From assembly GCF_000194605.1 (NCBI RefSeq), contig NC_015321.1:3100001-3164000 (forward strand): DNA of 64,000 bases. The letters run 5' to 3'. The DNA comes from Fluviicola taffensis DSM 16823 (lineage in GTDB: Bacteria > Bacteroidota > Bacteroidia > Flavobacteriales_D > Crocinitomicaceae). Positions 1 through 64,000 of this stretch are shown here, one piece after another (the stretch's first letter is position 1; the number at the start of each line of letters is the position of its first letter). Both the position numbers and the translations under genes were made by a program. The notes beneath the pieces were generated by a model. The model searched no databases and was not told where the DNA came from. It worked only from the letters and a program-made list of their open reading frames with translations.

Positions 1-614
1 CTCATTTCTTAAATAAAAAAAATGAATGGTTGTCTGTTGTCGATGAATCAACTCTGCCCATTTTTGATTTAGCTAACGAGTATAATCTAGCGATTGAAAT
101 TCATCCATATGATGGAGAGAAGATGGTTGCGTTGAAAGATATTTATTGGCGTTTTCATTTGGTGTGGATGATGGCACAAACTGCTGATACCCTACACATG
201 TACTCGCTATTGGATTTTGTCAATAAATACCCAAATATTAGAACTTGTTTTGCGCATGGTTGTATGTTAGGTCAGGCAAATTATGGTAGAAGATTGCAAG
301 GTTTTGATGGAAGACCTGATTTGTTTACAGAAACGCGTGATCCACGAGCAAGTTTAGGGCATCCCAATTTGTTTTTTGATACGTTGGTTCACGATTCTTA
401 CACGTTGCAATTACTGAAAATACGCGTTGGTTCTTCTCAAATTGTTTCAGGATTGGATGATCCTTATCCTTTAGGTGAAATGGAAGGCGTTGCAAATTCT
501 TATCCAGGAAGAGTAATTGACTTTGCAGTTCAAGTGGGGATTCTCGAGCAAAAAGAATCAGATGCTATATGGTATGATAATGTATTGCGCTGGTTAGGGA
601 AAACGTCCATTTAA
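1..614 (+). CDS. ACMSD-like amidohydrolase, 3' part (5' end outside window)
   Basis: This is the C-terminal ~204 residues of a metal-dependent amidohydrolase resembling 2-amino-3-carboxymuconate-6-semialdehyde decarboxylase, the enzyme that decarboxylates ACMS in tryptophan/kynurenine breakdown. The reading frame is open to the left window edge, so the TTG at position 30 is only an internal codon and the true start lies upstream. Visible family marks are an EIHPYD segment, a central FAHG segment, and SGLDDPYPLGE near the C-terminus, where the family has its conserved metal-site aspartate before a PxPLGE stretch. The usual length is about 330 residues, so roughly a third is missing because of the window boundary and not by mutation. 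The next gene starts 9 bases after the stop. Family assignment is good; the exact substrate is inferred. Confidence 0.72.
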   Translation, partial: HFLNKKNEWLSVVDESTLPIFDLANEYNLAIEIHPYDGEKMVALKDIYWRFHLVWMMAQTADTLHMYSLLDFVNKYPNIRTCFAHGCMLGQANYGRRLQGFDGRPDLFTETRDPRASLGHPNLFFDTLVHDSYTLQLLKIRVGSSQIVSGLDDPYPLGEMEGVANSYPGRVIDFAVQVGILEQKESDAIWYDNVLRWLGKTSI

Positions 615-623
615 TCCTCAATA

Positions 624-3224
624 ATGCTAAGAATATTCTTTCTTTTATGTTTTGTTTTTACTCAAATAACAGATTGCTTCTCACAAGCTGAACCTGATTC
701 TGTTGGCCGTAATCGATTTGTTGAAATTGGGAGGTTTATTAAAAATAGAAAGCAAGAATTTGGATTTCACGAACAAATAATCCCCGCTAAAAATGGTGAA
801 GAGGAGGTTAAAGTATCTAAAACGGTTGGAATAGGAAAAACAGATGTTGTCAATTTTGTGATCAATCTAAATCGAATTCCTTCTATTGATTCCATTCAAT
901 TTTCGGCCCATTCTAATCCGCTGGAAGTTATCCGAATTTCCGATTCAAAATGTTTGATTCAATTAAAAGCTTCGAATAAAGATTATCAAGTTCAGGCGAG
1001 ATACAGGAATCAATTAATTGGAGTTCTGGATGTATCTGTTCTACCTGTGCTGGAACAAGAAATTCGAATTGTTCCATTGGTGCCAATTGTAATCAATTCG
1101 GATAGTCTTGAAGAGGTATTGAATAATCAATTTCGAGGGGCAAATGTTCATTTCAACATAACCGTCGAGAAATTATTTAAGATAGATGAGTTCGATAAAA
1201 CCAAATTGTTCGAAAATCCAAGCGCAAGTAGACTGAAGTATACCGATCAAATGCGAAATATTCGGGATACCTATTTAATCGAAAATAAACCGTCGAATTC
1301 ATTACTTTTCTTCGTCGTGCCAGGATTTGTAAATCAGCAAATGAAAGGTTTTATGGTCAAGAATAAAGCATTGGGTTTTTTGGCTGATAATCAGAATGCA
1401 AATTTATTAGCTGAAGCTTTGACGAAAGAGTATTTGGAAGGATTTGTCAATATTCCTTTTGCAAAAGAAAAAAGAATCAATGATTGGAAACTTATTTTAT
1501 CACAACAAGACTGGATTCGAGTCAATAATAATCCAGGAGTTTATTCATTAGTAGATGATTATGAGGATGTTGTGACGAATAATGGTTTAATCGCGTACTA
1601 TTTATTTGAACAAACAGAAGACGGAACAATTCTGATTAAGAATGCCAATTTTTTAGCTTCGGTTATTCGTCCAATGAAAAAAAACACATATTCCTACCAT
1701 CTCCAAATTGATAATTTTTTATTCAAAACCATTTTTCGAATCAAATCGAGACCATTCAATAGCCTCCATCTCTTAAGTGTAATCATATCTTTTGTTGGGT
1801 TGATTTATGGGTTCAGAAAATTAAGGGCATTCTTAAAATCGAAATTGAAAAAACCGCGTTTAGTTTCATTCCTTTCACGTTTTATTCAATGGTCTGGAAT
1901 AATTGTTATTTCCTATGTTTTAATTAAAGTGGTTGACTTAGGATATTCTTGGTTCGAAGTTAATGACGGAATCATCAAATCCTATAATGGATTAAAGGAG
2001 AAAGAAGTAATTGATTTGTTGTTCTCCAATAATCATCCTTCCAAATTAGAAGAAAAGCAGATAGGTTCGGAACTAATTATAAAACGAAAAGATAATTATT
2101 TTCTCTACGAACGCAAGAAAGTACTCTATTTTAAAATGAATATTGGGAAAGATAATCTTCCAATGAAACTTCGATTGATATCCAGTTCTGATTCCTTAAA
2201 AACGAATCTTTTGCCAGAACCAATTGTTGCAAAAAGTCACTACATGGTTGTGAAGATTTATTCACCGAAAGGAAAATGGCTACGAGACCAAGTTTATAAT
2301 CATTTAGGTGTTGATTTGACCCAAAAATTGGAATTGGAAGATCCACCCAAACGCATTTTAATTTTTGTGAATGGCTATCGACCAACATCTTTAGGAAGTT
2401 CATTTGAGGAGAATTTCAAAGATATTCGTTCCAATGGGTTAGAGTTTCCCAATTCGTTGAATCGTTTGTTTACTGAAGACCGCTATTCTTATTGGCATCC
2501 TTGGAAGCAAATTGATGATGCATTCAAAATGAGAATCAATCCAACGGAATATTACTATGCAGATGGGCATCATTCCGTGGCAACTTCTAATCACAGAAGT
2601 TTAATCAATTTTAGTACTAATTCAAGCATTTATCCAAAAAGATGTGCAGATAATAAAAATCATATTTGCTACACGACTAGTACCGTTGGTTCTCGATTTT
2701 TCGGATCAAAACAGGCTAAGACACTTAAGCTGTTGGCAACAAAATCAAATAAAAAAGGATTTAAAATTAGAGAAAACGGTGGGCGTATTGCGGGGCGAAA
2801 TTTAGTTCAAATGCTGAATGAATTACCGAATACATCCAAGAATGATACCTTGTATATTGTTGCACACAGTATGGGGTTTGCGTATGCACAAGGATTGATC
2901 AACGAAGTAAGAGGTAAAATCAATTTTGGATCATACTATATTTTAGCTCCAGAAAACGCATCTGCAGGAACAGTTAACTTAAAAGAATGGAATCAGGTTT
3001 GGCAATATGGCAGTAACCTCTATAAATCCAACCAAGATGCGCCTTGTTTGCAAGATGGGGTAGCCCCACAGTCATCTGTGAAAGGTTTGAACGAAGAACG
3101 ACGAATTTATATTCCCAAAAAACTGTTCAAAAATAAAGGATACTTTGATTCTCATTTCATTGGTTTGTATACCTGGGTTTTAATGATTCCAACTGAAAAA
3201 AAAGGACATATCCGACAGAGGTAA
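624..3224 (+). CDS. Membrane-anchored protein with C-terminal alpha/beta-hydrolase-like domain
   Basis: I do not recognise this 866-residue protein as a named family. It has an N-terminal signal peptide (cleavage near CFSQAEP), a long soluble extracytoplasmic region, two hydrophobic segments at about residues 379-397 and 420-438, and a C-terminal domain that looks like a serine hydrolase. In that domain ILIFVNGYRP (about residue 578) resembles the strand leading to an oxyanion loop, and VAHSMG (about 746-751) resembles a nucleophile elbow, with AHSMG close to the GxSxG pattern. A lipase or acyl-hydrolase role is therefore possible, but substrate and catalytic Asp/His are not established. It starts 9 bases after the amidohydrolase, suggesting co-transcription. 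A short AGGTA/TACCT hairpin with a T-run follows the stop. Confidence 0.7.
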   Translation: MLRIFFLLCFVFTQITDCFSQAEPDSVGRNRFVEIGRFIKNRKQEFGFHEQIIPAKNGEEEVKVSKTVGIGKTDVVNFVINLNRIPSIDSIQFSAHSNPLEVIRISDSKCLIQLKASNKDYQVQARYRNQLIGVLDVSVLPVLEQEIRIVPLVPIVINSDSLEEVLNNQFRGANVHFNITVEKLFKIDEFDKTKLFENPSASRLKYTDQMRNIRDTYLIENKPSNSLLFFVVPGFVNQQMKGFMVKNKALGFLADNQNANLLAEALTKEYLEGFVNIPFAKEKRINDWKLILSQQDWIRVNNNPGVYSLVDDYEDVVTNNGLIAYYLFEQTEDGTILIKNANFLASVIRPMKKNTYSYHLQIDNFLFKTIFRIKSRPFNSLHLLSVIISFVGLIYGFRKLRAFLKSKLKKPRLVSFLSRFIQWSGIIVISYVLIKVVDLGYSWFEVNDGIIKSYNGLKEKEVIDLLFSNNHPSKLEEKQIGSELIIKRKDNYFLYERKKVLYFKMNIGKDNLPMKLRLISSSDSLKTNLLPEPIVAKSHYMVVKIYSPKGKWLRDQVYNHLGVDLTQKLELEDPPKRILIFVNGYRPTSLGSSFEENFKDIRSNGLEFPNSLNRLFTEDRYSYWHPWKQIDDAFKMRINPTEYYYADGHHSVATSNHRSLINFSTNSSIYPKRCADNKNHICYTTSTVGSRFFGSKQAKTLKLLATKSNKKGFKIRENGGRIAGRNLVQMLNELPNTSKNDTLYIVAHSMGFAYAQGLINEVRGKINFGSYYILAPENASAGTVNLKEWNQVWQYGSNLYKSNQDAPCLQDGVAPQSSVKGLNEERRIYIPKKLFKNKGYFDSHFIGLYTWVLMIPTEKKGHIRQR

Positions 3225-3241
3225 TTAAGATACCTTTTTTG
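3219..3241 (+). terminator. Probable intrinsic terminator
   Basis: AGGTA (3219-3223) pairs with TACCT (3231-3235) around a 7-base loop and runs straight into a T-tract. The stem is only five base pairs and overlaps the stop codon of the upstream gene, so strength is uncertain. Confidence 0.45.
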
Positions 3242-3301
3242 TGGTATTGCAAAATCATTGAATAGACCGCAATTTTGCTATTTAGAATTATTCTATTTAA
3301 C

Positions 3302-3937
3302 ATGTTGTTGTCACTTGATAGTCGTACTCAATTAATCAGCTTAGGATTCAAGGAATTATTGAGTATTCTTTTTGACGATATTACCGTGGAATGGCATACT
3401 GGAAATCCTATTCACGCTGCGAACTCCACGAAAGACCAAAAAATTGTAGTTTATAATTTTCACGATAATTTTTCAGAGATAGAGCAAGATTTACTAGCGA
3501 ATCAAGAGGATTCAGGAAGTATTAAAGTGATTTTGATTGTTGGAGGTGATGTTTCTAATTTACACACATTGGTTACAAATGGTATTTCTGGGTTCATTGA
3601 TATGAATGCTTCTGTTAAAGAGTTAAAGGATGCCTTCCAAAAGATATTACACAATCAAAATTATTATTGCGAGTTGGTTTGGAATAAAATCTTGAATCAA
3701 GATGAAGAACCAAGTTCTCCAACCCAATTTAATCTAACAAGACGCGAAATTGAAATTGTTGAATCGCTGTTGAACGGTAAGTCGACGCTGGAAATAAGTG
3801 TTGAGTTGGGATTAAGTCCGCATACCGTTCAAACACATAGAAAAAATTGCTTTAAAAAATTAAAAGTGAAGTCTTTATCTGAACTTCTCTTATTTGAAAT
3901 GGAAAATCAGGTGTTCAAAAATAGAAATACCTTCTAG
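3302..3937 (+). CDS. LuxR-type transcriptional regulator with degenerate receiver
   Basis: This 211-residue protein ends in a clear LuxR/NarL helix-turn-helix (LTRREIEIVESLLNGKSTLE through HTVQTHRKNCFKKL). The N-terminal ~130 residues have the size and order of a response-regulator receiver but lack the usual acidic pair at the start and an obvious phospho-acceptor aspartate; the segment corresponding to the end of strand 3 reads KIVVYNFHDN. It is probably a pseudo-receiver regulator that works without classical phosphorylation. The ATG at 3302 is chosen over an in-frame TTG at 3275 because the ATG begins the receiver-like fold and the TTG extension is AT-rich upstream DNA. It stands alone, without a histidine kinase neighbour, directly upstream of the heme locus, which makes local regulation possible but unproven. 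Confidence 0.8.
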   Translation: MLLSLDSRTQLISLGFKELLSILFDDITVEWHTGNPIHAANSTKDQKIVVYNFHDNFSEIEQDLLANQEDSGSIKVILIVGGDVSNLHTLVTNGISGFIDMNASVKELKDAFQKILHNQNYYCELVWNKILNQDEEPSSPTQFNLTRREIEIVESLLNGKSTLEISVELGLSPHTVQTHRKNCFKKLKVKSLSELLLFEMENQVFKNRNTF

Positions 3938-3989
3938 AGGGTAGTTTTTTCCGCTGATTTTGGTGATTGTGGAAAATTAGTTTACAGGG

Positions 3990-3997
3990 TAGATTTG
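3990..3997 (+). promoter_or_regulatory. Predicted -7 promoter element of the heme locus
   Basis: TAGATTTG matches the Bacteroidota TAnnTTTG -7 consensus. A TTG lies 20 bases upstream (3967-3969), a fitting -33 element. The predicted transcript begins near 4004, about 44 bases before the ATG of the HmuY-like gene. No Fur-like palindrome was recognised. Confidence 0.55.
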
Positions 3998-4047
3998 CAA
4001 TTAGTTATTTAGAAATAATATAAATAGTAAAAGATAAATAAAACAAT

Positions 4048-5319
4048 ATGAAAAAAATATTACTCAGCGCGGCAGCACTTATTTCTTTGTCAAATGTTAT
4101 GGCACAAGGACCAGTTATAACTGATACTGTAATTACAGGGGTAGGATATGCAAACAACATTTGGTATAGTTTGCAAAATGATGAAACTGGAACTGCAGTT
4201 TCTTCAAACTGGGATATCGCATTGGCTTCTTCTGCAAGTCAAAATTCTCCGTTAACTGCTACAATCTTATTTAACTACAAAGTAGGTACTTTATATGCGA
4301 TTCCGAATGCTACACCTGCAAATTCATTTGATACATTGGCAACAGTAAATTTTGGTGCGTTAACAGAATTAAAAAATAACGATTCAACTTGGGCTGAAGG
4401 TGCATTGAACCGTGCAGCAGGACCAGGACAGTTTGATTATGGTTTTGGAACTTACAACATGACTACTCATAATGTAGATGCTAGCCGTATTTTTGTTGTG
4501 AAATATGCAGATAATTCAGTAAAGAAATTTTATGTCAACTTACTTTCTGTACAAGGTAAATATGAGATTTTTTCTGCTGATTTAGGGAATGCTACGACAG
4601 TCACTACACAAAATTTGTTGCTTACTCCATATGGATCTAAAAACTTCGTTTATTACAAAATCAATACAAATACAGTTGTAGATCGTGAGCCTGCTTCAGC
4701 TAATTGGGATTTCACATTCTTGCAATATCCAGCAGCAATTTCTCCAGGGTCACAATATGGATCTTTTGGTATCTTAAACAATGTGGGAGTTCAAGCGGTA
4801 AAAGTTTCTCCAGTTGATCCTGCAACTTATGAGGATTATCAATCTCAAACTTTCAGTAATTTGACAAATGCAATTGGATACAACTGGAAGAATGCACAAG
4901 CACAACCAGTAGCAACAGTTCCTACAGATGTAGTTTACTTTGTGAAAGTTGCTAATGGAAATATCTGGAAAGTGGTATTTACGAAATTTACAACAGGTTC
5001 AGGGGCTAATAGCAATATGAACGTTTTCACAAAACAAAACTTGACAACGCTTTCTGTTGGTGATGAAGATGCATCTACTTTCATTTCAGTTTATCCTAAC
5101 CCTGCAAACACTATTGCAACGGTTGTGATTGATTCGAAAGCAAATACAACGGTTAAAGTTTTGAGTATGGCAGGACAAGTAGTTTCTGAAAACACAACTA
5201 CTTCAACTGGTTTGCAAACAATCAACGTTTCTACTGAAAACTTGAATAACGGAGTTTACTTAGTTGAAGTTTCTAACGGAGCTGCAACAACAACTCAACG
5301 TTTGGTTGTACAACACTAA
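4048..5319 (+). CDS. T9SS-sorted HmuY-like heme-binding protein
   Basis: This 423-residue secreted protein has a Sec signal peptide (MKKILLSAAALISLSNVMAQ), two HmuY-like halves and a C-terminal T9SS type A sorting domain (VYPNPANT through GVYLVEVSNGAATTTQRLVV). HmuY proteins bind heme at the cell surface and hand it to a TonB receptor. The HmuY character shows in SSNWDIALASS and SANWDFTFLQY and in a later IGYNWKN ... VYFVKVANGNIWKVVFTKF block; the lipoprotein at 11524 has WDLAF, WDLLF and IGYDWKT ... FVVKTINGRYFKIRFIDF in the same order, so the two are paralogues. The known Porphyromonas HmuY is a lipoprotein, whereas this copy would be secreted or surface-anchored through T9SS. It is the first gene of the heme locus, followed after 25 bases by the binding lipoprotein. 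Heme ligands are not identified. Confidence 0.75.
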   Translation: MKKILLSAAALISLSNVMAQGPVITDTVITGVGYANNIWYSLQNDETGTAVSSNWDIALASSASQNSPLTATILFNYKVGTLYAIPNATPANSFDTLATVNFGALTELKNNDSTWAEGALNRAAGPGQFDYGFGTYNMTTHNVDASRIFVVKYADNSVKKFYVNLLSVQGKYEIFSADLGNATTVTTQNLLLTPYGSKNFVYYKINTNTVVDREPASANWDFTFLQYPAAISPGSQYGSFGILNNVGVQAVKVSPVDPATYEDYQSQTFSNLTNAIGYNWKNAQAQPVATVPTDVVYFVKVANGNIWKVVFTKFTTGSGANSNMNVFTKQNLTTLSVGDEDASTFISVYPNPANTIATVVIDSKANTTVKVLSMAGQVVSENTTTSTGLQTINVSTENLNNGVYLVEVSNGAATTTQRLVVQH

Positions 5320-5344
5320 TCTTTTGATTAAAATTAAAATATAG

Positions 5345-6217
5345 ATGAAAAAAGTTGGTTTTTTATTTCTTGCTCTCTTATCTCTGACAACTGCTTGTAA
5401 TTCAGGTTCGAAATCAGAAGAAGAGAAAGCGAAACTTTCGAAAGAAAAAGTAGAAGAGAAACGAATCGTTTCTTTGAACGGATCGGTTACAGAAATCATT
5501 TACGCAGTGGATTCCCAAAAGGAACTCATTGGCGTTGATGTAACTAGTACATTTCCTGCAGCAGCAGAAAAGTTGACAAATTTAGGTCACGTACGTAAAT
5601 TGGCAATTGAAAGTTTATTGGCCTTGAATCCTTCTCATGTTGTTATGCTTGAGGATGAGGTTTCTCCAGATTTAAAATCAAAATTGAAACAAGCTAAAAT
5701 TGAGTTGGTAACTTTTAAACACCCCAATAGTTTGGAAGAATCCAAATCATTGGTGAAAGAAGTGGCATCTTGGTTGGGTAAATCAGATAAAGCAACTGAA
5801 ATTGTTTCTAAAATTGATTCTGATATCAAAAACATCTCTAAGCTTGACAAAAAGCCAAAGGTATTGTTTGTATATGCTAGAGGTGCTGGAACCTTAATGG
5901 TTGCAGGGGAGCAAACACCACTTGAAAAAATGATTGTTTTAGCTGGTGGTGAAAACGCTGGAAAAGGATTTACAGATTTCAAACCTTTAACAAGTGAATC
6001 AGTGATTGCTGCAAATCCGGATGTGATTTTGATGTTTACTTCTGGTGCACAAAGTTTAGGACCTGATGGAATTTTTAATGTTCCTGGTGTGTCTTCAACA
6101 AACGCTGGAAAAAACAAAGCATTGATTCAAATGGATGGTCAGTTATTGAGTGGATTTGGTCCGCGTGTAGCTGATGCAATTGTTGAATTGAATAAAGAAT
6201 TTAAGAAAGTTAAATAG
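5345..6217 (+). CDS. hmuT: Heme ABC transporter substrate-binding lipoprotein (HmuT/FecB type)
   Basis: A 290-residue periplasmic binding protein of the helical-backbone (FecB/BtuF/HmuT) class that should carry heme from the outer-membrane receptor to the inner-membrane permease. A lipoprotein signal ends in LTTAC with lipidated Cys18. The N-lobe has RIVSLNGSVTEIIYAV, typical of the family, followed by IESLLALNPSHVV; the C-lobe has VLFVYARGAGTLMVAGEQTPLEKMIVLAGGENAG and VIAANPDVILMF. It sits between the HmuY-like gene and the permease, and the downstream HmuS and HmuR-type genes argue for heme over siderophore or cobalamin. A tandem GTTCAAAT repeat begins right at its stop codon. Substrate assignment rests on context. 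Confidence 0.85.
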   Translation: MKKVGFLFLALLSLTTACNSGSKSEEEKAKLSKEKVEEKRIVSLNGSVTEIIYAVDSQKELIGVDVTSTFPAAAEKLTNLGHVRKLAIESLLALNPSHVVMLEDEVSPDLKSKLKQAKIELVTFKHPNSLEESKSLVKEVASWLGKSDKATEIVSKIDSDIKNISKLDKKPKVLFVYARGAGTLMVAGEQTPLEKMIVLAGGENAGKGFTDFKPLTSESVIAANPDVILMFTSGAQSLGPDGIFNVPGVSSTNAGKNKALIQMDGQLLSGFGPRVADAIVELNKEFKKVK

Positions 6218-6290
6218 TTCAAATGTTCAAATGTTCAAATGTTCAAAATTGGAACTTTTTGAACTTCTTTGAACCTTGAACTTTTTGAAA
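6217..6290. repeat. GTTCAAA/TTTGAAC inverted repeat array A
   Basis: Almost four tandem copies of the 8-mer GTTCAAAT (6217-6248) are followed by inverted TTTGAAC-type copies (about 6257-6264, 6268-6274 and 6276-6281), so the two halves can fold on each other. It fills the gap between hmuT and hmuU inside the heme operon. The same motif in the same arrangement recurs at 12488-12594. Confidence 0.8.
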
Positions 6291-6301
6291 CAAAAAGTTA
6301 T

Positions 6302-7342
6302 ATGTCAAGACAACGAATAATTGGTCTTTCTTTAGTTGTACTAGTGATAGTTTGCTTTGTTGTGAACTTATCAGTAGGCAATGTGAGTGTTCCAATTTCT
6401 CATGTCTTTGGTAGTTTGATTGAAAAAATTGGAATACAAACCAATTTAAAAATAACAGAAATCGAATACAATGTAGTTTACAATATTCGTTTTCCGAGAG
6501 CGGTTTATTCCTGTCTAATTGGTGCAGGATTAGCCGTCTCGGGTGCTGCATTGCAAGGAATTTTTAGAAACCCTTTGGTTGATTCCGCCTTAATTGGAAT
6601 TTCAACGGGAGCCTCCTTGTTTGCATCACTTTTCATATTATTCAGTGGATTAGTCCCTTGGTTGATTATTTTCAACGAGGGATTTTCCCTTTCTATGGTG
6701 GCCTTCTTCGGAGCATCAATCGTAGCATTTATCGTGTACCGATTGTCATTGAGTAATGGAGAAATCAATTCGTTAACGCTCATCTTGGCAGGAATCGCTT
6801 TGAATGCTCTAACGGCTGCTTTAACAGGTTTGTTGACTTATTTTGCTACGGATGATGAATTGCGCGATTTGACATTTTGGACACTTGGTAGTTTGGGATC
6901 TGCGAATAATGATTCCGTTTTACTCTTGCTTATTTTCACAATCGTTCCGATGAGTATTATTTTTTTTCAAGCAAAAAGTTTGAATGTACTTGCTCTTGGA
7001 GAAAGTAATGCAAAATACATGGGATATAAAGTGAAAACAATCAAGTTGTTAGTTATTATTTGTTCCACATGTATGGTTGGTTCAGCTGTTTCTATGGCAG
7101 GTGTAATCGGATTTATTGGGCTAGTTGTTCCACATATTATTCGCATTTTAGCTGGGCCGAATCATCAATTTCTACTGCCTTTCAGCGCTTTATTTGGGGC
7201 AATTCTTCTTTCTTGTGCAGATATGATTTCAAGAACGATTCTCCCTCCAACAGAAGTGCCAATTGGAATTATTACAGCTTTAATGGGAACTCCAGTTTTC
7301 ATTGCAATAATTTTCAAACATAAACGCAAGTTTTCGGTGTGA
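6302..7342 (+). CDS. hmuU: Heme ABC transporter permease (FecCD family)
   Basis: A 346-residue polytopic inner-membrane permease of the FecCD/BtuC family. About nine to ten hydrophobic helices are visible from IIGLSLVVLVIVCFVVNL to the C-terminus. Family marks are YNIRFPRAVYSCLIGAGLAVSGAALQGIFRNPL near the N-terminus, where this family has its conserved R-(L/F)PR and G-x-Q-x-x-x-x-NPL motifs, and VSMAGVIGFIGLVVPHIIRIL in the C-terminal half. The ATG at 6302 is preferred over an in-frame TTG at 6269, because the TTG extension would be translated from the intergenic repeat. The ATPase gene overlaps its stop by 4 bases, indicating translational coupling. Heme specificity is inferred from neighbours. 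Confidence 0.88.
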   Translation: MSRQRIIGLSLVVLVIVCFVVNLSVGNVSVPISHVFGSLIEKIGIQTNLKITEIEYNVVYNIRFPRAVYSCLIGAGLAVSGAALQGIFRNPLVDSALIGISTGASLFASLFILFSGLVPWLIIFNEGFSLSMVAFFGASIVAFIVYRLSLSNGEINSLTLILAGIALNALTAALTGLLTYFATDDELRDLTFWTLGSLGSANNDSVLLLLIFTIVPMSIIFFQAKSLNVLALGESNAKYMGYKVKTIKLLVIICSTCMVGSAVSMAGVIGFIGLVVPHIIRILAGPNHQFLLPFSALFGAILLSCADMISRTILPPTEVPIGIITALMGTPVFIAIIFKHKRKFSV

Positions 7343-8154
7343 TAGAAGCAAAACAAATATCATTTGGAGTAAAAGGGAAGCAAATTCTGCAACCGGTTGA
7401 TTTTACAACCGATAAAGAGGAATTTGTAGTCATTTTAGGACCAAATGGTGCAGGAAAAAGCACTTTGGTGAAATTACTCTCTAGCGGATTGAAACAAAGT
7501 TCGGGAACTATTTCTTATTACGGAAAAGACTTGAACGAATGGACTTTGGACAATTTGTCCAAATACCGCGCATACATGCACCAAGAGAGTATGATTGCAT
7601 CTAACTTTACCGTGCGTGAAGTATTGGAAATGGCACGTTACCGTTATCCAGAAACAAAAAATCAGTTCAATAAATTCATCATGGATAAAATTGTGACCGA
7701 ATTAAACCTGCACTCTTTTTTAGAAATGGAGTTTAATTTTCTTTCTGGAGGTGAAAAACAACGTGTTCAGTTTGGAAGAGTTTTATTGCAACTAGAAAGT
7801 GAAGGTGAAATTCAACCAATCAAATACTTATTCTTGGATGAGCCATTAAATAATTTGGATGTTCGTTATCAAATTGAATTGTTGAAATACGCACGTAAGT
7901 TTGTAGACGATAAGCGTGGAAGCGTAATCGTGGTAATGCATGATATCAATCTATGTTATCAATACGCCGACCGTGTTTTGTTGATGCAAAAAGGAAAAGT
8001 GATTATGGATGGAAGGGTCGATGAAGTGATGAATCCACAGATTTTAAGTGAAACCTATCAAATAGAATTGGAGCAAATTCAAGCACTTGATGGGGAAGTG
8101 TTTTATAGACATGTATCTTATTCCTCGAATTTATTAGATAAAAGTCAGCTGTAG
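7339..8154 (+). CDS. hmuV: Heme ABC transporter ATP-binding protein
   Basis: A 271-residue ABC ATPase that should power heme import with the upstream permease. Walker A is GPNGAGKSTL near residues 34-43, the signature is LSGGEKQRVQ, Walker B is YLFLDEPLNNLD, and the H-loop is VVMHD. Length and motif order match HmuV/FecE. The start is a GTG whose last two bases begin the permease TGA (GTGA overlap), a tight coupling. The tail after the H-loop includes GRVDEVMNPQILSETYQIE, standard for this family. The following 87 bases hold a hairpin around the stop codon before the HmuS-type gene. Confidence 0.9.
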   Translation: MIEAKQISFGVKGKQILQPVDFTTDKEEFVVILGPNGAGKSTLVKLLSSGLKQSSGTISYYGKDLNEWTLDNLSKYRAYMHQESMIASNFTVREVLEMARYRYPETKNQFNKFIMDKIVTELNLHSFLEMEFNFLSGGEKQRVQFGRVLLQLESEGEIQPIKYLFLDEPLNNLDVRYQIELLKYARKFVDDKRGSVIVVMHDINLCYQYADRVLLMQKGKVIMDGRVDEVMNPQILSETYQIELEQIQALDGEVFYRHVSYSSNLLDKSQL

Positions 8155-8159
8155 CTGAC
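8144..8159. repeat. Hairpin at hmuV stop codon
   Basis: GTCAGCT (8144-8150) and AGCTGAC (8153-8159) form a near-perfect dyad enclosing the hmuV stop codon, followed by the related words GAGCTGCGTTAGC. There is no T-run, so this is more likely an mRNA-stability or processing hairpin than a terminator. Confidence 0.5.
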
Positions 8160-8241
8160 GATAATTGAGCTGCGTTAGCAAATCAATAAAAGAAAAAAAT
8201 AATCTGAATATACAGATTCAATACAAATTAAATACAAAACA

Positions 8242-9273
8242 ATGGAAACAACTTTATCATTAAAAGAAGCTTTCGCTCAATTGAAAGAAAGCGAACCAAA
8301 ATTGAGAATCAGAGAATATGCAAAGCGTTTGAATGCTTCCGAAGCAGAATTAGTTGCTTTGGGTGTTGGAACAACTGCTGTTCGTTTACGTCCAGATTTT
8401 GTGGCTATTCTTGGTGAATTGGAATCATTGGGTTATGTAATGGCTTTGTCTAGAAATGATGAAGTAGTTCATGAGCGCAAAGGAATTTATGAGAACTTTA
8501 GTACAACTCCTCATGCTTCTCTTTTTGTTGGAAAAGACATCGATTTACGTATTTTTCCAAGTGCTTGGGCATACGCATTTGCAGTAACTGAAGGAGAAGA
8601 TAAACCTCGTAAAAGCTTGCAGTTTTTTACAACTGATGGTATTGCTACTCACAAAGTTTATTTGGAATCAAAAAGCAATATGGAAGCTTACGATACTTTG
8701 GTTGCGAAGTACAAAGATGAAAATCAGTCGAGTGAATTGGAAATTGGTGCATTGTTGCCTTTGGAATCAACAGAATTGCCTGATAGCGAAATCGATGTGA
8801 AATCGTTCCAAGAATCTTGGATTAACCTAAAAGATACGCATGAATTTTTCGGATTGTTGAAGAAACACAAATTGACAAGAACACAAGCTTTGCGTTTGGC
8901 TCCATCTGAAACTCATGCTAAGAAAATCGACAATAAAGCATTACGTAGAGCATTGGAATTGGCTGCCAAAGAGCACGTTTCAATCATGGTTTTTGTTGGA
9001 AATGCAGGAATGATTCAAATTCATACAGGCGAGGTGAAAAATATCGTTGAGCACGGTCCTTGGATTAATGTATTAGATCCAATGTTCAATTTGCATGCAA
9101 GAGAAGATGGAATTGCTCAATCTTGGATCGTTCGCAAACCTACTGAAGATGGAATCGTTACTTCATTGGAATTGTTCAGTGAGAAAAACGAATTAGTTTG
9201 TACGCTTTTCGGGGCACGTAAACCGGGGATTCCTGAGTTGGAATCTTGGAGAAAATTGGTCGAACAATTATAA
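8242..9273 (+). CDS. hmuS: HmuS/HemS/ChuS-type heme-handling protein
   Basis: A 343-residue cytoplasmic protein of the hemin-degrading/hemin-transport factor family (HemS, ChuS, HmuS). Proteins of this family bind imported heme and release iron from it or traffic it. The full-length family has two tandem repeats in about 340-350 residues, and both are present: the first begins at LKEAFAQLKESEPKLRIREYAKRLNASEAELVALGVG, the second at FQESWINLKDTHEFFGLLKKHKLTRTQALRLAPSETHAKKI. Both halves contain a beta-rich block (VHERKGIYENFSTTP; VFVGNAGMIQIHTGEVKNI). Its place between the ABC transporter and the TonB receptor confirms a heme locus. Whether it degrades heme or only carries it cannot be read from sequence. 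Confidence 0.88.
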   Translation: METTLSLKEAFAQLKESEPKLRIREYAKRLNASEAELVALGVGTTAVRLRPDFVAILGELESLGYVMALSRNDEVVHERKGIYENFSTTPHASLFVGKDIDLRIFPSAWAYAFAVTEGEDKPRKSLQFFTTDGIATHKVYLESKSNMEAYDTLVAKYKDENQSSELEIGALLPLESTELPDSEIDVKSFQESWINLKDTHEFFGLLKKHKLTRTQALRLAPSETHAKKIDNKALRRALELAAKEHVSIMVFVGNAGMIQIHTGEVKNIVEHGPWINVLDPMFNLHAREDGIAQSWIVRKPTEDGIVTSLELFSEKNELVCTLFGARKPGIPELESWRKLVEQL

Positions 9274-9280
9274 AATTAAA

Positions 9281-11527
9281 ATGCAAAAAGTAGTTTTACT
9301 TCTTATTGGGTGTATTCTGAGTGGATTTGTTTCCGCTCAGGATACACTTTATATTAAGGATGATACTGGTTCTGTTGTTCCGTATGCGCAAATTTCGCTT
9401 CAGGATTTCACAGGAAAGAATACCAAATATGTTCAGTCAAATGAACAAGGAGTTTTAGTGATTCCAGTTGCTTATTACGCAAATGCGTCTCAACTAATTG
9501 TCAAAGTAAATACGGATGGTTTCCACCAAGAAGTAGATACAATTTCAAAAGGAAGTAGCCACCGAGTAAAGTTGGCTACAAACTCAAAGGATATTGATGA
9601 AGTGGTTGTTACCGGACAATTAGGAGCTGGTTCAATTACCAATTCGACTAATAAAGTAAAGGTGATAGACCGCGCTACAATTGAAGCGAAAGGTGCAATC
9701 AACTTACGTGATTTATTGCAAAATGAATTAAACATTCGTGTAAACCAAGATCAAATTTTGGGTAGCGGTATGTCGATGCTTGGAATTGGTGGAGAAGGAG
9801 TGAAAATACTAATTGATGGTGTGCCAATTATTGGTCGCCAAAATGGAAACGTTGATTTGAGTCAGATCAACCTTTCTAATATTGAACGAGTGGAAATTGT
9901 TGAAGGACCGCTTAGTACCAACTATGGAAGTAACGCCATGGCAGGTACCATTAATTTGATTTCAAAAAAGCCTAAAAATAAAGGCTTCGATATAAACGTA
10001 GGTGCTTTCTACGAAACAGTAGGAAACTACAATTTGAATGCGGGAATCACTTCTCGTGTTAAAAATCATTCAATTTCAGCATACGGTGCGCGTAATTTTT
10101 TTGATGGCTGGACACCTGGAGATAATTGGATTGAATTTCCTAAAAAAGAAGTAGCAGATTCTGGCAGATTCCAACAATGGAAAATGAAAGAACAGGTTTT
10201 TGGAGGATTGAAATATGCCTATAAATTCAAAAAAATAGAGATTATTCCATCTCTAGACTTATTCAGAGAGAAAATTGTAAACAGAGGTTATCCAAGAGCT
10301 CCTTTTCAAATAGCTGCTTTCGATGATGAATACGTCACGAATCGTCAAAATGGGGGATTGGAAGTAATCGGTTGGTTAAAAACAAATTTAAAATTGGATG
10401 TTCAATTGAACTATTCCAATTACAAACGCATCAAGAACTCTTATTTGACAGATTTAACAACTTTAGATCGCAAGTTGCTAGCAAATAGTGAACAAGATAC
10501 CTCACGATTTATCTTGTATTTCAATCGCACGACTTTAACGAGAAACAATATTGAGAAGAAATTCAATTACGAAGTTGGTTACGATATTAACTACGAAGTT
10601 GGTCATGGAAATCGCATCGAGAATAAGCGAAAAGAAATTGGTGATTTTGCCGTTTTTGGAACGTTCAATTATGCTCCGTGGACTTGGTTAAATATCAAGC
10701 CAGGGCTTCGTTTCACATACAATACTTTGTACAAAGAAGCTTTCATGCCCGCATTGAATGTGAAATTAGGTAAGAAAAAACACATCCTTCGTGGAAGTAT
10801 TGCTTCTGGTTTCCGTTCTCCTTCAATCAAAGAATTGTTCATGGAATTTGTAGATGTCAATCACAAGATTTTTGGAAATCCGGATTTGAAACCAGAAATC
10901 TCGAATCATGTTCAAGGTTGGTACAATTTCAATTGGGAACCAAAGAAATTTACTTTCGGATTTGAATTGTCAGGATACTATCAAGATATTCAAAACCGGA
11001 TTAGTTTGTCTCAATCATCCGATGGAATAAACTACAGCTATTTTAATATCGATCAGTTCTATGCACGAGGGATTCAATCTTTGGTGAAAGTGGGACAAAA
11101 ACAGTGGAATGTGAGTGTTGGATTTAATTACATCGGAACAGCATCTAATTACTCAGCTGGACGATATGCTTATTCTCCAGAGTTAGTTTCCAATCTTTCT
11201 TATCAACTTAAAAATGGAACAACAAAATTCAGTGTGTTTTACAAGTATACAGGTAAAGTTGTTGCTTATTTCATCAATGATGATGCATCGATTACACAGA
11301 ATTTTATCTCAGATTACCAACTATTGGATGTGCAAGTTCAACAATGGTTCTTGAAGAAAACGTTAGGCGTTTCATTGGGTGGCAAAAACTTATTGAATGT
11401 GACTAACGTGAATTCTGGAAGTGGAAGTTCTGGCGGAGCACATTCATCTAGTTCAGGAACAGCTCCTATTGCTTGGGGAAGAAGTTTTTATGCGAACATT
11501 ACTTATTTGATAAAATCGAAACAATGA
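9281..11527 (+). CDS. hmuR: TonB-dependent outer-membrane heme receptor (HmuR type)
   Basis: A 748-residue TonB-dependent receptor. A signal peptide (to VSAQ) is followed by a short beta-sandwich domain like the carboxypeptidase regulatory domain common in Bacteroidota receptors, then a TonB box-like DEVVVTGQ, the plug domain (AINLRDLLQNELNIRVNQ ... VKILIDGVPIIGRQNG ... ERVEIVEGPLSTNYGSNAMAGTINLISKK) and a 22-strand-type barrel that ends in an aromatic-rich strand (ANITYLI). Barrel loops include ASGFRSPSIKELFMEF, a FRAP-like region characteristic of heme and hemoglobin receptors, followed by a NPDLKPE segment (NPNLKPE-like). It should import heme delivered by the HmuY-like proteins. It lies 7 bases after hmuS and overlaps the next gene by 4 bases (ATGA). 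Confidence 0.88.
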   Translation: MQKVVLLLIGCILSGFVSAQDTLYIKDDTGSVVPYAQISLQDFTGKNTKYVQSNEQGVLVIPVAYYANASQLIVKVNTDGFHQEVDTISKGSSHRVKLATNSKDIDEVVVTGQLGAGSITNSTNKVKVIDRATIEAKGAINLRDLLQNELNIRVNQDQILGSGMSMLGIGGEGVKILIDGVPIIGRQNGNVDLSQINLSNIERVEIVEGPLSTNYGSNAMAGTINLISKKPKNKGFDINVGAFYETVGNYNLNAGITSRVKNHSISAYGARNFFDGWTPGDNWIEFPKKEVADSGRFQQWKMKEQVFGGLKYAYKFKKIEIIPSLDLFREKIVNRGYPRAPFQIAAFDDEYVTNRQNGGLEVIGWLKTNLKLDVQLNYSNYKRIKNSYLTDLTTLDRKLLANSEQDTSRFILYFNRTTLTRNNIEKKFNYEVGYDINYEVGHGNRIENKRKEIGDFAVFGTFNYAPWTWLNIKPGLRFTYNTLYKEAFMPALNVKLGKKKHILRGSIASGFRSPSIKELFMEFVDVNHKIFGNPDLKPEISNHVQGWYNFNWEPKKFTFGFELSGYYQDIQNRISLSQSSDGINYSYFNIDQFYARGIQSLVKVGQKQWNVSVGFNYIGTASNYSAGRYAYSPELVSNLSYQLKNGTTKFSVFYKYTGKVVAYFINDDASITQNFISDYQLLDVQVQQWFLKKTLGVSLGGKNLLNVTNVNSGSGSSGGAHSSSSGTAPIAWGRSFYANITYLIKSKQ

Positions 11528-12483
11528 AAAAGTGGCTAATTTTAGGAGTTATTCCCATTGTATGTTCTTGTTTTAAGAAAGAAATTCCAGTTGAGAAACC
11601 TGTTTCAGATGCAACAACTTCACAGGTCGTAATTGGTTCGGATTATGCCAATCAGATTTATTACGATTTGGAAACCAATTCAATCATTCGTCAAAATAAT
11701 CGTGAAGTGTGGGATTTAGCTTTTGAAGCTGGTGAGAATGGATTTCACGTTTTGTTGAATTCAGCGAAAGTTATGGCCGCAGCTATTTCGAATGAAACTG
11801 ATCTTGCAGCGCTTACTTCAGATGCTGGATTGACTTATACCTGGGATTACCATACAGGCAATTTAGATTCAACAGTCCTTAAAGACTGGCAAATTTCGGG
11901 GAAAGTATATGCCATTGACTTAGGATCTAGTTTAGCAGGAACAAATCTTGGAAAACGAAAATTGAAAATTATTTCTGTGACCGATACAGAGTACAAAATT
12001 CAATTTGCAAATTTAAATAGTACAACTTTCCAAACATATACCGTTCCGAAGTCTTCTACTACTGGGTTTACTTATTTCTCAATGACTGGAGGTGGTTCCT
12101 TGATTGATCTTGAGCCAAACAAAGAAACTTGGGATTTGTTATTCACCAATTATTGTCACGTTTTTGATGAGCATACGCCGTATTCAGTGGTGGGGATTTT
12201 ATCCAATCGTTATGGAGTCAAAGTTCAAGAAGTAACTATTCCATTTGCGGATTTTAAGTATTCAGATATTGTAGAAACCAGTTTCGAAAATCGTATCAAC
12301 GTAATTGGTTACGATTGGAAAACGTATGATTTTGACACTGGAAATTATGTTATTAGCAGTAACAGAACCTTTGTAGTGAAAACAATCAATGGTCGTTATT
12401 TCAAAATCCGATTTATTGATTTTTACGATGATAATGGAGTGAAAGGGGCTCCGAAGTTTGAGTTGCAGGAGTTGATTCCTTAA
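11524..12483 (+). CDS. hmuY: HmuY-like heme-binding lipoprotein
   Basis: A 319-residue outer-membrane lipoprotein of the HmuY type, the surface hemophore partner of the TonB receptor. The signal peptide (MKKWLILGVIPIVCSC) ends in a lipobox with Cys16 the probable lipid site. HmuY features are IGSDYANQIYYDLETNSIIRQ, REVWDLAFEAGENG, KETWDLLFTNY and the terminal IGYDWKT ... FVVKTINGRYFKIRF block, which parallels the T9SS-sorted protein at 4048 but lacks any T9SS domain. The ATG at 11524 gives a proper lipoprotein signal and a 4-base overlap with hmuR; an in-frame ATG at 11473 inside hmuR is rejected. It ends the heme operon and is followed by repeat array B. Confidence 0.85.
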   Translation: MKKWLILGVIPIVCSCFKKEIPVEKPVSDATTSQVVIGSDYANQIYYDLETNSIIRQNNREVWDLAFEAGENGFHVLLNSAKVMAAAISNETDLAALTSDAGLTYTWDYHTGNLDSTVLKDWQISGKVYAIDLGSSLAGTNLGKRKLKIISVTDTEYKIQFANLNSTTFQTYTVPKSSTTGFTYFSMTGGGSLIDLEPNKETWDLLFTNYCHVFDEHTPYSVVGILSNRYGVKVQEVTIPFADFKYSDIVETSFENRINVIGYDWKTYDFDTGNYVISSNRTFVVKTINGRYFKIRFIDFYDDNGVKGAPKFELQELIP

Positions 12484-12487
12484 GGGA

Positions 12488-12594
12488 GTTCAAAAGAGCA
12501 AGTGTTCAAAAAGTTCAAAGTTGAATTTGAGAAATTACCGGAATGAAAGCCTTGGCTGTTTAAACTCTTTGAACCATTTGAACCCTCTTTGAAC
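12488..12594. repeat. GTTCAAA/TTTGAAC inverted repeat array B
   Basis: Three GTTCAAA copies (12488-12494, 12504-12510, 12513-12519) face three TTTGAAC copies (12568-12574, 12577-12583, 12588-12594) across a 48-base centre, a symmetric arrangement that could form a large hairpin. It is the same word and layout as the array at 6217-6290. It lies between the heme operon and hisS and could act as a transcript end, although no T-run is present. Confidence 0.8.
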
Positions 12595-12603
12595 CTTTTC
12601 TGT

Positions 12604-12611
12604 TAACTTTG
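12604..12611 (+). promoter_or_regulatory. Predicted -7 promoter element of hisS
   Basis: TAACTTTG matches TAnnTTTG exactly, 17 bases before the hisS ATG. The TTTG words of repeat array B (for example 12577-12580) lie at a tolerable -33 distance, so the repeat may contribute the upstream promoter element. Confidence 0.6.
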
Positions 12612-12628
12612 CCGCAAATTCATTTATA

Positions 12629-13999
12629 ATGGCACAAAAACCGGCAATTCCAAAAGGAACAAGAGATTTTTTACCCGATGAGGTAGCTCGCCGAACGTAT
12701 ATTTTCGACACAATTAAATCTGTTTTTAAAACGTATGGATTTGCCCCAATCGAAACACCTTCCTTTGAACTTTCTTCCACGTTGTTGGGAAAATATGGAG
12801 AAGAGGGAGATCGCTTGATTTTCCGTATTCTGAATTCAGGAGAGAAGATGAAAAAGGCAGATTTAGATGCGTTGAAGTCTGAAAACTTAGCTCGATTTGC
12901 AAATTCATTGTCTGAAAAAGCACTACGTTACGATTTAACCGTTCCTTTTGCACGTTTTGTGGTGCAACATCAAAATGAATTATCATTTCCATTTAAAAGA
13001 TATCAAATTCAACCCGTTTGGAGAGCAGATCGTCCACAACACGGTCGCTACCAAGAGTTTTATCAGTGCGATGCTGATGTTGTTGGTTCCGATTCCTTAT
13101 TGTACGAAGTAGATTTTGTGCAGATTTTCGACCAGGTATTGACGAATTTGCAAATTCCAGGATTCACAGTTAAAATAAACAACCGCAAGATTCTTTCGGG
13201 AATTGCTGAAGTTTCTGGCGAAAGCGATAAAATCATTGACATTACAGTTGCGATTGATAAACTGGATAAAATCGGTGAAGAAGGTGTTGTGAAAGAATTG
13301 CTTGAAAAAGGTGTTTCTGAAAAGGCGATTGGAATCATTTCTCCTTTGTTTCAGATTACTGGAAGCAATGAAGACCGTTTAAATCAAATGAAGACTTTCT
13401 TGAAAAATTCAGAAATTGGATTGAAGGGGATTGAAGAATTGGAATTCGTATTGAATCAAACTACTGAATTGGGGTTAGAACGCGCTGAAGTAGAATTCGA
13501 TGTTACTCTAGCTCGTGGATTAAACTATTATACAGGAGCTATTTTCGAAGTGAAGGTACACGATGTGAAAATGGGATCCATTTGTGGTGGTGGTCGCTAC
13601 GATGATTTAACTGGTTTATTCGGACTCTCTGGGCTTTCAGGAGTTGGGATTTCATTTGGAGCAGATCGAATTTATGATGTGTTGAATGAATTGGATTTAT
13701 ATCCAGAAAACACGAATGCAGGTTTGACTTTACTGTTTGCCAATTTTGGAGAAAAAGAGGCTACATACTGTCTGAAATTGACGAAAAAATTGCGTCAGAA
13801 TGGGTTGGATTGTGAAGTGTATCCAAGTGTAGCTAAAATGCAAAAGCAATTCAAATATGCTGATAATCGCAAAGTGAAATTTGTTGCAATTGTTGGAGAA
13901 GATGAATTGAACAAAGGAATTATACAATTAAAAAATATGGAAAGCGGAGAGCAAAAAGAACTCACAGAGTCTGATCTTCTTCAGTTTTTCAACAAATAA
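12629..13999 (+). CDS. hisS: Histidyl-tRNA synthetase
   Basis: A 456-residue class II aminoacyl-tRNA synthetase charging tRNA-His. Motif 1 begins at [12 protein letters not shown] and the [12 protein letters not shown] segment. Motif 2 spans [34 protein letters not shown]. The histidine-specific loops [15 protein letters not shown] (HisA) and [16 protein letters not shown], and motif 3 [11 protein letters not shown], are intact. The C-terminal ~95 residues form the anticodon-binding domain ([18 protein letters not shown] ... [15 protein letters not shown]). Length is normal. The ATG at 12629 follows a good promoter. The histidine ammonia-lyase gene begins 5 bases after the stop, an operon combining histidine use in translation with histidine catabolism. 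Confidence 0.97.
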
Positions 14000-14004
14000 G
14001 TCTC

Positions 14005-15489
14005 ATGAATACATTTACGATCACGAACGAATGGGTTTCTCTGGAAAAACTAGATGAAATCTTGGCGTCGAATGCTCAGTTAGCTATTAGCGAAGAAGCA
14101 AAATCAGGCATTGTTAAATGTCGTACCTATTTAGACGAAAAAGTAGCCAAAAGCGATCGTTTGATTTACGGAGTAAATACTGGTTTTGGAAGTTTGTGCG
14201 ATACCGCAATTTCGAATGAAGATTTAGAGCAATTACAACGAAATTTGGTGCTTTCTCATGCTTGTGGAATGGGAGAGCGTGTTCCAGAAGAAATCGTAAG
14301 AAGATTGTTGATTTTGAAAATCATGGGACTTTCTCATGGTGCTTCAGGTGTTCAATTGGAAACCGTAGAACGTTTGGTTTTCTTCTTCAATAATCACATC
14401 CATCCAGTTGTTTTCCAACAAGGAAGTTTGGGTGCATCCGGGGATTTAGCTCCTCTTGCGCACTTGGTTTTGCCACTTTTGGGAGAAGGAACAGTGATGT
14501 TTGAAGGAAAAGAAGTGACAAGTTCTGAAATCAATACGCGTTTCGGATTGAGTCCGATTGCTTTGAGGTCGAAAGAAGGATTGGCTTTGTTAAACGGAAC
14601 ACAATTCATGTCTGGATATGCTTCTTATGCCATTTCAAACGCACGAAAACTATGGAAACAATTCAATGAAATTGCAGCTATTTCGTTGGATGGATTTGAT
14701 GGACGTAAAGAACCTTTTGGTATTCAAGTAAATGAAATTCGCAACCAAGTTGGACAAATCAAAACAGCTGAAATTTTCAGAAATTTGTTGGGAGATAGTG
14801 AATTAGCGAATCGCGAAAAAGCACATGTTCAGGATCCGTATTCGTTTCGTTGTATTCCGCAAGTACATGGGGCTTCTTACGATACGATTGAACATTGTGC
14901 AACGATAGTAGAACGCGAAATCAATGCAGTTACTGATAATCCAACAGTGTTTCCAGATGATGACATCGTCGTTTCTGCAGGTAATTTTCACGGACAACCA
15001 CTTGCTTTGGCAATGGATTTTCTGGCAATTGCTCTAGCCGAAATGGGGAGTATAAGCGAGCGAAGAATTTACAAATCCATTTCAGGAACTCGCAGTTTAC
15101 CTGCATTTTTGGTTGCTAAACCAGGCTTGAATTCTGGATTTATGATTACACAGTATACATGTGCATCAATTGTGAGTCAGAACAAGCAATTGTGCACACC
15201 TGCAAGTATCGATACGATTGATTCGAGTAATGGACAAGAAGATCATGTTTCGATGGGAGCAAATGCTGCTACGAAATTGTTTCGTGTAATTGATAACTGT
15301 TATTCGATTCAAGGAATTGAGATTTTGCATGCCTGTCAATCTTTGGAATTTAGAAGACCATCAAAATCGAGTAAGCGATTGGAAGATATATTTGCTAATT
15401 TTAGAAAGAAAGTACCGTTTGTAACTGAAGATAGATACATGCATCCTTTGATGAAAGCGAGTAAAGAATTTGTAACAACTGGAATATGA
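14005..15489 (+). CDS. hutH: Histidine ammonia-lyase
   Basis: A 494-residue member of the aromatic ammonia-lyase family that eliminates ammonia from L-histidine to give urocanate, the first step of histidine breakdown. The self-forming MIO cofactor comes from Ala144-Ser145-Gly146 in GSLGASGDLAPL. The tyrosine loop region YGVNTGFGSL and the active-site segments NGTQFMSG, DNP and QEDHVSMG are intact. The selectivity position is Ser84-His85 in LVLSHACG, the combination of histidine lyases as opposed to phenylalanine or tyrosine lyases. The other hut genes are not in this window. It is preceded by hisS at 5 bases and overlaps the next membrane-protein gene by 4 bases (ATGA). Confidence 0.96.
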   Translation: MNTFTITNEWVSLEKLDEILASNAQLAISEEAKSGIVKCRTYLDEKVAKSDRLIYGVNTGFGSLCDTAISNEDLEQLQRNLVLSHACGMGERVPEEIVRRLLILKIMGLSHGASGVQLETVERLVFFFNNHIHPVVFQQGSLGASGDLAPLAHLVLPLLGEGTVMFEGKEVTSSEINTRFGLSPIALRSKEGLALLNGTQFMSGYASYAISNARKLWKQFNEIAAISLDGFDGRKEPFGIQVNEIRNQVGQIKTAEIFRNLLGDSELANREKAHVQDPYSFRCIPQVHGASYDTIEHCATIVEREINAVTDNPTVFPDDDIVVSAGNFHGQPLALAMDFLAIALAEMGSISERRIYKSISGTRSLPAFLVAKPGLNSGFMITQYTCASIVSQNKQLCTPASIDTIDSSNGQEDHVSMGANAATKLFRVIDNCYSIQGIEILHACQSLEFRRPSKSSKRLEDIFANFRKKVPFVTEDRYMHPLMKASKEFVTTGI

Positions 15490-16010
15490 GCGAAGATTAT
15501 TTAGACAACAATCAAGAAAATCTAGAGAATAAAAAAAGACCCGTATTATTGACGGTTCTTTGTATTTTGAGTTTCATCATTATTGGAATCGGTTTGATGG
15601 GAGTATTGTTTTCTTTGTTAGGAGGACAACCATCGGATGAAGAAATCACCGCTACCTATAATGCTTCTTTAGATGTAGCAAGTGGTATGAGAGATCGCCA
15701 AATCGTTTGGATGGCTGAATTGATTGAGCAATCAGCAGATATTGCAGTCTATCAACAGCGCCGTTTTTGGTCAACGCTATTGATGAATTTTGTCACCTTT
15801 GGAACAGGATTTATGGGAGTTTTGTTCATGTTGAAAGGGAAAAAGTTAGGGTTTCATTTATACATCATTTATAATCTAATTAGCGTAGGTGGAGCATATA
15901 TTTTGTTACCATCCCACATGATTCCAATGTCTTCAGTGATCATGAATCTGATTTTCTCAGGCTTGTTTGTCTTCTTGTATAGCCGAAACCTGAAATGGAT
16001 GACGAAATAG
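15486..16010 (+). CDS. Small four-helix membrane protein of unknown function
   Basis: A 174-residue inner-membrane protein with no recognised family. A polar N-terminus (NNQENLENKKRP) is followed by one helix (VLLTVLCILSFIIIGIGLMGVLFSLL), an extracytoplasmic segment of about 55 residues, and three more helices (LLMNFVTFGTGFMGVLFML; HLYIIYNLISVGGAYILL; VIMNLIFSGLFVFLYS). The design resembles DUF4064-like small membrane proteins, but I cannot name one. The start overlaps the hutH stop (ATGA), so it is translationally coupled to histidine ammonia-lyase. A role in histidine uptake is conceivable only from context. Confidence 0.75.
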   Translation: MSEDYLDNNQENLENKKRPVLLTVLCILSFIIIGIGLMGVLFSLLGGQPSDEEITATYNASLDVASGMRDRQIVWMAELIEQSADIAVYQQRRFWSTLLMNFVTFGTGFMGVLFMLKGKKLGFHLYIIYNLISVGGAYILLPSHMIPMSSVIMNLIFSGLFVFLYSRNLKWMTK

Positions 16011-16141
16011 TTGAAAATAAAATACTTAATAGTTTTTGGAATGGAAAATTAAAAGGATTTCGAATTTTTCAATTAATTTTATTTTTCAATGATAATTCGT
16101 TGAAAGATAATAGATTATTATCTGAATAAACTACTATTACA

Positions 16142-18058
16142 ATGAAACTTACAGCGATTTTATGTTGTCTAATGGCATTTCCTCTTGTTTTTTTCGCTCA
16201 AACGGATCAACGCTATTTGGATTCTCTTGAAACCTACTTGAAAAAGAAGGATGATAGTTTAAAGTTACGGGCAATTAGTGATTTGGCTTGGGAATACAAT
16301 TCTATAGATGTGTCCAGAGCAATTCGACTCAATTTGAAAGGATTGCGCATTGCCCAAAAATTGAAACGAGATTATGCTGTCGGGCAGGCTTACTCTGATT
16401 TGGGATCATCCTATTATTTCAAACGCGATTTTGATTCCTCCGCTTATTACTTTTTTAAAGCCCTTCCGATCGCTAAAAAAACAAATAATAAGCTTGAAAT
16501 GGCTTATGTTTACCATCAATTAGGCGCATTGTATAAAGAACGTGCCGATTATCAAACTTCTTTGAAATACAATTTTACCTCTTTGAAATTGTACCTGGAA
16601 CTCAAGGAAAAACACCAAATCGCTTTAATGTACAATAACATTGGAGTGAACTACGAAGAATTAAAGAACTATAAACTGGCTTATTCTTACTATCAGAAGT
16701 CGCTTCAGATTAATAAGCAGGAAAAAGACGAAAGCGGTATTGCCCGGAATTATATCGGTCTTGGTAATATTAGTATTACAAGGAACGAATTGGATAAGGC
16801 TTACGACTATTATGAAAAAGCATCCGTTATTTTTGAGAAACTGGGCTGGGGAATAGAATATTCTTCCGTGATCAACAATATGGGAGACGTGCTGGAAAAC
16901 AAAGGTCAGTTTGCACAAGCTTTGGATAAAAGAAAAAGGGCTTTGGATGTTGCAGTAGAAATCGGAGATGTTCAGGGACAATCACGATACAATCTTTACC
17001 TAGCAGACGTACTGATGAAATGGAAGAAATTCCCGGAAGCACTTAACCATATTCAGAATGTTGAAAAATTGCGTACGGCAGAGCATTCACTGGAAATTGA
17101 AATGGACTTGTATGAAATGTCTTCCAAGTACTATTTCGGAACAAACGATTTTAAAAAAGGGAGTGCTTATTTAAATAAGTTCCATAATCTGAAAGATAGT
17201 GTTTACAGTGCGGAGCTTTCAGAGAATGTGGCTTCCATGGAGGTGAAACACAATACACAGCAATTAAGGCTTGAGAAAGCAGAGTCTGAAGCAGCAAATT
17301 TGAAGTTGACTAATGAGAATTTGAGAGGAAATCAACTACGGAATTACATTATTCTTGGAGCGGTCATTCTTCTTTTAGTTGGATCGGTTGTGTTTTATTT
17401 ATCCAATCAAAAATTAAAGCGTTTTGAAGAACGAAAACGAATCAATGCGATACTTCAATCCGAAGAAACTGAACGAACTCGAATTGCAAGAGAATTACAC
17501 GATGGCTTGGGGCAATTACTTTCAACTGCCCGAATCAATGCAGCTGCAATTGACGGAGTTGCCGATGAGGAAGATGAAGTAATTTTAAATAATGCTATCG
17601 AACTAATTGATCAGGCAATTGGAGAAGTACGAGTAATTTCTCACAATTTAATGCCGCAAGCTTTGTCTGATAAAGGAATAGTGGAAGCGCTTCAGGAATT
17701 GGTGGTTCGTACAAATACAGCGAAAAGGACGCAAGTGAATTTCAGTTGTTCGGATTTTGCTTCGGTAATTCCTAAGTTCGTTCAGTTAACAATTTATCGG
17801 GTGGTGCAGGAAATTGTAACGAATATGTTGAAGCATGCAAATGCGACTCAAATAACGATAGAATTATCAGGACAAGAATCTCATTTCAACCTGGTTGTTG
17901 CAGATAATGGTAAAGGATTTGATTTAGAATCGATTGCTAAAAGTGACGGGATTGGTTGGGAAAATATTCAAACGAGATTATCTTTGATTAATGCTAAATT
18001 CAACCTCGAAAGCACGATTGGAAAAGGCACAAGTGTAACCATTGAAGGACAGCTATGA
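16142..18058 (+). CDS. TPR-containing sensor histidine kinase (HisKA_3 type)
   Basis: A 638-residue sensor kinase. A signal peptide (to FFAQ) precedes about 330 periplasmic residues composed of tetratricopeptide repeats (AYSDLGSSYYFKRDFDSSAYYFFKAL; MYNNIGVNYEELKNYKLAYSYYQKSL; YIGLGNISITRNELDKAYDYYEKA; VINNMGDVLENKGQFAQALDKRKRAL). A coiled region leads to one membrane helix (NYIILGAVILLLVGSVVFYLS, about 400-420). The dimerisation/phospho-acceptor box is RTRIARELHDGLGQLL with His453, the HisKA_3/NarX type. The HATPase domain has an N-box near VVQEIVTNMLKHANA, G1 VVADNGKGFD and G2 DGIGWENIQTRL. The response regulator overlaps its stop by 4 bases, so they form a pair. The input signal is unknown. 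Confidence 0.93.
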   Translation: MKLTAILCCLMAFPLVFFAQTDQRYLDSLETYLKKKDDSLKLRAISDLAWEYNSIDVSRAIRLNLKGLRIAQKLKRDYAVGQAYSDLGSSYYFKRDFDSSAYYFFKALPIAKKTNNKLEMAYVYHQLGALYKERADYQTSLKYNFTSLKLYLELKEKHQIALMYNNIGVNYEELKNYKLAYSYYQKSLQINKQEKDESGIARNYIGLGNISITRNELDKAYDYYEKASVIFEKLGWGIEYSSVINNMGDVLENKGQFAQALDKRKRALDVAVEIGDVQGQSRYNLYLADVLMKWKKFPEALNHIQNVEKLRTAEHSLEIEMDLYEMSSKYYFGTNDFKKGSAYLNKFHNLKDSVYSAELSENVASMEVKHNTQQLRLEKAESEAANLKLTNENLRGNQLRNYIILGAVILLLVGSVVFYLSNQKLKRFEERKRINAILQSEETERTRIARELHDGLGQLLSTARINAAAIDGVADEEDEVILNNAIELIDQAIGEVRVISHNLMPQALSDKGIVEALQELVVRTNTAKRTQVNFSCSDFASVIPKFVQLTIYRVVQEIVTNMLKHANATQITIELSGQESHFNLVVADNGKGFDLESIAKSDGIGWENIQTRLSLINAKFNLESTIGKGTSVTIEGQL

Positions 18059-18708
18059 ATTCAGAAGTGAAAATAAAATTACTCATTGTAGACGATCATC
18101 AAATGATTATTGATGGAATCAAATCGTTGTTGAGAAAAGAGAAACAATTCGAGTTTATCGCAGAAGCTAATAGCGGAGAAGAAGCGCTGGAATTGCTTCA
18201 AAATCATCGCCCGGATATCTTAATAACAGATATTTCAATGCCTGGAATGAGCGGGAATGAATTGATCAAAGCATTGAAAAGTGCGGATCCTGAAATGAAA
18301 ATTTTGGTAGTTTCCATGCACAATGATCCTGAAATTATTGCGGATATCGTTATGCTGGAGGCTGAGGGTTATATCCTTAAAAACACTGGAAGAAAGGAAT
18401 TGACTGCGGCATTGGAGAAGATTGCTGATGGTTCTACTTTTTACAGCGAAGAAGTGTTGCTGTCTTTGATGAAAAGACAAAAGAAGGAATTTCGGAAAGA
18501 CCTAGAAGTTGCTCAATTAAGTAATCGAGAAATAGAAATCATCCGATTGATTGCATTGGAATATTCCAATGAGAAAATTGCTGAAGAGCTCTTTATTAGT
18601 AAACGAACAGTAGAAACTCACCGAAAAAATATCAATCAAAAAACCAATATTAAAACAGTAGTTGGATTAATCAAATTTGCGATTAGAAACGAGTTAGTTT
18701 CAATCTAA
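18055..18708 (+). CDS. NarL/LuxR-family response regulator
   Basis: A 217-residue response regulator, the partner of the overlapping TPR kinase. The receiver domain keeps all key residues: acidic pair Asp13-Asp14 in LLIVDDHQ, phospho-acceptor Asp59 in ILITDISMPGMSG, and Lys109 in EGYILKNTG. A LuxR helix-turn-helix follows (LSNREIEIIRLIALEYSNEK ... FISKRTVETHRKNINQKTN). It should bind DNA on phosphorylation. ATGA overlap with the kinase indicates coupled translation. The next gene (18821) has its own promoter and encodes a secreted Asp-box protein that could be a target. Confidence 0.95.
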   Translation: MNSEVKIKLLIVDDHQMIIDGIKSLLRKEKQFEFIAEANSGEEALELLQNHRPDILITDISMPGMSGNELIKALKSADPEMKILVVSMHNDPEIIADIVMLEAEGYILKNTGRKELTAALEKIADGSTFYSEEVLLSLMKRQKKEFRKDLEVAQLSNREIEIIRLIALEYSNEKIAEELFISKRTVETHRKNINQKTNIKTVVGLIKFAIRNELVSI

Positions 18709-18789
18709 AGAGCTTTCTGAGCAAAATATCCCAACTTATACGTACTTCGAATACCAACTAGACGGTATCTAAACCCTTTTTTCTGCTCA

Positions 18790-18797
18790 TACCTTTG
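18790..18797 (+). promoter_or_regulatory. Predicted -7 promoter element
   Basis: TACCTTTG matches TAnnTTTG, 23 bases before the ATG at 18821. No convincing -33 TTTG was seen at the expected spacing. Confidence 0.5.
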
Positions 18798-18820
18798 TAT
18801 CAAGTTTAAATACAACAGAT

Positions 18821-20074
18821 ATGAAAAAAGCATTACCAATTCTCTTTTTAATTGTTTCACTTGGTGCAAGTGGACAAACATGGGTGAAAACAACAGCACC
18901 AGATTCGATTCTTTATCGAGGTATTCGTACTTGGGGTGAGGATACTATTTATGCTTGGGGGAACTCTCCAAGTTCACCAGTATATCCAAATACTTTGGTT
19001 TCTTCTTTTGATGGAGGTCAAACTTGGACGGTAGGGCCTTGGCAGAGGTTTAATACTGATCAGGTCGTTGCGACTCCTGCTGGACTTTTTGCTGGGTATT
19101 ATTACTATTTAGGCAGTCCTGCATCTGGACATTTGGATTATACAACGAACGGAACTACTTGGCAAACGGTTCCAGGATCAACATTAGCTAATGGTGGGTA
19201 TTACAAGCCTCTTGGTTTGTTGACAAACGGGAAATTGCTACTTGCAAATTCAACCAATGGCAAGTTGAACATTTCTCCTGATTATATCTCTTTGGGGTCT
19301 GATTATGGAACACTTTATCAATACAATGATGGATATACTTATTATGCAATTAATCCAACCAATGGACGGATTATTTTTGGACAAAATAGTGGTACAACTC
19401 ATATGCAATATACCGATGATAATGCAGTGAGTTTTACGGATATTTCATTGGCGAGTGTAGTTGGAAATGTTTACTCTCCAATTGTTCGATATACTAAGAA
19501 TAATACGTTTTTTAATGCGCGAATGGGTGGGATAACTGTTAGTACAGATAATGGCAATACATGGACAGCTTGTGCCAATATTGGAGGAAATCTCAGCGAT
19601 ATGCAAGCAAATAAAGATGGTCAAGTGATTTTTGCCCGTAGTGATAATCAAATCATGTCTTCATCTGACAATGGACAGACTTGGACCTCAATGAACAATG
19701 GTCTCCCAACTGGTGTAGGTTCATTAGGTATTGGAAAAACAACCGATGGAAAGTTTTGGTTAACACTTTATGGAGACCAGCCAACAAATGGTGGAATTTA
19801 TGTCATTGGATCAGGCGGATCTACCGCTGAAATCTCGAATTCTGAAGATCAAGTGATTCAAGTTTATCCAAATCCAACTTCAGATTTATTAAATATTGAA
19901 TTTGATGGCGACTTAACGAATGCTCTCTTTACTGTAAGTTCTTTGAATGGACAAACTTTTCAATTGCCACTGAAAGGAACGAAATTAGATGTAAGTTCAT
20001 TAGAAAGTGGAGTTTACTTTCTACAAGTAGAAATGAACAATTCAGTCAAAAGAGTGAAATTCTTGAAAAATTAA
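18821..20074 (+). CDS. Secreted Asp-box (BNR-like) beta-propeller protein with T9SS sorting domain
   Basis: A 417-residue exported protein. After the signal peptide (LIVSLGASGQ) come repeated sialidase-type Asp boxes of the S-x-D-x-G-x-T-W form: SFDGGQTWTVGPW, STDNGNTWTACANIG and SSDNGQTWTSMNNG. These mark a sialidase/photosystem-stability-like beta-propeller fold but catalytic sialidase residues are not evident, so enzymatic activity is not claimed. The C-terminus is a T9SS type A domain (QVYPNPTSDLLNIEFDG ... LESGVYFLQVEMNNSVKRVKFLK). It is followed by a strong terminator, so it is a single-gene unit downstream of the two-component pair. Confidence 0.85.
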   Translation: MKKALPILFLIVSLGASGQTWVKTTAPDSILYRGIRTWGEDTIYAWGNSPSSPVYPNTLVSSFDGGQTWTVGPWQRFNTDQVVATPAGLFAGYYYYLGSPASGHLDYTTNGTTWQTVPGSTLANGGYYKPLGLLTNGKLLLANSTNGKLNISPDYISLGSDYGTLYQYNDGYTYYAINPTNGRIIFGQNSGTTHMQYTDDNAVSFTDISLASVVGNVYSPIVRYTKNNTFFNARMGGITVSTDNGNTWTACANIGGNLSDMQANKDGQVIFARSDNQIMSSSDNGQTWTSMNNGLPTGVGSLGIGKTTDGKFWLTLYGDQPTNGGIYVIGSGGSTAEISNSEDQVIQVYPNPTSDLLNIEFDGDLTNALFTVSSLNGQTFQLPLKGTKLDVSSLESGVYFLQVEMNNSVKRVKFLKN

Positions 20075-20095
20075 ATAACCAATACCCCGTGAACA

Positions 20096-20136
20096 AAATC
20101 TTCGATTCAGTAAGTACTGAATCGAAGATTTTTCAT
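20096..20136 (+). terminator. Strong intrinsic terminator
   Basis: A perfect 17-bp stem (20096-20112 with 20115-20131) separated by two bases and followed by a T-rich stretch. A-rich flank on the left side means it could also act on the minus strand. It ends the secreted Asp-box gene. Confidence 0.85.
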
Positions 20137-20279
20137 TTATATTCTTCTTATTCAGTTACATGTTAATTGTCAATGATGAAATTATCAAATGGAACTCTTT
20201 ATTCGAAATACCCTCTTGATAATTAAATTTCACATAATTGAGAGTTCTTTACGGCTGATTTATAATTATTTAGCAGTGA

Positions 20280-21971
<1,692 letters not shown>

Positions 21972-21989
21972 GCTTCATAAATATTTTAG

Positions 21990-22021
21990 AACGCCAATCT
22001 GTTAAGGTTGGCGTTTTTTTA
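21990..22021 (+). terminator. Intrinsic terminator of the ABC-F gene
   Basis: AACGCCAA (21990-21997) pairs with TTGGCGTT (22008-22015) and continues into a run of T. It overlaps the 3' end of the convergent ArsR-like gene. Confidence 0.88.
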
Positions 22022-22324
22022 TAGGATTGCTTGTAGATTATAAAAATCAATTTCACCTTGTTTTGTGAATGCATAACCCCGATACCCCTCATCATCTCCC
22101 AGATATTTGCTTTCGATAAATCCGCTTTCTCTCAGAATTTGTATATGTTGAGATACAGCGGCACCACTAAGTGATGTGCGCTCAGAAATATGTTTGTTTG
22201 TAATGATATGGTACTTATGAATTTCATGAAGGATAACCACTCTTGCAGAAGCTGCAATTGCTCTTCCAATTCTTGCCCCATTTTTTTCTTCTTTTGTGTA
22301 CTGTGTTTGTTTAGATCTTCCCAT
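22019..22324 (-). CDS. ArsR-like winged-helix transcriptional regulator
   Basis: A 101-residue DNA-binding protein. The winged helix-turn-helix is seen in ARVVILHEIHKYHIITNKHISERTSLSGAAVSQHIQILRESGFIESKYLG, with SGAAVSQHIQIL the recognition helix and SKYLGDDEGYRGYAFTK the wing. This is the small ArsR/MarR-like class. No cysteine metal site is present, so it is unlikely to be a metal sensor of the classic ArsR type. The gene is convergent with the ABC-F gene, sharing its terminator region. Divergent upstream DNA (22325-22586) holds three dyads that are candidate operators for it, controlling itself and the FkbM gene. Confidence 0.8.
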   Translation of the reverse strand: MGRSKQTQYTKEEKNGARIGRAIAASARVVILHEIHKYHIITNKHISERTSLSGAAVSQHIQILRESGFIESKYLGDDEGYRGYAFTKQGEIDFYNLQAIL

Positions 22325-22401
22325 AAAGTAAATGTTTCTTATTTAAGTTAATGGAAAAGATTCTTTAAAGCAATAGACTCAGGCAAAAAAAATGAAAATA
22401 T

Positions 22402-22472
22402 GATATCTGGATATCGTAAGATATTTATAACGTTATATCATAAAAATATGAATTCGTTATATAACGAATTCA
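22402..22472. promoter_or_regulatory. Cluster of palindromes (candidate operators)
   Basis: Three dyads lie within 71 bases: GATATC twice with a 2-base gap (22402-22415), TATAACGTTATA (22426-22437) and a perfect 24-bp palindrome (22449-22472) whose half is TGAATTCGTTAT. The last two share the ATAACG/CGTTAT word. The region separates the ArsR-like gene (minus) from the FkbM gene (plus), so it fits an operator for the small regulator. Confidence 0.6.
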
Positions 22473-22586
22473 CTATTAGTGGATAATATGATTTTCACTC
22501 TAAAGAGCCTTTTAAACCTATTACCGATAAGAACCTAAATACTTAACCAGTAACCCAATCTCAACAATAAATGATAACTTCGTTTT

Positions 22587-23480
22587 ATGTCTATTCCAAA
22601 CAGATCGTTTTTATTCCGTCACAAACTCATCTCCTTGCTTCGTGATTTGGATGTAAAGGGAATTCGCAGACTTTCAATAGCTCTTCCAAAGCTTTTGCTA
22701 CCCAATCCTTCAAAAGTTGGAAAACATGTATTAAAAACCATTCACGGTGTGAAAATGGTCATCGATCCTTCTGTTGACACTGGTGTGGAGCTTTCCCTTT
22801 TTCAAACGGGTACTTATGAAAAAGGAACCATCCAATTGCTGCAGAAGTATTTGAATCCAGGAAATACGTTTTTAGATATAGGAGCAAATATTGGTTTAAT
22901 GTCAGTAATTGCCTCTAAGGTTGTAGGAGAAAAAGGAATCGTATATTCTGTAGAAGCAAATCCGAAAACGGTTCCAATTCTTCAAGTAAATAGCGAGTTA
23001 AATGCCTGCGAGAATATCGTGATTCTTCCAATTGCACTCTCAGATTCAAAAGGTATGGCAAGACTATTTGAAAATTGGGAAGTTAATCGGGGAGGAGCAT
23101 CATTGATTTCTCAAAGTAATGAGCAACAAGGAATAGAGGTGAAAATGGAGCGCTTAGATGATTTGTTTCAGAAAGAAACTCCGCTTCAGCTGGTTAAAAT
23201 TGATGTGGAGGGATTTGAACCTCAAGTGCTTCGTGGAGGAATGTCTTGGTTTCAGAAACAACAGCCCATTTTTATCATCGAAGTTTCTAAAAAGCGTGAA
23301 AAAGAAGTTGGACCAAGTCCAGCTGAAATTATGAAGTTGGTTCAAACGATTGGTAAATATTCATTCTTCAAACAAAAAGGAACCAAGGAACGCAGAGGTA
23401 AATTGATTGAGATTCAGAACGAACAAGATTTACCAAGTCATGACAATATTGTGTGTATTCCAGCTGCAAAAAACAATTAG
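22587..23480 (+). CDS. FkbM-family SAM-dependent methyltransferase
   Basis: A 297-residue methyltransferase of the FkbM family, which often O-methylates sugars or polysaccharide units. The SAM-binding motif I is NTFLDIGANIGLMSVIASKVVG, followed by VYSVEANPKTVPILQVNSELN and the family segment LVKIDVEGFEPQVLRGG. No signal peptide is present, so it acts in the cytoplasm. No glycan gene neighbours appear here, which leaves the substrate open. A TAACTTCG box lies 4 bases before the ATG (one mismatch to TAnnTTTG), so the transcript may be almost leaderless. Confidence 0.88.
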   Translation: MSIPNRSFLFRHKLISLLRDLDVKGIRRLSIALPKLLLPNPSKVGKHVLKTIHGVKMVIDPSVDTGVELSLFQTGTYEKGTIQLLQKYLNPGNTFLDIGANIGLMSVIASKVVGEKGIVYSVEANPKTVPILQVNSELNACENIVILPIALSDSKGMARLFENWEVNRGGASLISQSNEQQGIEVKMERLDDLFQKETPLQLVKIDVEGFEPQVLRGGMSWFQKQQPIFIIEVSKKREKEVGPSPAEIMKLVQTIGKYSFFKQKGTKERRGKLIEIQNEQDLPSHDNIVCIPAAKNN

Positions 23481-23507
23481 CATATTTTTCTTTTTCAAAA
23501 CAATTTT

Positions 23508-25883
23508 CTAAAAATAATACCCAATTGATAAAAAAGCTGTTGGCTTGCTAAAACTGCTGATTTTAGAGATATTTAAGTTAATTGGACCAAGAATCGTTTT
23601 AAATCGAACATTGATTCCAAAGCCTATTGTACTCGTATAATCGTAGGTTTTTAATGGGTCTTTCTTCGAATAATCAAAAGCATGTTGAATATTTTTACCG
23701 AAATCTTCAATACTTGAGGTGCTGTATAATATGTTTACATAAGGTGTAACGAAGAGTTTATGGATAACCTCCCATTGTGGACCGAATCGAAGCGTGTAAA
23801 ATGCTTTAGAGCCAATTTCGCCATTTCTATATCCCCAAAGATCGATAGCCCCGGTTCGTGAAGTGGTATTAATTCCTCCAATGCTAAAGTATTCGGCAAA
23901 TGACGTTTCATTCTCTAGAGTAGGTGTGCTGGATGTGTTTTTTATTTTAAATATTTGATCAAATACAAATCCTGTTTTTAATGTTGTAACAAGACTTAAT
24001 CTTGGTATTATTTTGAAGTATTTCTCAAAAATAAATGAAACACGGTAACTTGGATTAAATCTGGCCCTGTCCTTTACAGATTGTTTTACAATCTTATTTG
24101 CAATCGTGTCCAAGGTGCTGTATTCTGATTTTATTTCTTCGTCAGAAAGCAATGTAAAACGATTTTCGAAAACAAGATTGCTTCCCTTTATTGGATAATA
24201 CAAACTAGTGTAAGTATTCCTTTGATAGTTCAAAAATGTGCTGAATATGTTCCCATCGATCTTTCTAGGATGAACTTGATCCAATGTTTGATCATCAAAT
24301 AATGGTTTTAAAGTAGAAACTTCATACATGACACCAATTGCTGCTGAAGATTGGACATTGATGTTGTAAGATAAAGCAGTAGAAAGCATGTTGTATTTGT
24401 TCTTATATGTATCCTCCAATCCTCCACTGGAAGTGAAAAACTTCTGTTTGATACTTTCATTGTAAAAAGAGGTAAACGTACTGAAACGAGAAGCTCGAAT
24501 GTATTTGCGGTAATTGACACGAAATTTCAATGATTCTGCGAGATCTACAGATAATACAATTCGGGAGTTTTTACCGAGGACATTTCGACCTGTATAGTTT
24601 AAAAATACTCCAGCTCCATATTCTGTGTCGTAATGCACAGAACCTTTGAATACATGCTTAAAATCTTCAATTACTTGTAACTTAATATCTGCACCCTTTA
24701 TCGAATCTTCTGTAACGGTATAATACACTTTTGAGAAATAACGATTAGAGTACGCATCAATAATTGAATGGTCTAAATCTTCAAAAGTAGTTGAATCACC
24801 AGGCTTTAAGTTCAGTCGCTTTAGAATGAATTCTTCCGTCTCAGCCGATGTGACTCCTTCAATGAAAATTGTTCGTACTAAAAATTGGGGGTTTGTATCC
24901 ATTAATTTAGGACGTGAATAAGCACCGTTTAAAGTGTGATATTGCTTGGCTAAATTGATTAACTGTGGACGAACAAGTTCTACAACAGCGATTCCTTTTT
25001 CAATGATATTTTTGGCATATTTAAAATCACCAGCATTGAATTCAAGCATATTGGTTGTTAGGTTGTTGAATATATTACAGGCTTCAATATCGTCTTTGGC
25101 TTCCTGAATACCATAAAAACTACTCGATTGAATCAATAATTTATTAATTGTCGTTAATTCATCTTCATGCATCAATCTTCCTCCAGTATAACTCCCTATA
25201 ATGAAATTTGCCCCCATAGCTTGTAACTGCTTTACAGGGAAATTAACCATTAATCCACCATCCACCAATAAATAGTCGTTCCATTTGACAGGTTTAAAAA
25301 CGGTTGGAATTGACATACTACAGCGCATCGCAAGTGCTAAATTTCCTGAATCTAATTCGATGGGCCTCATCGTCAAAATATCGACAGCCATGCATTTATA
25401 GGGGATAGGCAATTTGTTGAAATCCGTAATATTATTGACATGCCTTGTTAAACGTGTTAAGGTTTCCTGAAGACTTTGTCCATCAATTACTCCCGTGAAA
25501 TTGAAATGTTTCTTTACGAAAGGGATTTCAGCAATGTATTTGTTGTATTCATCTTTTTCGTCCATGTTAATATTGTCTGCAGGTACGTACTGATTCAAGA
25601 TAATCTCCCAGTCCGCAGTTTGAGCAATACTATCAATTTGATTTCCAGTGTATCCAGAAGCATATAATCCACCAATTACACTTCCCATACTAGTTCCTGT
25701 TATGTAATCAATTTTGATTCCTAAAGAGTCAATTAACTTAAGAATTCCTATATGAGCAAGACCTTTTGCTCCACCACCACTCAAACAAAGACCAATTTTT
25801 GCTCTAGGTTTAAGGTCGATTGCTTTTTGTCCGTAAGATAAAGACGAAAACACGATCAATAGTACGAATAGTAATGCTTTCAT
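23508..25883 (-). CDS. Patatin-like phospholipase fused to an outer-membrane barrel
   Basis: A 791-residue exported protein. The signal peptide (LIVFSSLSYGQ) is followed by a patatin domain: oxyanion loop SGGGAKG (residues 36-41), nucleophile Ser65 in GTSMG and catalytic Asp208 in VDGG. A POTRA-like stretch (VRTIFIEGVTSAETEEFILKRLNLKPGD) then leads into a BamA/Omp85-type C-terminal barrel from about residue 430, ending in ISKISSFSKPTAFLSIGYYF. The layout resembles the PlpD type Vd proteins, where the passenger lipase is linked to its own barrel. The ATG at 25883 is preferred over a TTG at 25904 because it begins a normal signal peptide. A second, diverged homologue is at 40730. Confidence 0.9.
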   Translation of the reverse strand: MKALLFVLLIVFSSLSYGQKAIDLKPRAKIGLCLSGGGAKGLAHIGILKLIDSLGIKIDYITGTSMGSVIGGLYASGYTGNQIDSIAQTADWEIILNQYVPADNINMDEKDEYNKYIAEIPFVKKHFNFTGVIDGQSLQETLTRLTRHVNNITDFNKLPIPYKCMAVDILTMRPIELDSGNLALAMRCSMSIPTVFKPVKWNDYLLVDGGLMVNFPVKQLQAMGANFIIGSYTGGRLMHEDELTTINKLLIQSSSFYGIQEAKDDIEACNIFNNLTTNMLEFNAGDFKYAKNIIEKGIAVVELVRPQLINLAKQYHTLNGAYSRPKLMDTNPQFLVRTIFIEGVTSAETEEFILKRLNLKPGDSTTFEDLDHSIIDAYSNRYFSKVYYTVTEDSIKGADIKLQVIEDFKHVFKGSVHYDTEYGAGVFLNYTGRNVLGKNSRIVLSVDLAESLKFRVNYRKYIRASRFSTFTSFYNESIKQKFFTSSGGLEDTYKNKYNMLSTALSYNINVQSSAAIGVMYEVSTLKPLFDDQTLDQVHPRKIDGNIFSTFLNYQRNTYTSLYYPIKGSNLVFENRFTLLSDEEIKSEYSTLDTIANKIVKQSVKDRARFNPSYRVSFIFEKYFKIIPRLSLVTTLKTGFVFDQIFKIKNTSSTPTLENETSFAEYFSIGGINTTSRTGAIDLWGYRNGEIGSKAFYTLRFGPQWEVIHKLFVTPYVNILYSTSSIEDFGKNIQHAFDYSKKDPLKTYDYTSTIGFGINVRFKTILGPINLNISKISSFSKPTAFLSIGYYF

Positions 25884-25901
25884 AAGTATAGTAATGCTTA
25901 A

Positions 25902-25909
25902 CAAATGTA
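25902..25909 (-). promoter_or_regulatory. Predicted -7 promoter element of the patatin-barrel gene
   Basis: On the minus strand TACATTTG matches TAnnTTTG and lies 18 bases before the ATG at 25883. It also argues against the TTG at 25904 as start, because that codon would overlap the promoter. Confidence 0.55.
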
Positions 25910-26039
25910 AATCAATCCTTTAAATATTAGATAAATAGTTGAAAGATATTTGAATGCTAAATAATGAATAATCTGTCATTTTGTCACTAAAAGTTACTTG
26001 GCATAAACCTTGACATTACAAGAGAAATTTCAAATAAGT

Positions 26040-27929
26040 ATGAAAACAGGACAAATACATGTTTCAACGGAAAACATTTTCCCAATTATTAAAAAATTCT
26101 TGTATTCCGACCATGAGATTTTCTTACGTGAGTTGGTTTCAAATGCAGTTGATGCAAATCAAAAGTTAAAGGTGCTTTCTTCCACTGGAGAGTTTAAAGG
26201 AGAACTGGGTGAGTTGAAAGTAGAAGTTCTTTTGGATAAAGAATCGAAGACTTTGACAATTAGAGACAATGGAATCGGTATGACAGCTGATGAAATAGAT
26301 AAATACATCAATCAAATTGCTTTCTCTGGTGCCGAAGAGTTTGTAAAACAATACGAAGGTAAAGAAGGTGCTGAAAGTATTATTGGTCATTTTGGTCTTG
26401 GTTTTTATTCAGGATTCATGGTGGCTGAAAAGGTTCAGATTCGTACCTTGTCACGTCACGAAGGTTCACAAGCTGTTCAGTGGGAAAGTAATGGTTCTCC
26501 AGAGTATACATTGACAGAAATTGACAAAGAATCACGTGGAACTGACATTGTGTTGTATATCAACGAAGAATCGATTGAATTTTTAGAGAAATCGCGCATT
26601 CAAGGAATTTTGGATAAATATTGTAAGTTTCTACCTATTCCCGTTTTCTTTGGAGACAAAGTAGAATACATTAATTCGCCAGAAGGTGAAATGGATGAAG
26701 ATGGGAAAGTAAAACGCATTTCTATTGATATTCCGAACCAAATAAATAACCCAAAACCAGCTTGGACTTCAGCTCCAGTTGATTTGAAAGACGAAGATTA
26801 CAACTCCTTTTACCGCGAATTGTATCCAATGTCTTTTGACGATCCTTTGTTTCATATCCATTTGAATGTCGATTATCCATTCAATTTGACAGGGATTTTA
26901 TATTTCCCGAAAATCAAGGAAAATGTAGAGGTTCAACGAAATAAAATCAATTTATATTCCAATCAAGTCTTTATTACTGACTCGGTAGCTGAGATTGTTC
27001 CGGAATTTTTGACTTTACTTCATGGTGTGATTGATTCACCAGATATTCCTCTAAATGTTTCTCGTTCTTACTTACAAAGCGATGGAAATGTGAAGAAGAT
27101 TTCTGCACACATCACGAAAAAAGTAGCAGATAAATTGGCTGAAATGTTCAAAAAGGACCGTGCTGATTTTGAATCAAAATGGGATGATTTGAAAATTTTC
27201 GTAGAGTACGGAATGCTTTCAGATGAGAAATTTGCTGAAAAGGCTAAAACCTTTGCATTGATTAAAAATACGGATGGAAAGTATTATACTATTGAAGAAT
27301 TTAAAGAGCAAATCGCTCCGCTTCAAACGAATAAAGATGGAAAGTTAATAGCACTTTATACGCACAGTTTAGAAGAACATTTTTCATTCGTCAAACAAGC
27401 AAAAGATCGTGGATTTCAAGTGGCAATTATTGACGGACCGCTTGCTTCGCATTGGATTTCAACAATAGAGCAAACAAACGAGAATTTGGGATTTGTTCGT
27501 GTAGATGCAGATGCATTGGATCAGTTGATTCAAAAAGAAGGCGAATTGCCCGCAAAATTGACAGAAGAACAACAAACGGCATTGAAACCTTTGTTCGAAT
27601 CTGCGGTTGATAATCGCAAGTTCAAAGTGGAATTCAAATCGATGAGTGAAACAGATTCTCCAATCATTGTTACCCAGCCTGAGTTTGTTCGTCGAATGAT
27701 GGAACAACAAAAATACGGAGGTGGAGGTTTCTTTGGAGCATTTCCAGAAACATATAGCATGGTTGTGAATGCAAATCATCAAAAAGTGGAATCGTTGTTG
27801 AGTTTGACCGATGACAAAGAAAAGTCGACTAAAATTAAGCAGTTAACTGATCTGGCTTTGTTGGCTCAAGGAATGTTGAAAGGCGAGGAGTTGACTAATT
27901 TTATTGAGAGAAGTATCTCATTTGTATAA
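26040..27929 (+). CDS. htpG: Molecular chaperone HtpG (Hsp90)
   Basis: A 629-residue cytoplasmic Hsp90. The GHKL ATPase domain includes DHEIFLRELVSNAVDANQKL with the catalytic Glu, IRDNGIGMTADEI and IGHFGLGFYSGFMVAEKV. The middle domain has FNLTGILYFPKI and GVIDSPDIPLNVSRSYLQSD with the conserved arginine loop. The C-terminal dimerisation domain is present, with a short low-complexity YGGGGFFGAFPE insertion. The ATG at 26040 (MKTGQIHVSTENIFPIIKKF) matches the family N-terminus; a TTG start at 26010 is rejected. Length is normal for Bacteroidota. A terminator follows at once. Confidence 0.96.
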   Translation: MKTGQIHVSTENIFPIIKKFLYSDHEIFLRELVSNAVDANQKLKVLSSTGEFKGELGELKVEVLLDKESKTLTIRDNGIGMTADEIDKYINQIAFSGAEEFVKQYEGKEGAESIIGHFGLGFYSGFMVAEKVQIRTLSRHEGSQAVQWESNGSPEYTLTEIDKESRGTDIVLYINEESIEFLEKSRIQGILDKYCKFLPIPVFFGDKVEYINSPEGEMDEDGKVKRISIDIPNQINNPKPAWTSAPVDLKDEDYNSFYRELYPMSFDDPLFHIHLNVDYPFNLTGILYFPKIKENVEVQRNKINLYSNQVFITDSVAEIVPEFLTLLHGVIDSPDIPLNVSRSYLQSDGNVKKISAHITKKVADKLAEMFKKDRADFESKWDDLKIFVEYGMLSDEKFAEKAKTFALIKNTDGKYYTIEEFKEQIAPLQTNKDGKLIALYTHSLEEHFSFVKQAKDRGFQVAIIDGPLASHWISTIEQTNENLGFVRVDADALDQLIQKEGELPAKLTEEQQTALKPLFESAVDNRKFKVEFKSMSETDSPIIVTQPEFVRRMMEQQKYGGGGFFGAFPETYSMVVNANHQKVESLLSLTDDKEKSTKIKQLTDLALLAQGMLKGEELTNFIERSISFV

Positions 27930-27935
27930 CGGATC

Positions 27936-27976
27936 ATTCCCGTCGGTCGATTGGCTGACGGGAATTTTATTTTTAT
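27936..27976 (+). terminator. Intrinsic terminator of htpG
   Basis: ATTCCCGTCGG (27936-27946) pairs with CTGACGGGAAT (27955-27965) with one G-T pair, followed by a T-rich tract. The DjlA-like gene begins only a few bases beyond, so some read-through may drive it. Confidence 0.85.
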
Positions 27977-27979
27977 AGC

Positions 27980-28759
27980 GTGTATAGTATCATTTTTGCA
28001 ATCGTTGCATTTGCTGTTTCAGGAGGAAGATTTCTGCCTGCAGTAATTGCATTTTTCGTAGGGGGATTTGTAGATCAAGCAGTTCGAGTTAGAAAGAACC
28101 AAGCTTCTAATGCCAATGGTGGAGGAGGTTCTCGTCAGTCATTCCAAGATGTTTTTGAATATTATACCCAACAAACACAGCGGTATGATTTTCCTACTCA
28201 ATTGTTAGCTCTTTCAGCTTACATGATGAAAAGTGATGGAAAGGTTGTGAAGTCTGAGTTGAATTTTGTGAAATCATTTCTAGCACAACAATTCGGGAAT
28301 CAATTCAATACATCACACTTACAAACGTTAAAGAATTTTCTGGATGCGCCATCAATTCCGATTGATCAAATCTGTTCGGATATTCGTGTGCGGGCTCAAG
28401 TAGAAATCCGCATTCAGTTGCTTCATTACCTTTTTGGAATTGCACAATCAGATGGTCAAGTATCTGAATCAGAGATAAAAACACTTCAATATATTGCCAA
28501 TTTGTTACAGGTTCCTCCCATGGATTTTAGATCTGTGCAAGGAATGTTTAAGCAAAATTTAAATGCAGATTATGAAATTTTAGGAATTGAAGAATCTGCA
28601 ACAGATGATGAGGTCAAAAAGGCTTATCGCCAAATGGCAGTTCGCTATCACCCAGATAAAGTTGCATCATTGGGAGAAGAATACCAAAAAGGTGCGAAGG
28701 AGAAATTTCAGCGCATTCAGGAGGCTTATGATAATGTCAAAAAGGCAAGAGGTCTTTAA
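27980..28759 (+). CDS. DjlA-like membrane co-chaperone (TerB-like plus J domain)
   Basis: A 259-residue protein with a hydrophobic N-terminal segment (SIIFAIVAFAVSGGRFLPAVIAFFVGGF), a central TerB-like helical domain (about 70-185, including MMKSDGKVVKSELNFVKSFL and AQSDGQVSESEIKTLQYIANLL) and a C-terminal J domain with HPD at 224-226 in VRYHPDKV. This order is that of DjlA, which recruits DnaK to the membrane. The start is GTG at 27980; an in-frame stop lies 24 bases upstream and no ATG occurs before residue 82. It lies immediately beyond the htpG terminator, so the two chaperone genes may be linked by read-through. Confidence 0.85.
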   Translation: MYSIIFAIVAFAVSGGRFLPAVIAFFVGGFVDQAVRVRKNQASNANGGGGSRQSFQDVFEYYTQQTQRYDFPTQLLALSAYMMKSDGKVVKSELNFVKSFLAQQFGNQFNTSHLQTLKNFLDAPSIPIDQICSDIRVRAQVEIRIQLLHYLFGIAQSDGQVSESEIKTLQYIANLLQVPPMDFRSVQGMFKQNLNADYEILGIEESATDDEVKKAYRQMAVRYHPDKVASLGEEYQKGAKEKFQRIQEAYDNVKKARGL

Positions 28760-28895
28760 TGAAATAGTTCTGGCTAGAACGTTTTAGTTTTCTTAAACGT
28801 AGCCATATATTAATTCCACGTTAAAAAAAATAAAAATCGACACCACCATGTGATATTATTTACGTCTATTTGCATATAGCGTTAAATATTTAGGT

Positions 28896-31800
28896 ATGCC
28901 TTCTACAAACTACTCTGGAAACCGTGTTTTCTTCCTGTTCTTTTTTTTAATGGGAATTACCTCTTTATTTGGCCAAGATATGCATGGTCAGAGCAGAGGA
29001 ATGACTTCAACTGCAAAAAACTTGAGATCTTTTCCTATTTCTGAAATAAAGAATTTGGACACATGGAAAAAATTGAATTCCCCTAAGTATTATTCTCACC
29101 CCGAATTTGGAAAACTACCTAAAGACGCTCCTTGCGAGAATTGTGTAGAAGTCTTGGAAAAGCGAACAATTGATGAACGTTATTTCGTAAATGTATCCAA
29201 TAATCAAGAATTTCACACACAAAAAGCATTGGGTGATTTACACCAATTCGTGAATGGAGAATGGGTTTCTGTGGAACACGAATTACATCCTGTTTCAAGT
29301 AATAGATATGAATCTGGTTATTTGTTGGATCAGGCTGTTATTGATTTTTCTACCGCAAGAACCGAATTAAAAACGGCTAATGGCACACTTCGCTTTAATA
29401 ATTGGAAGTTGATTGTGGTGCAAAATGAAATAGAATCAAATCAATTTAGTGCAAACTGGTCTGATTATACTGTGGGTTCGGATGGTACCTTGATTCATAA
29501 TGTTTTTCCTGGTATCGATGCTGAAATGATTGTTCTCAGAGGAGCGATCAAGACAAGTTTTATTATTAAATCCAATGAACTTGGAACTTTTGATAAGTTA
29601 TTGTTTCGGGAAGAATTGGAGGGAGTATCTTCTCTACATGCGCAATTTTCAGATGGTACTTCTGGTTTAGGTGTCGGAAGCTTGAAGTTGATGTCAGGTT
29701 CAACAGAGCTGGCAGTTATGGATGAGGCAAAATTGTATACGAAAAACGGACCAAAAGAATTGGCTCGTTCAGCAGTATACAGTATTCATTCGAATCAAAT
29801 TGATTTAATAGTTGAATCCAATTGGATAACTGACAATATTGACTCCTATCAGTTAGTAGTTGATCCACTTGTAACGGGAACGGCTACTCTTGCTCAGGCT
29901 TTAATTACTGGTTCAAGATACAATGCAAGTTGTAATTTCACCACTTCTTGTGATTATAACCTGTCTGTTCCTTTTCCTGCAAATGCAACGGTTACAGCGG
30001 TTACTTTTTCATTTACTTATACAGCGAATGGTACAACTTGCTGGCTTCAGGATGGTGCAATGAGAATTGCATCTGGTGGTTGTGTGAGTCCATCTGCAAC
30101 GGGATTTTATTGGTTTTGCAATGCCATAGGGGGAGGAACGTGTGCTGCTACGAATCAAACAGTCTATACCGATTTGGTAAGTTGTATGCCTGCGCCTAGT
30201 TGTGCAATCCAAAACGTACCATTTACTTTACAGTTTTTCCGATCATGCTGGGGAGCAACAGGTTGTTCAAATACCTGTATTGGAGCAGGCTCTCCTTGGG
30301 TGATGAACATGACAGGGAAAACATTGGAATATACGAATACAACAACTCCGATTACGCTTTCTGCAACGACGGTTTGTCAAGGAGGGGCAATTACGGCAAC
30401 AACTTCTGGTACAGGTGGGGTTCCAGGTTATACTTATAATTGGAGTTTTAGTCCGACTGGAACGCCAAGCGTTGGAACTGGAGCAAGTACTAGCATTTCA
30501 TTTCCTACTTCAGGAACGATAACACTTTATTCAATCGTTACAGATGCTTGTGGAAATCAAGTAACGAATAGCCGAATAGTAACTGTAACTCCAGGAATAC
30601 CTCCAACGATTACTGCTGGTGGGCCAACCACTTTTTGTGCTGGTGGCTCTGTAGTTTTGACTTCATCGTCTGCAACAGGAAATACATGGTCAACTGGTGC
30701 AACAACTCCATCAATTACAGTTACAGCAAGTGGTTCTTACACCGTTACAGTTTTGACAGGAAGCTGTACTTCGACTTCAGTTGCAATGGTAGTGACGGTT
30801 ACTCCGCTTCCAGCCACTCCAACTATTACCGCTGCTGGACCAACTACTTTTTGTGCTGGTGGCTCTGTAGTTTTGACTTCATCATCCGCAACAGGAAACC
30901 TTTGGTCAACAACAGAAACTACTCAATCAATAACGGTTTCTGCTAGTGGAACTTATTCATTAACCGTTTCAGCTGGAGGTTGTACTTCTGCATCTGCTTC
31001 TACAATAGTTACGGTCAATCCTGTTCCTGCAACTCCTACAATTACCGCTGGTGGTCCAACAACATTTTGTGCTGGAGGTTCAGTTACTTTGACTTCATCA
31101 TCTGCAACAGGAAATACGTGGTCAACAGCAGAAACAACTCAGGCAATAACTGTTACAACTAGCGGAACTTATACAGTAACGGTTTCTAATGGTTCTTGTT
31201 CAGCAACTTCTACAGCGATAACGGTTACAGTAAATCCTCTTCCAGCTACGCCAACGATTACAGCAAGTGGTCCGTTTGCATTTTGTACAGGAGGAGCAGT
31301 TACTTTAACTTCATCAGCTACAACCGGAAACACTTGGTCTACAGGGGCAACTACTCAATCAATTACAGTTACAACTAGTGGAACCTATACAGTAACGGTT
31401 TCAGCAAGTGGTTGTTCCTCAGCTACAGCTTCAACGACCGTTACCGTGAATCCACTTCCTGCAACACCAACTATTACAGCTAGTGGACCAACCACATTTT
31501 GTGCAGGCGGTTCAGTTACTTTGACTTCATCATCTGCAACAGGAAATACATGGTCTACAGGAGCTACAACTCAATCAATTACAGTTGCAACTAGTGGATC
31601 ATATACGGTTACCGTTTCGAATGGCTTATGTTCTGCAACTTCTACTGCTACAACTGTTACCGTGAATCCGCTTCCAGCAGTTCCAACAATTGGAGCGGGA
31701 GGACCGACTATTTTTTGTGCTGGCGGTTCAGTTACATTAACTTCATCCTCTCCAACAGGGAATACTTGGTCTACAGGAGCAACAACACCATCAATTACAG

Positions 31801-33560
31801 TTACAACTGGTGGCTCGTATACGGTTACATCATCTAACGGATCTTGTACTTCAATATCTTCTGCGGTAGTTATTACCGTGAATCCACTTCCAGCAACACC
31901 AACAATTACAGCTAGTGGACCAATCACATTTTGTACTGGTGGTTCTGTTACTTTGACCTCCTCATCTGCGACAGGAAATACGTGGTCTACAGGAGCGACT
32001 ACTCAATCGATCATTGTCACAGCTAGTGGATCTTATACTGTTACAGTGGCAAATGGACCATGTTCGGCAACGTCTACTGCTACAACTGTTACCGTGAATC
32101 CACTTCCTCCAGTTCCAACAATTGGAGCAGGTGGGGCAACTACTTTTTGTACTGGAAGCTCTGTTACCTTGACTTCTTCATCAGTAACAGGAAATACATG
32201 GTCTACAGGAGTAACAACACAATCTATTACAGCTACAACAGCGGGTTCTTATACGGTAACTGTTTCTGTAAATGGTTGTTCCTCAACTTCTGCGCCGTTG
32301 ACAGTTACAGTTAATCCGCTTCCAACGGTTACAGCAGCCAACAATGGGCCTTTGTGTGTCAATCAATTATTGAATTTAACTGCATCTGGAACGGTTGGCA
32401 GCACTTATTCTTGGTCAGGACCTAACGGATTTAATTCTACTGTTCAAAACCCAAGTATTCCTTCCATAACAATTGGAGAATTTGGAATCTATACCGTAAC
32501 AGCAACATTGAATAATTGTAGTGCTTCTACAACAACAACAGTCACTTTGAATTCTGGAAATTCTACTACGATTGTTCCAGCGGGTCCATTTTGTGGAAAT
32601 GACACACCATTTTTGCTTTCAGCAGCAAGTCCAGGAGGAAATTGGTCTGGAACAGGAATCGTAAATGCTTCAACGGGTTTGTTTGACCCAAGTGTTTCTG
32701 GAGCTGGTTCATTTGTTATAACTTATGATATTCCGGGTTCTTGTTCAGGTGCTTCAACTGCGACTATTATTGTCAATTCAGTTCCAGTAATTGCCTTTTT
32801 GGCAGACACATTATCTGGTTGTGCACCTTTAGCTGTTAATTTTACAAATCAAACTCCCTCGGTGAGTTCACAATGGAATTTTGGTAACGGACAAACATCA
32901 GGTTCTTTACTCAATGCTTCTACGAACTTCACATCTGCTGGATGTTTTACGGTTTCTTTAACTGTATCAGATTTGAATGGTTGTTCGGCAACTTCTACGA
33001 AAGTTAATTTCATCTGTGTTAATCCAGAAGCTGATGCGTCTTTTACGCCTTCCCCATCTGATGCAACAATTACACATCCTGAAATTCATTTTATCAATAC
33101 TTCATCCAATGCCACATCTTATAGCTGGAAATTCGGAGATGGAGGAAATTCGATTCTTTTTTCTCCCACTCATACCTATGATGAAGTTGCCAGTAATTAT
33201 ACTGTGGAATTAATCGCGACAAATTCCTTCGGTTGTTCAGATACAAGTAGAGTAATTGTTAGGGTTTTGGATGAATTGATTTATTTTGTTCCAAATGCAT
33301 TTTCACCAGATGGAGATGAGTTTAACAACACCTTCCAACCAGTATTTACATCCGGATTTGATCCGTATAGCTTTAATATGCGCATTTTTAACCGTTGGGG
33401 AGAAACGTTGTTTGAGTCGAATGATCCAAAAGTTGGTTGGGATGGTACATACCAGGGAGTTTTGGTTCAAGAAGGCGTTTATTCTTGGACGGTTTCTTTT
33501 AAAGATTCAAATAGCGATAAAAAATATTCCGATCAAGGCCATTTGAGCATGATAAAATAG
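28896..33560 (+). CDS. Giant repeat surface protein with T9SS type B (gliding-associated) C-terminal domain
   Basis: A 1554-residue exported protein. After a signal region (LFFFLMGITSLFGQ) come about 320 non-repetitive residues, then an Ig-like stretch. Residues 569-1144 are eight tandem 72-residue repeats of the form PTITA-GPTTFCAGGSVTLTSS ending in TVTVNPLPA, each with an FC and a second Cys likely to form a disulfide. A diverged ninth Ig-like unit, then PKD domains (CAPLAVNFTNQT; FGDGGNSILFSPTHTY), precede a type B sorting domain (VPNAFSPDGDEFNNTFQP ... FNRWGETLFES ... YSWTVSFKDSNSDKKYSDQGHLSMIK). Such proteins are surface adhesins or gliding-related, exported by T9SS. The ligand is unknown. 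It stands as a single transcription unit. Confidence 0.88.
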   Translation: MPSTNYSGNRVFFLFFFLMGITSLFGQDMHGQSRGMTSTAKNLRSFPISEIKNLDTWKKLNSPKYYSHPEFGKLPKDAPCENCVEVLEKRTIDERYFVNVSNNQEFHTQKALGDLHQFVNGEWVSVEHELHPVSSNRYESGYLLDQAVIDFSTARTELKTANGTLRFNNWKLIVVQNEIESNQFSANWSDYTVGSDGTLIHNVFPGIDAEMIVLRGAIKTSFIIKSNELGTFDKLLFREELEGVSSLHAQFSDGTSGLGVGSLKLMSGSTELAVMDEAKLYTKNGPKELARSAVYSIHSNQIDLIVESNWITDNIDSYQLVVDPLVTGTATLAQALITGSRYNASCNFTTSCDYNLSVPFPANATVTAVTFSFTYTANGTTCWLQDGAMRIASGGCVSPSATGFYWFCNAIGGGTCAATNQTVYTDLVSCMPAPSCAIQNVPFTLQFFRSCWGATGCSNTCIGAGSPWVMNMTGKTLEYTNTTTPITLSATTVCQGGAITATTSGTGGVPGYTYNWSFSPTGTPSVGTGASTSISFPTSGTITLYSIVTDACGNQVTNSRIVTVTPGIPPTITAGGPTTFCAGGSVVLTSSSATGNTWSTGATTPSITVTASGSYTVTVLTGSCTSTSVAMVVTVTPLPATPTITAAGPTTFCAGGSVVLTSSSATGNLWSTTETTQSITVSASGTYSLTVSAGGCTSASASTIVTVNPVPATPTITAGGPTTFCAGGSVTLTSSSATGNTWSTAETTQAITVTTSGTYTVTVSNGSCSATSTAITVTVNPLPATPTITASGPFAFCTGGAVTLTSSATTGNTWSTGATTQSITVTTSGTYTVTVSASGCSSATASTTVTVNPLPATPTITASGPTTFCAGGSVTLTSSSATGNTWSTGATTQSITVATSGSYTVTVSNGLCSATSTATTVTVNPLPAVPTIGAGGPTIFCAGGSVTLTSSSPTGNTWSTGATTPSITVTTGGSYTVTSSNGSCTSISSAVVITVNPLPATPTITASGPITFCTGGSVTLTSSSATGNTWSTGATTQSIIVTASGSYTVTVANGPCSATSTATTVTVNPLPPVPTIGAGGATTFCTGSSVTLTSSSVTGNTWSTGVTTQSITATTAGSYTVTVSVNGCSSTSAPLTVTVNPLPTVTAANNGPLCVNQLLNLTASGTVGSTYSWSGPNGFNSTVQNPSIPSITIGEFGIYTVTATLNNCSASTTTTVTLNSGNSTTIVPAGPFCGNDTPFLLSAASPGGNWSGTGIVNASTGLFDPSVSGAGSFVITYDIPGSCSGASTATIIVNSVPVIAFLADTLSGCAPLAVNFTNQTPSVSSQWNFGNGQTSGSLLNASTNFTSAGCFTVSLTVSDLNGCSATSTKVNFICVNPEADASFTPSPSDATITHPEIHFINTSSNATSYSWKFGDGGNSILFSPTHTYDEVASNYTVELIATNSFGCSDTSRVIVRVLDELIYFVPNAFSPDGDEFNNTFQPVFTSGFDPYSFNMRIFNRWGETLFESNDPKVGWDGTYQGVLVQEGVYSWTVSFKDSNSDKKYSDQGHLSMIK
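30600..32327 (+). repeat. Eight tandem 216-bp coding repeats
   Basis: Eight in-frame units of 72 codons run from 30600 to 32327 inside the giant surface protein. Units 3, 5 and 7 and units 6 and 8 are most alike, suggesting duplication of two-unit blocks (ends alternate between SNGSCSATST and SSNGSCTSIS styles). Synonymous differences are common, so the copies are not very recent or are homogenised slowly. Confidence 0.9.
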
Positions 33561-33595
33561 ATTTACTTGGACTTTGTAAATATTCGTTGTGCTTT

Positions 33596-34306
33596 TTAAA
33601 GTTTTCCTATTGCGAACATCGTTGGTTGTTTACTCAAGTCATATGCGTTTTCTCTCCAATCTTTAATGGTTTTGGTTTGAATTCGTTCTGTGAATAAAGT
33701 CAAATTTGATGCTACACAAAGCAAAGTATCATCTGCCAATTCATTCAAAGCATCTTCAAAAACGTGCATAGATCGAAATGGAGTATCCATAAAAAGTTGA
33801 GTCTCGCCAGTTCTGCGAACTCGTTGTTCTAAATCTTTTAGTTTGCGACTACGTTCTTTTTTCTCTTTTGGTAAGTAGCCATGAAACGAAAATTGTTGGC
33901 CATTAAATCCACTTCCAATCAATGTGAGTAGGATAGAAGAAGGACCAACTGTTGGTACAACATGAATTTCACTTTCATGAGCCAATGCTACCAAAACAGC
34001 TCCTGGATCTGCAATCCCAGCACAACCAGCTTCACTAATAATTCCGATGCTTTTTCCAGCTTTCATTGCTTTTATCAAATGATGAAGTTCAGAAGCATTT
34101 GTTGATTTGTTCAGGATGTAAAATTCCGAGTCATCAATGGGGAAGGTACGATCAATTTTTCGTAACAATCTTCTTGCTGATTTTATATCTTCCACTGCAA
34201 ATACACGTAGTTCACTAGCTATTTCTGCTACCTTTTGTGGAATAATATCATCTGTTGATTCTCCTCCTAGTGTGTTCGGAATAAGGTATAGTTTGCCTGC
34301 GCTCAT
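33596..34306 (-). CDS. RsmI-related SAM-dependent methyltransferase (tetrapyrrole methylase fold)
   Basis: A 236-residue cytoplasmic enzyme of the tetrapyrrole methylase fold, close to RsmI (16S rRNA C1402 2'-O-methyltransferase). The N-terminus GKLYLIPNTLGG matches the start of the SAM fold, the GIISEAGCAGIADPGA segment corresponds to the RsmI DAGxPxxxDPG loop in altered form, and VVPTVGPSSILLTLIGSGF and FSFHGYLPKEKKER match RsmI (PGPSA ... FxGFLPxKxxxR). The altered loop suggests the Bacteroidota paralogue type rather than canonical RsmI. Its ATG overlaps the LMW-PTP stop by 4 bases, so the pair is co-translated. Confidence 0.85.
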   Translation of the reverse strand: MSAGKLYLIPNTLGGESTDDIIPQKVAEIASELRVFAVEDIKSARRLLRKIDRTFPIDDSEFYILNKSTNASELHHLIKAMKAGKSIGIISEAGCAGIADPGAVLVALAHESEIHVVPTVGPSSILLTLIGSGFNGQQFSFHGYLPKEKKERSRKLKDLEQRVRRTGETQLFMDTPFRSMHVFEDALNELADDTLLCVASNLTLFTERIQTKTIKDWRENAYDLSKQPTMFAIGKL

Positions 34307-34773
34307 TGTTTTGTAATTAATTGATGATTGAAAAGAAATGCATCCGTTGCATGGTCAAGAAGTTCAATAACCTCTTTGAAGTTTGCATCTGTTCCATAAT
34401 AAGGATCCGGAACTTCTAAATTTTGGTTTGGATGTAATTCGTTCAAAAGTAACTTTACTTTTTCTTTCTCTTTATTGTTTCTTGCCAATTGCAAGATGTT
34501 TTGTTCATTATTTTGATCCATTGCGAAGATGATGTCATAGTTGTCAAAATCAGCAACCGAAAATTGACGCGCTCTTAATTCATCAATAGAAACACCGAAA
34601 TCCAAAGAAAGTCTTCTCATACGATGATCTGGTTTTTTACCTACATGGTAATTTGCAGTACCAGCAGAATCCACTTCTAGGTTTAAACCGTGTTGTTTTG
34701 TCTTATGTCTCAGCCAGCCATCAGCCATTGGAGAGCGACAAATATTACCCAAACAAACCATCAAAATACGCAT
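34303..34773 (-). CDS. Low-molecular-weight protein-tyrosine phosphatase
   Basis: A 156-residue cytoplasmic phosphatase. The catalytic P-loop Cys7-x5-Arg13-Ser14 is in VCLGNICRSPMADG and the general acid Asp123 in VPDPYYG. Length and the VDSAGTANYHVGKKPDHRM segment match LMW-PTP. Such enzymes dephosphorylate tyrosine kinases of exopolysaccharide systems or small aryl phosphates; no kinase is nearby. It is the first gene of a two-gene unit with the RsmI-like methylase. Confidence 0.93.
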   Translation of the reverse strand: MRILMVCLGNICRSPMADGWLRHKTKQHGLNLEVDSAGTANYHVGKKPDHRMRRLSLDFGVSIDELRARQFSVADFDNYDIIFAMDQNNEQNILQLARNNKEKEKVKLLLNELHPNQNLEVPDPYYGTDANFKEVIELLDHATDAFLFNHQLITKQ

Positions 34774-34953
34774 GACTTATCAATTTTCGCTTGTAAAGGT
34801 ACTTTTAATACTTTGTTATTAAAAACTTTCATTCGTTCACCCAATTCGTTAGTTTGAACATTCTGTTTATTCATTTAACATTTTTTGATTACAACCAACA
34901 CAACTATCTGTATCTTATTATCGTTATATTCATGTAAATCAATTGTAAAGACC

Positions 34954-35823
34954 ATGAGACAGTTAAAGATTGTAAAACAAGTTACCAATCGGGAAACGGC
35001 TTCTCTCGATAAATACCTTCAAGAAATTGGTCGTGTTGAATTAATTACAGCTGAAGAAGAGGTAGAATTAGCAAAAAGAATTAAAGCTGGAGACAAGAGA
35101 GCGTTAGAGCGCTTAACGAAAGCGAATTTGAGATTTGTGGTTTCCGTTTCTAAACAATATCAAAATCAAGGTTTATCTCTTCCAGATTTAATCAATGAAG
35201 GAAATTTGGGATTGATTAAAGCAGCAGAACGCTTTGATGAAACTAGAGGCTTTAAGTTTATTTCTTACGCTGTTTGGTGGATTCGTCAATCAATTTTACA
35301 AGCATTGGCAGAACAAGCACGTATTGTGCGACTTCCGCTGAATAAGATTGGTACAATAAATAAAATTAACAGAGCATATAGTGAATTGGAGCAGGTTTAC
35401 GAACGTCCTCCTTCAGCAGATGAATTGGCTGAGTTTTTGGAATGTTCAGTAGAAGATGTGCGCCAATCATTAGCAAATACAGCAAGACATTTATCGATGG
35501 ATGCTCCATTGGTTGATGGGGATGAGAGTTCATCCAGTATGTATGATGTATTGCCAAATGACGCTTTACCGAGCCCTGAAAATGAATTGAACAAAGAATC
35601 TTTGAGAAAGGAAATTGAACGTTCGTTATCTTCTTTATCAGGACGAGAAGGGGATGTGGTAAGACTTTATTATGGATTAAATGGAAAACACGCACTCACT
35701 TTGGAAGAAATCGGAGATTTGTTCGATTTGACTAGAGAAAGAGTACGACAAATAAAAGAAAAAGCAATTCGACGCTTAAAACACACATCCCGAAGCCGGA
35801 TGCTTAAATCATACCTTGGTTAA
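34954..35823 (+). CDS. rpoD: Primary-type sigma-70 factor (Bacteroidota short RpoD/SigA)
   Basis: A 289-residue sigma factor with regions 1.2 to 4.2 and no region 1.1, the short form typical of the Bacteroidota housekeeping sigma. Region 1.2 is [25 protein letters not shown]; region 2 is [61 protein letters not shown]; region 3 follows at VRLPLNKI; region 4.2 is [29 protein letters not shown]. The ATG at 34954 ([14 protein letters not shown]) matches the family start; an upstream in-frame ATG-less extension is rejected. In known members this factor reads the TTTG/TAnnTTTG promoters proposed elsewhere in this window. The gene converges on priA with overlapping stops. Confidence 0.94.
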
Positions 35824-38303
35824 GCGGGGTCAACGTCTGTTATAAGTCGAATAGGTTTGAAATGGGGAACGCTGAAAAATTGATCCGTCAGCTCATGTAA
35901 GCGTTCCTTTACTTTCTTCTGAGGAGCTTCTTGCTCGATTTTTAAAACAATTTCTTTCAAGTAATAGTTCTGAATCCTCGCAATAACTGGGGATTCAGGA
36001 CCTAAAACACGTTCATGAAACTGTTCTTTCAATAATTTACTGAAATGAAGAGCACCAGCCTCCACTAAATCTCGATCTCTGTGCTTTAGGGTAAAGCGAA
36101 TAATTTTATAAAATGGGGGATAATGGTAATTTCTGCGTTCCACAATTTCATTGATTGCAAATGAGTCATAATCATGTTCTATCACTTTTTGAATCACCCA
36201 ATGATCGGGGTTTCCAGTTTGAATAATTACTTTTCCACGTTTGTTTCTACGACCTGATCTTCCTGCAACCTGAGTCATAAGTTGGAAAGCACGTTCAAAT
36301 GCTCTGAAATCGGTTTTATTAAGCATTAAATCGGCATCTAAGATTCCTACAAGACCTACATGATCGAAATCTAAGCCTTTTGCAACCATTTGAGTTCCAA
36401 TTAAGACATCGATTTCTCGATTTTCAAAGGCTTGAATCAATTCTAAATGTCCATTTTTATTCCGAGTAGTTTCTAAATCCATTCGTCCTATACGGACATC
36501 GGGTAAAATAAGCGATAAATCATCTTCGACCTTTTCTGTTCCAAATCCAAGCATTTTCAGACGGTTACTTCCACATGCTGGACAAGTTCCTATTGGGCTT
36601 GTGTGGTAACTACAGTGATGACATTTTAAAACATTGGAATGCTTGTGGTAATTCAATGTTGTATCACAATTGATACAGTTTGGACTGAATCCACATATTT
36701 CACAGGTCCAAATGGGTGTGTATCCTCTTCTATTTTGGAAAAGAATCACTTGATCTCCATTTTTTAATACTTCAGTAATGTTCTCTAATAAAAATCTGGA
36801 AAAATGGCCGTTCAAGCTTTTTTGTTTCCGCTCCTCCTTCATATCTGCACACAAGATTTCTGGAAGTTGTACTTGAGAAAAACGTTCGGTTAAGAGAACA
36901 TATCCGTATTTTCCTTCACGGGCATTTTGAAAACTCTCAATCGCTGGAGTAGCGGAACCCAACAAGGTTTTTGTTTTGAAGAAATGTGCCAAAACAATAG
37001 CCATGTCTCGTGCATTGTATCTTGGAGATGGATCGTGTTGTTTGTAAGAAGTCTCATGCTCTTCATCTACAATGACTAATCCTAAATCTTGGAATGGTAA
37101 AAAGATAGAAGAGCGCGCTCCAACTACCAATCGGAACTTATTAGGATCATTTTGAAGCACTTTGTTCCAAATTTCTACCCGTTCATTCGAGTTGAATTTG
37201 GAGTGATAAACACCAATTTTCTCTCCAAAATAAGCAGATAATCGTTGGATTAACTGAGTGGTCAATGCAATTTCAGGAACAAGGAACAATACTTGTTTTC
37301 CTGAATCAAGTACTTTACGAATGAGCTCAATGTAAATTTCGGTTTTTCCTGAACCTGTAATTCCTTGCAGTAAAACGGTGTCTTTTTCTTGATAACTGGA
37401 TTCAATTTCAGTCAATGCTTTTAATTGAGCTTGGCTAAGTATGGGAAAAGTAAACTTACTTTTATCTAATGACGTAATTCTAGAAATTTCTAATCGCTCA
37501 GTTCTCAGAATGCCTTGTTTTTCCAAAGTATTCATAGCAGAAAGAGAACAGCCCTGATCCTCCAATGATTTCCGAAGAATAGGAGTGACTTGACCAGCAT
37601 GAAATCCACCCAATTGTAAGATTTTCAATAAAACATGCTCTTGCTTCTGGGTTGATTTCTTTTGTGAGAGCAGTTCGAAAAATTCATTTAGAATACTATC
37701 TGATCGATAATCCTCATGGATCACTACAAATAGGCCTGTTTTAGGAGAAAATTTATTCGAAACTTCTTCTAAGGTTAAAACAATATTCTTTTCAAGTAAG
37801 GCTTTGATTAAGGGTTGAATAGTTTTGATTCCAATGATCTCTGAAATTTCCTTTAAATCAAGAGTTTCTTTAATTTCTAGTGCTTCTATAACTAAATATT
37901 CGCGGTCGCTAAGTGCGGATTTTTCACCATCAAAATCTGGATGAATGACAATTTTTGTTTCACTTGCCAGTTTGAAATTAGCTGGAAGAGCTGCATTCAT
38001 GACATCTCCAATTGGAGCCATATAGTATTCAGACATCCACTTCCAAAACGAAAATTGTTTCTTTGTGATTAGAGGTGTTTCATCCAGAATATGTTCGATG
38101 TATTTTGCTTGATAAATCTTAGGTGCTTCTTGATGTATTTTGGTAATAATTCCAGTGTATAGCTTGCCTTTTCCAAAGGGAACGATTACTCTCAAGTATT
38201 CTTGAATCAACTCATTCATTTCGAAAGGAACACGATAAGTGAATTCCTGACTTAATGGAATGGGTAAAATAATATCAACAAAAAGAGTTATTCGCTCGCT
38301 CAT
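35820..38303 (-). CDS. priA: Primosomal protein N' (replication restart helicase PriA)
   Basis: An 827-residue helicase that reloads the replisome at stalled forks. The N-terminal 3'-DNA-binding domain is followed by the helicase core: Walker [10 protein letters not shown], Walker B VIVDEEHE, motif [12 protein letters not shown], and QNRRGYTP. The zinc-binding insert has the cysteine pairs [13 protein letters not shown] and [33 protein letters not shown] and TQVAGRSGR complete the core. The stop codon overlaps the sigma factor stop in a shared TTAA. The ATG at 38303 is preceded by a TAACTTTG box only 4 bases away, which suggests a leaderless or nearly leaderless mRNA. Confidence 0.97.
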
Positions 38304-38307
38304 GAAA

Positions 38308-38315
38308 CAAAGTTA
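38308..38315 (-). promoter_or_regulatory. Predicted -7 promoter element of priA
   Basis: On the minus strand TAACTTTG sits 4 bases upstream of the priA ATG, placing the expected transcription start at or next to the start codon. Confidence 0.5.
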
Positions 38316-38323
38316 ATGAACTA

Positions 38324-38358
38324 AAAAGAAAAAGTCCCATTTCAATGAAATGGGACTT
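38324..38358 (-). terminator. Intrinsic terminator of the DUF4249 lipoprotein gene
   Basis: A 13-bp perfect stem (38332-38344 with 38346-38358) is followed on the minus strand by a T-rich run. It separates the DUF4249 gene from priA, so these two same-strand genes are not an operon. Confidence 0.85.
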
Positions 38359-38375
38359 CCGTAAATTGAATTTGT

Positions 38376-39545
38376 TTATTGACAATACCAGCTTTCAACA
38401 TTATCCGTAATGTGATCACTACAAAAAGAGAAGGAACCAGTGATTGCACCGATACATAGTTCTCTTGTGGATAATTTATCCAGTGCTCTATAAGCTGGAA
38501 CAGCTGGATTATAACTAACCTTTTCTTGTTTTACAGTAAGCCTTGAACTAAAGAGACCAATGACAGGACCGCCATCAGTTCTAGTTAAATTTGTAAAACT
38601 AGGCTTGTTTTGCGCTAATGATGAACTAGGTTTGTTCACTAGAATGTATTTACTTAATTCATCTGAACCACCTGTAATATATAATTTTAAGGAAGTGAAT
38701 TTTCTTTTGTTTATAGTTGCATCAGAGGTACAGTTTTGTCTTACTAAGTTGTAAAAAGATTCTCCATTTATTATAAATGATGAATTGGATCCTTGAATTT
38801 GATCTCCAATAAATTCTCCTATTTTCCACATAAAAGATTTCTGAACTGAATCTCCATTGAAATATTCCTTAAAGGAAAACTCTAGTCGAGCATCAACCAC
38901 TTTTGCATTCCCATTGGCAGCTGTTACAGTTGTTGATGTGTATTCCTCCGTACCACTTACTGTTTTTCTGAACTTATAATTTCCACCATTTGCAGACGGA
39001 GTTGTAATAGACAGTCCATTTACCAATTTAGTTTCTGCATTTACTACAATATCACCACCATTGATTGATGCTTTCAATTTGTAAATTGCATTGGCATTGT
39101 CTTTTAAAGCCTTTGTCAAATTTTGTTCAGTAACGGCAGGTGCGTTTGCATTATTAAAGGCTTCTGTCTTGAAAAAATAGACTTTTTGATGTGGACTGTA
39201 GAATGCGCCAGGTGCTTTTGTGTTTAAAATGGTTTCTTGCAAAGTCCAAGTGCGGTATTTCGTAGAAACATTTGTAGCAGGATTTGGAAGCCACTCTTCA
39301 ATGGTAATAACAGCATCAGCAAAGTAACTTGAATCTTCTATCAGAGCAACATCCAATGCATTATTCGATCCAGAAAAAGTGCGTGTTAATTTCACGTAAT
39401 GCAGTGAGTCATTTCTATCTAATAATCCAAATAAAACAGGTGTTTCCACATGATCTCCTGAAAAATCGAAATCTTCCTTACAAGAAGTTAAAAATAATAG
39501 AGAACCTAGAATGAAAGAATAAAGTGAAAATTGGAGAAATCTCAT
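38376..39545 (-). CDS. DUF4249-type lipoprotein
   Basis: A 389-residue lipoprotein with signal MRFLQFSLYSFILGSLLFLTSC (lipidated Cys22). The N-terminal ETPVLFGLLDRNDSLHYVKLTRTFSGSNNALD is typical of DUF4249, a Bacteroidota family of surface or periplasmic lipoproteins often paired with TonB receptors. The middle is beta-rich with YKLKASINGGDIVVNAET. The function of DUF4249 is not known. Here it is a single gene with its own promoter and terminator and no adjacent receptor. Confidence 0.8.
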   Translation of the reverse strand: MRFLQFSLYSFILGSLLFLTSCKEDFDFSGDHVETPVLFGLLDRNDSLHYVKLTRTFSGSNNALDVALIEDSSYFADAVITIEEWLPNPATNVSTKYRTWTLQETILNTKAPGAFYSPHQKVYFFKTEAFNNANAPAVTEQNLTKALKDNANAIYKLKASINGGDIVVNAETKLVNGLSITTPSANGGNYKFRKTVSGTEEYTSTTVTAANGNAKVVDARLEFSFKEYFNGDSVQKSFMWKIGEFIGDQIQGSNSSFIINGESFYNLVRQNCTSDATINKRKFTSLKLYITGGSDELSKYILVNKPSSSLAQNKPSFTNLTRTDGGPVIGLFSSRLTVKQEKVSYNPAVPAYRALDKLSTRELCIGAITGSFSFCSDHITDNVESWYCQ

Positions 39546-39562
39546 AAGTATACAATTTGGTT

Positions 39563-39570
39563 CAAAAATA
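39563..39570 (-). promoter_or_regulatory. Predicted -7 promoter element of the DUF4249 gene
   Basis: On the minus strand TATTTTTG matches TAnnTTTG, 17 bases before the ATG at 39545. Confidence 0.5.
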
Positions 39571-39623
39571 CGATATAATATCTAAAGTAAGTGTGTTTAA
39601 AATCAATGGAAACTACGGTTAAA

Positions 39624-40691
39624 TCAATTCTTTACCCTATTAAATCTCATGGCTTTTAGCATCCAATTCGGTAAAAAAGCTCCTGGTTTTTTGTTTTTGA
39701 GATGGATGTACCAACCTAGTTTCTTCATTACAGGAACTTTATGTGTCTCCACAAATTCAATCCATGTGCCATCTGGATCTTCAATATAGCTAAAACGCCC
39801 ACCTGCTTCTCCCATGTCAAACGTTTTTCCAGAGTCTACTGTAAAGGGAAAACCAAGTTCTTCACATTCTTTCTGTAAATCATCCATTCCCTGAACATCG
39901 AAACACAAATGAATGAATCCCCAATCTCCCCAAAAACGGTCTTTAAAAATAGATTTTGAGTCAGTTCGTTCAACTGCTTGAATCAATTCAATTTGAGTGG
40001 GACCAAGTAATTTCGCAAATGGACCTTTACGAGCTTCAGAATGTTGTAATAGTACACGTCTTACTTTCTGATTTCCATTTGGAACATTGTTGAAAGCTTC
40101 AAAAGTTTCTGTTGTGTCATAGACAATTTGATCGTATCCCAATATCTTTTGGTACAAAGGCAATGCTTTTTCGATAGAGCTTACTCCAATCATGGATCCA
40201 GCAACACCTCCTGTTTTTCCTTCAAATTTGGTATCCATAAACCATCCCGATCCTTCAACGATATCGAAAAGATTTCCATTAGGGTCTTCTACTAGAAAGT
40301 GAAGGCTTCCGTTTGGTAATTCTTGAGGTTCAGACAAAACTTTCGCTCCTTTTTTTACCAAAAAATCATACGTTACTTTTACATCTTTAGATTTTATTCT
40401 ACAGGCATATAGTCCGAAATCACCTAATAGGATAGGAGAGGTGCTTTTTTCTGTTGGTCTGGAGGTAAATTGCCAAATTTCAAATCCGCCACCGCTTTCC
40501 ATGGAAAGTGCTAATGTTGCTGTTCTTGAATGAATGACTCCACCAGTGTAACGAGTCATTAATGGAGCTTCAGCTGCTTCTTCAAAAATGCGTACATCTA
40601 CACCAAAGTGCTCTCTATACCATTTCCAAATTGATTGAACGTCAGGAACACCAATTCCCATTTGTTGAATACCACAGATGATTTTTGTCAT
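39624..40691 (-). CDS. Two-domain VOC (glyoxalase/dioxygenase superfamily) protein
   Basis: A 355-residue cytoplasmic protein with two vicinal-oxygen-chelate modules. The first begins at GIQQMGIGVPDVQSIWKWYREHFGVD and ends at HFLVEDPNGNLFDIVEGSG; the second begins at GGVAGSMIGVSSIEKALPLYQKILGYD and ends at FSYIEDPDGTWIEFVETHKV. His and Glu residues at module edges (FIHLCFDV; DPDGTWIEFVE) fit metal binding in the second module. The C-terminal tail (GWYIHLKNKKPGAFLPNWMLKAM) is unusual. VOC proteins include glyoxalases, dioxygenases and resistance proteins; substrate cannot be read here. It lies 38 bases after the patatin-barrel gene, on the same strand. Confidence 0.85.
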   Translation of the reverse strand: MTKIICGIQQMGIGVPDVQSIWKWYREHFGVDVRIFEEAAEAPLMTRYTGGVIHSRTATLALSMESGGGFEIWQFTSRPTEKSTSPILLGDFGLYACRIKSKDVKVTYDFLVKKGAKVLSEPQELPNGSLHFLVEDPNGNLFDIVEGSGWFMDTKFEGKTGGVAGSMIGVSSIEKALPLYQKILGYDQIVYDTTETFEAFNNVPNGNQKVRRVLLQHSEARKGPFAKLLGPTQIELIQAVERTDSKSIFKDRFWGDWGFIHLCFDVQGMDDLQKECEELGFPFTVDSGKTFDMGEAGGRFSYIEDPDGTWIEFVETHKVPVMKKLGWYIHLKNKKPGAFLPNWMLKAMRFNRVKN

Positions 40692-40729
40692 TTTTTGAAT
40701 TTGTTGCGAATTTAATAGTTCTTGAATTA

Positions 40730-43018
40730 TTAACGAAATGCTCGTTCATGGAATATGATAAATCCATAGGTGAATTGAAAAGCCAATGGGCTTTTTTGCT
40801 TGGGAAAATAATTCAACGAAGCCCTTATTGGACCTAAGGGTGAATGATAAATTGCTGTAAGAGAAGCAACTTGTGATTCTCCTTTAAAAGGTTTAGAATA
40901 TCCAAAAGTACCGTCGTCATTTTTCTTAATGGAAATAAATGGTTGATACCAATAACCATCTAAACGAATATCAATGTTTTTGCGTAACGAGAAAATAATA
41001 TTAACTCCTCCACCAATATATTGTGGAGATCGGTATTCTGTGAAAAAATAAGTTTGAAGATCGGGAAGTGGCTGAAAAGCATTCATGTTTAGCAATGTTG
41101 CTGTGTAATTTTTGAGTAATGAAAGATTGGTAATACTTGCCAAACCATGTAGCCCAAAAGAAAAATACTTGGTGCTCAATGGAAAACTTTGAATTTCCCC
41201 TCGAATATTAAACCAATGATGCCCATTTCGATAATCATAATCTTCTAAGGATGTTGAACCAGCAGTACTGTGCTCAACGGCACCGCTATAAATTGCTTTG
41301 AATTGAGCAAGTGTTCCTGATGAAGCCCATTGTTTTCTGTTTAATGAGTTGTGTTCAAGAGTTAAAATCAAACAATCTCCAAATAGAATTGTACGATCGG
41401 TGGTGTCTTTATTGGTGAATTCACTGGATTGGTAGTAACGATCCTGTGTCTCAAAATGACGATAGTCGAGCGAGAATTTTGAATTATTGAAAATGGGTAG
41501 TTTTATTCCCCCCCCAATATATGCTTCGTTCTGAACGAGGAATGATGGTTTTTCGTCATCAAAAAAAGTAGTGAAACTTTTGAAATAATCCCAACGGTTA
41601 ATAACACCATAAATATTCGCCGATATTGGATAGTACGAAGGAAAATGTAAGTCAATATTAGCTCTCCCAGAATTGTAAAATTTCCCAAAATATCCTCCAA
41701 CTTGAATGGTGCTTGCGATTTTGTCTAAGCGCATATAGTTCAGTTGAATAAAGCCAGTGTTAATAGCTCTTGTACTAACAATCCCGCCAAAGTCTATACG
41801 GAATGGTTTCGATTCTGTGACTTTAAGATTTAATGCAAAAGTCGAATCCGATTTTGCTTGTAATGTTGGGTACAAGTACTTAATTTGAGGAGTTGCATAG
41901 GTTCTGAAATAGCGACGTTTAAAACGACCTCCAGTGATTAACTGACCTTTATTGTTTTTTAAGATTGATTTTCGAACGTAACTTTCGTCAAGACCATATT
42001 TGTTAGAGGTATTTACCTCTGAAATTACAAATGGTTTTATGTTTGATTTAAATAAATTTCTTTTTTGATTTAAATCATCCAATGATATTCGATAATCGAC
42101 CATTTTTTTTATGCTATCCATCATTGAAATGGTCGATTCGTATCCCGCTCTAATTGCTTCATCAACATCGTCAAAATCAAATGTGCTAATGTCTGATTTT
42201 GGCTCAATAATAATTCCTGATTCACATGGTATTTTAAAAGATGTATGTGTTACAAGCATGTTTGTCAATTGGCTAATCAGGTCGTCTTCTCTAGGTGGGC
42301 CTGCATTGTAAGAGACATTACTTCCTATGATAAAGTCAACTGGAAAGTTATTGTACATCACATCTGAAGGGAAGTTGTTGTAAAGTCCTCCATCAAAATA
42401 TAGTACACCATTTATTCGAATAGGGTTTACATAAAATGGGAATGTCATGGAAGCACGAACTGCTTCATTTAACTGTCCCGTTGAAAAAACGACTCCCTGC
42501 TTGGCGACAATATCACTTGCGACACATCTGAAAGGAACGAAAAGGCTGTCAAAATTATACGATTTTGAAGCTCCCGCTAAAGCAAAAAGACGCAACATTT
42601 CAAAATCCAATAATTCGGGTCTGATAAAGTTTGTAGGTAAAGATTTACTGAAAATACTATCTAAAGAGAATGAAAAGTTAATTCCTGAGGCGTTTTCATT
42701 GTCTTCTCGTAACAAAAATTCATAGCGTTGCTCAATTTCCCCTTTTGACATTAATTGGAATTTATTGCTTAACACATAGTTCTCAATTTCTAATGGAGAA
42801 TAGCCACAGGCATACATTGCACCAACTAATGCGCCTGATGAAGTTCCTGTAATATAGTTAATGGGAATATTATTTTCTTCGAGTGCTTTCAAAACACCTA
42901 TATGCGCAAAACCAGCAGCTCCACCGCCACTCAGCACGACTCCAACTCCCTGTGCTCTAGATTGATACGCGAGCGCAATGAGAAATAAGGATATAGTTAG
43001 TTTTTTTGCTAATTGCAT
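40730..43018 (-). CDS. Second patatin-like phospholipase with outer-membrane barrel
   Basis: A 762-residue exported protein with a signal peptide (LFLIALAYQSRAQ) and a patatin domain: oxyanion loop SGGGAAG, nucleophile Ser60 in GTSSG, catalytic Asp209 in FDGG. A POTRA-like segment and a barrel like BamA follow, ending in RASLNYFPKQKSPLAFQFTYGFIIFHERAFR. It is a distant paralogue of the 23508-25883 protein with the same order of domains. A TACTTTTG box lies 5 bases before its ATG, so its transcript may be leaderless. The VOC gene follows on the same strand. Activity on phospholipids is inferred from the catalytic pair. Confidence 0.9.
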   Translation of the reverse strand: MQLAKKLTISLFLIALAYQSRAQGVGVVLSGGGAAGFAHIGVLKALEENNIPINYITGTSSGALVGAMYACGYSPLEIENYVLSNKFQLMSKGEIEQRYEFLLREDNENASGINFSFSLDSIFSKSLPTNFIRPELLDFEMLRLFALAGASKSYNFDSLFVPFRCVASDIVAKQGVVFSTGQLNEAVRASMTFPFYVNPIRINGVLYFDGGLYNNFPSDVMYNNFPVDFIIGSNVSYNAGPPREDDLISQLTNMLVTHTSFKIPCESGIIIEPKSDISTFDFDDVDEAIRAGYESTISMMDSIKKMVDYRISLDDLNQKRNLFKSNIKPFVISEVNTSNKYGLDESYVRKSILKNNKGQLITGGRFKRRYFRTYATPQIKYLYPTLQAKSDSTFALNLKVTESKPFRIDFGGIVSTRAINTGFIQLNYMRLDKIASTIQVGGYFGKFYNSGRANIDLHFPSYYPISANIYGVINRWDYFKSFTTFFDDEKPSFLVQNEAYIGGGIKLPIFNNSKFSLDYRHFETQDRYYQSSEFTNKDTTDRTILFGDCLILTLEHNSLNRKQWASSGTLAQFKAIYSGAVEHSTAGSTSLEDYDYRNGHHWFNIRGEIQSFPLSTKYFSFGLHGLASITNLSLLKNYTATLLNMNAFQPLPDLQTYFFTEYRSPQYIGGGVNIIFSLRKNIDIRLDGYWYQPFISIKKNDDGTFGYSKPFKGESQVASLTAIYHSPLGPIRASLNYFPKQKSPLAFQFTYGFIIFHERAFR

Positions 43019-43023
43019 TGCTT

Positions 43024-43031
43024 CAAAAGTA
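43024..43031 (-). promoter_or_regulatory. Predicted -7 promoter element of the second patatin-barrel gene
   Basis: On the minus strand TACTTTTG lies 5 bases before the ATG, so transcription should begin at about the start codon. Confidence 0.5.
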
Positions 43032-43104
43032 GTTAATTATTGCCTAAAATAATTGGCTTTTTGCCTTATTTCTATCCTGTTTAGTAAAGCTCTGAGCTTT
43101 TATC

Positions 43105-43112
43105 TACTTTTG
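43105..43112 (+). promoter_or_regulatory. Predicted -7 promoter element of the RlmL-like gene
   Basis: TACTTTTG matches TAnnTTTG, 26 bases before the ATG at 43139. It is divergent from the patatin-barrel promoter 74 bases away. Confidence 0.55.
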
Positions 43113-43138
43113 TACTCTCAAATAATTGAATTGTCTTT

Positions 43139-44293
43139 ATGAAAATTGTACTTAAAACATTTTATGGTTTAGAAGATGTACTTGCTGATGAACTAAAAGA
43201 ATTAGGTTATCCAGAAAGTGTAAAATTGAATAGAGCTGTTCAAATTGAAGGAGAATGGAAAGATGTTTATTTCCTAAATCTACATATTCGTTGTGCGATT
43301 TCAGTATTGGTTGAGTTGCGCAAATTTCCCGTAACTACGGAGAAAGATTTGTATACCGAAGCGAAGAAAATTAACTGGTCAGCCCTTTTTGATGTCCGAA
43401 AAACATTTGCTGTAAAAGGAGCTGTTAATTCATCCCTTTTTAATCATTCTCAATTCCCGTTTTTACTCATAAAAGATGCGATTGTAGATCATTTTCGCGA
43501 CGTAAAAGGTGAAAGACCAGATATCAATGTAAAATCGCCCCAAGTTGTTATCGATCTGTATGTGCGCGAAAATGAAGCTGTGATTTCGGTAAATACTAGC
43601 GGAGTTCCATTGTTTCAGAGAGGTTATCGCCAATCAACAGGGGATGCGCCATTGAATGAAGTCGTTGCAGCTGCATTACTTCGGATGACAGAATGGGACA
43701 AGAAAACAACTTTGATTGATCCTTTCTGTGGATCAGGAACGTTGTTAATCGAAGCTGCTTTACTTGCTGCAGGAATTCCTTCAAATATTGAAAGAACTCA
43801 TTACGCCTTTAAAAATATGGCGAACTATGATGCTCCTTTGTGGGAAGAAATCCACGCAAAAGCGAATAAAGTGGTGAAAGAACTTCCTTGTACGTTGATT
43901 GGGGGAGATATAGATTCTCAAATGGTCATGAAATCCAAACGAAATCTACGAGGCTTTTCATTCGGGCGATTTGTAGAAGTTCATAATGCTGCATTGGAAG
44001 AATTTCCATTTCCAGAAGGACCAGCAGTTTTAATCACAAATCCTCCTTATGGCGAACGTTTGGAAACAGACGTGGAAGAATTGTACGGAACACTAGGAAG
44101 TATCATGAAACACCGTTTGATGGGGTATTCCTGTTTTGTGATTTCATCTAGCGAGGCTGGTTTCAAATACTTGGCTCTTAAGCCAGATAAGAAATACAAA
44201 TTGTTTAATGGCGATTTGGAGTGTTCTTTCCGAAAGTATTCTATCTACGAAGGATCTAAGAAAGGAGTCGATCCATCAGAAATTAAGGAGTAA
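43139..44293 (+). CDS. rlmL: THUMP-domain RNA methyltransferase (RlmL-like)
   Basis: A 384-residue class I methyltransferase. The N-terminal ~150 residues are a THUMP RNA-binding domain (KTFYGLEDVLADELKELGYPE ... LYTEAKKINWSALFDVRKTFAVKG). The catalytic domain has the SAM motif from Asp194, DPFCGSGTLLIEAALLA, and the amino-methyltransferase NPPYGERL at 301-308. It matches the N-terminal half of Escherichia coli RlmL, which makes m2G2445 in 23S rRNA; the RlmK half is absent, as in many Bacteroidota. Target is inferred. Its 3' end overlaps the convergent T9SS gene by 11 bases. Confidence 0.9.
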   Translation: MKIVLKTFYGLEDVLADELKELGYPESVKLNRAVQIEGEWKDVYFLNLHIRCAISVLVELRKFPVTTEKDLYTEAKKINWSALFDVRKTFAVKGAVNSSLFNHSQFPFLLIKDAIVDHFRDVKGERPDINVKSPQVVIDLYVRENEAVISVNTSGVPLFQRGYRQSTGDAPLNEVVAAALLRMTEWDKKTTLIDPFCGSGTLLIEAALLAAGIPSNIERTHYAFKNMANYDAPLWEEIHAKANKVVKELPCTLIGGDIDSQMVMKSKRNLRGFSFGRFVEVHNAALEEFPFPEGPAVLITNPPYGERLETDVEELYGTLGSIMKHRLMGYSCFVISSSEAGFKYLALKPDKKYKLFNGDLECSFRKYSIYEGSKKGVDPSEIKE

Positions 44294-45326
44294 TTAGTAT
44301 ACGTTCAGAGATCATTTTCTCATTGTCAAAGTATACAAATGTGTAAACTCCAACGGACAATGCCGAGATAGTTATGCCATTACTTTCTGTAGGCGAATAG
44401 TTCAGTTTAATTTCTTTTCCAGTAACATCATAGAGTTTCGATGCAAGTAATGTTTTGATATCCCCAGTGATATGTATGCTTCCACTGGAAGGGTTTGGAT
44501 AAATGGTTAATTCATTGATTCTTTTTGGTTTGATGGATTTCAAATCTTGATACCTGATTGTTCCGTCAAAATCGGTTTGAGACAAGCGGTAATAACTGAC
44601 GATATCCAAATATGGATCGTAATCGTATATTTTATAGCGAAGAGGATTTAAACTAGTTCCTGCACCCTTCATAGAACCAACATACTCAAAGTGAATTCCA
44701 TCTGCGCTGCGCTCAATTGTGAAGTAATCATTGTTGAGTTCTGTTTCTGTCCACCAATCACAAGTAACAGCATTGTTTTCCAAAGAAACGGTGAATGCCG
44801 TTAATTCTATTGGAAGAACACTGTTGCAATTCACGCAAGTTGCTCCGCTTGAAGTTGTTGAGTAGGTGATGATTTCATCGGCTCTGTTAGCTCTTCCTGA
44901 AACTCGTATTGTTCCTGGACCAGCCAAAGTGTAGCTATCATTTAAAGTAGAATTGCTCCCACCTTGCTGAAAAATTTTACCTCCTCCTATAATATCGACT
45001 TTAACAACATCACAAGTCTGGCAATTTCCGTCAGCTCCTGAAGCATTCGTGCATCCTGGTCGGTCGCGCATGGTAGCACTTACAGTATATGTACATCCTG
45101 CAGGTACATTAATGTCAACTTGCATAGGCAAATAACCAGCATCGCAATTTCCACCAACGGAAGGAGAGCAGTTAGGGCCTCCAACACTTGTTAGATTACA
45201 CCCGCTTAAACATCCGCATCCAGGTCCACTAACGCCAATTGCTCCAGATGGGCATTGAGAAAATCCTGTGGAGAAAGTTCCGATGAAGAATAGTGTAAGA
45301 ACTATGAATTGTTGAAATTGTTTCAT
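44283..45326 (-). CDS. Cysteine-rich secreted protein with T9SS sorting domain
   Basis: A 347-residue exported protein. The signal peptide (LFFIGTFSTGFSQ) precedes an unrecognised ~140-residue domain with many cysteines, including GCGCLSGCNLTSVGGPNCSP and NCQTCDVV, likely disulfide-linked. A second beta-sandwich, PIELTAFTVSLENNAVTCDWWTETELNNDYFTIERSADGIHFEYVG ... YRLSQTDFDGTIRYQDL, is the FN3-like module that commonly precedes T9SS domains. The C-terminus is a T9SS type A domain (TIYPNPSSGSIHITGD ... SVGVYTFVYFDNEKMISERILI). Function unknown. It is convergent with the RlmL-like gene with an 11-base overlap. Confidence 0.82.
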   Translation of the reverse strand: MKQFQQFIVLTLFFIGTFSTGFSQCPSGAIGVSGPGCGCLSGCNLTSVGGPNCSPSVGGNCDAGYLPMQVDINVPAGCTYTVSATMRDRPGCTNASGADGNCQTCDVVKVDIIGGGKIFQQGGSNSTLNDSYTLAGPGTIRVSGRANRADEIITYSTTSSGATCVNCNSVLPIELTAFTVSLENNAVTCDWWTETELNNDYFTIERSADGIHFEYVGSMKGAGTSLNPLRYKIYDYDPYLDIVSYYRLSQTDFDGTIRYQDLKSIKPKRINELTIYPNPSSGSIHITGDIKTLLASKLYDVTGKEIKLNYSPTESNGITISALSVGVYTFVYFDNEKMISERILITP

Positions 45327-45507
45327 TTTGTTTGAGAAAAATAATGTGTCAAATTTGATACTGCTAATTTATAGTAACTATTTAGTGCTTTATTTATGAG
45401 TAGGTTATGCTTTGGATAATTTTTGAAGTTGACTAAATTGATTTTGTTTAATTCTATGTGAAGCGAATATTATTTTTTGAGAAGTGGTGAAACCAAATAA
45501 TTCAGAT

Positions 45508-45515
45508 TACTTTTG
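45508..45515 (+). promoter_or_regulatory. Predicted -7 promoter element of the cobalamin riboswitch transcript
   Basis: TACTTTTG matches TAnnTTTG. A start about 6-7 bases later would begin exactly at the outer stem of the riboswitch (45522), which supports both calls. Confidence 0.65.
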
Positions 45516-45521
45516 CACCGC

Positions 45522-45680
45522 GATTTGGTTCCCGATTTTTTTCGGGATTAAAAGGGAATCCAGTGTAAATCTGGAGCTGTTCCCGCAACTGTAAGAGTCC
45601 ATATTTAATTTGTAATACCACTGATCCGATACGGGTTGGGAAGGTTAATTAAAGGACTGAGTCAGGAGACCTGCCAATCT
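45522..45680 (+). ncRNA. Cobalamin (B12) riboswitch
   Basis: The core is unmistakable. The region contains GGGAATCCAGTGTAAATCTGG with GCTGTTCCCGCAACTGTAAG (45554-45595), ACCACTG (45617-45623), GGGAAGG (45638-45644) and the B12 box AGTCAGGAGACCTGCC (45660-45675). The outer P1 stem forms between GATTTGG (45522-45528) and CCAATC (45674-45679) with a bulged T. It precedes the beta-propeller gene at 45811. The 130-base platform has a GTCAA...TTGAC hairpin near 45722-45743 rather than a clear terminator, so control may be by masking the translation start. Adenosylcobalamin versus aquocobalamin type is not resolved. Confidence 0.95.
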
Positions 45681-45810
45681 GCATGTACTGTAGCTTTCGG
45701 TGAAAAAGTGAAGGGGCGGATTGTCAAGTTATACATTGACGCATCATTCCTTTTTCATCATTTTAATAAAACAAACCTGACGATAAGTGTTGGGATAAAA
45801 CAAAAAAAAG

Positions 45811-47754
45811 ATGAAAAAAATCCAAGTATTACTTTGTGGATTAATCTTAACTACTACAACTATTAAACTTCAAGCGCAAACTACTTTTCGATTGGAATTG
45901 ATTGCTGAAGGTAATTTTGGAAGCACAAACGGAGATGTTTTTGTGCGTAATACAATGGTGAATCCAGCTACTACTTCTGCTGGAATGTATCAAACAGCAA
46001 ATAGTACTATTGGGTTTAATGTACTTCAGGATTATGTGATTGCTGGAAATAAAGCAATTCTCGCTGAGAAACCAAATGGTGCTGGTCGTATTGCAATTGT
46101 AAATTATCCATCGATGACGTTGGTACAGACTTTTGCTCAAGCTCCTCAAAACTTAGGGGTTGCAAGTCCCACAAAAGCTTATGCTTGCTATGCGCAAGGA
46201 GGAGTTGTTTCATTGATTGATTTGATGAACAACACATTGACTCCAGTTATTGAACCAAACAATGAAATTACTACTTACAGTAATCACATGAAGTTTGCCA
46301 ACGGATTTATGTATGTAGATCAGGGGCAACAATTGGTGAAAATAGATACGATTACAAATACAGTGGTTGCTAAATTTAATCCTGGAGTAGGTTCAATTGC
46401 AGGAATTACCTATGATAATCAGGGGAAACTATGGGTGATTGGCGGAACAAACCTTGTTTCGATTGATGTATTAAATGCTGATGCTTTGGGAACACCCGTA
46501 AATCTGGGGGTGAGCGGAAAGCTACTGCGTTATTACAATAACAAATTGTATTTCTGGACTCTAAGCAACAAAAAGTTGTTTCAATATGACATTGTTACTC
46601 CTCCTGTACTCCCTTTAACAGCTGTTTATACGAGTTTACTTACTGGTTCATGGGATTTTGGTTATGGGAGATCTTTTGATGTTGATCAAACTACCGGTGA
46701 TTTTGTCATTGCTACGGCTTCGGCTTTTACAGGACCTTCTGGATATGAGGTAGTTGATGGAGCAACTTTTACACTGATTGAATCAGGAAGTATTGCAGGT
46801 TGTATTGGTGCGAATAAATGTGTTTTGAAAACATTTCATCAACCAACTGGGCCAGCTCCTGTTCCTGATCAGGCTTCACTTTCAACTGTTTCAGGTCAAT
46901 GTAGTGCCACAGTAATAGCTCCAACTGCAGATAATGGTGTAGTAACGGGAACAACATCAAATCCTACGAGTTATACTTCGCAAGGAACTTATACAATTAC
47001 GTGGACTTTTACCAATGGGAATGGAACGACGACTCAAACTCAATCGGTTGTGGTTGATGATACAACTGATCCTTTAATTCCAATTTTGAATGATGCTACA
47101 GGAACTTGTTCGGTTACTCCAATAGCTCCAACAACTATTGATAATTGTGCAGGAACAATTACAGGAACAACTGCAACCGCTTTTCCAATTACTACAATTG
47201 GAACAACTGAAATAGAATGGACTTTCAATGATGGAAATGGAAATAGCATTACTGTTACTCAAGACATTGTTGTAACTGATAATACTGCTCCTGTAGCAAC
47301 TTCACTTTCGTCTTTGAATATTGCATGCAATGACGTGATTACAACAATCCCAACGGCTACAGATAATTGTGCTGGTACAATCACTGCAACAACAACTGAT
47401 CCATTGACTTATGCAACTCCAGGAACTTATACTATTGATTGGGTATTTGCAGATGGAAATGGAAATACTGCGAATGAATCACAAACCGTTGTAGTTTCTT
47501 GTTCGAGTGCAGGGTTGGGTGATTTAACGACTTCTGATTTATTGATTTATCCAATTCCAGCATCCAATTCGTTGAATATAGAGTCTGTTGCGTTGGGTGG
47601 TGAATTAGCAATCGTTTATGATGCACAAGGTCAAAAAGTATTGGAAACAAGTTTAGAAAGTGCTAAATCGACCTTGAATATTTCCGCTTTGGTGAATGGT
47701 TTCTACTTCTTGAAAGTGGGAAATTCAAGTGCTCGATTTGTAGTGAGTAAATAA
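45811..47754 (+). CDS. Riboswitch-controlled secreted beta-propeller (DUF5074/BtuG-like) with HYR repeats and T9SS domain
   Basis: A 647-residue exported protein under a cobalamin riboswitch. After the signal peptide (LILTTTTIKLQAQ) a beta-propeller of about 330 residues is visible, with repeated blades such as NHMKFANGFMYVDQGQQLVKIDTITNTVVAKF, AGITYDNQGKLWVIGGTNLVSIDVLNADALG and GKLLRYYNNKLYFWTLSNKKLFQYD, like the YncE/DUF5074 class. BtuG of Bacteroides, a surface B12-binding lipoprotein, has such a propeller. Three HYR-like Ig modules follow (LSTVSGQCSATVIAPTADNG; IPILNDATGTCSVTPIAPTT; LSSLNIACNDVITTIPTAT), and then a T9SS type A domain (IYPIPASNSLNIESVA ... VNGFYFLKVGNSSARFVVSK). A B12-capture role is inferred from the riboswitch plus the fold. 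No btuB or other B12 gene is adjacent and a terminator follows. Confidence 0.8.
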   Translation: MKKIQVLLCGLILTTTTIKLQAQTTFRLELIAEGNFGSTNGDVFVRNTMVNPATTSAGMYQTANSTIGFNVLQDYVIAGNKAILAEKPNGAGRIAIVNYPSMTLVQTFAQAPQNLGVASPTKAYACYAQGGVVSLIDLMNNTLTPVIEPNNEITTYSNHMKFANGFMYVDQGQQLVKIDTITNTVVAKFNPGVGSIAGITYDNQGKLWVIGGTNLVSIDVLNADALGTPVNLGVSGKLLRYYNNKLYFWTLSNKKLFQYDIVTPPVLPLTAVYTSLLTGSWDFGYGRSFDVDQTTGDFVIATASAFTGPSGYEVVDGATFTLIESGSIAGCIGANKCVLKTFHQPTGPAPVPDQASLSTVSGQCSATVIAPTADNGVVTGTTSNPTSYTSQGTYTITWTFTNGNGTTTQTQSVVVDDTTDPLIPILNDATGTCSVTPIAPTTIDNCAGTITGTTATAFPITTIGTTEIEWTFNDGNGNSITVTQDIVVTDNTAPVATSLSSLNIACNDVITTIPTATDNCAGTITATTTDPLTYATPGTYTIDWVFADGNGNTANESQTVVVSCSSAGLGDLTTSDLLIYPIPASNSLNIESVALGGELAIVYDAQGQKVLETSLESAKSTLNISALVNGFYFLKVGNSSARFVVSK

Positions 47755-47779
47755 AGATAAACCCACCACTATTCGAAAT

Positions 47780-47812
47780 AGGCTGTCTACTTCGGTGTGG
47801 ATAGCCTTTTTT
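47780..47812 (+). terminator. Intrinsic terminator of the propeller gene
   Basis: AGGCTGTCTAC (47780-47790) pairs with GTGGATAGCCT (47797-47807), with two G-T pairs, around a TTCGGT loop, followed by a run of six T. Confidence 0.88.
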
Positions 47813-47835
47813 AATTAAGAATGCCGATTAGTGAT

Positions 47836-48000
47836 TAGCAAGTGAGAGAGTGACTCTTGCTTGCTAGGGGATATGCTCTTGAAGCATTTTGACGTAATTC
47901 CGCAATATTACGTCATTAGTCAAAACAAATAATTCTCTATGTGTTCTATATGCTCTATGTCATTTTATTATTCTAACTACAATAGGTCATAGACACATAG
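47836..48000. repeat. Three inverted repeats between convergent genes
   Basis: This gene-free stretch contains three separate hairpins: 47836-47848 with 47854-47866 (TAGCAAG ends), 47890-47898 with 47907-47915 (TGACGTAAT perfect), and 47937-47952 with 47988-48000 (CTATGTGT ends, with bulges). No T-runs follow, so they are not ordinary terminators. Nothing else was recognised between 47813 and 48020. Confidence 0.6.
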
Positions 48001-48019
48001 TTTTCAATGATTAGTTACA

Positions 48020-48054
48020 AACAAAAAAAGGTGCCTGCCGAAACAAACACCTTT
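48020..48054 (-). terminator. Probable terminator of gltA
   Basis: On the minus strand AAAGGTG (48054-48048) pairs with CACCTTT (48033-48027), followed by a T-run. A second hairpin, TTCTGTCTT/AAGACAGAA near 48085-48105, lies closer to the stop codon. Confidence 0.7.
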
Positions 48055-48137
48055 CATGATATATAAAATAACTAAGTCCTTATGGTTTTTCTGTCTTTCA
48101 AGACAGAACCTAAGTTTTCATCAGCTATTACTGATTC

Positions 48138-49427
48138 TTATCCTCTTTTTGCAATTGGAACGTATTCTCTTGTAGTTTCTCCCGTATAGATTTGTCTTGG
48201 ACGACCAATTGGCTCCCCACCTTCAGACATTTCTTTCCATTGTGCAATCCATCCTGGTAAACGACCTAATGCAAACATTACTGTAAACATTTCAGATGGA
48301 ATTCCAAGTGCTTTGTAGATGATTCCAGAATAGAAATCTACATTTGGATACAGGCTTCTTGATTTGAAGTATTCGTCTTCCAAAGCATATTTCTCCAATT
48401 TTTTAGCGATATCCAATAATGGATCATTGATTTTCAATTTCTCCAATACATCATCAGCAGCTTTCTTAATGATTGTTGCACGTGGATCGAAGTTTTTGTA
48501 AACGCGGTGACCAAATCCCATCAAACGGAATGGGTCATCTTTGTCTTTTGCTTTTAATACCCATTTATCAACATCACCACCATCGTTGTGGATTTTCTCC
48601 AACATTTCGATTACTGCTTGGTTAGCACCACCGTGAAGCGGTCCCCAAAGAGCAGAAATACCAGCAGAAATAGATGCATATAAGTTTGCTTGAGATGAAC
48701 CAACGATACGAACTGTAGATGTAGAACAGTTTTGTTCGTGGTCAGCATGAAGAATCAATAATTTGTTCAATGCATCAACAACAACTGGATCAACTTTGTA
48801 ATCTTCAGTTGGCATTGCAAACATCATATATAAGAAGTTCTTTACGTAATCGTATTCGTTCTTAGGGTACATGAACGGGTGACGCATCGAGTTTTTGTAG
48901 GACCAAGCTGCAAGAGTTGGTAATTTTGCTAACAAACGTAAGATCGTTCTGTTCTTTTTCTCAGCACTTCTATTTGGATCTAAAGATTCTGGATAGAATG
49001 TAGAAAGTGAACAAACCATAGATGACAATACTCCCATTGGATGTGCTTGAGCTGGGTAAGCTTCGAAGAACTGCTTCATGTCTTCGTGAACCAATGTGTG
49101 TTTTGTAATGCTTGAGATGAAATCATCTAATTGAACTTGTGTTGGCAATTCACCATAGATCAACAAGTAAGCAACTTCAATAAAAGTAGCGCTTTCTGCA
49201 AGCTGCTCAATCGGGTAGCCACGGTAACGAAGGATTCCCTCTTCACCATCTAAAAAAGTGATAGCACTAGTGGTAGCACCTGTGTTTTTGTAACCTGTGT
49301 CTAAAGTTACATAGCCTGTTTCTTGACGTAGTTTTGAAATGTCTATAGCCAATTCATTTTCTGTACCTTGTACAACTGGGAATTCGTAAACCTTCCCATC
49401 TAATTCGATTTTCGCAATTTTGCTCAT
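48138..49427 (-). CDS. gltA: Citrate synthase
   Basis: A 429-residue type II citrate synthase condensing acetyl-CoA with oxaloacetate as the first step of the TCA cycle. The active-site histidines lie in ILHADHEQNCSTSTVR and LWGPLHGGANQAV, and the citrate-binding segment is DPFRLMGFGHRVYKNFDPRA with the catalytic aspartate region further along (PNVDFYSGIIYKALGIP). The N-terminal beta domain (IELDGKVYEFPVVQGTENELAIDISKLRQETGYVTLDTGYKNTG) is that of the hexameric Gram-negative type, normally inhibited by NADH. Single gene, flanked by hairpins downstream and 429 bases of mostly empty DNA on its 5' side. Confidence 0.97.
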   Translation of the reverse strand: MSKIAKIELDGKVYEFPVVQGTENELAIDISKLRQETGYVTLDTGYKNTGATTSAITFLDGEEGILRYRGYPIEQLAESATFIEVAYLLIYGELPTQVQLDDFISSITKHTLVHEDMKQFFEAYPAQAHPMGVLSSMVCSLSTFYPESLDPNRSAEKKNRTILRLLAKLPTLAAWSYKNSMRHPFMYPKNEYDYVKNFLYMMFAMPTEDYKVDPVVVDALNKLLILHADHEQNCSTSTVRIVGSSQANLYASISAGISALWGPLHGGANQAVIEMLEKIHNDGGDVDKWVLKAKDKDDPFRLMGFGHRVYKNFDPRATIIKKAADDVLEKLKINDPLLDIAKKLEKYALEDEYFKSRSLYPNVDFYSGIIYKALGIPSEMFTVMFALGRLPGWIAQWKEMSEGGEPIGRPRQIYTGETTREYVPIAKRG

Positions 49428-49672
49428 GATGATCTATAAGAGTGTATTATCTAACAATTTTATTAGCCGCACTAAATTAATAAAGAATTGAATATAATAA
49501 TCCTCAAAAACCAATCTTTTTTTGCAAAATAACTATAGGTACTTGTTAAGCTAGCAATGATAAACTTTTCAATAAGCTCAAATAGCTGGAAGAGTTTGGT
49601 TTACAATTTGGGAACAAACTTGTTGTAACTTATAAAGGCGTAAATTGAATTCCCAATCTCAACAAAGAATAC

Positions 49673-49831
49673 ATGATTTATTACTGCAGTCTTTTCGCAG
49701 TTGATAAAACGAATGGATACAAACTACATCAAGACCAATCTAAATCATTAGAAGACTTATGTAATTTAACTATTCCAATTGGAACTATCTCCGTGTTTTA
49801 CTACTTCAATAGCTCCAAAGTTGATAAATAG
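49673..49831 (+). CDS. Possible small protein (52 aa), uncertain
   Basis: A 52-codon ORF lies in the 429-base gap between gltA (5' side) and the DPP-IV gene (3' side). The predicted protein begins MIYYCSLFAVDKTNGYKLHQ and ends NSSKVDK. No ribosome binding site or promoter box stands out and no family is recognised. Bacteroidota start sites often lack Shine-Dalgarno signals, so absence is not decisive. The rest of the gap (49428-49670) shows nothing recognisable. Confidence 0.2.
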   Translation: MIYYCSLFAVDKTNGYKLHQDQSKSLEDLCNLTIPIGTISVFYYFNSSKVDK

Positions 49832-49856
49832 ATTCTAAACTCTCTAGAATCTTCTC

Positions 49857-52019
49857 TTATAAATTGTCTATAGTATAATTAAACATCATTTGGAAGAGGT
49901 GGTTTCGAGTGTTTCCACCATAAATTCCATGGTTTTTATCCGGGTAAATAAATAAGTCGAATTGTTTGTTTGCTTTTACCAAAGCAGTGATGAATTCCAT
50001 TGTGTTTTGATAATGTACATTGTCATCAGCAGAACCATGAATCAATAATAATTTTCCCTTCAATTTTCCCGCATGGTTTACAGGTGAATTATCATCGTAA
50101 CCAGCAGCGTTTTCTTGTGGCGTTCTCATGAAACGTTCGGTGTAGATGTTGTCGTAATTTCGCCAGTTGGTAACAGGGGCAACTGAAATTCCCATTTTAA
50201 ATACATCGGCTCCTTTTGTTAGGGCTAATGAAGTCATAAAACCACCGTAGCTCCAGCCCATGATTCCAATTCTATTTGGGTCAACAAAAGATTCTTTTTG
50301 AAGGTTTTTAGCTACTGCGATCAAATCTTCTGTTTCTAATTTTCCCAATTGCAAGTAGGTTGATTTTTTGAATTGGGCTCCTTGAAATTGTGTCCCTCTG
50401 GTATCTACACAAAATATGATGTAACCTTTTTGAGCTAATAATTGATGGTATAAATAATCAGCGCCATCGTAATTATTGGTAACCATGTTGCTACCAGGTC
50501 CACAATAGACATTGAAATACACAGGATATTTCTTATTCGGATCAAAGTTTGCAGGCTTAATCATCCATGCGTTCAATTTTCCTGCAGCACCATCTACTTG
50601 CATGAATTCCTTTTTAATTAAACCCATTGCATCGAATTTCTTTTGAAGTTCGATGTTTGCTTCCAATACTTGAAGGGTTTTTCCATTACGATCACATAAA
50701 CTGTAAATCGGAACTGTATTTGCGGAAGAACTTGTCTGAATAAAGTAATTGAATCCCGGAGCAAATTCTGCATCGTGATAGCCTGTTGCTTCTGAAATTA
50801 ACTTTTTCCCCGTTCCTTTTAATTGAATAGAATAGAGTGTTTTATTCATTGCTCCATTTTCAGAAGAAGAATAAAAAACAGTTCCTTTCTTTTCGTCAAT
50901 TCCGTAAAGATCCATGACATCCCAATTTCCAGTTGTAACTTGACTTAATTTTCCGTCAAAAGTAAGGTGGTAAATGTGATTGTACCCATCTTTTTCTGAT
51001 GTTCGAAGCATGGATGTTCCATCTTTTAGAAGAATTACGTTGTCTGCATCTAAGTATGTATCCGAACTTTCTTCGAAGAAAATACGGTCGGTTGGTGTCT
51101 CTGGATTTGTAATTAAGTGATACTTTACCGTGCTTTGATGGCGATTCAAAGTAGATACAAATACTTCATTTTTGGTTGGTGACCACTGAAAGCGAGGAAG
51201 ATATTCGAAATCACCAAGCATCGCCCCTTTGATAGTTGCGGTTTCTACATTCGCAATATGAAAACTGACTTTCGAGTTTGCTTCACCAGCTTTCGGATAT
51301 TTAAAGGTATATTCCTCTGGATAAAGGTTTCCATACATGGCCATTTGAAATTGTTTGACATGCATCTCATCGAATCGCATAAAAGCTAAATATTTAGAAT
51401 CGGGTGACCATTCGAATCCTTGGGTGATTGCAAATTCTTCTTCATAAACCCAGTCAGTAGTGCCATTGATGATACTGTTTAATCTCCCATCGAATGTAAT
51501 TTGCTTCTCTGCATTGTTAACTAAGTCATAAACAAATAGATTATTGCCAGCTACGAAGCCTAGTTTCGTTTCATCAGGAGAGAAAGTTCCAAGTGTTTGC
51601 TGTTGATTGGTGGCATGAATTTTTCGAATTTCTTTCTTTTCGATATTATAAGCATAATAAGTAGTCGAATAACTATGTCTATAAATTGATTTTGTATTCG
51701 ATTGAATCAATAGCCATTTTCCACTTTTACTTAGATTAACATCATCAAATTCCAATGTTTTTCCTTCGAATTGAATATCAGAAAGATTCACTAGAGTTGT
51801 TCCAGCACCTTTGTAATCCTTGAATTGAAACTTCTTCAGTAGTGATTTACCACCTTCTTCCACTATTTTTGTGAAAGATTGACCATCACTCAAAGCTGTA
51901 AAACCATCTATGCGTTTTGCGTAGAATTCACCAGATTTCCAAATGCTTTCTACACTTAATTTTTGAGCAAATCCTAATGATGCAATGCAAATGAAGGAAA
52001 GGAACAATTTAATTTTCAT
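49857..52019 (-). CDS. Dipeptidyl peptidase IV (S9 family)
   Basis: A 720-residue exported serine peptidase that removes X-Pro (and X-Ala) dipeptides from peptide N-termini. A signal peptide (KIKLFLSFICIASLGFAQ) precedes an eight-bladed propeller-type N-terminal region with the substrate-anchoring TTDWVYEEEF motif, where the two glutamates bind the free amino terminus. The C-terminal alpha/beta-hydrolase domain has the triad Ser590 in GWSYGGF, Asp665 in GSADDNVH and His697 in KNHGI, with spacings close to those of human DPP4. The ATG at 52019 begins a clean signal peptide; the in-frame start at 52064 is rejected. A TATTTTTG promoter box lies upstream. It is a single gene used in periplasmic peptide digestion. 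Confidence 0.95.
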   Translation of the reverse strand: MKIKLFLSFICIASLGFAQKLSVESIWKSGEFYAKRIDGFTALSDGQSFTKIVEEGGKSLLKKFQFKDYKGAGTTLVNLSDIQFEGKTLEFDDVNLSKSGKWLLIQSNTKSIYRHSYSTTYYAYNIEKKEIRKIHATNQQQTLGTFSPDETKLGFVAGNNLFVYDLVNNAEKQITFDGRLNSIINGTTDWVYEEEFAITQGFEWSPDSKYLAFMRFDEMHVKQFQMAMYGNLYPEEYTFKYPKAGEANSKVSFHIANVETATIKGAMLGDFEYLPRFQWSPTKNEVFVSTLNRHQSTVKYHLITNPETPTDRIFFEESSDTYLDADNVILLKDGTSMLRTSEKDGYNHIYHLTFDGKLSQVTTGNWDVMDLYGIDEKKGTVFYSSSENGAMNKTLYSIQLKGTGKKLISEATGYHDAEFAPGFNYFIQTSSSANTVPIYSLCDRNGKTLQVLEANIELQKKFDAMGLIKKEFMQVDGAAGKLNAWMIKPANFDPNKKYPVYFNVYCGPGSNMVTNNYDGADYLYHQLLAQKGYIIFCVDTRGTQFQGAQFKKSTYLQLGKLETEDLIAVAKNLQKESFVDPNRIGIMGWSYGGFMTSLALTKGADVFKMGISVAPVTNWRNYDNIYTERFMRTPQENAAGYDDNSPVNHAGKLKGKLLLIHGSADDNVHYQNTMEFITALVKANKQFDLFIYPDKNHGIYGGNTRNHLFQMMFNYTIDNL

Positions 52020-52039
52020 ACGATCTAATTTGATTTTAG

Positions 52040-52047
52040 CAAAAATA
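52040..52047 (-). promoter_or_regulatory. Predicted -7 promoter element of the DPP-IV gene
   Basis: On the minus strand TATTTTTG matches TAnnTTTG, 20 bases before the chosen ATG at 52019. It lies inside the rejected longer ORF, further supporting the shorter start. Confidence 0.55.
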
Positions 52048-52199
52048 ACCAAAAACCAATCCAATTATAAGTGAATTATTGATGAGTGGTGTAAAATAGT
52101 TAACAGCTTGTTTAATATCAATTTGGTTATATAAAGTGAACGTGTATAACCTTAGTTGATTGTTAACAATTATGTAATGTAGGAATAGATATTTTGACT

Positions 52200-52207
52200 T
52201 AACTTTG
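52200..52207 (+). promoter_or_regulatory. Predicted -7 promoter element upstream of the scavenging operon
   Basis: TAACTTTG matches TAnnTTTG exactly and is followed by GCC as in the hisS promoter. It is 218 bases before the next start codon, implying a long leader or a separate small RNA. Confidence 0.55.
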
Positions 52208-52213
52208 CCTCGT

Positions 52214-52353
52214 AAATTTCTGAATGTACTCCTTGATGCTGTGATTTTGCAGACTGAAACCATTTAGAAATGAGATATTTGGTATAATGAAATAGAAATG
52301 AAACTCATCCATAATAACAAGAGCTTCTCCCGAAGCATCTGGTGTTATTTTTC
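52214..52353 (+). ncRNA. Candidate structured leader or small RNA with terminator
   Basis: About 140 bases from the predicted start near 52214 contain no good ORF but two structures. The first is an 11-bp stem between ATTTCTGAATG (52216-52226) and CATTTAGAAAT (52261-52271) with one G-T pair. The second is a terminator-like hairpin at 52313-52349: AATAACA pairs with TGTTATT, AGA with TCT, and GCTTC with GAAGC around a TCCC loop, followed by a T-run to 52352. This could be an attenuated leader of the downstream genes or a free small RNA. No known RNA family is recognised. Confidence 0.4.
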
Positions 52354-52425
52354 AGCAAATAAGCTGAGTGGATTTCTTATACCTTTACGCTGTATTTTAT
52401 CTGTAAATTTAATAGTCAATTAGTT

Positions 52426-53475
52426 ATGAAAAAAGCACTACTTTTTTTAGGTTTATTATCTTCTGTTGCAAACGCACAAGATTGCTCCAAATTATTCATC
52501 TCAGAATACGTTGAGGGATGGTCAAACAACAAAGCATTGGAAATTTATAATCCAACAAGTCAAGCAATAAATCTAAGTGGTTATTTTGTTGCACGTTATT
52601 CAAATGGATCAACTACAGCGACTAATTCAAATGCTATTCAATTGACAGGTACGGTTGCGGCATATTCTGTTTATGTTGCGGTTTTAGATAAGCGTGATCC
52701 TACACAAACTGGAAATGAAGCGCCTGTTTGGGATTCTTTACAAGTAAGAGCTGATGGTTTTTATTCTCCGGTTTATACTACTAATGATGCTTTTTATTGG
52801 AATGGGAATGATGCAGTTTTATTAGCAAAGGGCACATTAACTGGTCCTGCAACTGCTTTAATTACAACGGCAACAGGGTTTTCTATTGTTGATGTGTTTG
52901 GTAAAATCGGTGAGAACCCAGCAAACGAACAAGGACAGGTGGGTTCAAGCGTTGGAGGAGCTTGGTCTTCTGCTTTTCCATACAATACAGGTCAAGGGGT
53001 TTTGTTAAGTAGTGATCATTCATTGGTTCGTAAGCCAGGTGTTAAAAAAGGTGTTACCGCAAACCCAACATTCTTTAATCCGCTTGATGAATGGGATTCA
53101 ATTCCAGCTGTAACAACGGTTAATGATCAAAATGGTAACCCAATTACAGGTGCAAATGGTCCTATTAAATTTGGAAACTGGTTCTCTTTAGGATGGCACA
53201 ATTGTGACTGTACTCCATTGTCTGTTGATGATAATAAATTAGAGGAAGTTGCTATTTATCCAAATCCAACAACTGATGGTGTTGTTTATTTGAAAAATAC
53301 ACAAGCTGTAAAAGAAGTGACGATTTTGAATGCACTTGGTCAGCAAGTAAATCGTTCTACAAATAATACTTCACCTGTTATGTCTCTACGTTTGGGGTCA
53401 GATAAAGGAGTTTATTTGATTCGTATCGTTCATGAAAATGGATCGGTATTAACAAAACGAGTAGTTCTTAAGTAA
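52426..53475 (+). CDS. Lamin-tail-domain secreted protein with T9SS sorting domain
   Basis: A 349-residue exported protein. After the signal peptide (LFLGLLSSVANAQ) comes a lamin-tail (LTD) module: CSKLFISEYVEGWSNNKALEIYNPTSQAINLSGYFVARYSNG ... YVAVLDKRDP ... FYWNGNDAVLLAKG. This SEYxEGxSNNKALEIYN form is common beside or within secreted nucleases of marine and freshwater bacteria. The C-terminus is a T9SS type A domain (AIYPNPTTDGVVYLKN ... GVYLIRIVHENGSVLTKRVVLK). It lies 50 bases upstream of the TonB receptor, with a terminator-like hairpin between, and heads a set with endonuclease I and 5'-nucleotidase genes. A nucleic-acid-binding or surface-anchoring role is inferred. Confidence 0.82.
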   Translation: MKKALLFLGLLSSVANAQDCSKLFISEYVEGWSNNKALEIYNPTSQAINLSGYFVARYSNGSTTATNSNAIQLTGTVAAYSVYVAVLDKRDPTQTGNEAPVWDSLQVRADGFYSPVYTTNDAFYWNGNDAVLLAKGTLTGPATALITTATGFSIVDVFGKIGENPANEQGQVGSSVGGAWSSAFPYNTGQGVLLSSDHSLVRKPGVKKGVTANPTFFNPLDEWDSIPAVTTVNDQNGNPITGANGPIKFGNWFSLGWHNCDCTPLSVDDNKLEEVAIYPNPTTDGVVYLKNTQAVKEVTILNALGQQVNRSTNNTSPVMSLRLGSDKGVYLIRIVHENGSVLTKRVVLK

Positions 53476-53485
53476 ATTTTATAAC

Positions 53486-53520
53486 AAGGTCGGATTTATA
53501 TCCGGCCTTCTTTTATTTAA
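53486..53520 (+). terminator. Internal, probably leaky terminator
   Basis: AAGGTCGGAT (53486-53495) pairs with ATCCGGCCTT (53500-53509), one G-T pair, with a T-rich tail. The TonB receptor ATG is only 6 bases beyond the tail, which leaves no room for a separate promoter, so the receptor operon most likely depends on read-through. Confidence 0.75.
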
Positions 53521-53525
53521 AAAAT

Positions 53526-56243
53526 ATGTTGCGATTTATTACGACATTTCTATTGTTATTCCCATTAATTTCGTTTGCTCAAACATCAACTGTTAGAGGG
53601 ACTGTTAAGGATAATGTATCAAACGAATTTATTCCGGGTGCTTATGTCAGCATGGGGACTTATAAAGCTATTTCAGATGACAATGGAAATTATGAGTTCA
53701 AGGAAGTGCCTTATGGTAAATATGTAATGACAGTTGGAGGCTTTGATTTTGATACCCTGAAATTGGATATTACAGTTAAAACAAAAGAAACCGTTGTTAA
53801 CCCTGAGTTGGGAGGAAGCACTGAAATTGAAGAAATCAGAGTTACAGCCAATATTTCTTTGGATCGAAAAACACCGATTGCAATTACTAAAATTTCAGAA
53901 CAAAAAATCACAGAAGAGCTAGGTTCTCGTGATTTACCCATGCTTTTAAATGCTACTCCAGGAGTTTACGCTACTCAAACAGGTGGTGGAGACGGAGATG
54001 CTCGTATTACAGTTCGTGGATTTGATCAACGAAATGTAGGTGTGTTAATTGATGGTGTTCCTGTCAATGATATGGAAAATGGTGCGGTATATTGGTCAAA
54101 CTGGTTTGGTTTGGATGCGATTACGAATCAAATTCAAATTCAACGTGGATTGGGTGCAACAAAGCTTTCTATGCCATCTGTTGGAGGTTCATTGAATATT
54201 GTGACTCAAGGTATGCACAATAAGAAAGGAATTACATTCAAACAAGAATACGGAACAGGTAATTTATTAAGAAGCTCATTGTCTTACAATTCTGGAAGAA
54301 CAAAAAAAGGATGGGGATTCAACTTTTCAGGTTCGTACAAACAAGGTGATGGATGGGTTGAAGGAACCAATACACAAGGTGGTTTTTATTATGGGAAGGT
54401 TCAGAAAATAATTAAGAAACACTTAGTTAGTTTATCCGCTTTCGGAGCACCTCAAAAACATGGTCAGCGTTCTTTTTATCAACCAATTCAATATTGGGAT
54501 ACACAAACTGCAACTAATTTAGGATCTCCTATTGATCAAACTGGAATTAAGGATAGAGGAATTCGTTTCAATGAACACTGGGGTTACATAACGAATAAAG
54601 ATGGTGTCAAAGAATTGAAAAATGAGCGTTTGAATTATTACCATAAACCTCAGGTTACCCTGAAAGATTTTTGGCAAGTAAATAAGAAGCTTTCGATTTC
54701 AAATATTGCATATATGTCCATTGGTAGAGGAGGTGGTACTCGTTTGGCTAACTCTTCAGGTACATTATATACTGAGGATGGACATGTAGATTGGGATGCA
54801 ATTGTAAAGGGAAATCAGGTTGATGCATTGTTTGGCGGACCAAATGTAGATTTAGCTTATTCTCCAACTGAATTGAAATCTTCACAAATACTTATCTCAT
54901 CTGTAAATAACCACTTTTGGGTTGGGTATTTAGGTCAATTTCAATATGAATTGAATCCGAGATGGAGCGTTTCTGGAGGGATTGATTACCGGTATTACAA
55001 AGGAAGTCACTATCAGGAAATTACAGATTTATTAGGAGGAGATTATTATATTAGTACAAGTAATAAGAATGATCCAAATCCAATGAAGCGCAAAGGGGAT
55101 AAGATTACGTTGAATACATTTAACAATGATCGTGACGCATTTGTTCAATGGGGAGGAGTATTTGGTTCCGTGGAATACTCAGGGTCTAGATGGACTGCGT
55201 TTTTAAATCTTTCTGGGGTCGTTAACGCTTACAAAGGAGTTGATTATTTTCAGAAAAAAGTACTGGAAGTTGGAGATACAACTTTGCGTATAGGTGCAAA
55301 TGATACTATTCAATACAATGGCAACACCTATACGGCTTCTTCTTCTGGTTTGAAGGACTACGCTACAGATTGGAAAACGATTCCAGGTGCAACTGTTAAA
55401 GGAGGTGTCAGTTATATCTTGAATGAAAATTCGAAATTGTTTGTCAATTTGGGTTATTTATCACGAACACCCCAGTTTAGTAATGTAATTGATAACAATA
55501 CAAACACATTTTTCCAAGAAATCAAGAATGAGATTATCCAAGCTGTTGAGTTAGGATATAGTTTTTCTAACAAGTATTTTGGGGTGAATGTGAATGGATA
55601 CTTTACAAACTGGAAAAACAAACCTTTCCCTTATGGAGTTTCAATTCCTGATCCTGAAGATCCAACAGCATCTATTTATTTAAATATCAATGGAATGGAT
55701 GCGATTCATTATGGTGGAGAATTGGATGTTGCTTACAACATTACAAAGAAATTACAAGCAGAAGCAATGGTTTCATTGGGTAACTGGACTTGGAATTCTT
55801 CCGAAACATTCTATGTACCTCAGTTAGATTATAGTTTCACATTTGATGCCAAAGGTGTACACGTTGGTGATGCTGCTCAAACAATGTTAAACTTTAGTTT
55901 ACGTTACGAACCGATTAAAAGGTTGTATGTTAAGCTTCAATATCAATGGTTTGATCGTTATTATGCAGCATTTAATCCATTTTATTTGCAAGGTAATAAT
56001 GCACGAAGAGAGTCTTGGAAATTGCCATCTTATGGTTTGTTAAGTGCATTTGCAGGGTACTCGATTAAAGTGAAAAAAGTCAATATATTCTTCAATGCAA
56101 TGGTTTCGAATATCTTAAATTCGAAGTTCATGGCTGATGCAACAAATAGTTATTATGCACCATTCGGATCAGATGCTCAATCGGCATCGGTGGTATTCGG
56201 TCAAGGGATTCGCTATAACTTGTCTTTAGGTGTTAATTTTTAA
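53526..56243 (+). CDS. TonB-dependent outer-membrane receptor
   Basis: A 905-residue TonB-dependent receptor. A signal peptide (LLLFPLISFAQ) is followed by a carboxypeptidase-regulatory-like domain (STVRGTVKDNVSNEFIPGAYVSMGTYKAISDDNGNYEF), a TonB box-like EIEEIRVTANI and a plug (LPMLLNATPGVYATQTGGGDGDARITVRGFDQRNVGVLIDGVPVNDMENG ... QIQRGLGATKLSMPSVGGSLNIVT). A long barrel ends in a typical aromatic strand (NLSLGVNF). No SusD-type partner is adjacent, which argues against a glycan system. It is followed after 18 bases by the endonuclease I gene, with the 5'-nucleotidase genes next, so the cargo may be a nucleic-acid breakdown product or phosphate source. That cargo is an inference. Confidence 0.88.
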   Translation: MLRFITTFLLLFPLISFAQTSTVRGTVKDNVSNEFIPGAYVSMGTYKAISDDNGNYEFKEVPYGKYVMTVGGFDFDTLKLDITVKTKETVVNPELGGSTEIEEIRVTANISLDRKTPIAITKISEQKITEELGSRDLPMLLNATPGVYATQTGGGDGDARITVRGFDQRNVGVLIDGVPVNDMENGAVYWSNWFGLDAITNQIQIQRGLGATKLSMPSVGGSLNIVTQGMHNKKGITFKQEYGTGNLLRSSLSYNSGRTKKGWGFNFSGSYKQGDGWVEGTNTQGGFYYGKVQKIIKKHLVSLSAFGAPQKHGQRSFYQPIQYWDTQTATNLGSPIDQTGIKDRGIRFNEHWGYITNKDGVKELKNERLNYYHKPQVTLKDFWQVNKKLSISNIAYMSIGRGGGTRLANSSGTLYTEDGHVDWDAIVKGNQVDALFGGPNVDLAYSPTELKSSQILISSVNNHFWVGYLGQFQYELNPRWSVSGGIDYRYYKGSHYQEITDLLGGDYYISTSNKNDPNPMKRKGDKITLNTFNNDRDAFVQWGGVFGSVEYSGSRWTAFLNLSGVVNAYKGVDYFQKKVLEVGDTTLRIGANDTIQYNGNTYTASSSGLKDYATDWKTIPGATVKGGVSYILNENSKLFVNLGYLSRTPQFSNVIDNNTNTFFQEIKNEIIQAVELGYSFSNKYFGVNVNGYFTNWKNKPFPYGVSIPDPEDPTASIYLNINGMDAIHYGGELDVAYNITKKLQAEAMVSLGNWTWNSSETFYVPQLDYSFTFDAKGVHVGDAAQTMLNFSLRYEPIKRLYVKLQYQWFDRYYAAFNPFYLQGNNARRESWKLPSYGLLSAFAGYSIKVKKVNIFFNAMVSNILNSKFMADATNSYYAPFGSDAQSASVVFGQGIRYNLSLGVNF

Positions 56244-56261
56244 TTTTAAAAAAGAACGACA

Positions 56262-58544
56262 ATGAATAAACTTTGGATTTTAGCCTGTGTAACTTTTGCT
56301 TCACTATCCGTGAAGGCACAGGCAACGATTGCAGATGCACGTAATTTCGCAATCGGACAAACAGCTACAATTAAAGGAGTTGTAACAAATGGAAGTGAAT
56401 TGGGGTCAATTCGCTATGTACAGGACGGAACAGCTGCTCTTCCTGCCTTTGGACCTGCTTTGAACGGTGTTTTGCGAGGAGATTCGATTACAGTAACAGG
56501 TATCTTGAAAGATTACCAAGGATTATTGGAGTTAGATCCTGTTTCCAATGTAGTAAACCACGGACCAGTAACTTTACTAGCTCCTTTACCAGTTCCTCTT
56601 TCAGCAATTAACGAAATGATTGAATCTAAATTGGTACGTGTGGATAATGTCACATTTACAACAACTGGTTCTTTTGCATCTGGAAATAGTACAGTCCAAA
56701 TTACTGATGGAACAACCACCATGGATATTCGTATCAATGGAACAACAAACATTGATGGAACTGCAATTCCAACAGGACCAGTTTCTATCATTGCTTTGGT
56801 AGGTCAGTTTAACGCAAACTACCAGTTGGTTCCAAGAGCTTTGAATGACATTTTTGCTTATGTTCCTCCAGCTAGAGAAATCAATGTTACAATTGGTGGT
56901 ACAACTTACCTTACAGGAAGTCAGTATGCTATTGGTAATACAGCTGCAACAACAGTAACGATTCAAAATACAGGTGCAGGTAACCTAACAGTTTCAGGAG
57001 CTGCGTTTTCAGGAGCTCAAGCGGGAGACTATTCTACACCATTTACGAACACCGTAATCGCAGGAGGAGCAACAAGTACTTTAGCAATAAACTTTGCACC
57101 TGCAGGAATTGGATCTCGTTTAGCTGCATTAACAATCAATTCTGATGATGCGGATGAGGCTGCGTATGTGATCAATCTATATGGTATTGGAACAAACAAT
57201 TTGGCTACAGAGCCAACTGCAAATCCAACAAACTTAACGTTCCCAACAAATAAAGCATATACATTCAGCGGATCGTTTACTCCAAGTGCAAATACGGAGA
57301 ATTATTTAGTAGTTTACACGAAAAATGGAACTGCAGTTTCTGGTGCTCCAGTGGATGGAACAACTTATAAAAGAGGAGATGTTGTTGGAAACGGACAAGT
57401 AGCTTATGTTGGACCAGCGGTCAATTTTTCTCCACGCCACGTAATTGCAAACGAAACTTACAACATTGCTGTTTTTTCATTTAACGGACCTGCAGGTTTC
57501 CAAAATTACAAAACAACAGCTCCTTTAACAGGTAATATTACTTCTCAAGGACAACAAATTGCGAATTATTACAACGGAATCAATCATACAAGCACAAATT
57601 TCTTGACGTCTTTGTCTGCTTTGATTAATCCACATACGGTGATTTCTTATACCAATTACAAAATAACGTTGATGACTCAGTTTGAGGTAAGAGATACAAC
57701 TGACGGAAGATCATTGGTTGTTTGTTCGTACACTGGCGAGCGTAAGATTTTTAATGATCCATTTGATTGGACAGCTCAAGGATATTCTCGTGAGCATACT
57801 TATTCTCATTCTTGGATGCCAACAAATCCTGCTGATAATCCAGCAAAACCTGAATATTCAGATCAGCACAATTTGTATCCTGTGAATCAAAATCAAGCAA
57901 ATTCTCCAAGAAGTAATTTACCAATGAATGTAATTACTGGAAATGTCTTATTTACATATTTGGAAGGTAGAACAGGAATGAATGGATCTCAAATGGTTTA
58001 CGAACCAAGAAATGCACAAAAAGGAAACGCTGCTCGTGCTATGTTCTACATGGCTACTGCTTATAATGGAATTTCAGGTAATAACTGGAAATTACCTGTA
58101 GCACAAGATCAAAATATTTTGAAAACTTGGCACTTGGCAGATTTACCAGATAATTATGAAATTGCACGTAACGAGTATATTTTCTCTCAGCAAAATAATC
58201 GTAACCCGTATGTTGATAGTACGCAATTTGCATGTTATGTAGACTTTTCAAATATGACTTACCTTGCGACTGGTTGTGGTAGTTTAGGTCTTAATGAAGA
58301 ATTGTTGCAACAAAATTTAGTAGTTTTCCCTGTACCTGCAACAACAGAAATGTATGTGCAAGTAAATGGAACTCAAATCAACAACTACAAAATTGTTTCT
58401 TTATCTGGTCAGGTAATTGAAGAAAAAGCGAACTTAACATCTGATCTTTTGAAATTAAATACAACAGATTTCAATACTGGAACCTACTTAATTGAAGTAG
58501 AAACTCCATATGGAAAAGTTTCACGTACGTTTATCGTTGAATAA
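56262..58544 (+). CDS. Secreted endonuclease I family nuclease with OB-fold and T9SS domain
   Basis: A 760-residue exported nuclease. After the signal peptide (FASLSVKAQ) an OB-fold-like region (DARNFAIGQTATIKGVVTNGSELGSIRYVQDGTAALPAF ... VTGILKDYQG) resembles modules found in secreted nucleases. A choice-of-anchor-D/ASH-like domain follows (NVTIGGTTYLTGSQYAIGNTAATTVTIQNTGAG). The catalytic endonuclease I domain holds the His-Me finger motif REHTYSHSWMP (Arg510-Pro520, His512 and His516) and DQHNLYPVNQNQANSPRSNLP (from Asp534). A T9SS type A domain closes (VVFPVPATTEMYVQVNG ... GTYLIEVETPYGKVSRTFIVE). It should cut extracellular DNA or RNA at the surface or in the medium. The 5'-nucleotidase genes follow at once. 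Confidence 0.9.
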   Translation: MNKLWILACVTFASLSVKAQATIADARNFAIGQTATIKGVVTNGSELGSIRYVQDGTAALPAFGPALNGVLRGDSITVTGILKDYQGLLELDPVSNVVNHGPVTLLAPLPVPLSAINEMIESKLVRVDNVTFTTTGSFASGNSTVQITDGTTTMDIRINGTTNIDGTAIPTGPVSIIALVGQFNANYQLVPRALNDIFAYVPPAREINVTIGGTTYLTGSQYAIGNTAATTVTIQNTGAGNLTVSGAAFSGAQAGDYSTPFTNTVIAGGATSTLAINFAPAGIGSRLAALTINSDDADEAAYVINLYGIGTNNLATEPTANPTNLTFPTNKAYTFSGSFTPSANTENYLVVYTKNGTAVSGAPVDGTTYKRGDVVGNGQVAYVGPAVNFSPRHVIANETYNIAVFSFNGPAGFQNYKTTAPLTGNITSQGQQIANYYNGINHTSTNFLTSLSALINPHTVISYTNYKITLMTQFEVRDTTDGRSLVVCSYTGERKIFNDPFDWTAQGYSREHTYSHSWMPTNPADNPAKPEYSDQHNLYPVNQNQANSPRSNLPMNVITGNVLFTYLEGRTGMNGSQMVYEPRNAQKGNAARAMFYMATAYNGISGNNWKLPVAQDQNILKTWHLADLPDNYEIARNEYIFSQQNNRNPYVDSTQFACYVDFSNMTYLATGCGSLGLNEELLQQNLVVFPVPATTEMYVQVNGTQINNYKIVSLSGQVIEEKANLTSDLLKLNTTDFNTGTYLIEVETPYGKVSRTFIVE

Positions 58545-58545
58545 C

Positions 58546-59253
58546 ATGAAGAAAATCGTTTTTCTTTTTTTTCTAATAGGAGCAGGTCTAACGGCCTGCT
58601 CTTATCATTTGCAGATTAATGGTTCGCAACAGAACATAGATGGAACTGCAAATACTTCTGTGGAAATGGATTCTATGGTTGCGCCCTATAGAAGAGAAAT
58701 GTTGAAGGAATTTGGAGTTGTCATTGGATCAACTACGACGAATTTAGTCACTGGCAGACCGAATTCCTCCTTGGGATTTTGGATTTGTGATAAGCTCATT
58801 CAACAAGCGAAGGATAGCTCTATTTTTAAAAATGAGCCAGTAGTTGCTTTTATCAATATTGGTGGTTTACGAGCAGATTTGCCAGCTGGAAACATTACTG
58901 TAGGTGATATTTATAAAGTAATGCCTTTTGATAACCGAGTTGTTTACTTGAAATTATCTCTTGACAGGTTGCCTGAAATGGAAACCTACCTGAAAGAAAA
59001 GGGAGGTGAACCGATTGGCGGATTTAAATTGCTGAATGGAAAATTGATTTTCCCAGATAATCACGCAAAAGAAGCGAATTATTTTTGGGTGGTAACTTCG
59101 GACTTTTTAGCGAATGGAGGAGATAATATGTTCTTCTTTAACAATCCATTAGAACGCATTGAAACGACTATTTTATTCAGAGACCTTATTATTGAAGCTG
59201 TTAAAAAAGAGCAAAAAATTACATTTTCTGGCGAAGAAAGAATAAATTGGTAA
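58546..59253 (+). CDS. 5'-nucleotidase C-terminal domain lipoprotein
   Basis: A 235-residue lipoprotein (signal MKKIVFLFFLIGAGLTAC, lipidated Cys18) consisting only of the 5'-nucleotidase C-terminal domain, the substrate-binding half of UshA-type enzymes. Visible marks are NLVTGRPNSSLGFWICDKLI, VAFINIGGLRADLPAGNITVGDIYKVMPFDNRVVYLKL and FWVVTSDFLANGGDNMFFF. The ATG at 58546 gives the lipoprotein signal; an in-frame ATG at 58510 inside the nuclease gene is rejected. It lies 1 base after the nuclease stop and 1 base before the metallophosphatase gene. The two halves of one enzyme are thus separate genes, C-terminal half first. They probably assemble in the periplasm. Confidence 0.9.
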   Translation: MKKIVFLFFLIGAGLTACSYHLQINGSQQNIDGTANTSVEMDSMVAPYRREMLKEFGVVIGSTTTNLVTGRPNSSLGFWICDKLIQQAKDSSIFKNEPVVAFINIGGLRADLPAGNITVGDIYKVMPFDNRVVYLKLSLDRLPEMETYLKEKGGEPIGGFKLLNGKLIFPDNHAKEANYFWVVTSDFLANGGDNMFFFNNPLERIETTILFRDLIIEAVKKEQKITFSGEERINW

Positions 59254-59254
59254 G

Positions 59255-60172
59255 ATGGAACGAAGACTATTTTTACAATCCACTGGGATTTTGGCTGGAG
59301 CTGCTATCGTCGCTCCTTCATTGATGAGTGCACAGAAAAAAACGAGTAAATTGGTGATTTTACATACCAATGATACCCATTCCAATATTGATCCCTTTCC
59401 AGTCAATCATCCCAAGTTTCCGAATATGGGGGGCGTTTCTCGCAGGGCAAATTTGGTCAAATCGATTCGCGAACAAGAAGATAACGTCTTGTTGCTAGAC
59501 GCTGGAGATATTTTCCAAGGAACACCCTATTTCAATAAGTTTAAAGGTGTTTTGGAGATGAAAACCATGGAAGCCATGAAGTACGATGTGGTTACTTTAG
59601 GGAATCATGATTTTGATATCGGGATGGATGCCTATAAAAGTGCTTTGTCAAATGCTAGCTTTCAAGTTGTGAATGCAAATTACGAATTAGGTTCCACGCC
59701 ACTTGCTGATGTTGTAAAGCCGTATACGATAATCAAAAAGGCTGGATTTAAAATTGGAATATTTGGTTTAGGTGTTGATTTGAAAGGATTGGTTCCCGTT
59801 GAAAGTTGGAAAGGATTGGTATACCAAGATCCTATTCAAATAGCTCAAAAACAATCTGATTCATTGCGAAAGCAAGGTTGTGATGTCGTGATTTGCTTGT
59901 CTCATATTGGTTATGAATACAAAAGCAATCAAGTTTCAGACAAAGTATTAGCTGCTTCAACTTCAGGAATTGATGTAATCATCGGAGGACATACACATAC
60001 CTTTTTGGAAGCCATTCAAGAATTTAAAAACAAAGAAGGGAAATCCGTTTTCGTAAACCAAGTTGGTTATGGAGGATTGAAACTTGGAAGAATAGATATT
60101 TCTTTGAGCCATGACGATAAAAATGCATCAATTGCATCAGATAATCGTTTTTTGGATGAAAGTATAGGTTAA
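59255..60172 (+). CDS. 5'-nucleotidase metallophosphatase domain protein with Tat signal
   Basis: A 305-residue exported metallophosphatase, the catalytic half of a 5'-nucleotidase. The N-terminus MERRLFLQSTGILAGAA is a twin-arginine (Tat) signal. Metal-site motifs are Asp40/His42 in LHTNDTHS, Asp85 in LDAGDIFQG, Asn117-His118 in GNHDFD, His217 in LSHIGYE and His246/His248 in GGHTHTF. No C-terminal substrate domain is present; it is encoded by the gene immediately upstream. Together they should hydrolyse nucleotides to nucleosides and phosphate, a fitting last step after the endonuclease. The Tat route suggests folding with metal in the cytoplasm, while the partner uses the Sec/lipoprotein route. 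Confidence 0.93.
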   Translation: MERRLFLQSTGILAGAAIVAPSLMSAQKKTSKLVILHTNDTHSNIDPFPVNHPKFPNMGGVSRRANLVKSIREQEDNVLLLDAGDIFQGTPYFNKFKGVLEMKTMEAMKYDVVTLGNHDFDIGMDAYKSALSNASFQVVNANYELGSTPLADVVKPYTIIKKAGFKIGIFGLGVDLKGLVPVESWKGLVYQDPIQIAQKQSDSLRKQGCDVVICLSHIGYEYKSNQVSDKVLAASTSGIDVIIGGHTHTFLEAIQEFKNKEGKSVFVNQVGYGGLKLGRIDISLSHDDKNASIASDNRFLDESIG

Positions 60173-60269
60173 ATGATAAAAATGTAGATGCGATTAATTG
60201 CCGCGAACTCACTGTGAAAAATAGAGATTAAAAAAGCATATTGAGCGTAGTTGAGGTTTCCTTTTTGGC

Positions 60270-61454
60270 TTAATTCGGAATTTCTTCCAGTTGCTCCTTG
60301 GATAATTTCATAATTGCAATGCGGTCAAAACTTCCCATAATTTTTGCTTGTACAAGGATGTTTAATCCGTTATCCTCCGTTTGAATAAAATCACAGGCTG
60401 TTAGTGGAATGTTTTTTCCGAGGTATTTTTTTCCAACTAAGCTTCCTCCTAAATGATAGAGACTCAATACCAGTTGGTTACTTCTTGTGGAAGATAGGTA
60501 AGCCTTATACTGAACTTCTCCTATTGAAATATTTTTGATCAATACCGGTTTTTGTGCATCTAATTCTGATTGGCCCTGAGCAGGAATTGATTCGGCAATG
60601 TCGATGGTCGTTGGATTCAAGGAAGCATTCGGATTGTAATATAAGTTATCATAGGAAAAACGAGCTAGGGCAAACCCAGAACTTCCAGATGTAGAAATAG
60701 CAGCTAATCCTCCATTGAAACCTGCCCCGTTGTATACGCCTGTGAAATTCAGGTTCTGATCTAAGAAAACCAATGAAAAACTGTAATTGTAGAATCCATT
60801 CATGACAATATGATTGTTATCTGGAGTCACACTCACAAAGAACGGAATCCGCTTGCCATTGAATGTTACATGATTTACAATACGCTCTTCAACATCTGTA
60901 AAGATGTCCAATCCAGCTGATTGTGTGATGGTTGTTAAATCGGTTGTCAATTTATGAATTCCTGTTTGTATACTTAATCGGTCGTAATTTTGGATGTAAA
61001 TGGCTGAACCTGCATTGAAAGCATACGTTGGATACAAGACATTTGGAAAATTAGACACTTCTGTCGTTGTGTGCGTACTTTCATCGATTTTTAAGATATA
61101 AGTAAATAACCCAACAGCATCCATGCAAACCAAGTAGTTTTGTCCGTTGCTCTTGATTAAATTGGGAACGGCATTTACATACTGACTTGGAAGTTCATAA
61201 TTCCATAAAAATTCACCTGCATTGTCGATTTTCATTAGATGAATTCTCCAACCATCATAAGCGCTCAGAACAATGTATCCGTCATTGCTTGCTGAAGTGG
61301 TTATTCCAAGTGGATTGAAATGTTTGTTTCCATTTTGATCGTCATAAATTTTTATAAAGGAATCTTCTGGCTTCGTTTTATTTTTTTTACAGCCAATAGT
61401 ACTCAGTGAAAGTCCAAAAAGAATCGTGAAAAACAGGAATCTGCTCATAGTCAT
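60270..61454 (-). CDS. Lipoprotein with WD/Kelch-like repetitive beta structure, unknown function
   Basis: A 394-residue lipoprotein with a signal ending in LSTIGC (Cys22); an alternative start two codons later (61448) would also do. The mature part has short repeating beta blocks such as SNDGYIVLSAYDGWRIHLMKIDNAGEFLWNYEL and SNGQNYLVCMDAVGLFTYILKIDES, suggesting a beta-propeller. No enzyme motif is recognised. It is the last gene of a three-gene minus-strand set with an outer-membrane barrel and a DUF1501 protein, so it may be their surface partner. Confidence 0.7.
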   Translation of the reverse strand: MTMSRFLFFTILFGLSLSTIGCKKNKTKPEDSFIKIYDDQNGNKHFNPLGITTSASNDGYIVLSAYDGWRIHLMKIDNAGEFLWNYELPSQYVNAVPNLIKSNGQNYLVCMDAVGLFTYILKIDESTHTTTEVSNFPNVLYPTYAFNAGSAIYIQNYDRLSIQTGIHKLTTDLTTITQSAGLDIFTDVEERIVNHVTFNGKRIPFFVSVTPDNNHIVMNGFYNYSFSLVFLDQNLNFTGVYNGAGFNGGLAAISTSGSSGFALARFSYDNLYYNPNASLNPTTIDIAESIPAQGQSELDAQKPVLIKNISIGEVQYKAYLSSTRSNQLVLSLYHLGGSLVGKKYLGKNIPLTACDFIQTEDNGLNILVQAKIMGSFDRIAIMKLSKEQLEEIPN

Positions 61455-61473
61455 GTTGTTTTATTGTCTGTAA

Positions 61474-62343
61474 TTAATGTCTACTTTTTCTTAGAATTCC
61501 TAATGAAATAGAATTGTCGATTGGGAACATAATGGTTAATTGAAAATCTAAATTCATGAGCTTCAATTGATCCATTACATCGAGGTACTGAACGCTTAAA
61601 CCTGTATAATCGGCATAGCGGTTTTTGTCATTGACTTGTGATCCGAATCCGTAGCGAAAATTACTTTCCAAACTGATGGCAAAATAATTGGCAAAATACG
61701 TAAATCCAACTCCTGCAGTGAGTCCAAAATTCGCTTTATTAATGTGTTCTGTGAGATCTGTTTCTCCCGTTCGATCAGCTGTTTTTTTGTCTACTTCGCT
61801 GTCAATATCGTAATCATAAAAAATCGTTTTTCGGGCATGATGTCTGAAATTGGTAAAAATTCCACCTTGAATATAGGGAGAGAATTGAGAGACGGTAAAA
61901 TCCCATCTGACCAATAAAGGCAAGCTAATTCCGGATATTTTTTGTTCATGCATCATTTCGATTCCGAAATCTGCTCCATTTACAGTATCTGACCACGAAT
62001 ATGCCGTCAAATAATTGAAACTATTCGTTTGGTAAGAAGGTTGAAAAACAATCGAAAGATTTCTTTTAAATGAGTAAGAAAGATACAAGCCAAATTGCCC
62101 TCCAGAGCTTTTAAATAACGGTTCATATTCTTTTTCTAAGTTTGAATTATTGCTGGAAGATTGCGGAGTTGCGACCAACAAGCTATAGTCTTTTACCACA
62201 TGAGGTTTGCTAAAATTCATTCCGCCCGATAAACCGATGTAAATTTTGTTTTTCCGGTGAACAGTATATTTCTTTTGAGCCAATCCGTGGTAACTGGAAA
62301 GAACGATTGAACTAATTAATAAAATTCGAATGTGCATCATCAT
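61474..62343 (-). CDS. Outer-membrane beta-barrel protein (PorT-like fold)
   Basis: A 289-residue exported protein with signal peptide (LLISSIVLSSYHGLAQ) and an OmpA/PorT-type eight-strand barrel pattern: KIYIGLSGGMNFSKPHV, GGQFGLYLSYSFKRNLSIVFQPSYQTN, GISLPLLVRWDFTVSQFSPYIQGGIFTNF, FGLTAGVGFTYFANYFAISLESNFRYGFG and LMNLDFQLTIMFPI. The repetitive GG-x-F and alternating hydrophobic strands are those of OMP_b-brl_2 family members. Its ATG overlaps the DUF1501 stop by 4 bases, so the two are translationally coupled. Function unknown. Confidence 0.82.
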   Translation of the reverse strand: MMMHIRILLISSIVLSSYHGLAQKKYTVHRKNKIYIGLSGGMNFSKPHVVKDYSLLVATPQSSSNNSNLEKEYEPLFKSSGGQFGLYLSYSFKRNLSIVFQPSYQTNSFNYLTAYSWSDTVNGADFGIEMMHEQKISGISLPLLVRWDFTVSQFSPYIQGGIFTNFRHHARKTIFYDYDIDSEVDKKTADRTGETDLTEHINKANFGLTAGVGFTYFANYFAISLESNFRYGFGSQVNDKNRYADYTGLSVQYLDVMDQLKLMNLDFQLTIMFPIDNSISLGILRKSRH

Positions 62344-63986
62344 TTGGTAAGGATTACTTTTTCAGTAAGCACAACACTATCATTTGCAATGAGGGTTACG
62401 AAATATGTTCCATTTGCATAGCGTGTTAAATTGAAATCCAGAACGTGTTCTCCAGGAACAGTTGGAGCATCTGTTATGTTTCCAATTGTTCGTCCAGAAA
62501 TATCTTTAATCTCAATATGTACTTTGGTTTCTTTTTGCAACAAATAAGATATGTTGATACTTGAATTGGTTGGATTTGGATAGCATTTCAGCCATAAATT
62601 CTCTTTAAAAAGCTCTGTTGTACTGAGTTCTTTACATCGAATATAATCCACTCGATTATTGACGAAATTCTCAAATTTCACGTGTTGAATTGCCGCATCG
62701 GGTGCGCCAAACCAGTCCTTCACTACAGAAGTGAACACTTGACGGTAGTCATGTTGCAGCGGAATATTTCCATTTTGCAGGTTTTGTAAATCTGGATTAT
62801 CTCCATAAACACCTGGATTCAGACATGTTCCGTAAATTAACATTGGAGCCGCATTTCCATGATCGGTTCCATAACTGGCATTTGAAGCTGCACGTCTACC
62901 AAATTCAGAGAAGGTCATTGTTAAAACGCGATCGGCCAATCCTAAGTTCGCCAAATCATCGTAAAATGCTTTTACAGCAGCTGAAATATGATACATCAAT
63001 GCTGCGTGTGAACCCATCGTAGTATTGTTGTTGATAACCTGATTGGCATGCGTATCAAATCCGCCAATTCGACACAAGAAAATCTTTGTTCCAATTCCTC
63101 CGCTGATTAATCTGGAAACAATTTTCAATTGTGGTGCTAATGGATTGTTTAAAGCTCCGCTTGGTGCTATGAACGGATATAAATCTGGGTAAACTGTGCC
63201 TGAATTGGATCCAGCGTCATAAACATCTCTCAATCGCTCAGCATAATTATTCGACTGTCGTTCAATTTGCATGATGTATTCGATCTCGTCACCTGCATGT
63301 GTAGGAGGGAAGTTTGTAGGTTCTTCCGCACCAACACTGTTGATTAAGTTGTAAAAAGCATCTGGATTTTGAATCGAAAGTCCTGCAGGAATCCCTTGAT
63401 TTCTATGAAATGCAAGAGATACACCTGTTCCCATCTCCAATGCCAATGGATCAGGAACTGCTGCGCTTGGATAGCCTGTTGGGTAGTTTGGATGATAATG
63501 CTCAAAATAACGTCCCATCCAACCAGAATTGAAGTAATCATCGTAATTTCCCCCCATGTACCAAACGTCCCGACTGCGGAAATGGGAACCATTCATGTTT
63601 TCGTACGAAACATTCTGAATAATTGCCATGTTCCCAGCATCGTACATGGCTTTTGAACCAACCATGTCTGGATGAAGTCCAACTTGTCTATTGGTTGGTA
63701 AATTTGGGTCTAGTGTAATGTAATGGCGAGTTCCACTTTGAGGAATGGCAATATTTGGACGCAAATTGTAGTAATTTCCGTATTGATTAATCGGAATAAC
63801 CATGTTTAATCCATCGTTTCCACCATGCAATTGAATCAATATTAGGATTTTATCATTCAAGCTTGATTTTGCCATGTATTCTAAAAGCCCTTCTGGTTGT
63901 GCTGCATGCAATGCAATACCATTTAGTTTTAAAAGCACTCCAGTTCCTACTAAAGATGAAATGCGTACAAAGTCTCTTCTATCCAT
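62340..63986 (-). CDS. DUF1501 protein with Tat signal and T9SS sorting domain
   Basis: A 548-residue protein of the DUF1501 (sulfatase-like fold) family. The N-terminus MDRRDFVRISSLVGTGVLL is a twin-arginine signal. Family marks include ILIQLHGGNDGLNMVIPIN, GLHPDMVGSKAMYDAGNMAIIQNVSYENMNGSHFRSRDVWYMGG, LCRIGGFDTHANQVINNNTTMGSHAALMYHISAAVKAFYDDL and VLTMTFSEFGRRAASNASYGTDHGNAAPMLIYG. The C-terminal ~85 residues are a T9SS type A domain (CYPNPTNSSINISYLLQ ... GTYFVTLIANDSVVLTEKVIL). It therefore seems to use Tat across the inner membrane and T9SS across the outer. DUF1501 genes commonly follow DUF1800 genes; the minus strand shows a TAA just upstream at the window edge (63998-64000), consistent with such a neighbour. 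Confidence 0.9.
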   Translation of the reverse strand: MDRRDFVRISSLVGTGVLLKLNGIALHAAQPEGLLEYMAKSSLNDKILILIQLHGGNDGLNMVIPINQYGNYYNLRPNIAIPQSGTRHYITLDPNLPTNRQVGLHPDMVGSKAMYDAGNMAIIQNVSYENMNGSHFRSRDVWYMGGNYDDYFNSGWMGRYFEHYHPNYPTGYPSAAVPDPLALEMGTGVSLAFHRNQGIPAGLSIQNPDAFYNLINSVGAEEPTNFPPTHAGDEIEYIMQIERQSNNYAERLRDVYDAGSNSGTVYPDLYPFIAPSGALNNPLAPQLKIVSRLISGGIGTKIFLCRIGGFDTHANQVINNNTTMGSHAALMYHISAAVKAFYDDLANLGLADRVLTMTFSEFGRRAASNASYGTDHGNAAPMLIYGTCLNPGVYGDNPDLQNLQNGNIPLQHDYRQVFTSVVKDWFGAPDAAIQHVKFENFVNNRVDYIRCKELSTTELFKENLWLKCYPNPTNSSINISYLLQKETKVHIEIKDISGRTIGNITDAPTVPGEHVLDFNLTRYANGTYFVTLIANDSVVLTEKVILTK

Positions 63987-64000
63987 ACGGCTGAGTGTTA

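Follow-up and report, generated by a model that had tools for sequence, protein, structure and literature searches.

Surface capture of vitamin B12 is best known from the gut Bacteroides, in which it is performed by surface lipoproteins encoded together with BtuB. The BtuG proteins of Bacteroides (BtuG1/BtuGH, BtuG2, and BtuG3; PDB entries 3DSM, 8BMY, 8BLW, and 8OKV) are the nearest known counterparts of the protein described here. In the excerpted text of PMC10404256, BtuG2 is described as gripping B12 between the loop Asn54–Thr64 and the beta5A loop. The B12 system also includes propellers other than the BtuB lid, namely BtuK1 (PDB 9S6C) and BtuK2, which are lipoproteins from the btu operon according to the excerpted part of PMC12751083. 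The DUF4465 proteins (BtuJ1/J2 and F2I9N3 of Fluviicola taffensis) are exported B12 binders of a different kind, with a jelly-roll fold, an unrelated domain, and genes located beside btuB; an excerpt of PMC13398666 reports that F2I9N3 bound B12. Among the matches listed in the open-licence PMC literature, no paper described a BtuG exported by the type IX secretion system (T9SS). DUF5074 is named in one paper among the matches listed, a vesicle proteome of Elizabethkingia, whose excerpt merely lists it, and a T9SS-exported BtuG is not a subject of the excerpted text of PMC12578637, although BtuG, T9SS, and Fluviicola are all mentioned there.

The gene described here lies in a window of 64,000 nucleotides, the whole stretch of DNA that was analysed (C1:3100001-3164000 of the single-contig genome of F. 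taffensis, a species of the Crocinitomicaceae, 4,633,577 bases). Like BtuG, it is placed under cobalamin riboswitch control in a host that probably depends on external B12, and its product has a predicted seven-bladed DUF5074-type propeller with a clamp loop that carries EGxF and an Asn. Unlike BtuG, the window protein has a T9SS tail, no lipobox, and HYR modules, and its gene appears to have its own transcript without btuB; Arg133 of BtuG2 is replaced with Gln, the beta5A lid loop is missing, and the protein belongs to a separate group in the tree. The features of the locus, all on the forward (+) strand, are as follows.

45508..45692, +, cobalamin riboswitch aptamer (RF00174; 119.9 bits, E 1.7e-29)
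45508..45515, +, −7 promoter-like box TACTTTTG (TAnnTTTG), starting at the first base of the aptamer (pattern and relatives)
45693..45709, +, small hairpin GCTTTCGGTGAAAAAGT directly 3′ of the aptamer (leader comparison)
45750..45759, +, putative switch strand CUUUUUCAUC, a candidate for alternative pairing (leader comparison and model)
45811..47754, +, gene of the predicted exported propeller protein, 647 aa, stop included (ORF listing)
45811..45876, +, Sec signal peptide without a lipobox, likely cleaved after LQA (residue 22) (judged by eye)
45880..46839, +, seven-bladed DUF5074/BtuG-like propeller, residues 24-343 (profile, HHalign, AlphaFold2, and Foldseek)
45904..45936, +, loop AEGNFGSTNGD, residues 32-42, corresponding to the B12-clamping loop Asn54-Thr64 of BtuG2 (alignment and conservation)
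46858..47061, +, HYR-like module 1, approximate bounds (module comparison)
47080..47310, +, HYR-like module 2, approximate bounds (module comparison)
47311..47502, +, HYR-like module 3 (profile scan and module comparison)
47545..47742, +, T9SS type A sorting domain, residues 579-644 (profile matches)
47780..47807, +, terminator-like hairpin with a T tail (sequence)

The riboswitch match spans positions 1-189 of the 189-position model, its score is far above the gathering score of 31.5, and it is the sole Rfam match at the gathering level within the window. The start codon follows 118 nt after the aptamer end. The flanking ORFs of at least 80 aa on both sides are on the opposite strand, so the gene forms a single-gene unit, and a tblastn search of the 64-kb window at 1e-3 found no BtuB homologue. 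In the whole-protein profile scan, HYR_4C matched at E 3.2e-9 and Por_Secre_tail matched residues 579-644 at E 1.2e-10. The three HYR-like modules are 44-52% identical to each other, and module 2 falls in a region that is present only in the four rows of the window's genus in alignment A1. With a C-terminal TIGR04183/PF18962 domain, a Sec signal recognized by eye, and SprA encoded in the genome, the protein has the features of a T9SS type A cargo, and its secretion is predicted. An earlier note on this DNA had described a full B12 riboswitch, a lone gene closed by a terminator and not adjoined by BtuB, and a YncE/DUF5074-type propeller that resembles BtuG, carries three HYR modules, and would take the T9SS route in place of a lipoprotein anchor. 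The present analysis confirms these observations and supports the interpretation given there in part; the BtuG fold and family are supported, and B12 binding and delivery in trans are putative.

The relationship of the propeller to BtuG is distant. When the propeller was scanned alone, DUF5074 (PF16819) scored 43.9 bits against a cut-off of 27.2 (E 2.2e-11); the same domain scored 41 bits in the genome scan, was absent from the listing of the whole-protein scan, and was found at E 0.01 in only four of the 13 branch members by their own sequences. Phmmer searches of the PDB sequences with the whole protein or the propeller alone recovered no BtuG, and the genome's own BtuG was not significantly matched by BLASTP. 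Because the pairwise searches fail, the connection with BtuG is drawn from profiles and from the fold. HHalign comparison of alignment A2 (the window protein and 10 relatives) with alignment A3 (18 lipoprotein BtuG-type proteins) gave a probability of 99.3 and an E-value of 1.9e-20 over 267 columns with 16% identity. A 433-aa protein from another family (locus L063 of genome G203), which consists of the propeller and a T9SS tail with no HYR module seen, bridges both sides, matching A2 at E 3.2e-28 and BtuG2 at 1.4e-10 (1e-10 to 2e-10 for the BtuG2 chains). The 13-row profile A5, which includes this protein, recovered chains of BtuG2 and BtuG3 (1.6e-13 to 1.3e-12), followed by 1l0q at 6e-10, whereas the 11-row profile A2, which lacks it, found nothing significant among the BtuG structures; the profile link to these structures therefore depends on the G203 protein. 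Only A5 and Foldseek reached the BtuG structures.

The AlphaFold2 model of the propeller had a pLDDT of 91.0 and a pTM of 0.89, and the number of blades (seven) was read from its strand list. In the Foldseek search of the PDB, ranks 1-16 were all BtuG chains (E 2.1e-17 to 5.5e-14, TMq 0.76-0.79), and below them came 1l0q (2.6e-11), BtuK1 (about 1e-10, TMq 0.74), and YncE (1.6e-10). The profiles and the predicted fold indicate that the propeller is a seven-bladed, distant homologue of BtuG. It is not BtuG proper, having no lipobox, no btuB nearby, and a separate position in the tree. We also considered identity with BtuK, which the protein resembles as a putative B12-system propeller other than the BtuB lid, and rejected it because BtuK1 ranked below every one of the 16 BtuG chains (about 1e-10 compared with 2e-17 for the best of them). 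BtuK1 was not among the 22 sequences that the A5 profile recovered at E 10.

Relatives of the gene were collected by three scans. The family scan matched 13 of 200 genomes at 1e-4, 12 of them strongly (49-100% identity, own genome counted), and the remaining match (G060) was lipoprotein-type. Each of the 11 strong relatives, fetched with approximately 4 kb on each side, had a cobalamin riboswitch directly upstream. The scan of the order, in which 21 of 399 genomes matched at 1e-8, added the G203 gene, and the class scan (93 of 395 genomes, with loci taken from the best 30 of the 93) added a gene of yet another family (G429), both with the riboswitch. The G429 protein has 589 aa, a propeller 46% identical to that of the window, two HYR-like modules by eye, and a T9SS tail. 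The riboswitch thus precedes all 14 loci, comprising 13 intact genes and one remnant in three families, at distances of 85-118 nt between the aptamer and the start codon. The remnant (G013), which has an in-frame stop and no visible tail, was counted for the riboswitch and excluded from the alignments and the tree; the start codons of L029 and L037 were set by alignment rather than at the first ATG. All 13 intact copies have the T9SS domain. The neighbouring genes vary between genera, and tblastn at 1e-3 detected no BtuB homologue in the stretches examined around the 13 other loci (approximately 4 kb on each side for 11 loci; for G203, one side ended with the contig after approximately 0.9 kb). 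Two observations that the earlier note had named as speaking against its reading, a fold unrelated to BtuG and a conserved link with an unrelated pathway in relatives, were not made: the predicted fold is that of BtuG, and in the relatives the riboswitch is again upstream with no unrelated pathway beside the gene.

No riboswitch was found within the approximately 1.5-kb flanks of lipoprotein-type matches (0 of 8 and 0 of 19), which is a weak negative because the switch of a btu operon precedes the whole operon, as in four of four operons fetched. A maximum-likelihood tree was built from 49 propellers, and one of its branches (bootstrap value of 100, SH-aLRT value of 97.9) separated the 13 T9SS rows from 36 lipoprotein-type rows. 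The latter were drawn from the loci L064-L092 (18 of 29) and from the class-scan loci L098-L123 (18 of 26), after removal of near copies and of loci in which the longest ORF at the centre did not correspond, or did not correspond cleanly, to the propeller. The 36 rows were classified as lipoproteins by a Cys seen by eye near the N terminus, and for 18 of them also by alignment. Cys-x-Lys is present in all 18 rows of A3 and absent from the window protein. A single origin of the T9SS-tailed branch, as opposed to repeated gain of the tail, would be the simplest reading of the tree, which is no proof of it. The distribution of the gene is patchy (12 of 200 family genomes). Canonical BtuG was found in 21 of 22 chosen genomes (12 with the gene and 10 without), including 11 of the 12 with the gene; the one genome without it, G048, is 87% complete.

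The earlier note had supposed a receptor elsewhere in the genome and had proposed a search for btuB and other cobalamin riboswitches. The genome contains three cobalamin riboswitches, one of which heads an operon at C1:15330-20578 encoding a DUF4465 protein, a TonB receptor, a BtuG lipoprotein, and a further T9SS protein. The DUF4465 protein (167.3 bits) bears a T9SS tail, so that the operon combines BtuB and BtuG with two T9SS-tailed products. The DUF4465 protein resembles the gene in the window in being both T9SS-tailed and riboswitch-led. The best NCBIfam match of the receptor is TonB-B12 (1.7e-20, under the cut-off of that model), and the DUF5074 lipoprotein matches the BtuG1 chain 8blw_B at 1.2e-67. 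The genome has one DUF4465 gene, the one in this operon, which probably encodes F2I9N3, and two DUF5074 genes. The same operon order was found in three of three relatives examined. If the contig is circular, the operon is approximately 1.5 Mb from the window gene; a receptor thus exists in trans. B12-dependent MetH, methylmalonyl-CoA mutase, and IcmF are encoded, SprA of the T9SS is present (2399.9 bits), and CbiC, the sole corrin-ring marker sought, is absent from the genome. Together with the operon, these genes indicate that the cell uses B12 and has the parts for its uptake and for T9SS export, and that it probably cannot make B12.

The leader was compared among the 14 loci. The −7 promoter consensus of Bacteroidota is TAnnTTTG, and we take TACTTTTG at 45508-45515 to match it. 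The pattern occurs 67 times in the window compared with a mean of 83 in shuffled sequences, which is fewer than expected by chance, and the box that the earlier note had placed at the 5′ stem of the riboswitch therefore shows nothing by itself; it does recur at aptamer position 0 or −1 in nine of the 14 related leaders. A TTTCGG core is located 3′ of the aptamer in all 14 leaders. The five-pair hairpin of the window folds in 12 of them, and a different three-pair hairpin folds in G048 and G033. The strand CUUUUUCAUC can pair perfectly with GGUGAAAAAG (45699-45708), the 3′ half of the post-aptamer hairpin, and also with GAUGAAAAA (45810-45818) around the start codon, and these two alternative pairings overlap by more than one base in 13 of the 14 leaders. 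When compared with 300 base-shuffled versions of each leader, the hairpin pairing stood out at p ≤ 0.05 in 12 of 14 leaders, and the start-codon pairing had p ≤ 0.05 in five and ≤ 0.1 in nine of 14, in tests that are not independent because the leader sequences are related. Taken as a whole, the RNA of 45640-45830 folded no better than shuffled sequences (z −1.02). In the window, CCGA (45626-45629) seemed well suited to a loop-loop pair with the UCGG of the hairpin, an idea that was dropped because the first loop varies among relatives. We infer that the switch acts on translation and is off with B12; its direction is taken from the riboswitch genes of B. theta, which are repressed by B12 according to the excerpted text of PMC6143338.

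Conservation of the binding pocket gives a mixed picture. The counterpart of the clamp loop (residues 33-40) is the most conserved loop of the window family (0.92). Glu55, Gly56, and Asn62 of BtuG2 are retained in all 13 branch members, and the position of Phe58 is occupied by Phe in 11 and by Tyr in two. Gln73, which is aligned with Gln93 of BtuG2, and Asp74 are also invariant in the 13 members. At the position of Asn54, 12 of the 13 have Ala. Arg133, whose conservation suggests that it lines the pocket, is Arg in 18 of 18 lipoprotein BtuGs and Gln in 13 of 13 branch members, and 12 of 13 lack the beta5A lid loop, to which Tyr239 of BtuG2 belongs. Neither of the cavity residues Trp194 and Trp272 is present in the branch, and both are rare in the other BtuGs too (2 of 18 and 0 of 18, respectively). 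The loops on the pocket side showed no excess conservation (0.66 compared with 0.71 on the opposite side, permutation p 0.91). The net charge is −3 for the window propeller, −11 on average for the 13 family members (range −2 to −35), and −15 on average for the 18 lipoprotein BtuGs; for BtuG2, −18 is given in the excerpt of PMC10404256. As a sign of BtuG-like steering, net charge is thus weak for the window protein. The clamp loop is largely invariant, whereas Gln takes the place of the Arg throughout and the lid loop is almost always missing, and B12 binding is likely from the family and the regulation.

We consider it probable that the gene encodes a T9SS-exported corrinoid-capture protein of the BtuG family, which is repressed by B12 and hands its ligand over to the unlinked BtuB-BtuG receptor. 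When cellular B12 is low, the start codon would be free and the single-gene unit would be translated. When B12 is bound to the aptamer, the strand at 45750-45759 would pair with the start codon instead of the post-aptamer hairpin and hide it. The T9SS would carry the propeller across the outer membrane with loss of the sorting tail, and the exported propeller, standing on its HYR spacer modules, would bind corrinoids outside the cell and pass them to the receptor made from the separate B12-riboswitch operon.

The losses in the pocket would also suit a protein that keeps the BtuG fold and the B12 control and does not bind B12, its ligand being, for example, an uptake partner or the surface of cells or particles that supply B12, with the HYR modules as adhesive spacers. 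The Gln in 13 of 13 members, the Ala in place of Asn54 in 12 of 13, the lost lid loop, the pocket face without excess conservation, and the low charge of the window propeller all agree with such a role, and the excerpt of PMC12751083 offers a precedent in BtuK2 of B. theta, which does not bind B12 whereas the similar BtuK1 does. We nevertheless regard it as unlikely, because the counterpart of the BtuG clamp loop exceeds every other loop of the family in conservation and because Gln73 and Asp74 are invariant. Alternatively, B12 might be bound and mainly sequestered by a released or surface-held sponge that stores it or starves competitors, with no hand-over to BtuBG. This would explain the absence of a BtuB homologue from the stretches around all 14 loci and the presence of canonical BtuG in 11 of the 12 gene-bearing genomes of the family. 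According to the excerpted text of PMC13374852, the exchange of corrinoids in a coculture can be quenched by adding BtuG protein. A B12 riboswitch in a B12-using genome that lacks CbiC fits uptake better than storage, however, and the same genome encodes two T9SS-tailed proteins together with BtuB and BtuG; we judge sequestration to be the less probable of these two alternatives and a rather remote one.

Adhesins often carry HYR modules and T9SS tails. The gene could accordingly encode an ordinary T9SS adhesin with an incidental riboswitch, its likeness to BtuG (identity of only about 16%) reflecting a common propeller fold. This is very improbable in view of the riboswitch at 14 of 14 loci despite changing neighbours, the Foldseek result that places even the worst BtuG chain (5.5e-14) above the next propeller (2.6e-11), and the G203 relative, which matches the BtuG2 chains at 1e-10 to 2e-10.

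Capture and hand-over to the receptor thus remain the preferred reading. A more far-reaching version of it, which we put forward tentatively and with some doubt, is that the protein is a counterpart of a siderophore in environmental Bacteroidota, as opposed to the Bacteroides of the gut: made only under B12 shortage, it would leave the cell, bind corrinoids around it, and return them to the unlinked BtuB-BtuG. For vesicles of B. theta that carry BtuJ, a siderophore-like mode has already been suggested, as stated in the excerpt of PMC12751083. The T9SS-tailed branch appears to be a part of the BtuG family that has been separated from BtuB and has acquired a signal for T9SS export, and DUF4465 bears such a signal too in the organism's own btu operon. 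These features point to B12 scavenging by a layer of exported proteins in other Bacteroidota, for which the 13 intact genes are candidates. The branch would also show, as a natural test, whether a BtuG-type pocket can function with Gln replacing the conserved Arg.

The btu operon of F. taffensis ends in a gene for a T9SS-tailed protein of 326 amino acids, for which the T9SS tail is the sole Pfam match.

L012:6599-7579 (genome C1:19598-20578), 326-aa T9SS-tailed protein, end of the btu operon

Three relatives also encode a counterpart with 43-46% identity within their btu operons, and the protein is a candidate piece of the B12-uptake machinery. Downstream of the third cobalamin riboswitch of the genome is, rather than an uptake gene, a gene for an 80-aa Cys-rich CWC protein (PF14375).

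L013:15477-15618 (genome C1:4377476-4377617), minus strand, third cobalamin riboswitch, 58.8 bits

A member of the propeller family (75% identity) is also present in CP034120.1 (L042), whose title, Glaciecola amylolytica, is probably wrong. In the relative G013, the propeller gene is disrupted and lacks the T9SS tail.

L038:4698-5993, broken propeller gene of G013

Because the riboswitch beside this broken, tail-less gene still scores 113.4 bits, the gene loss in G013 may be recent.
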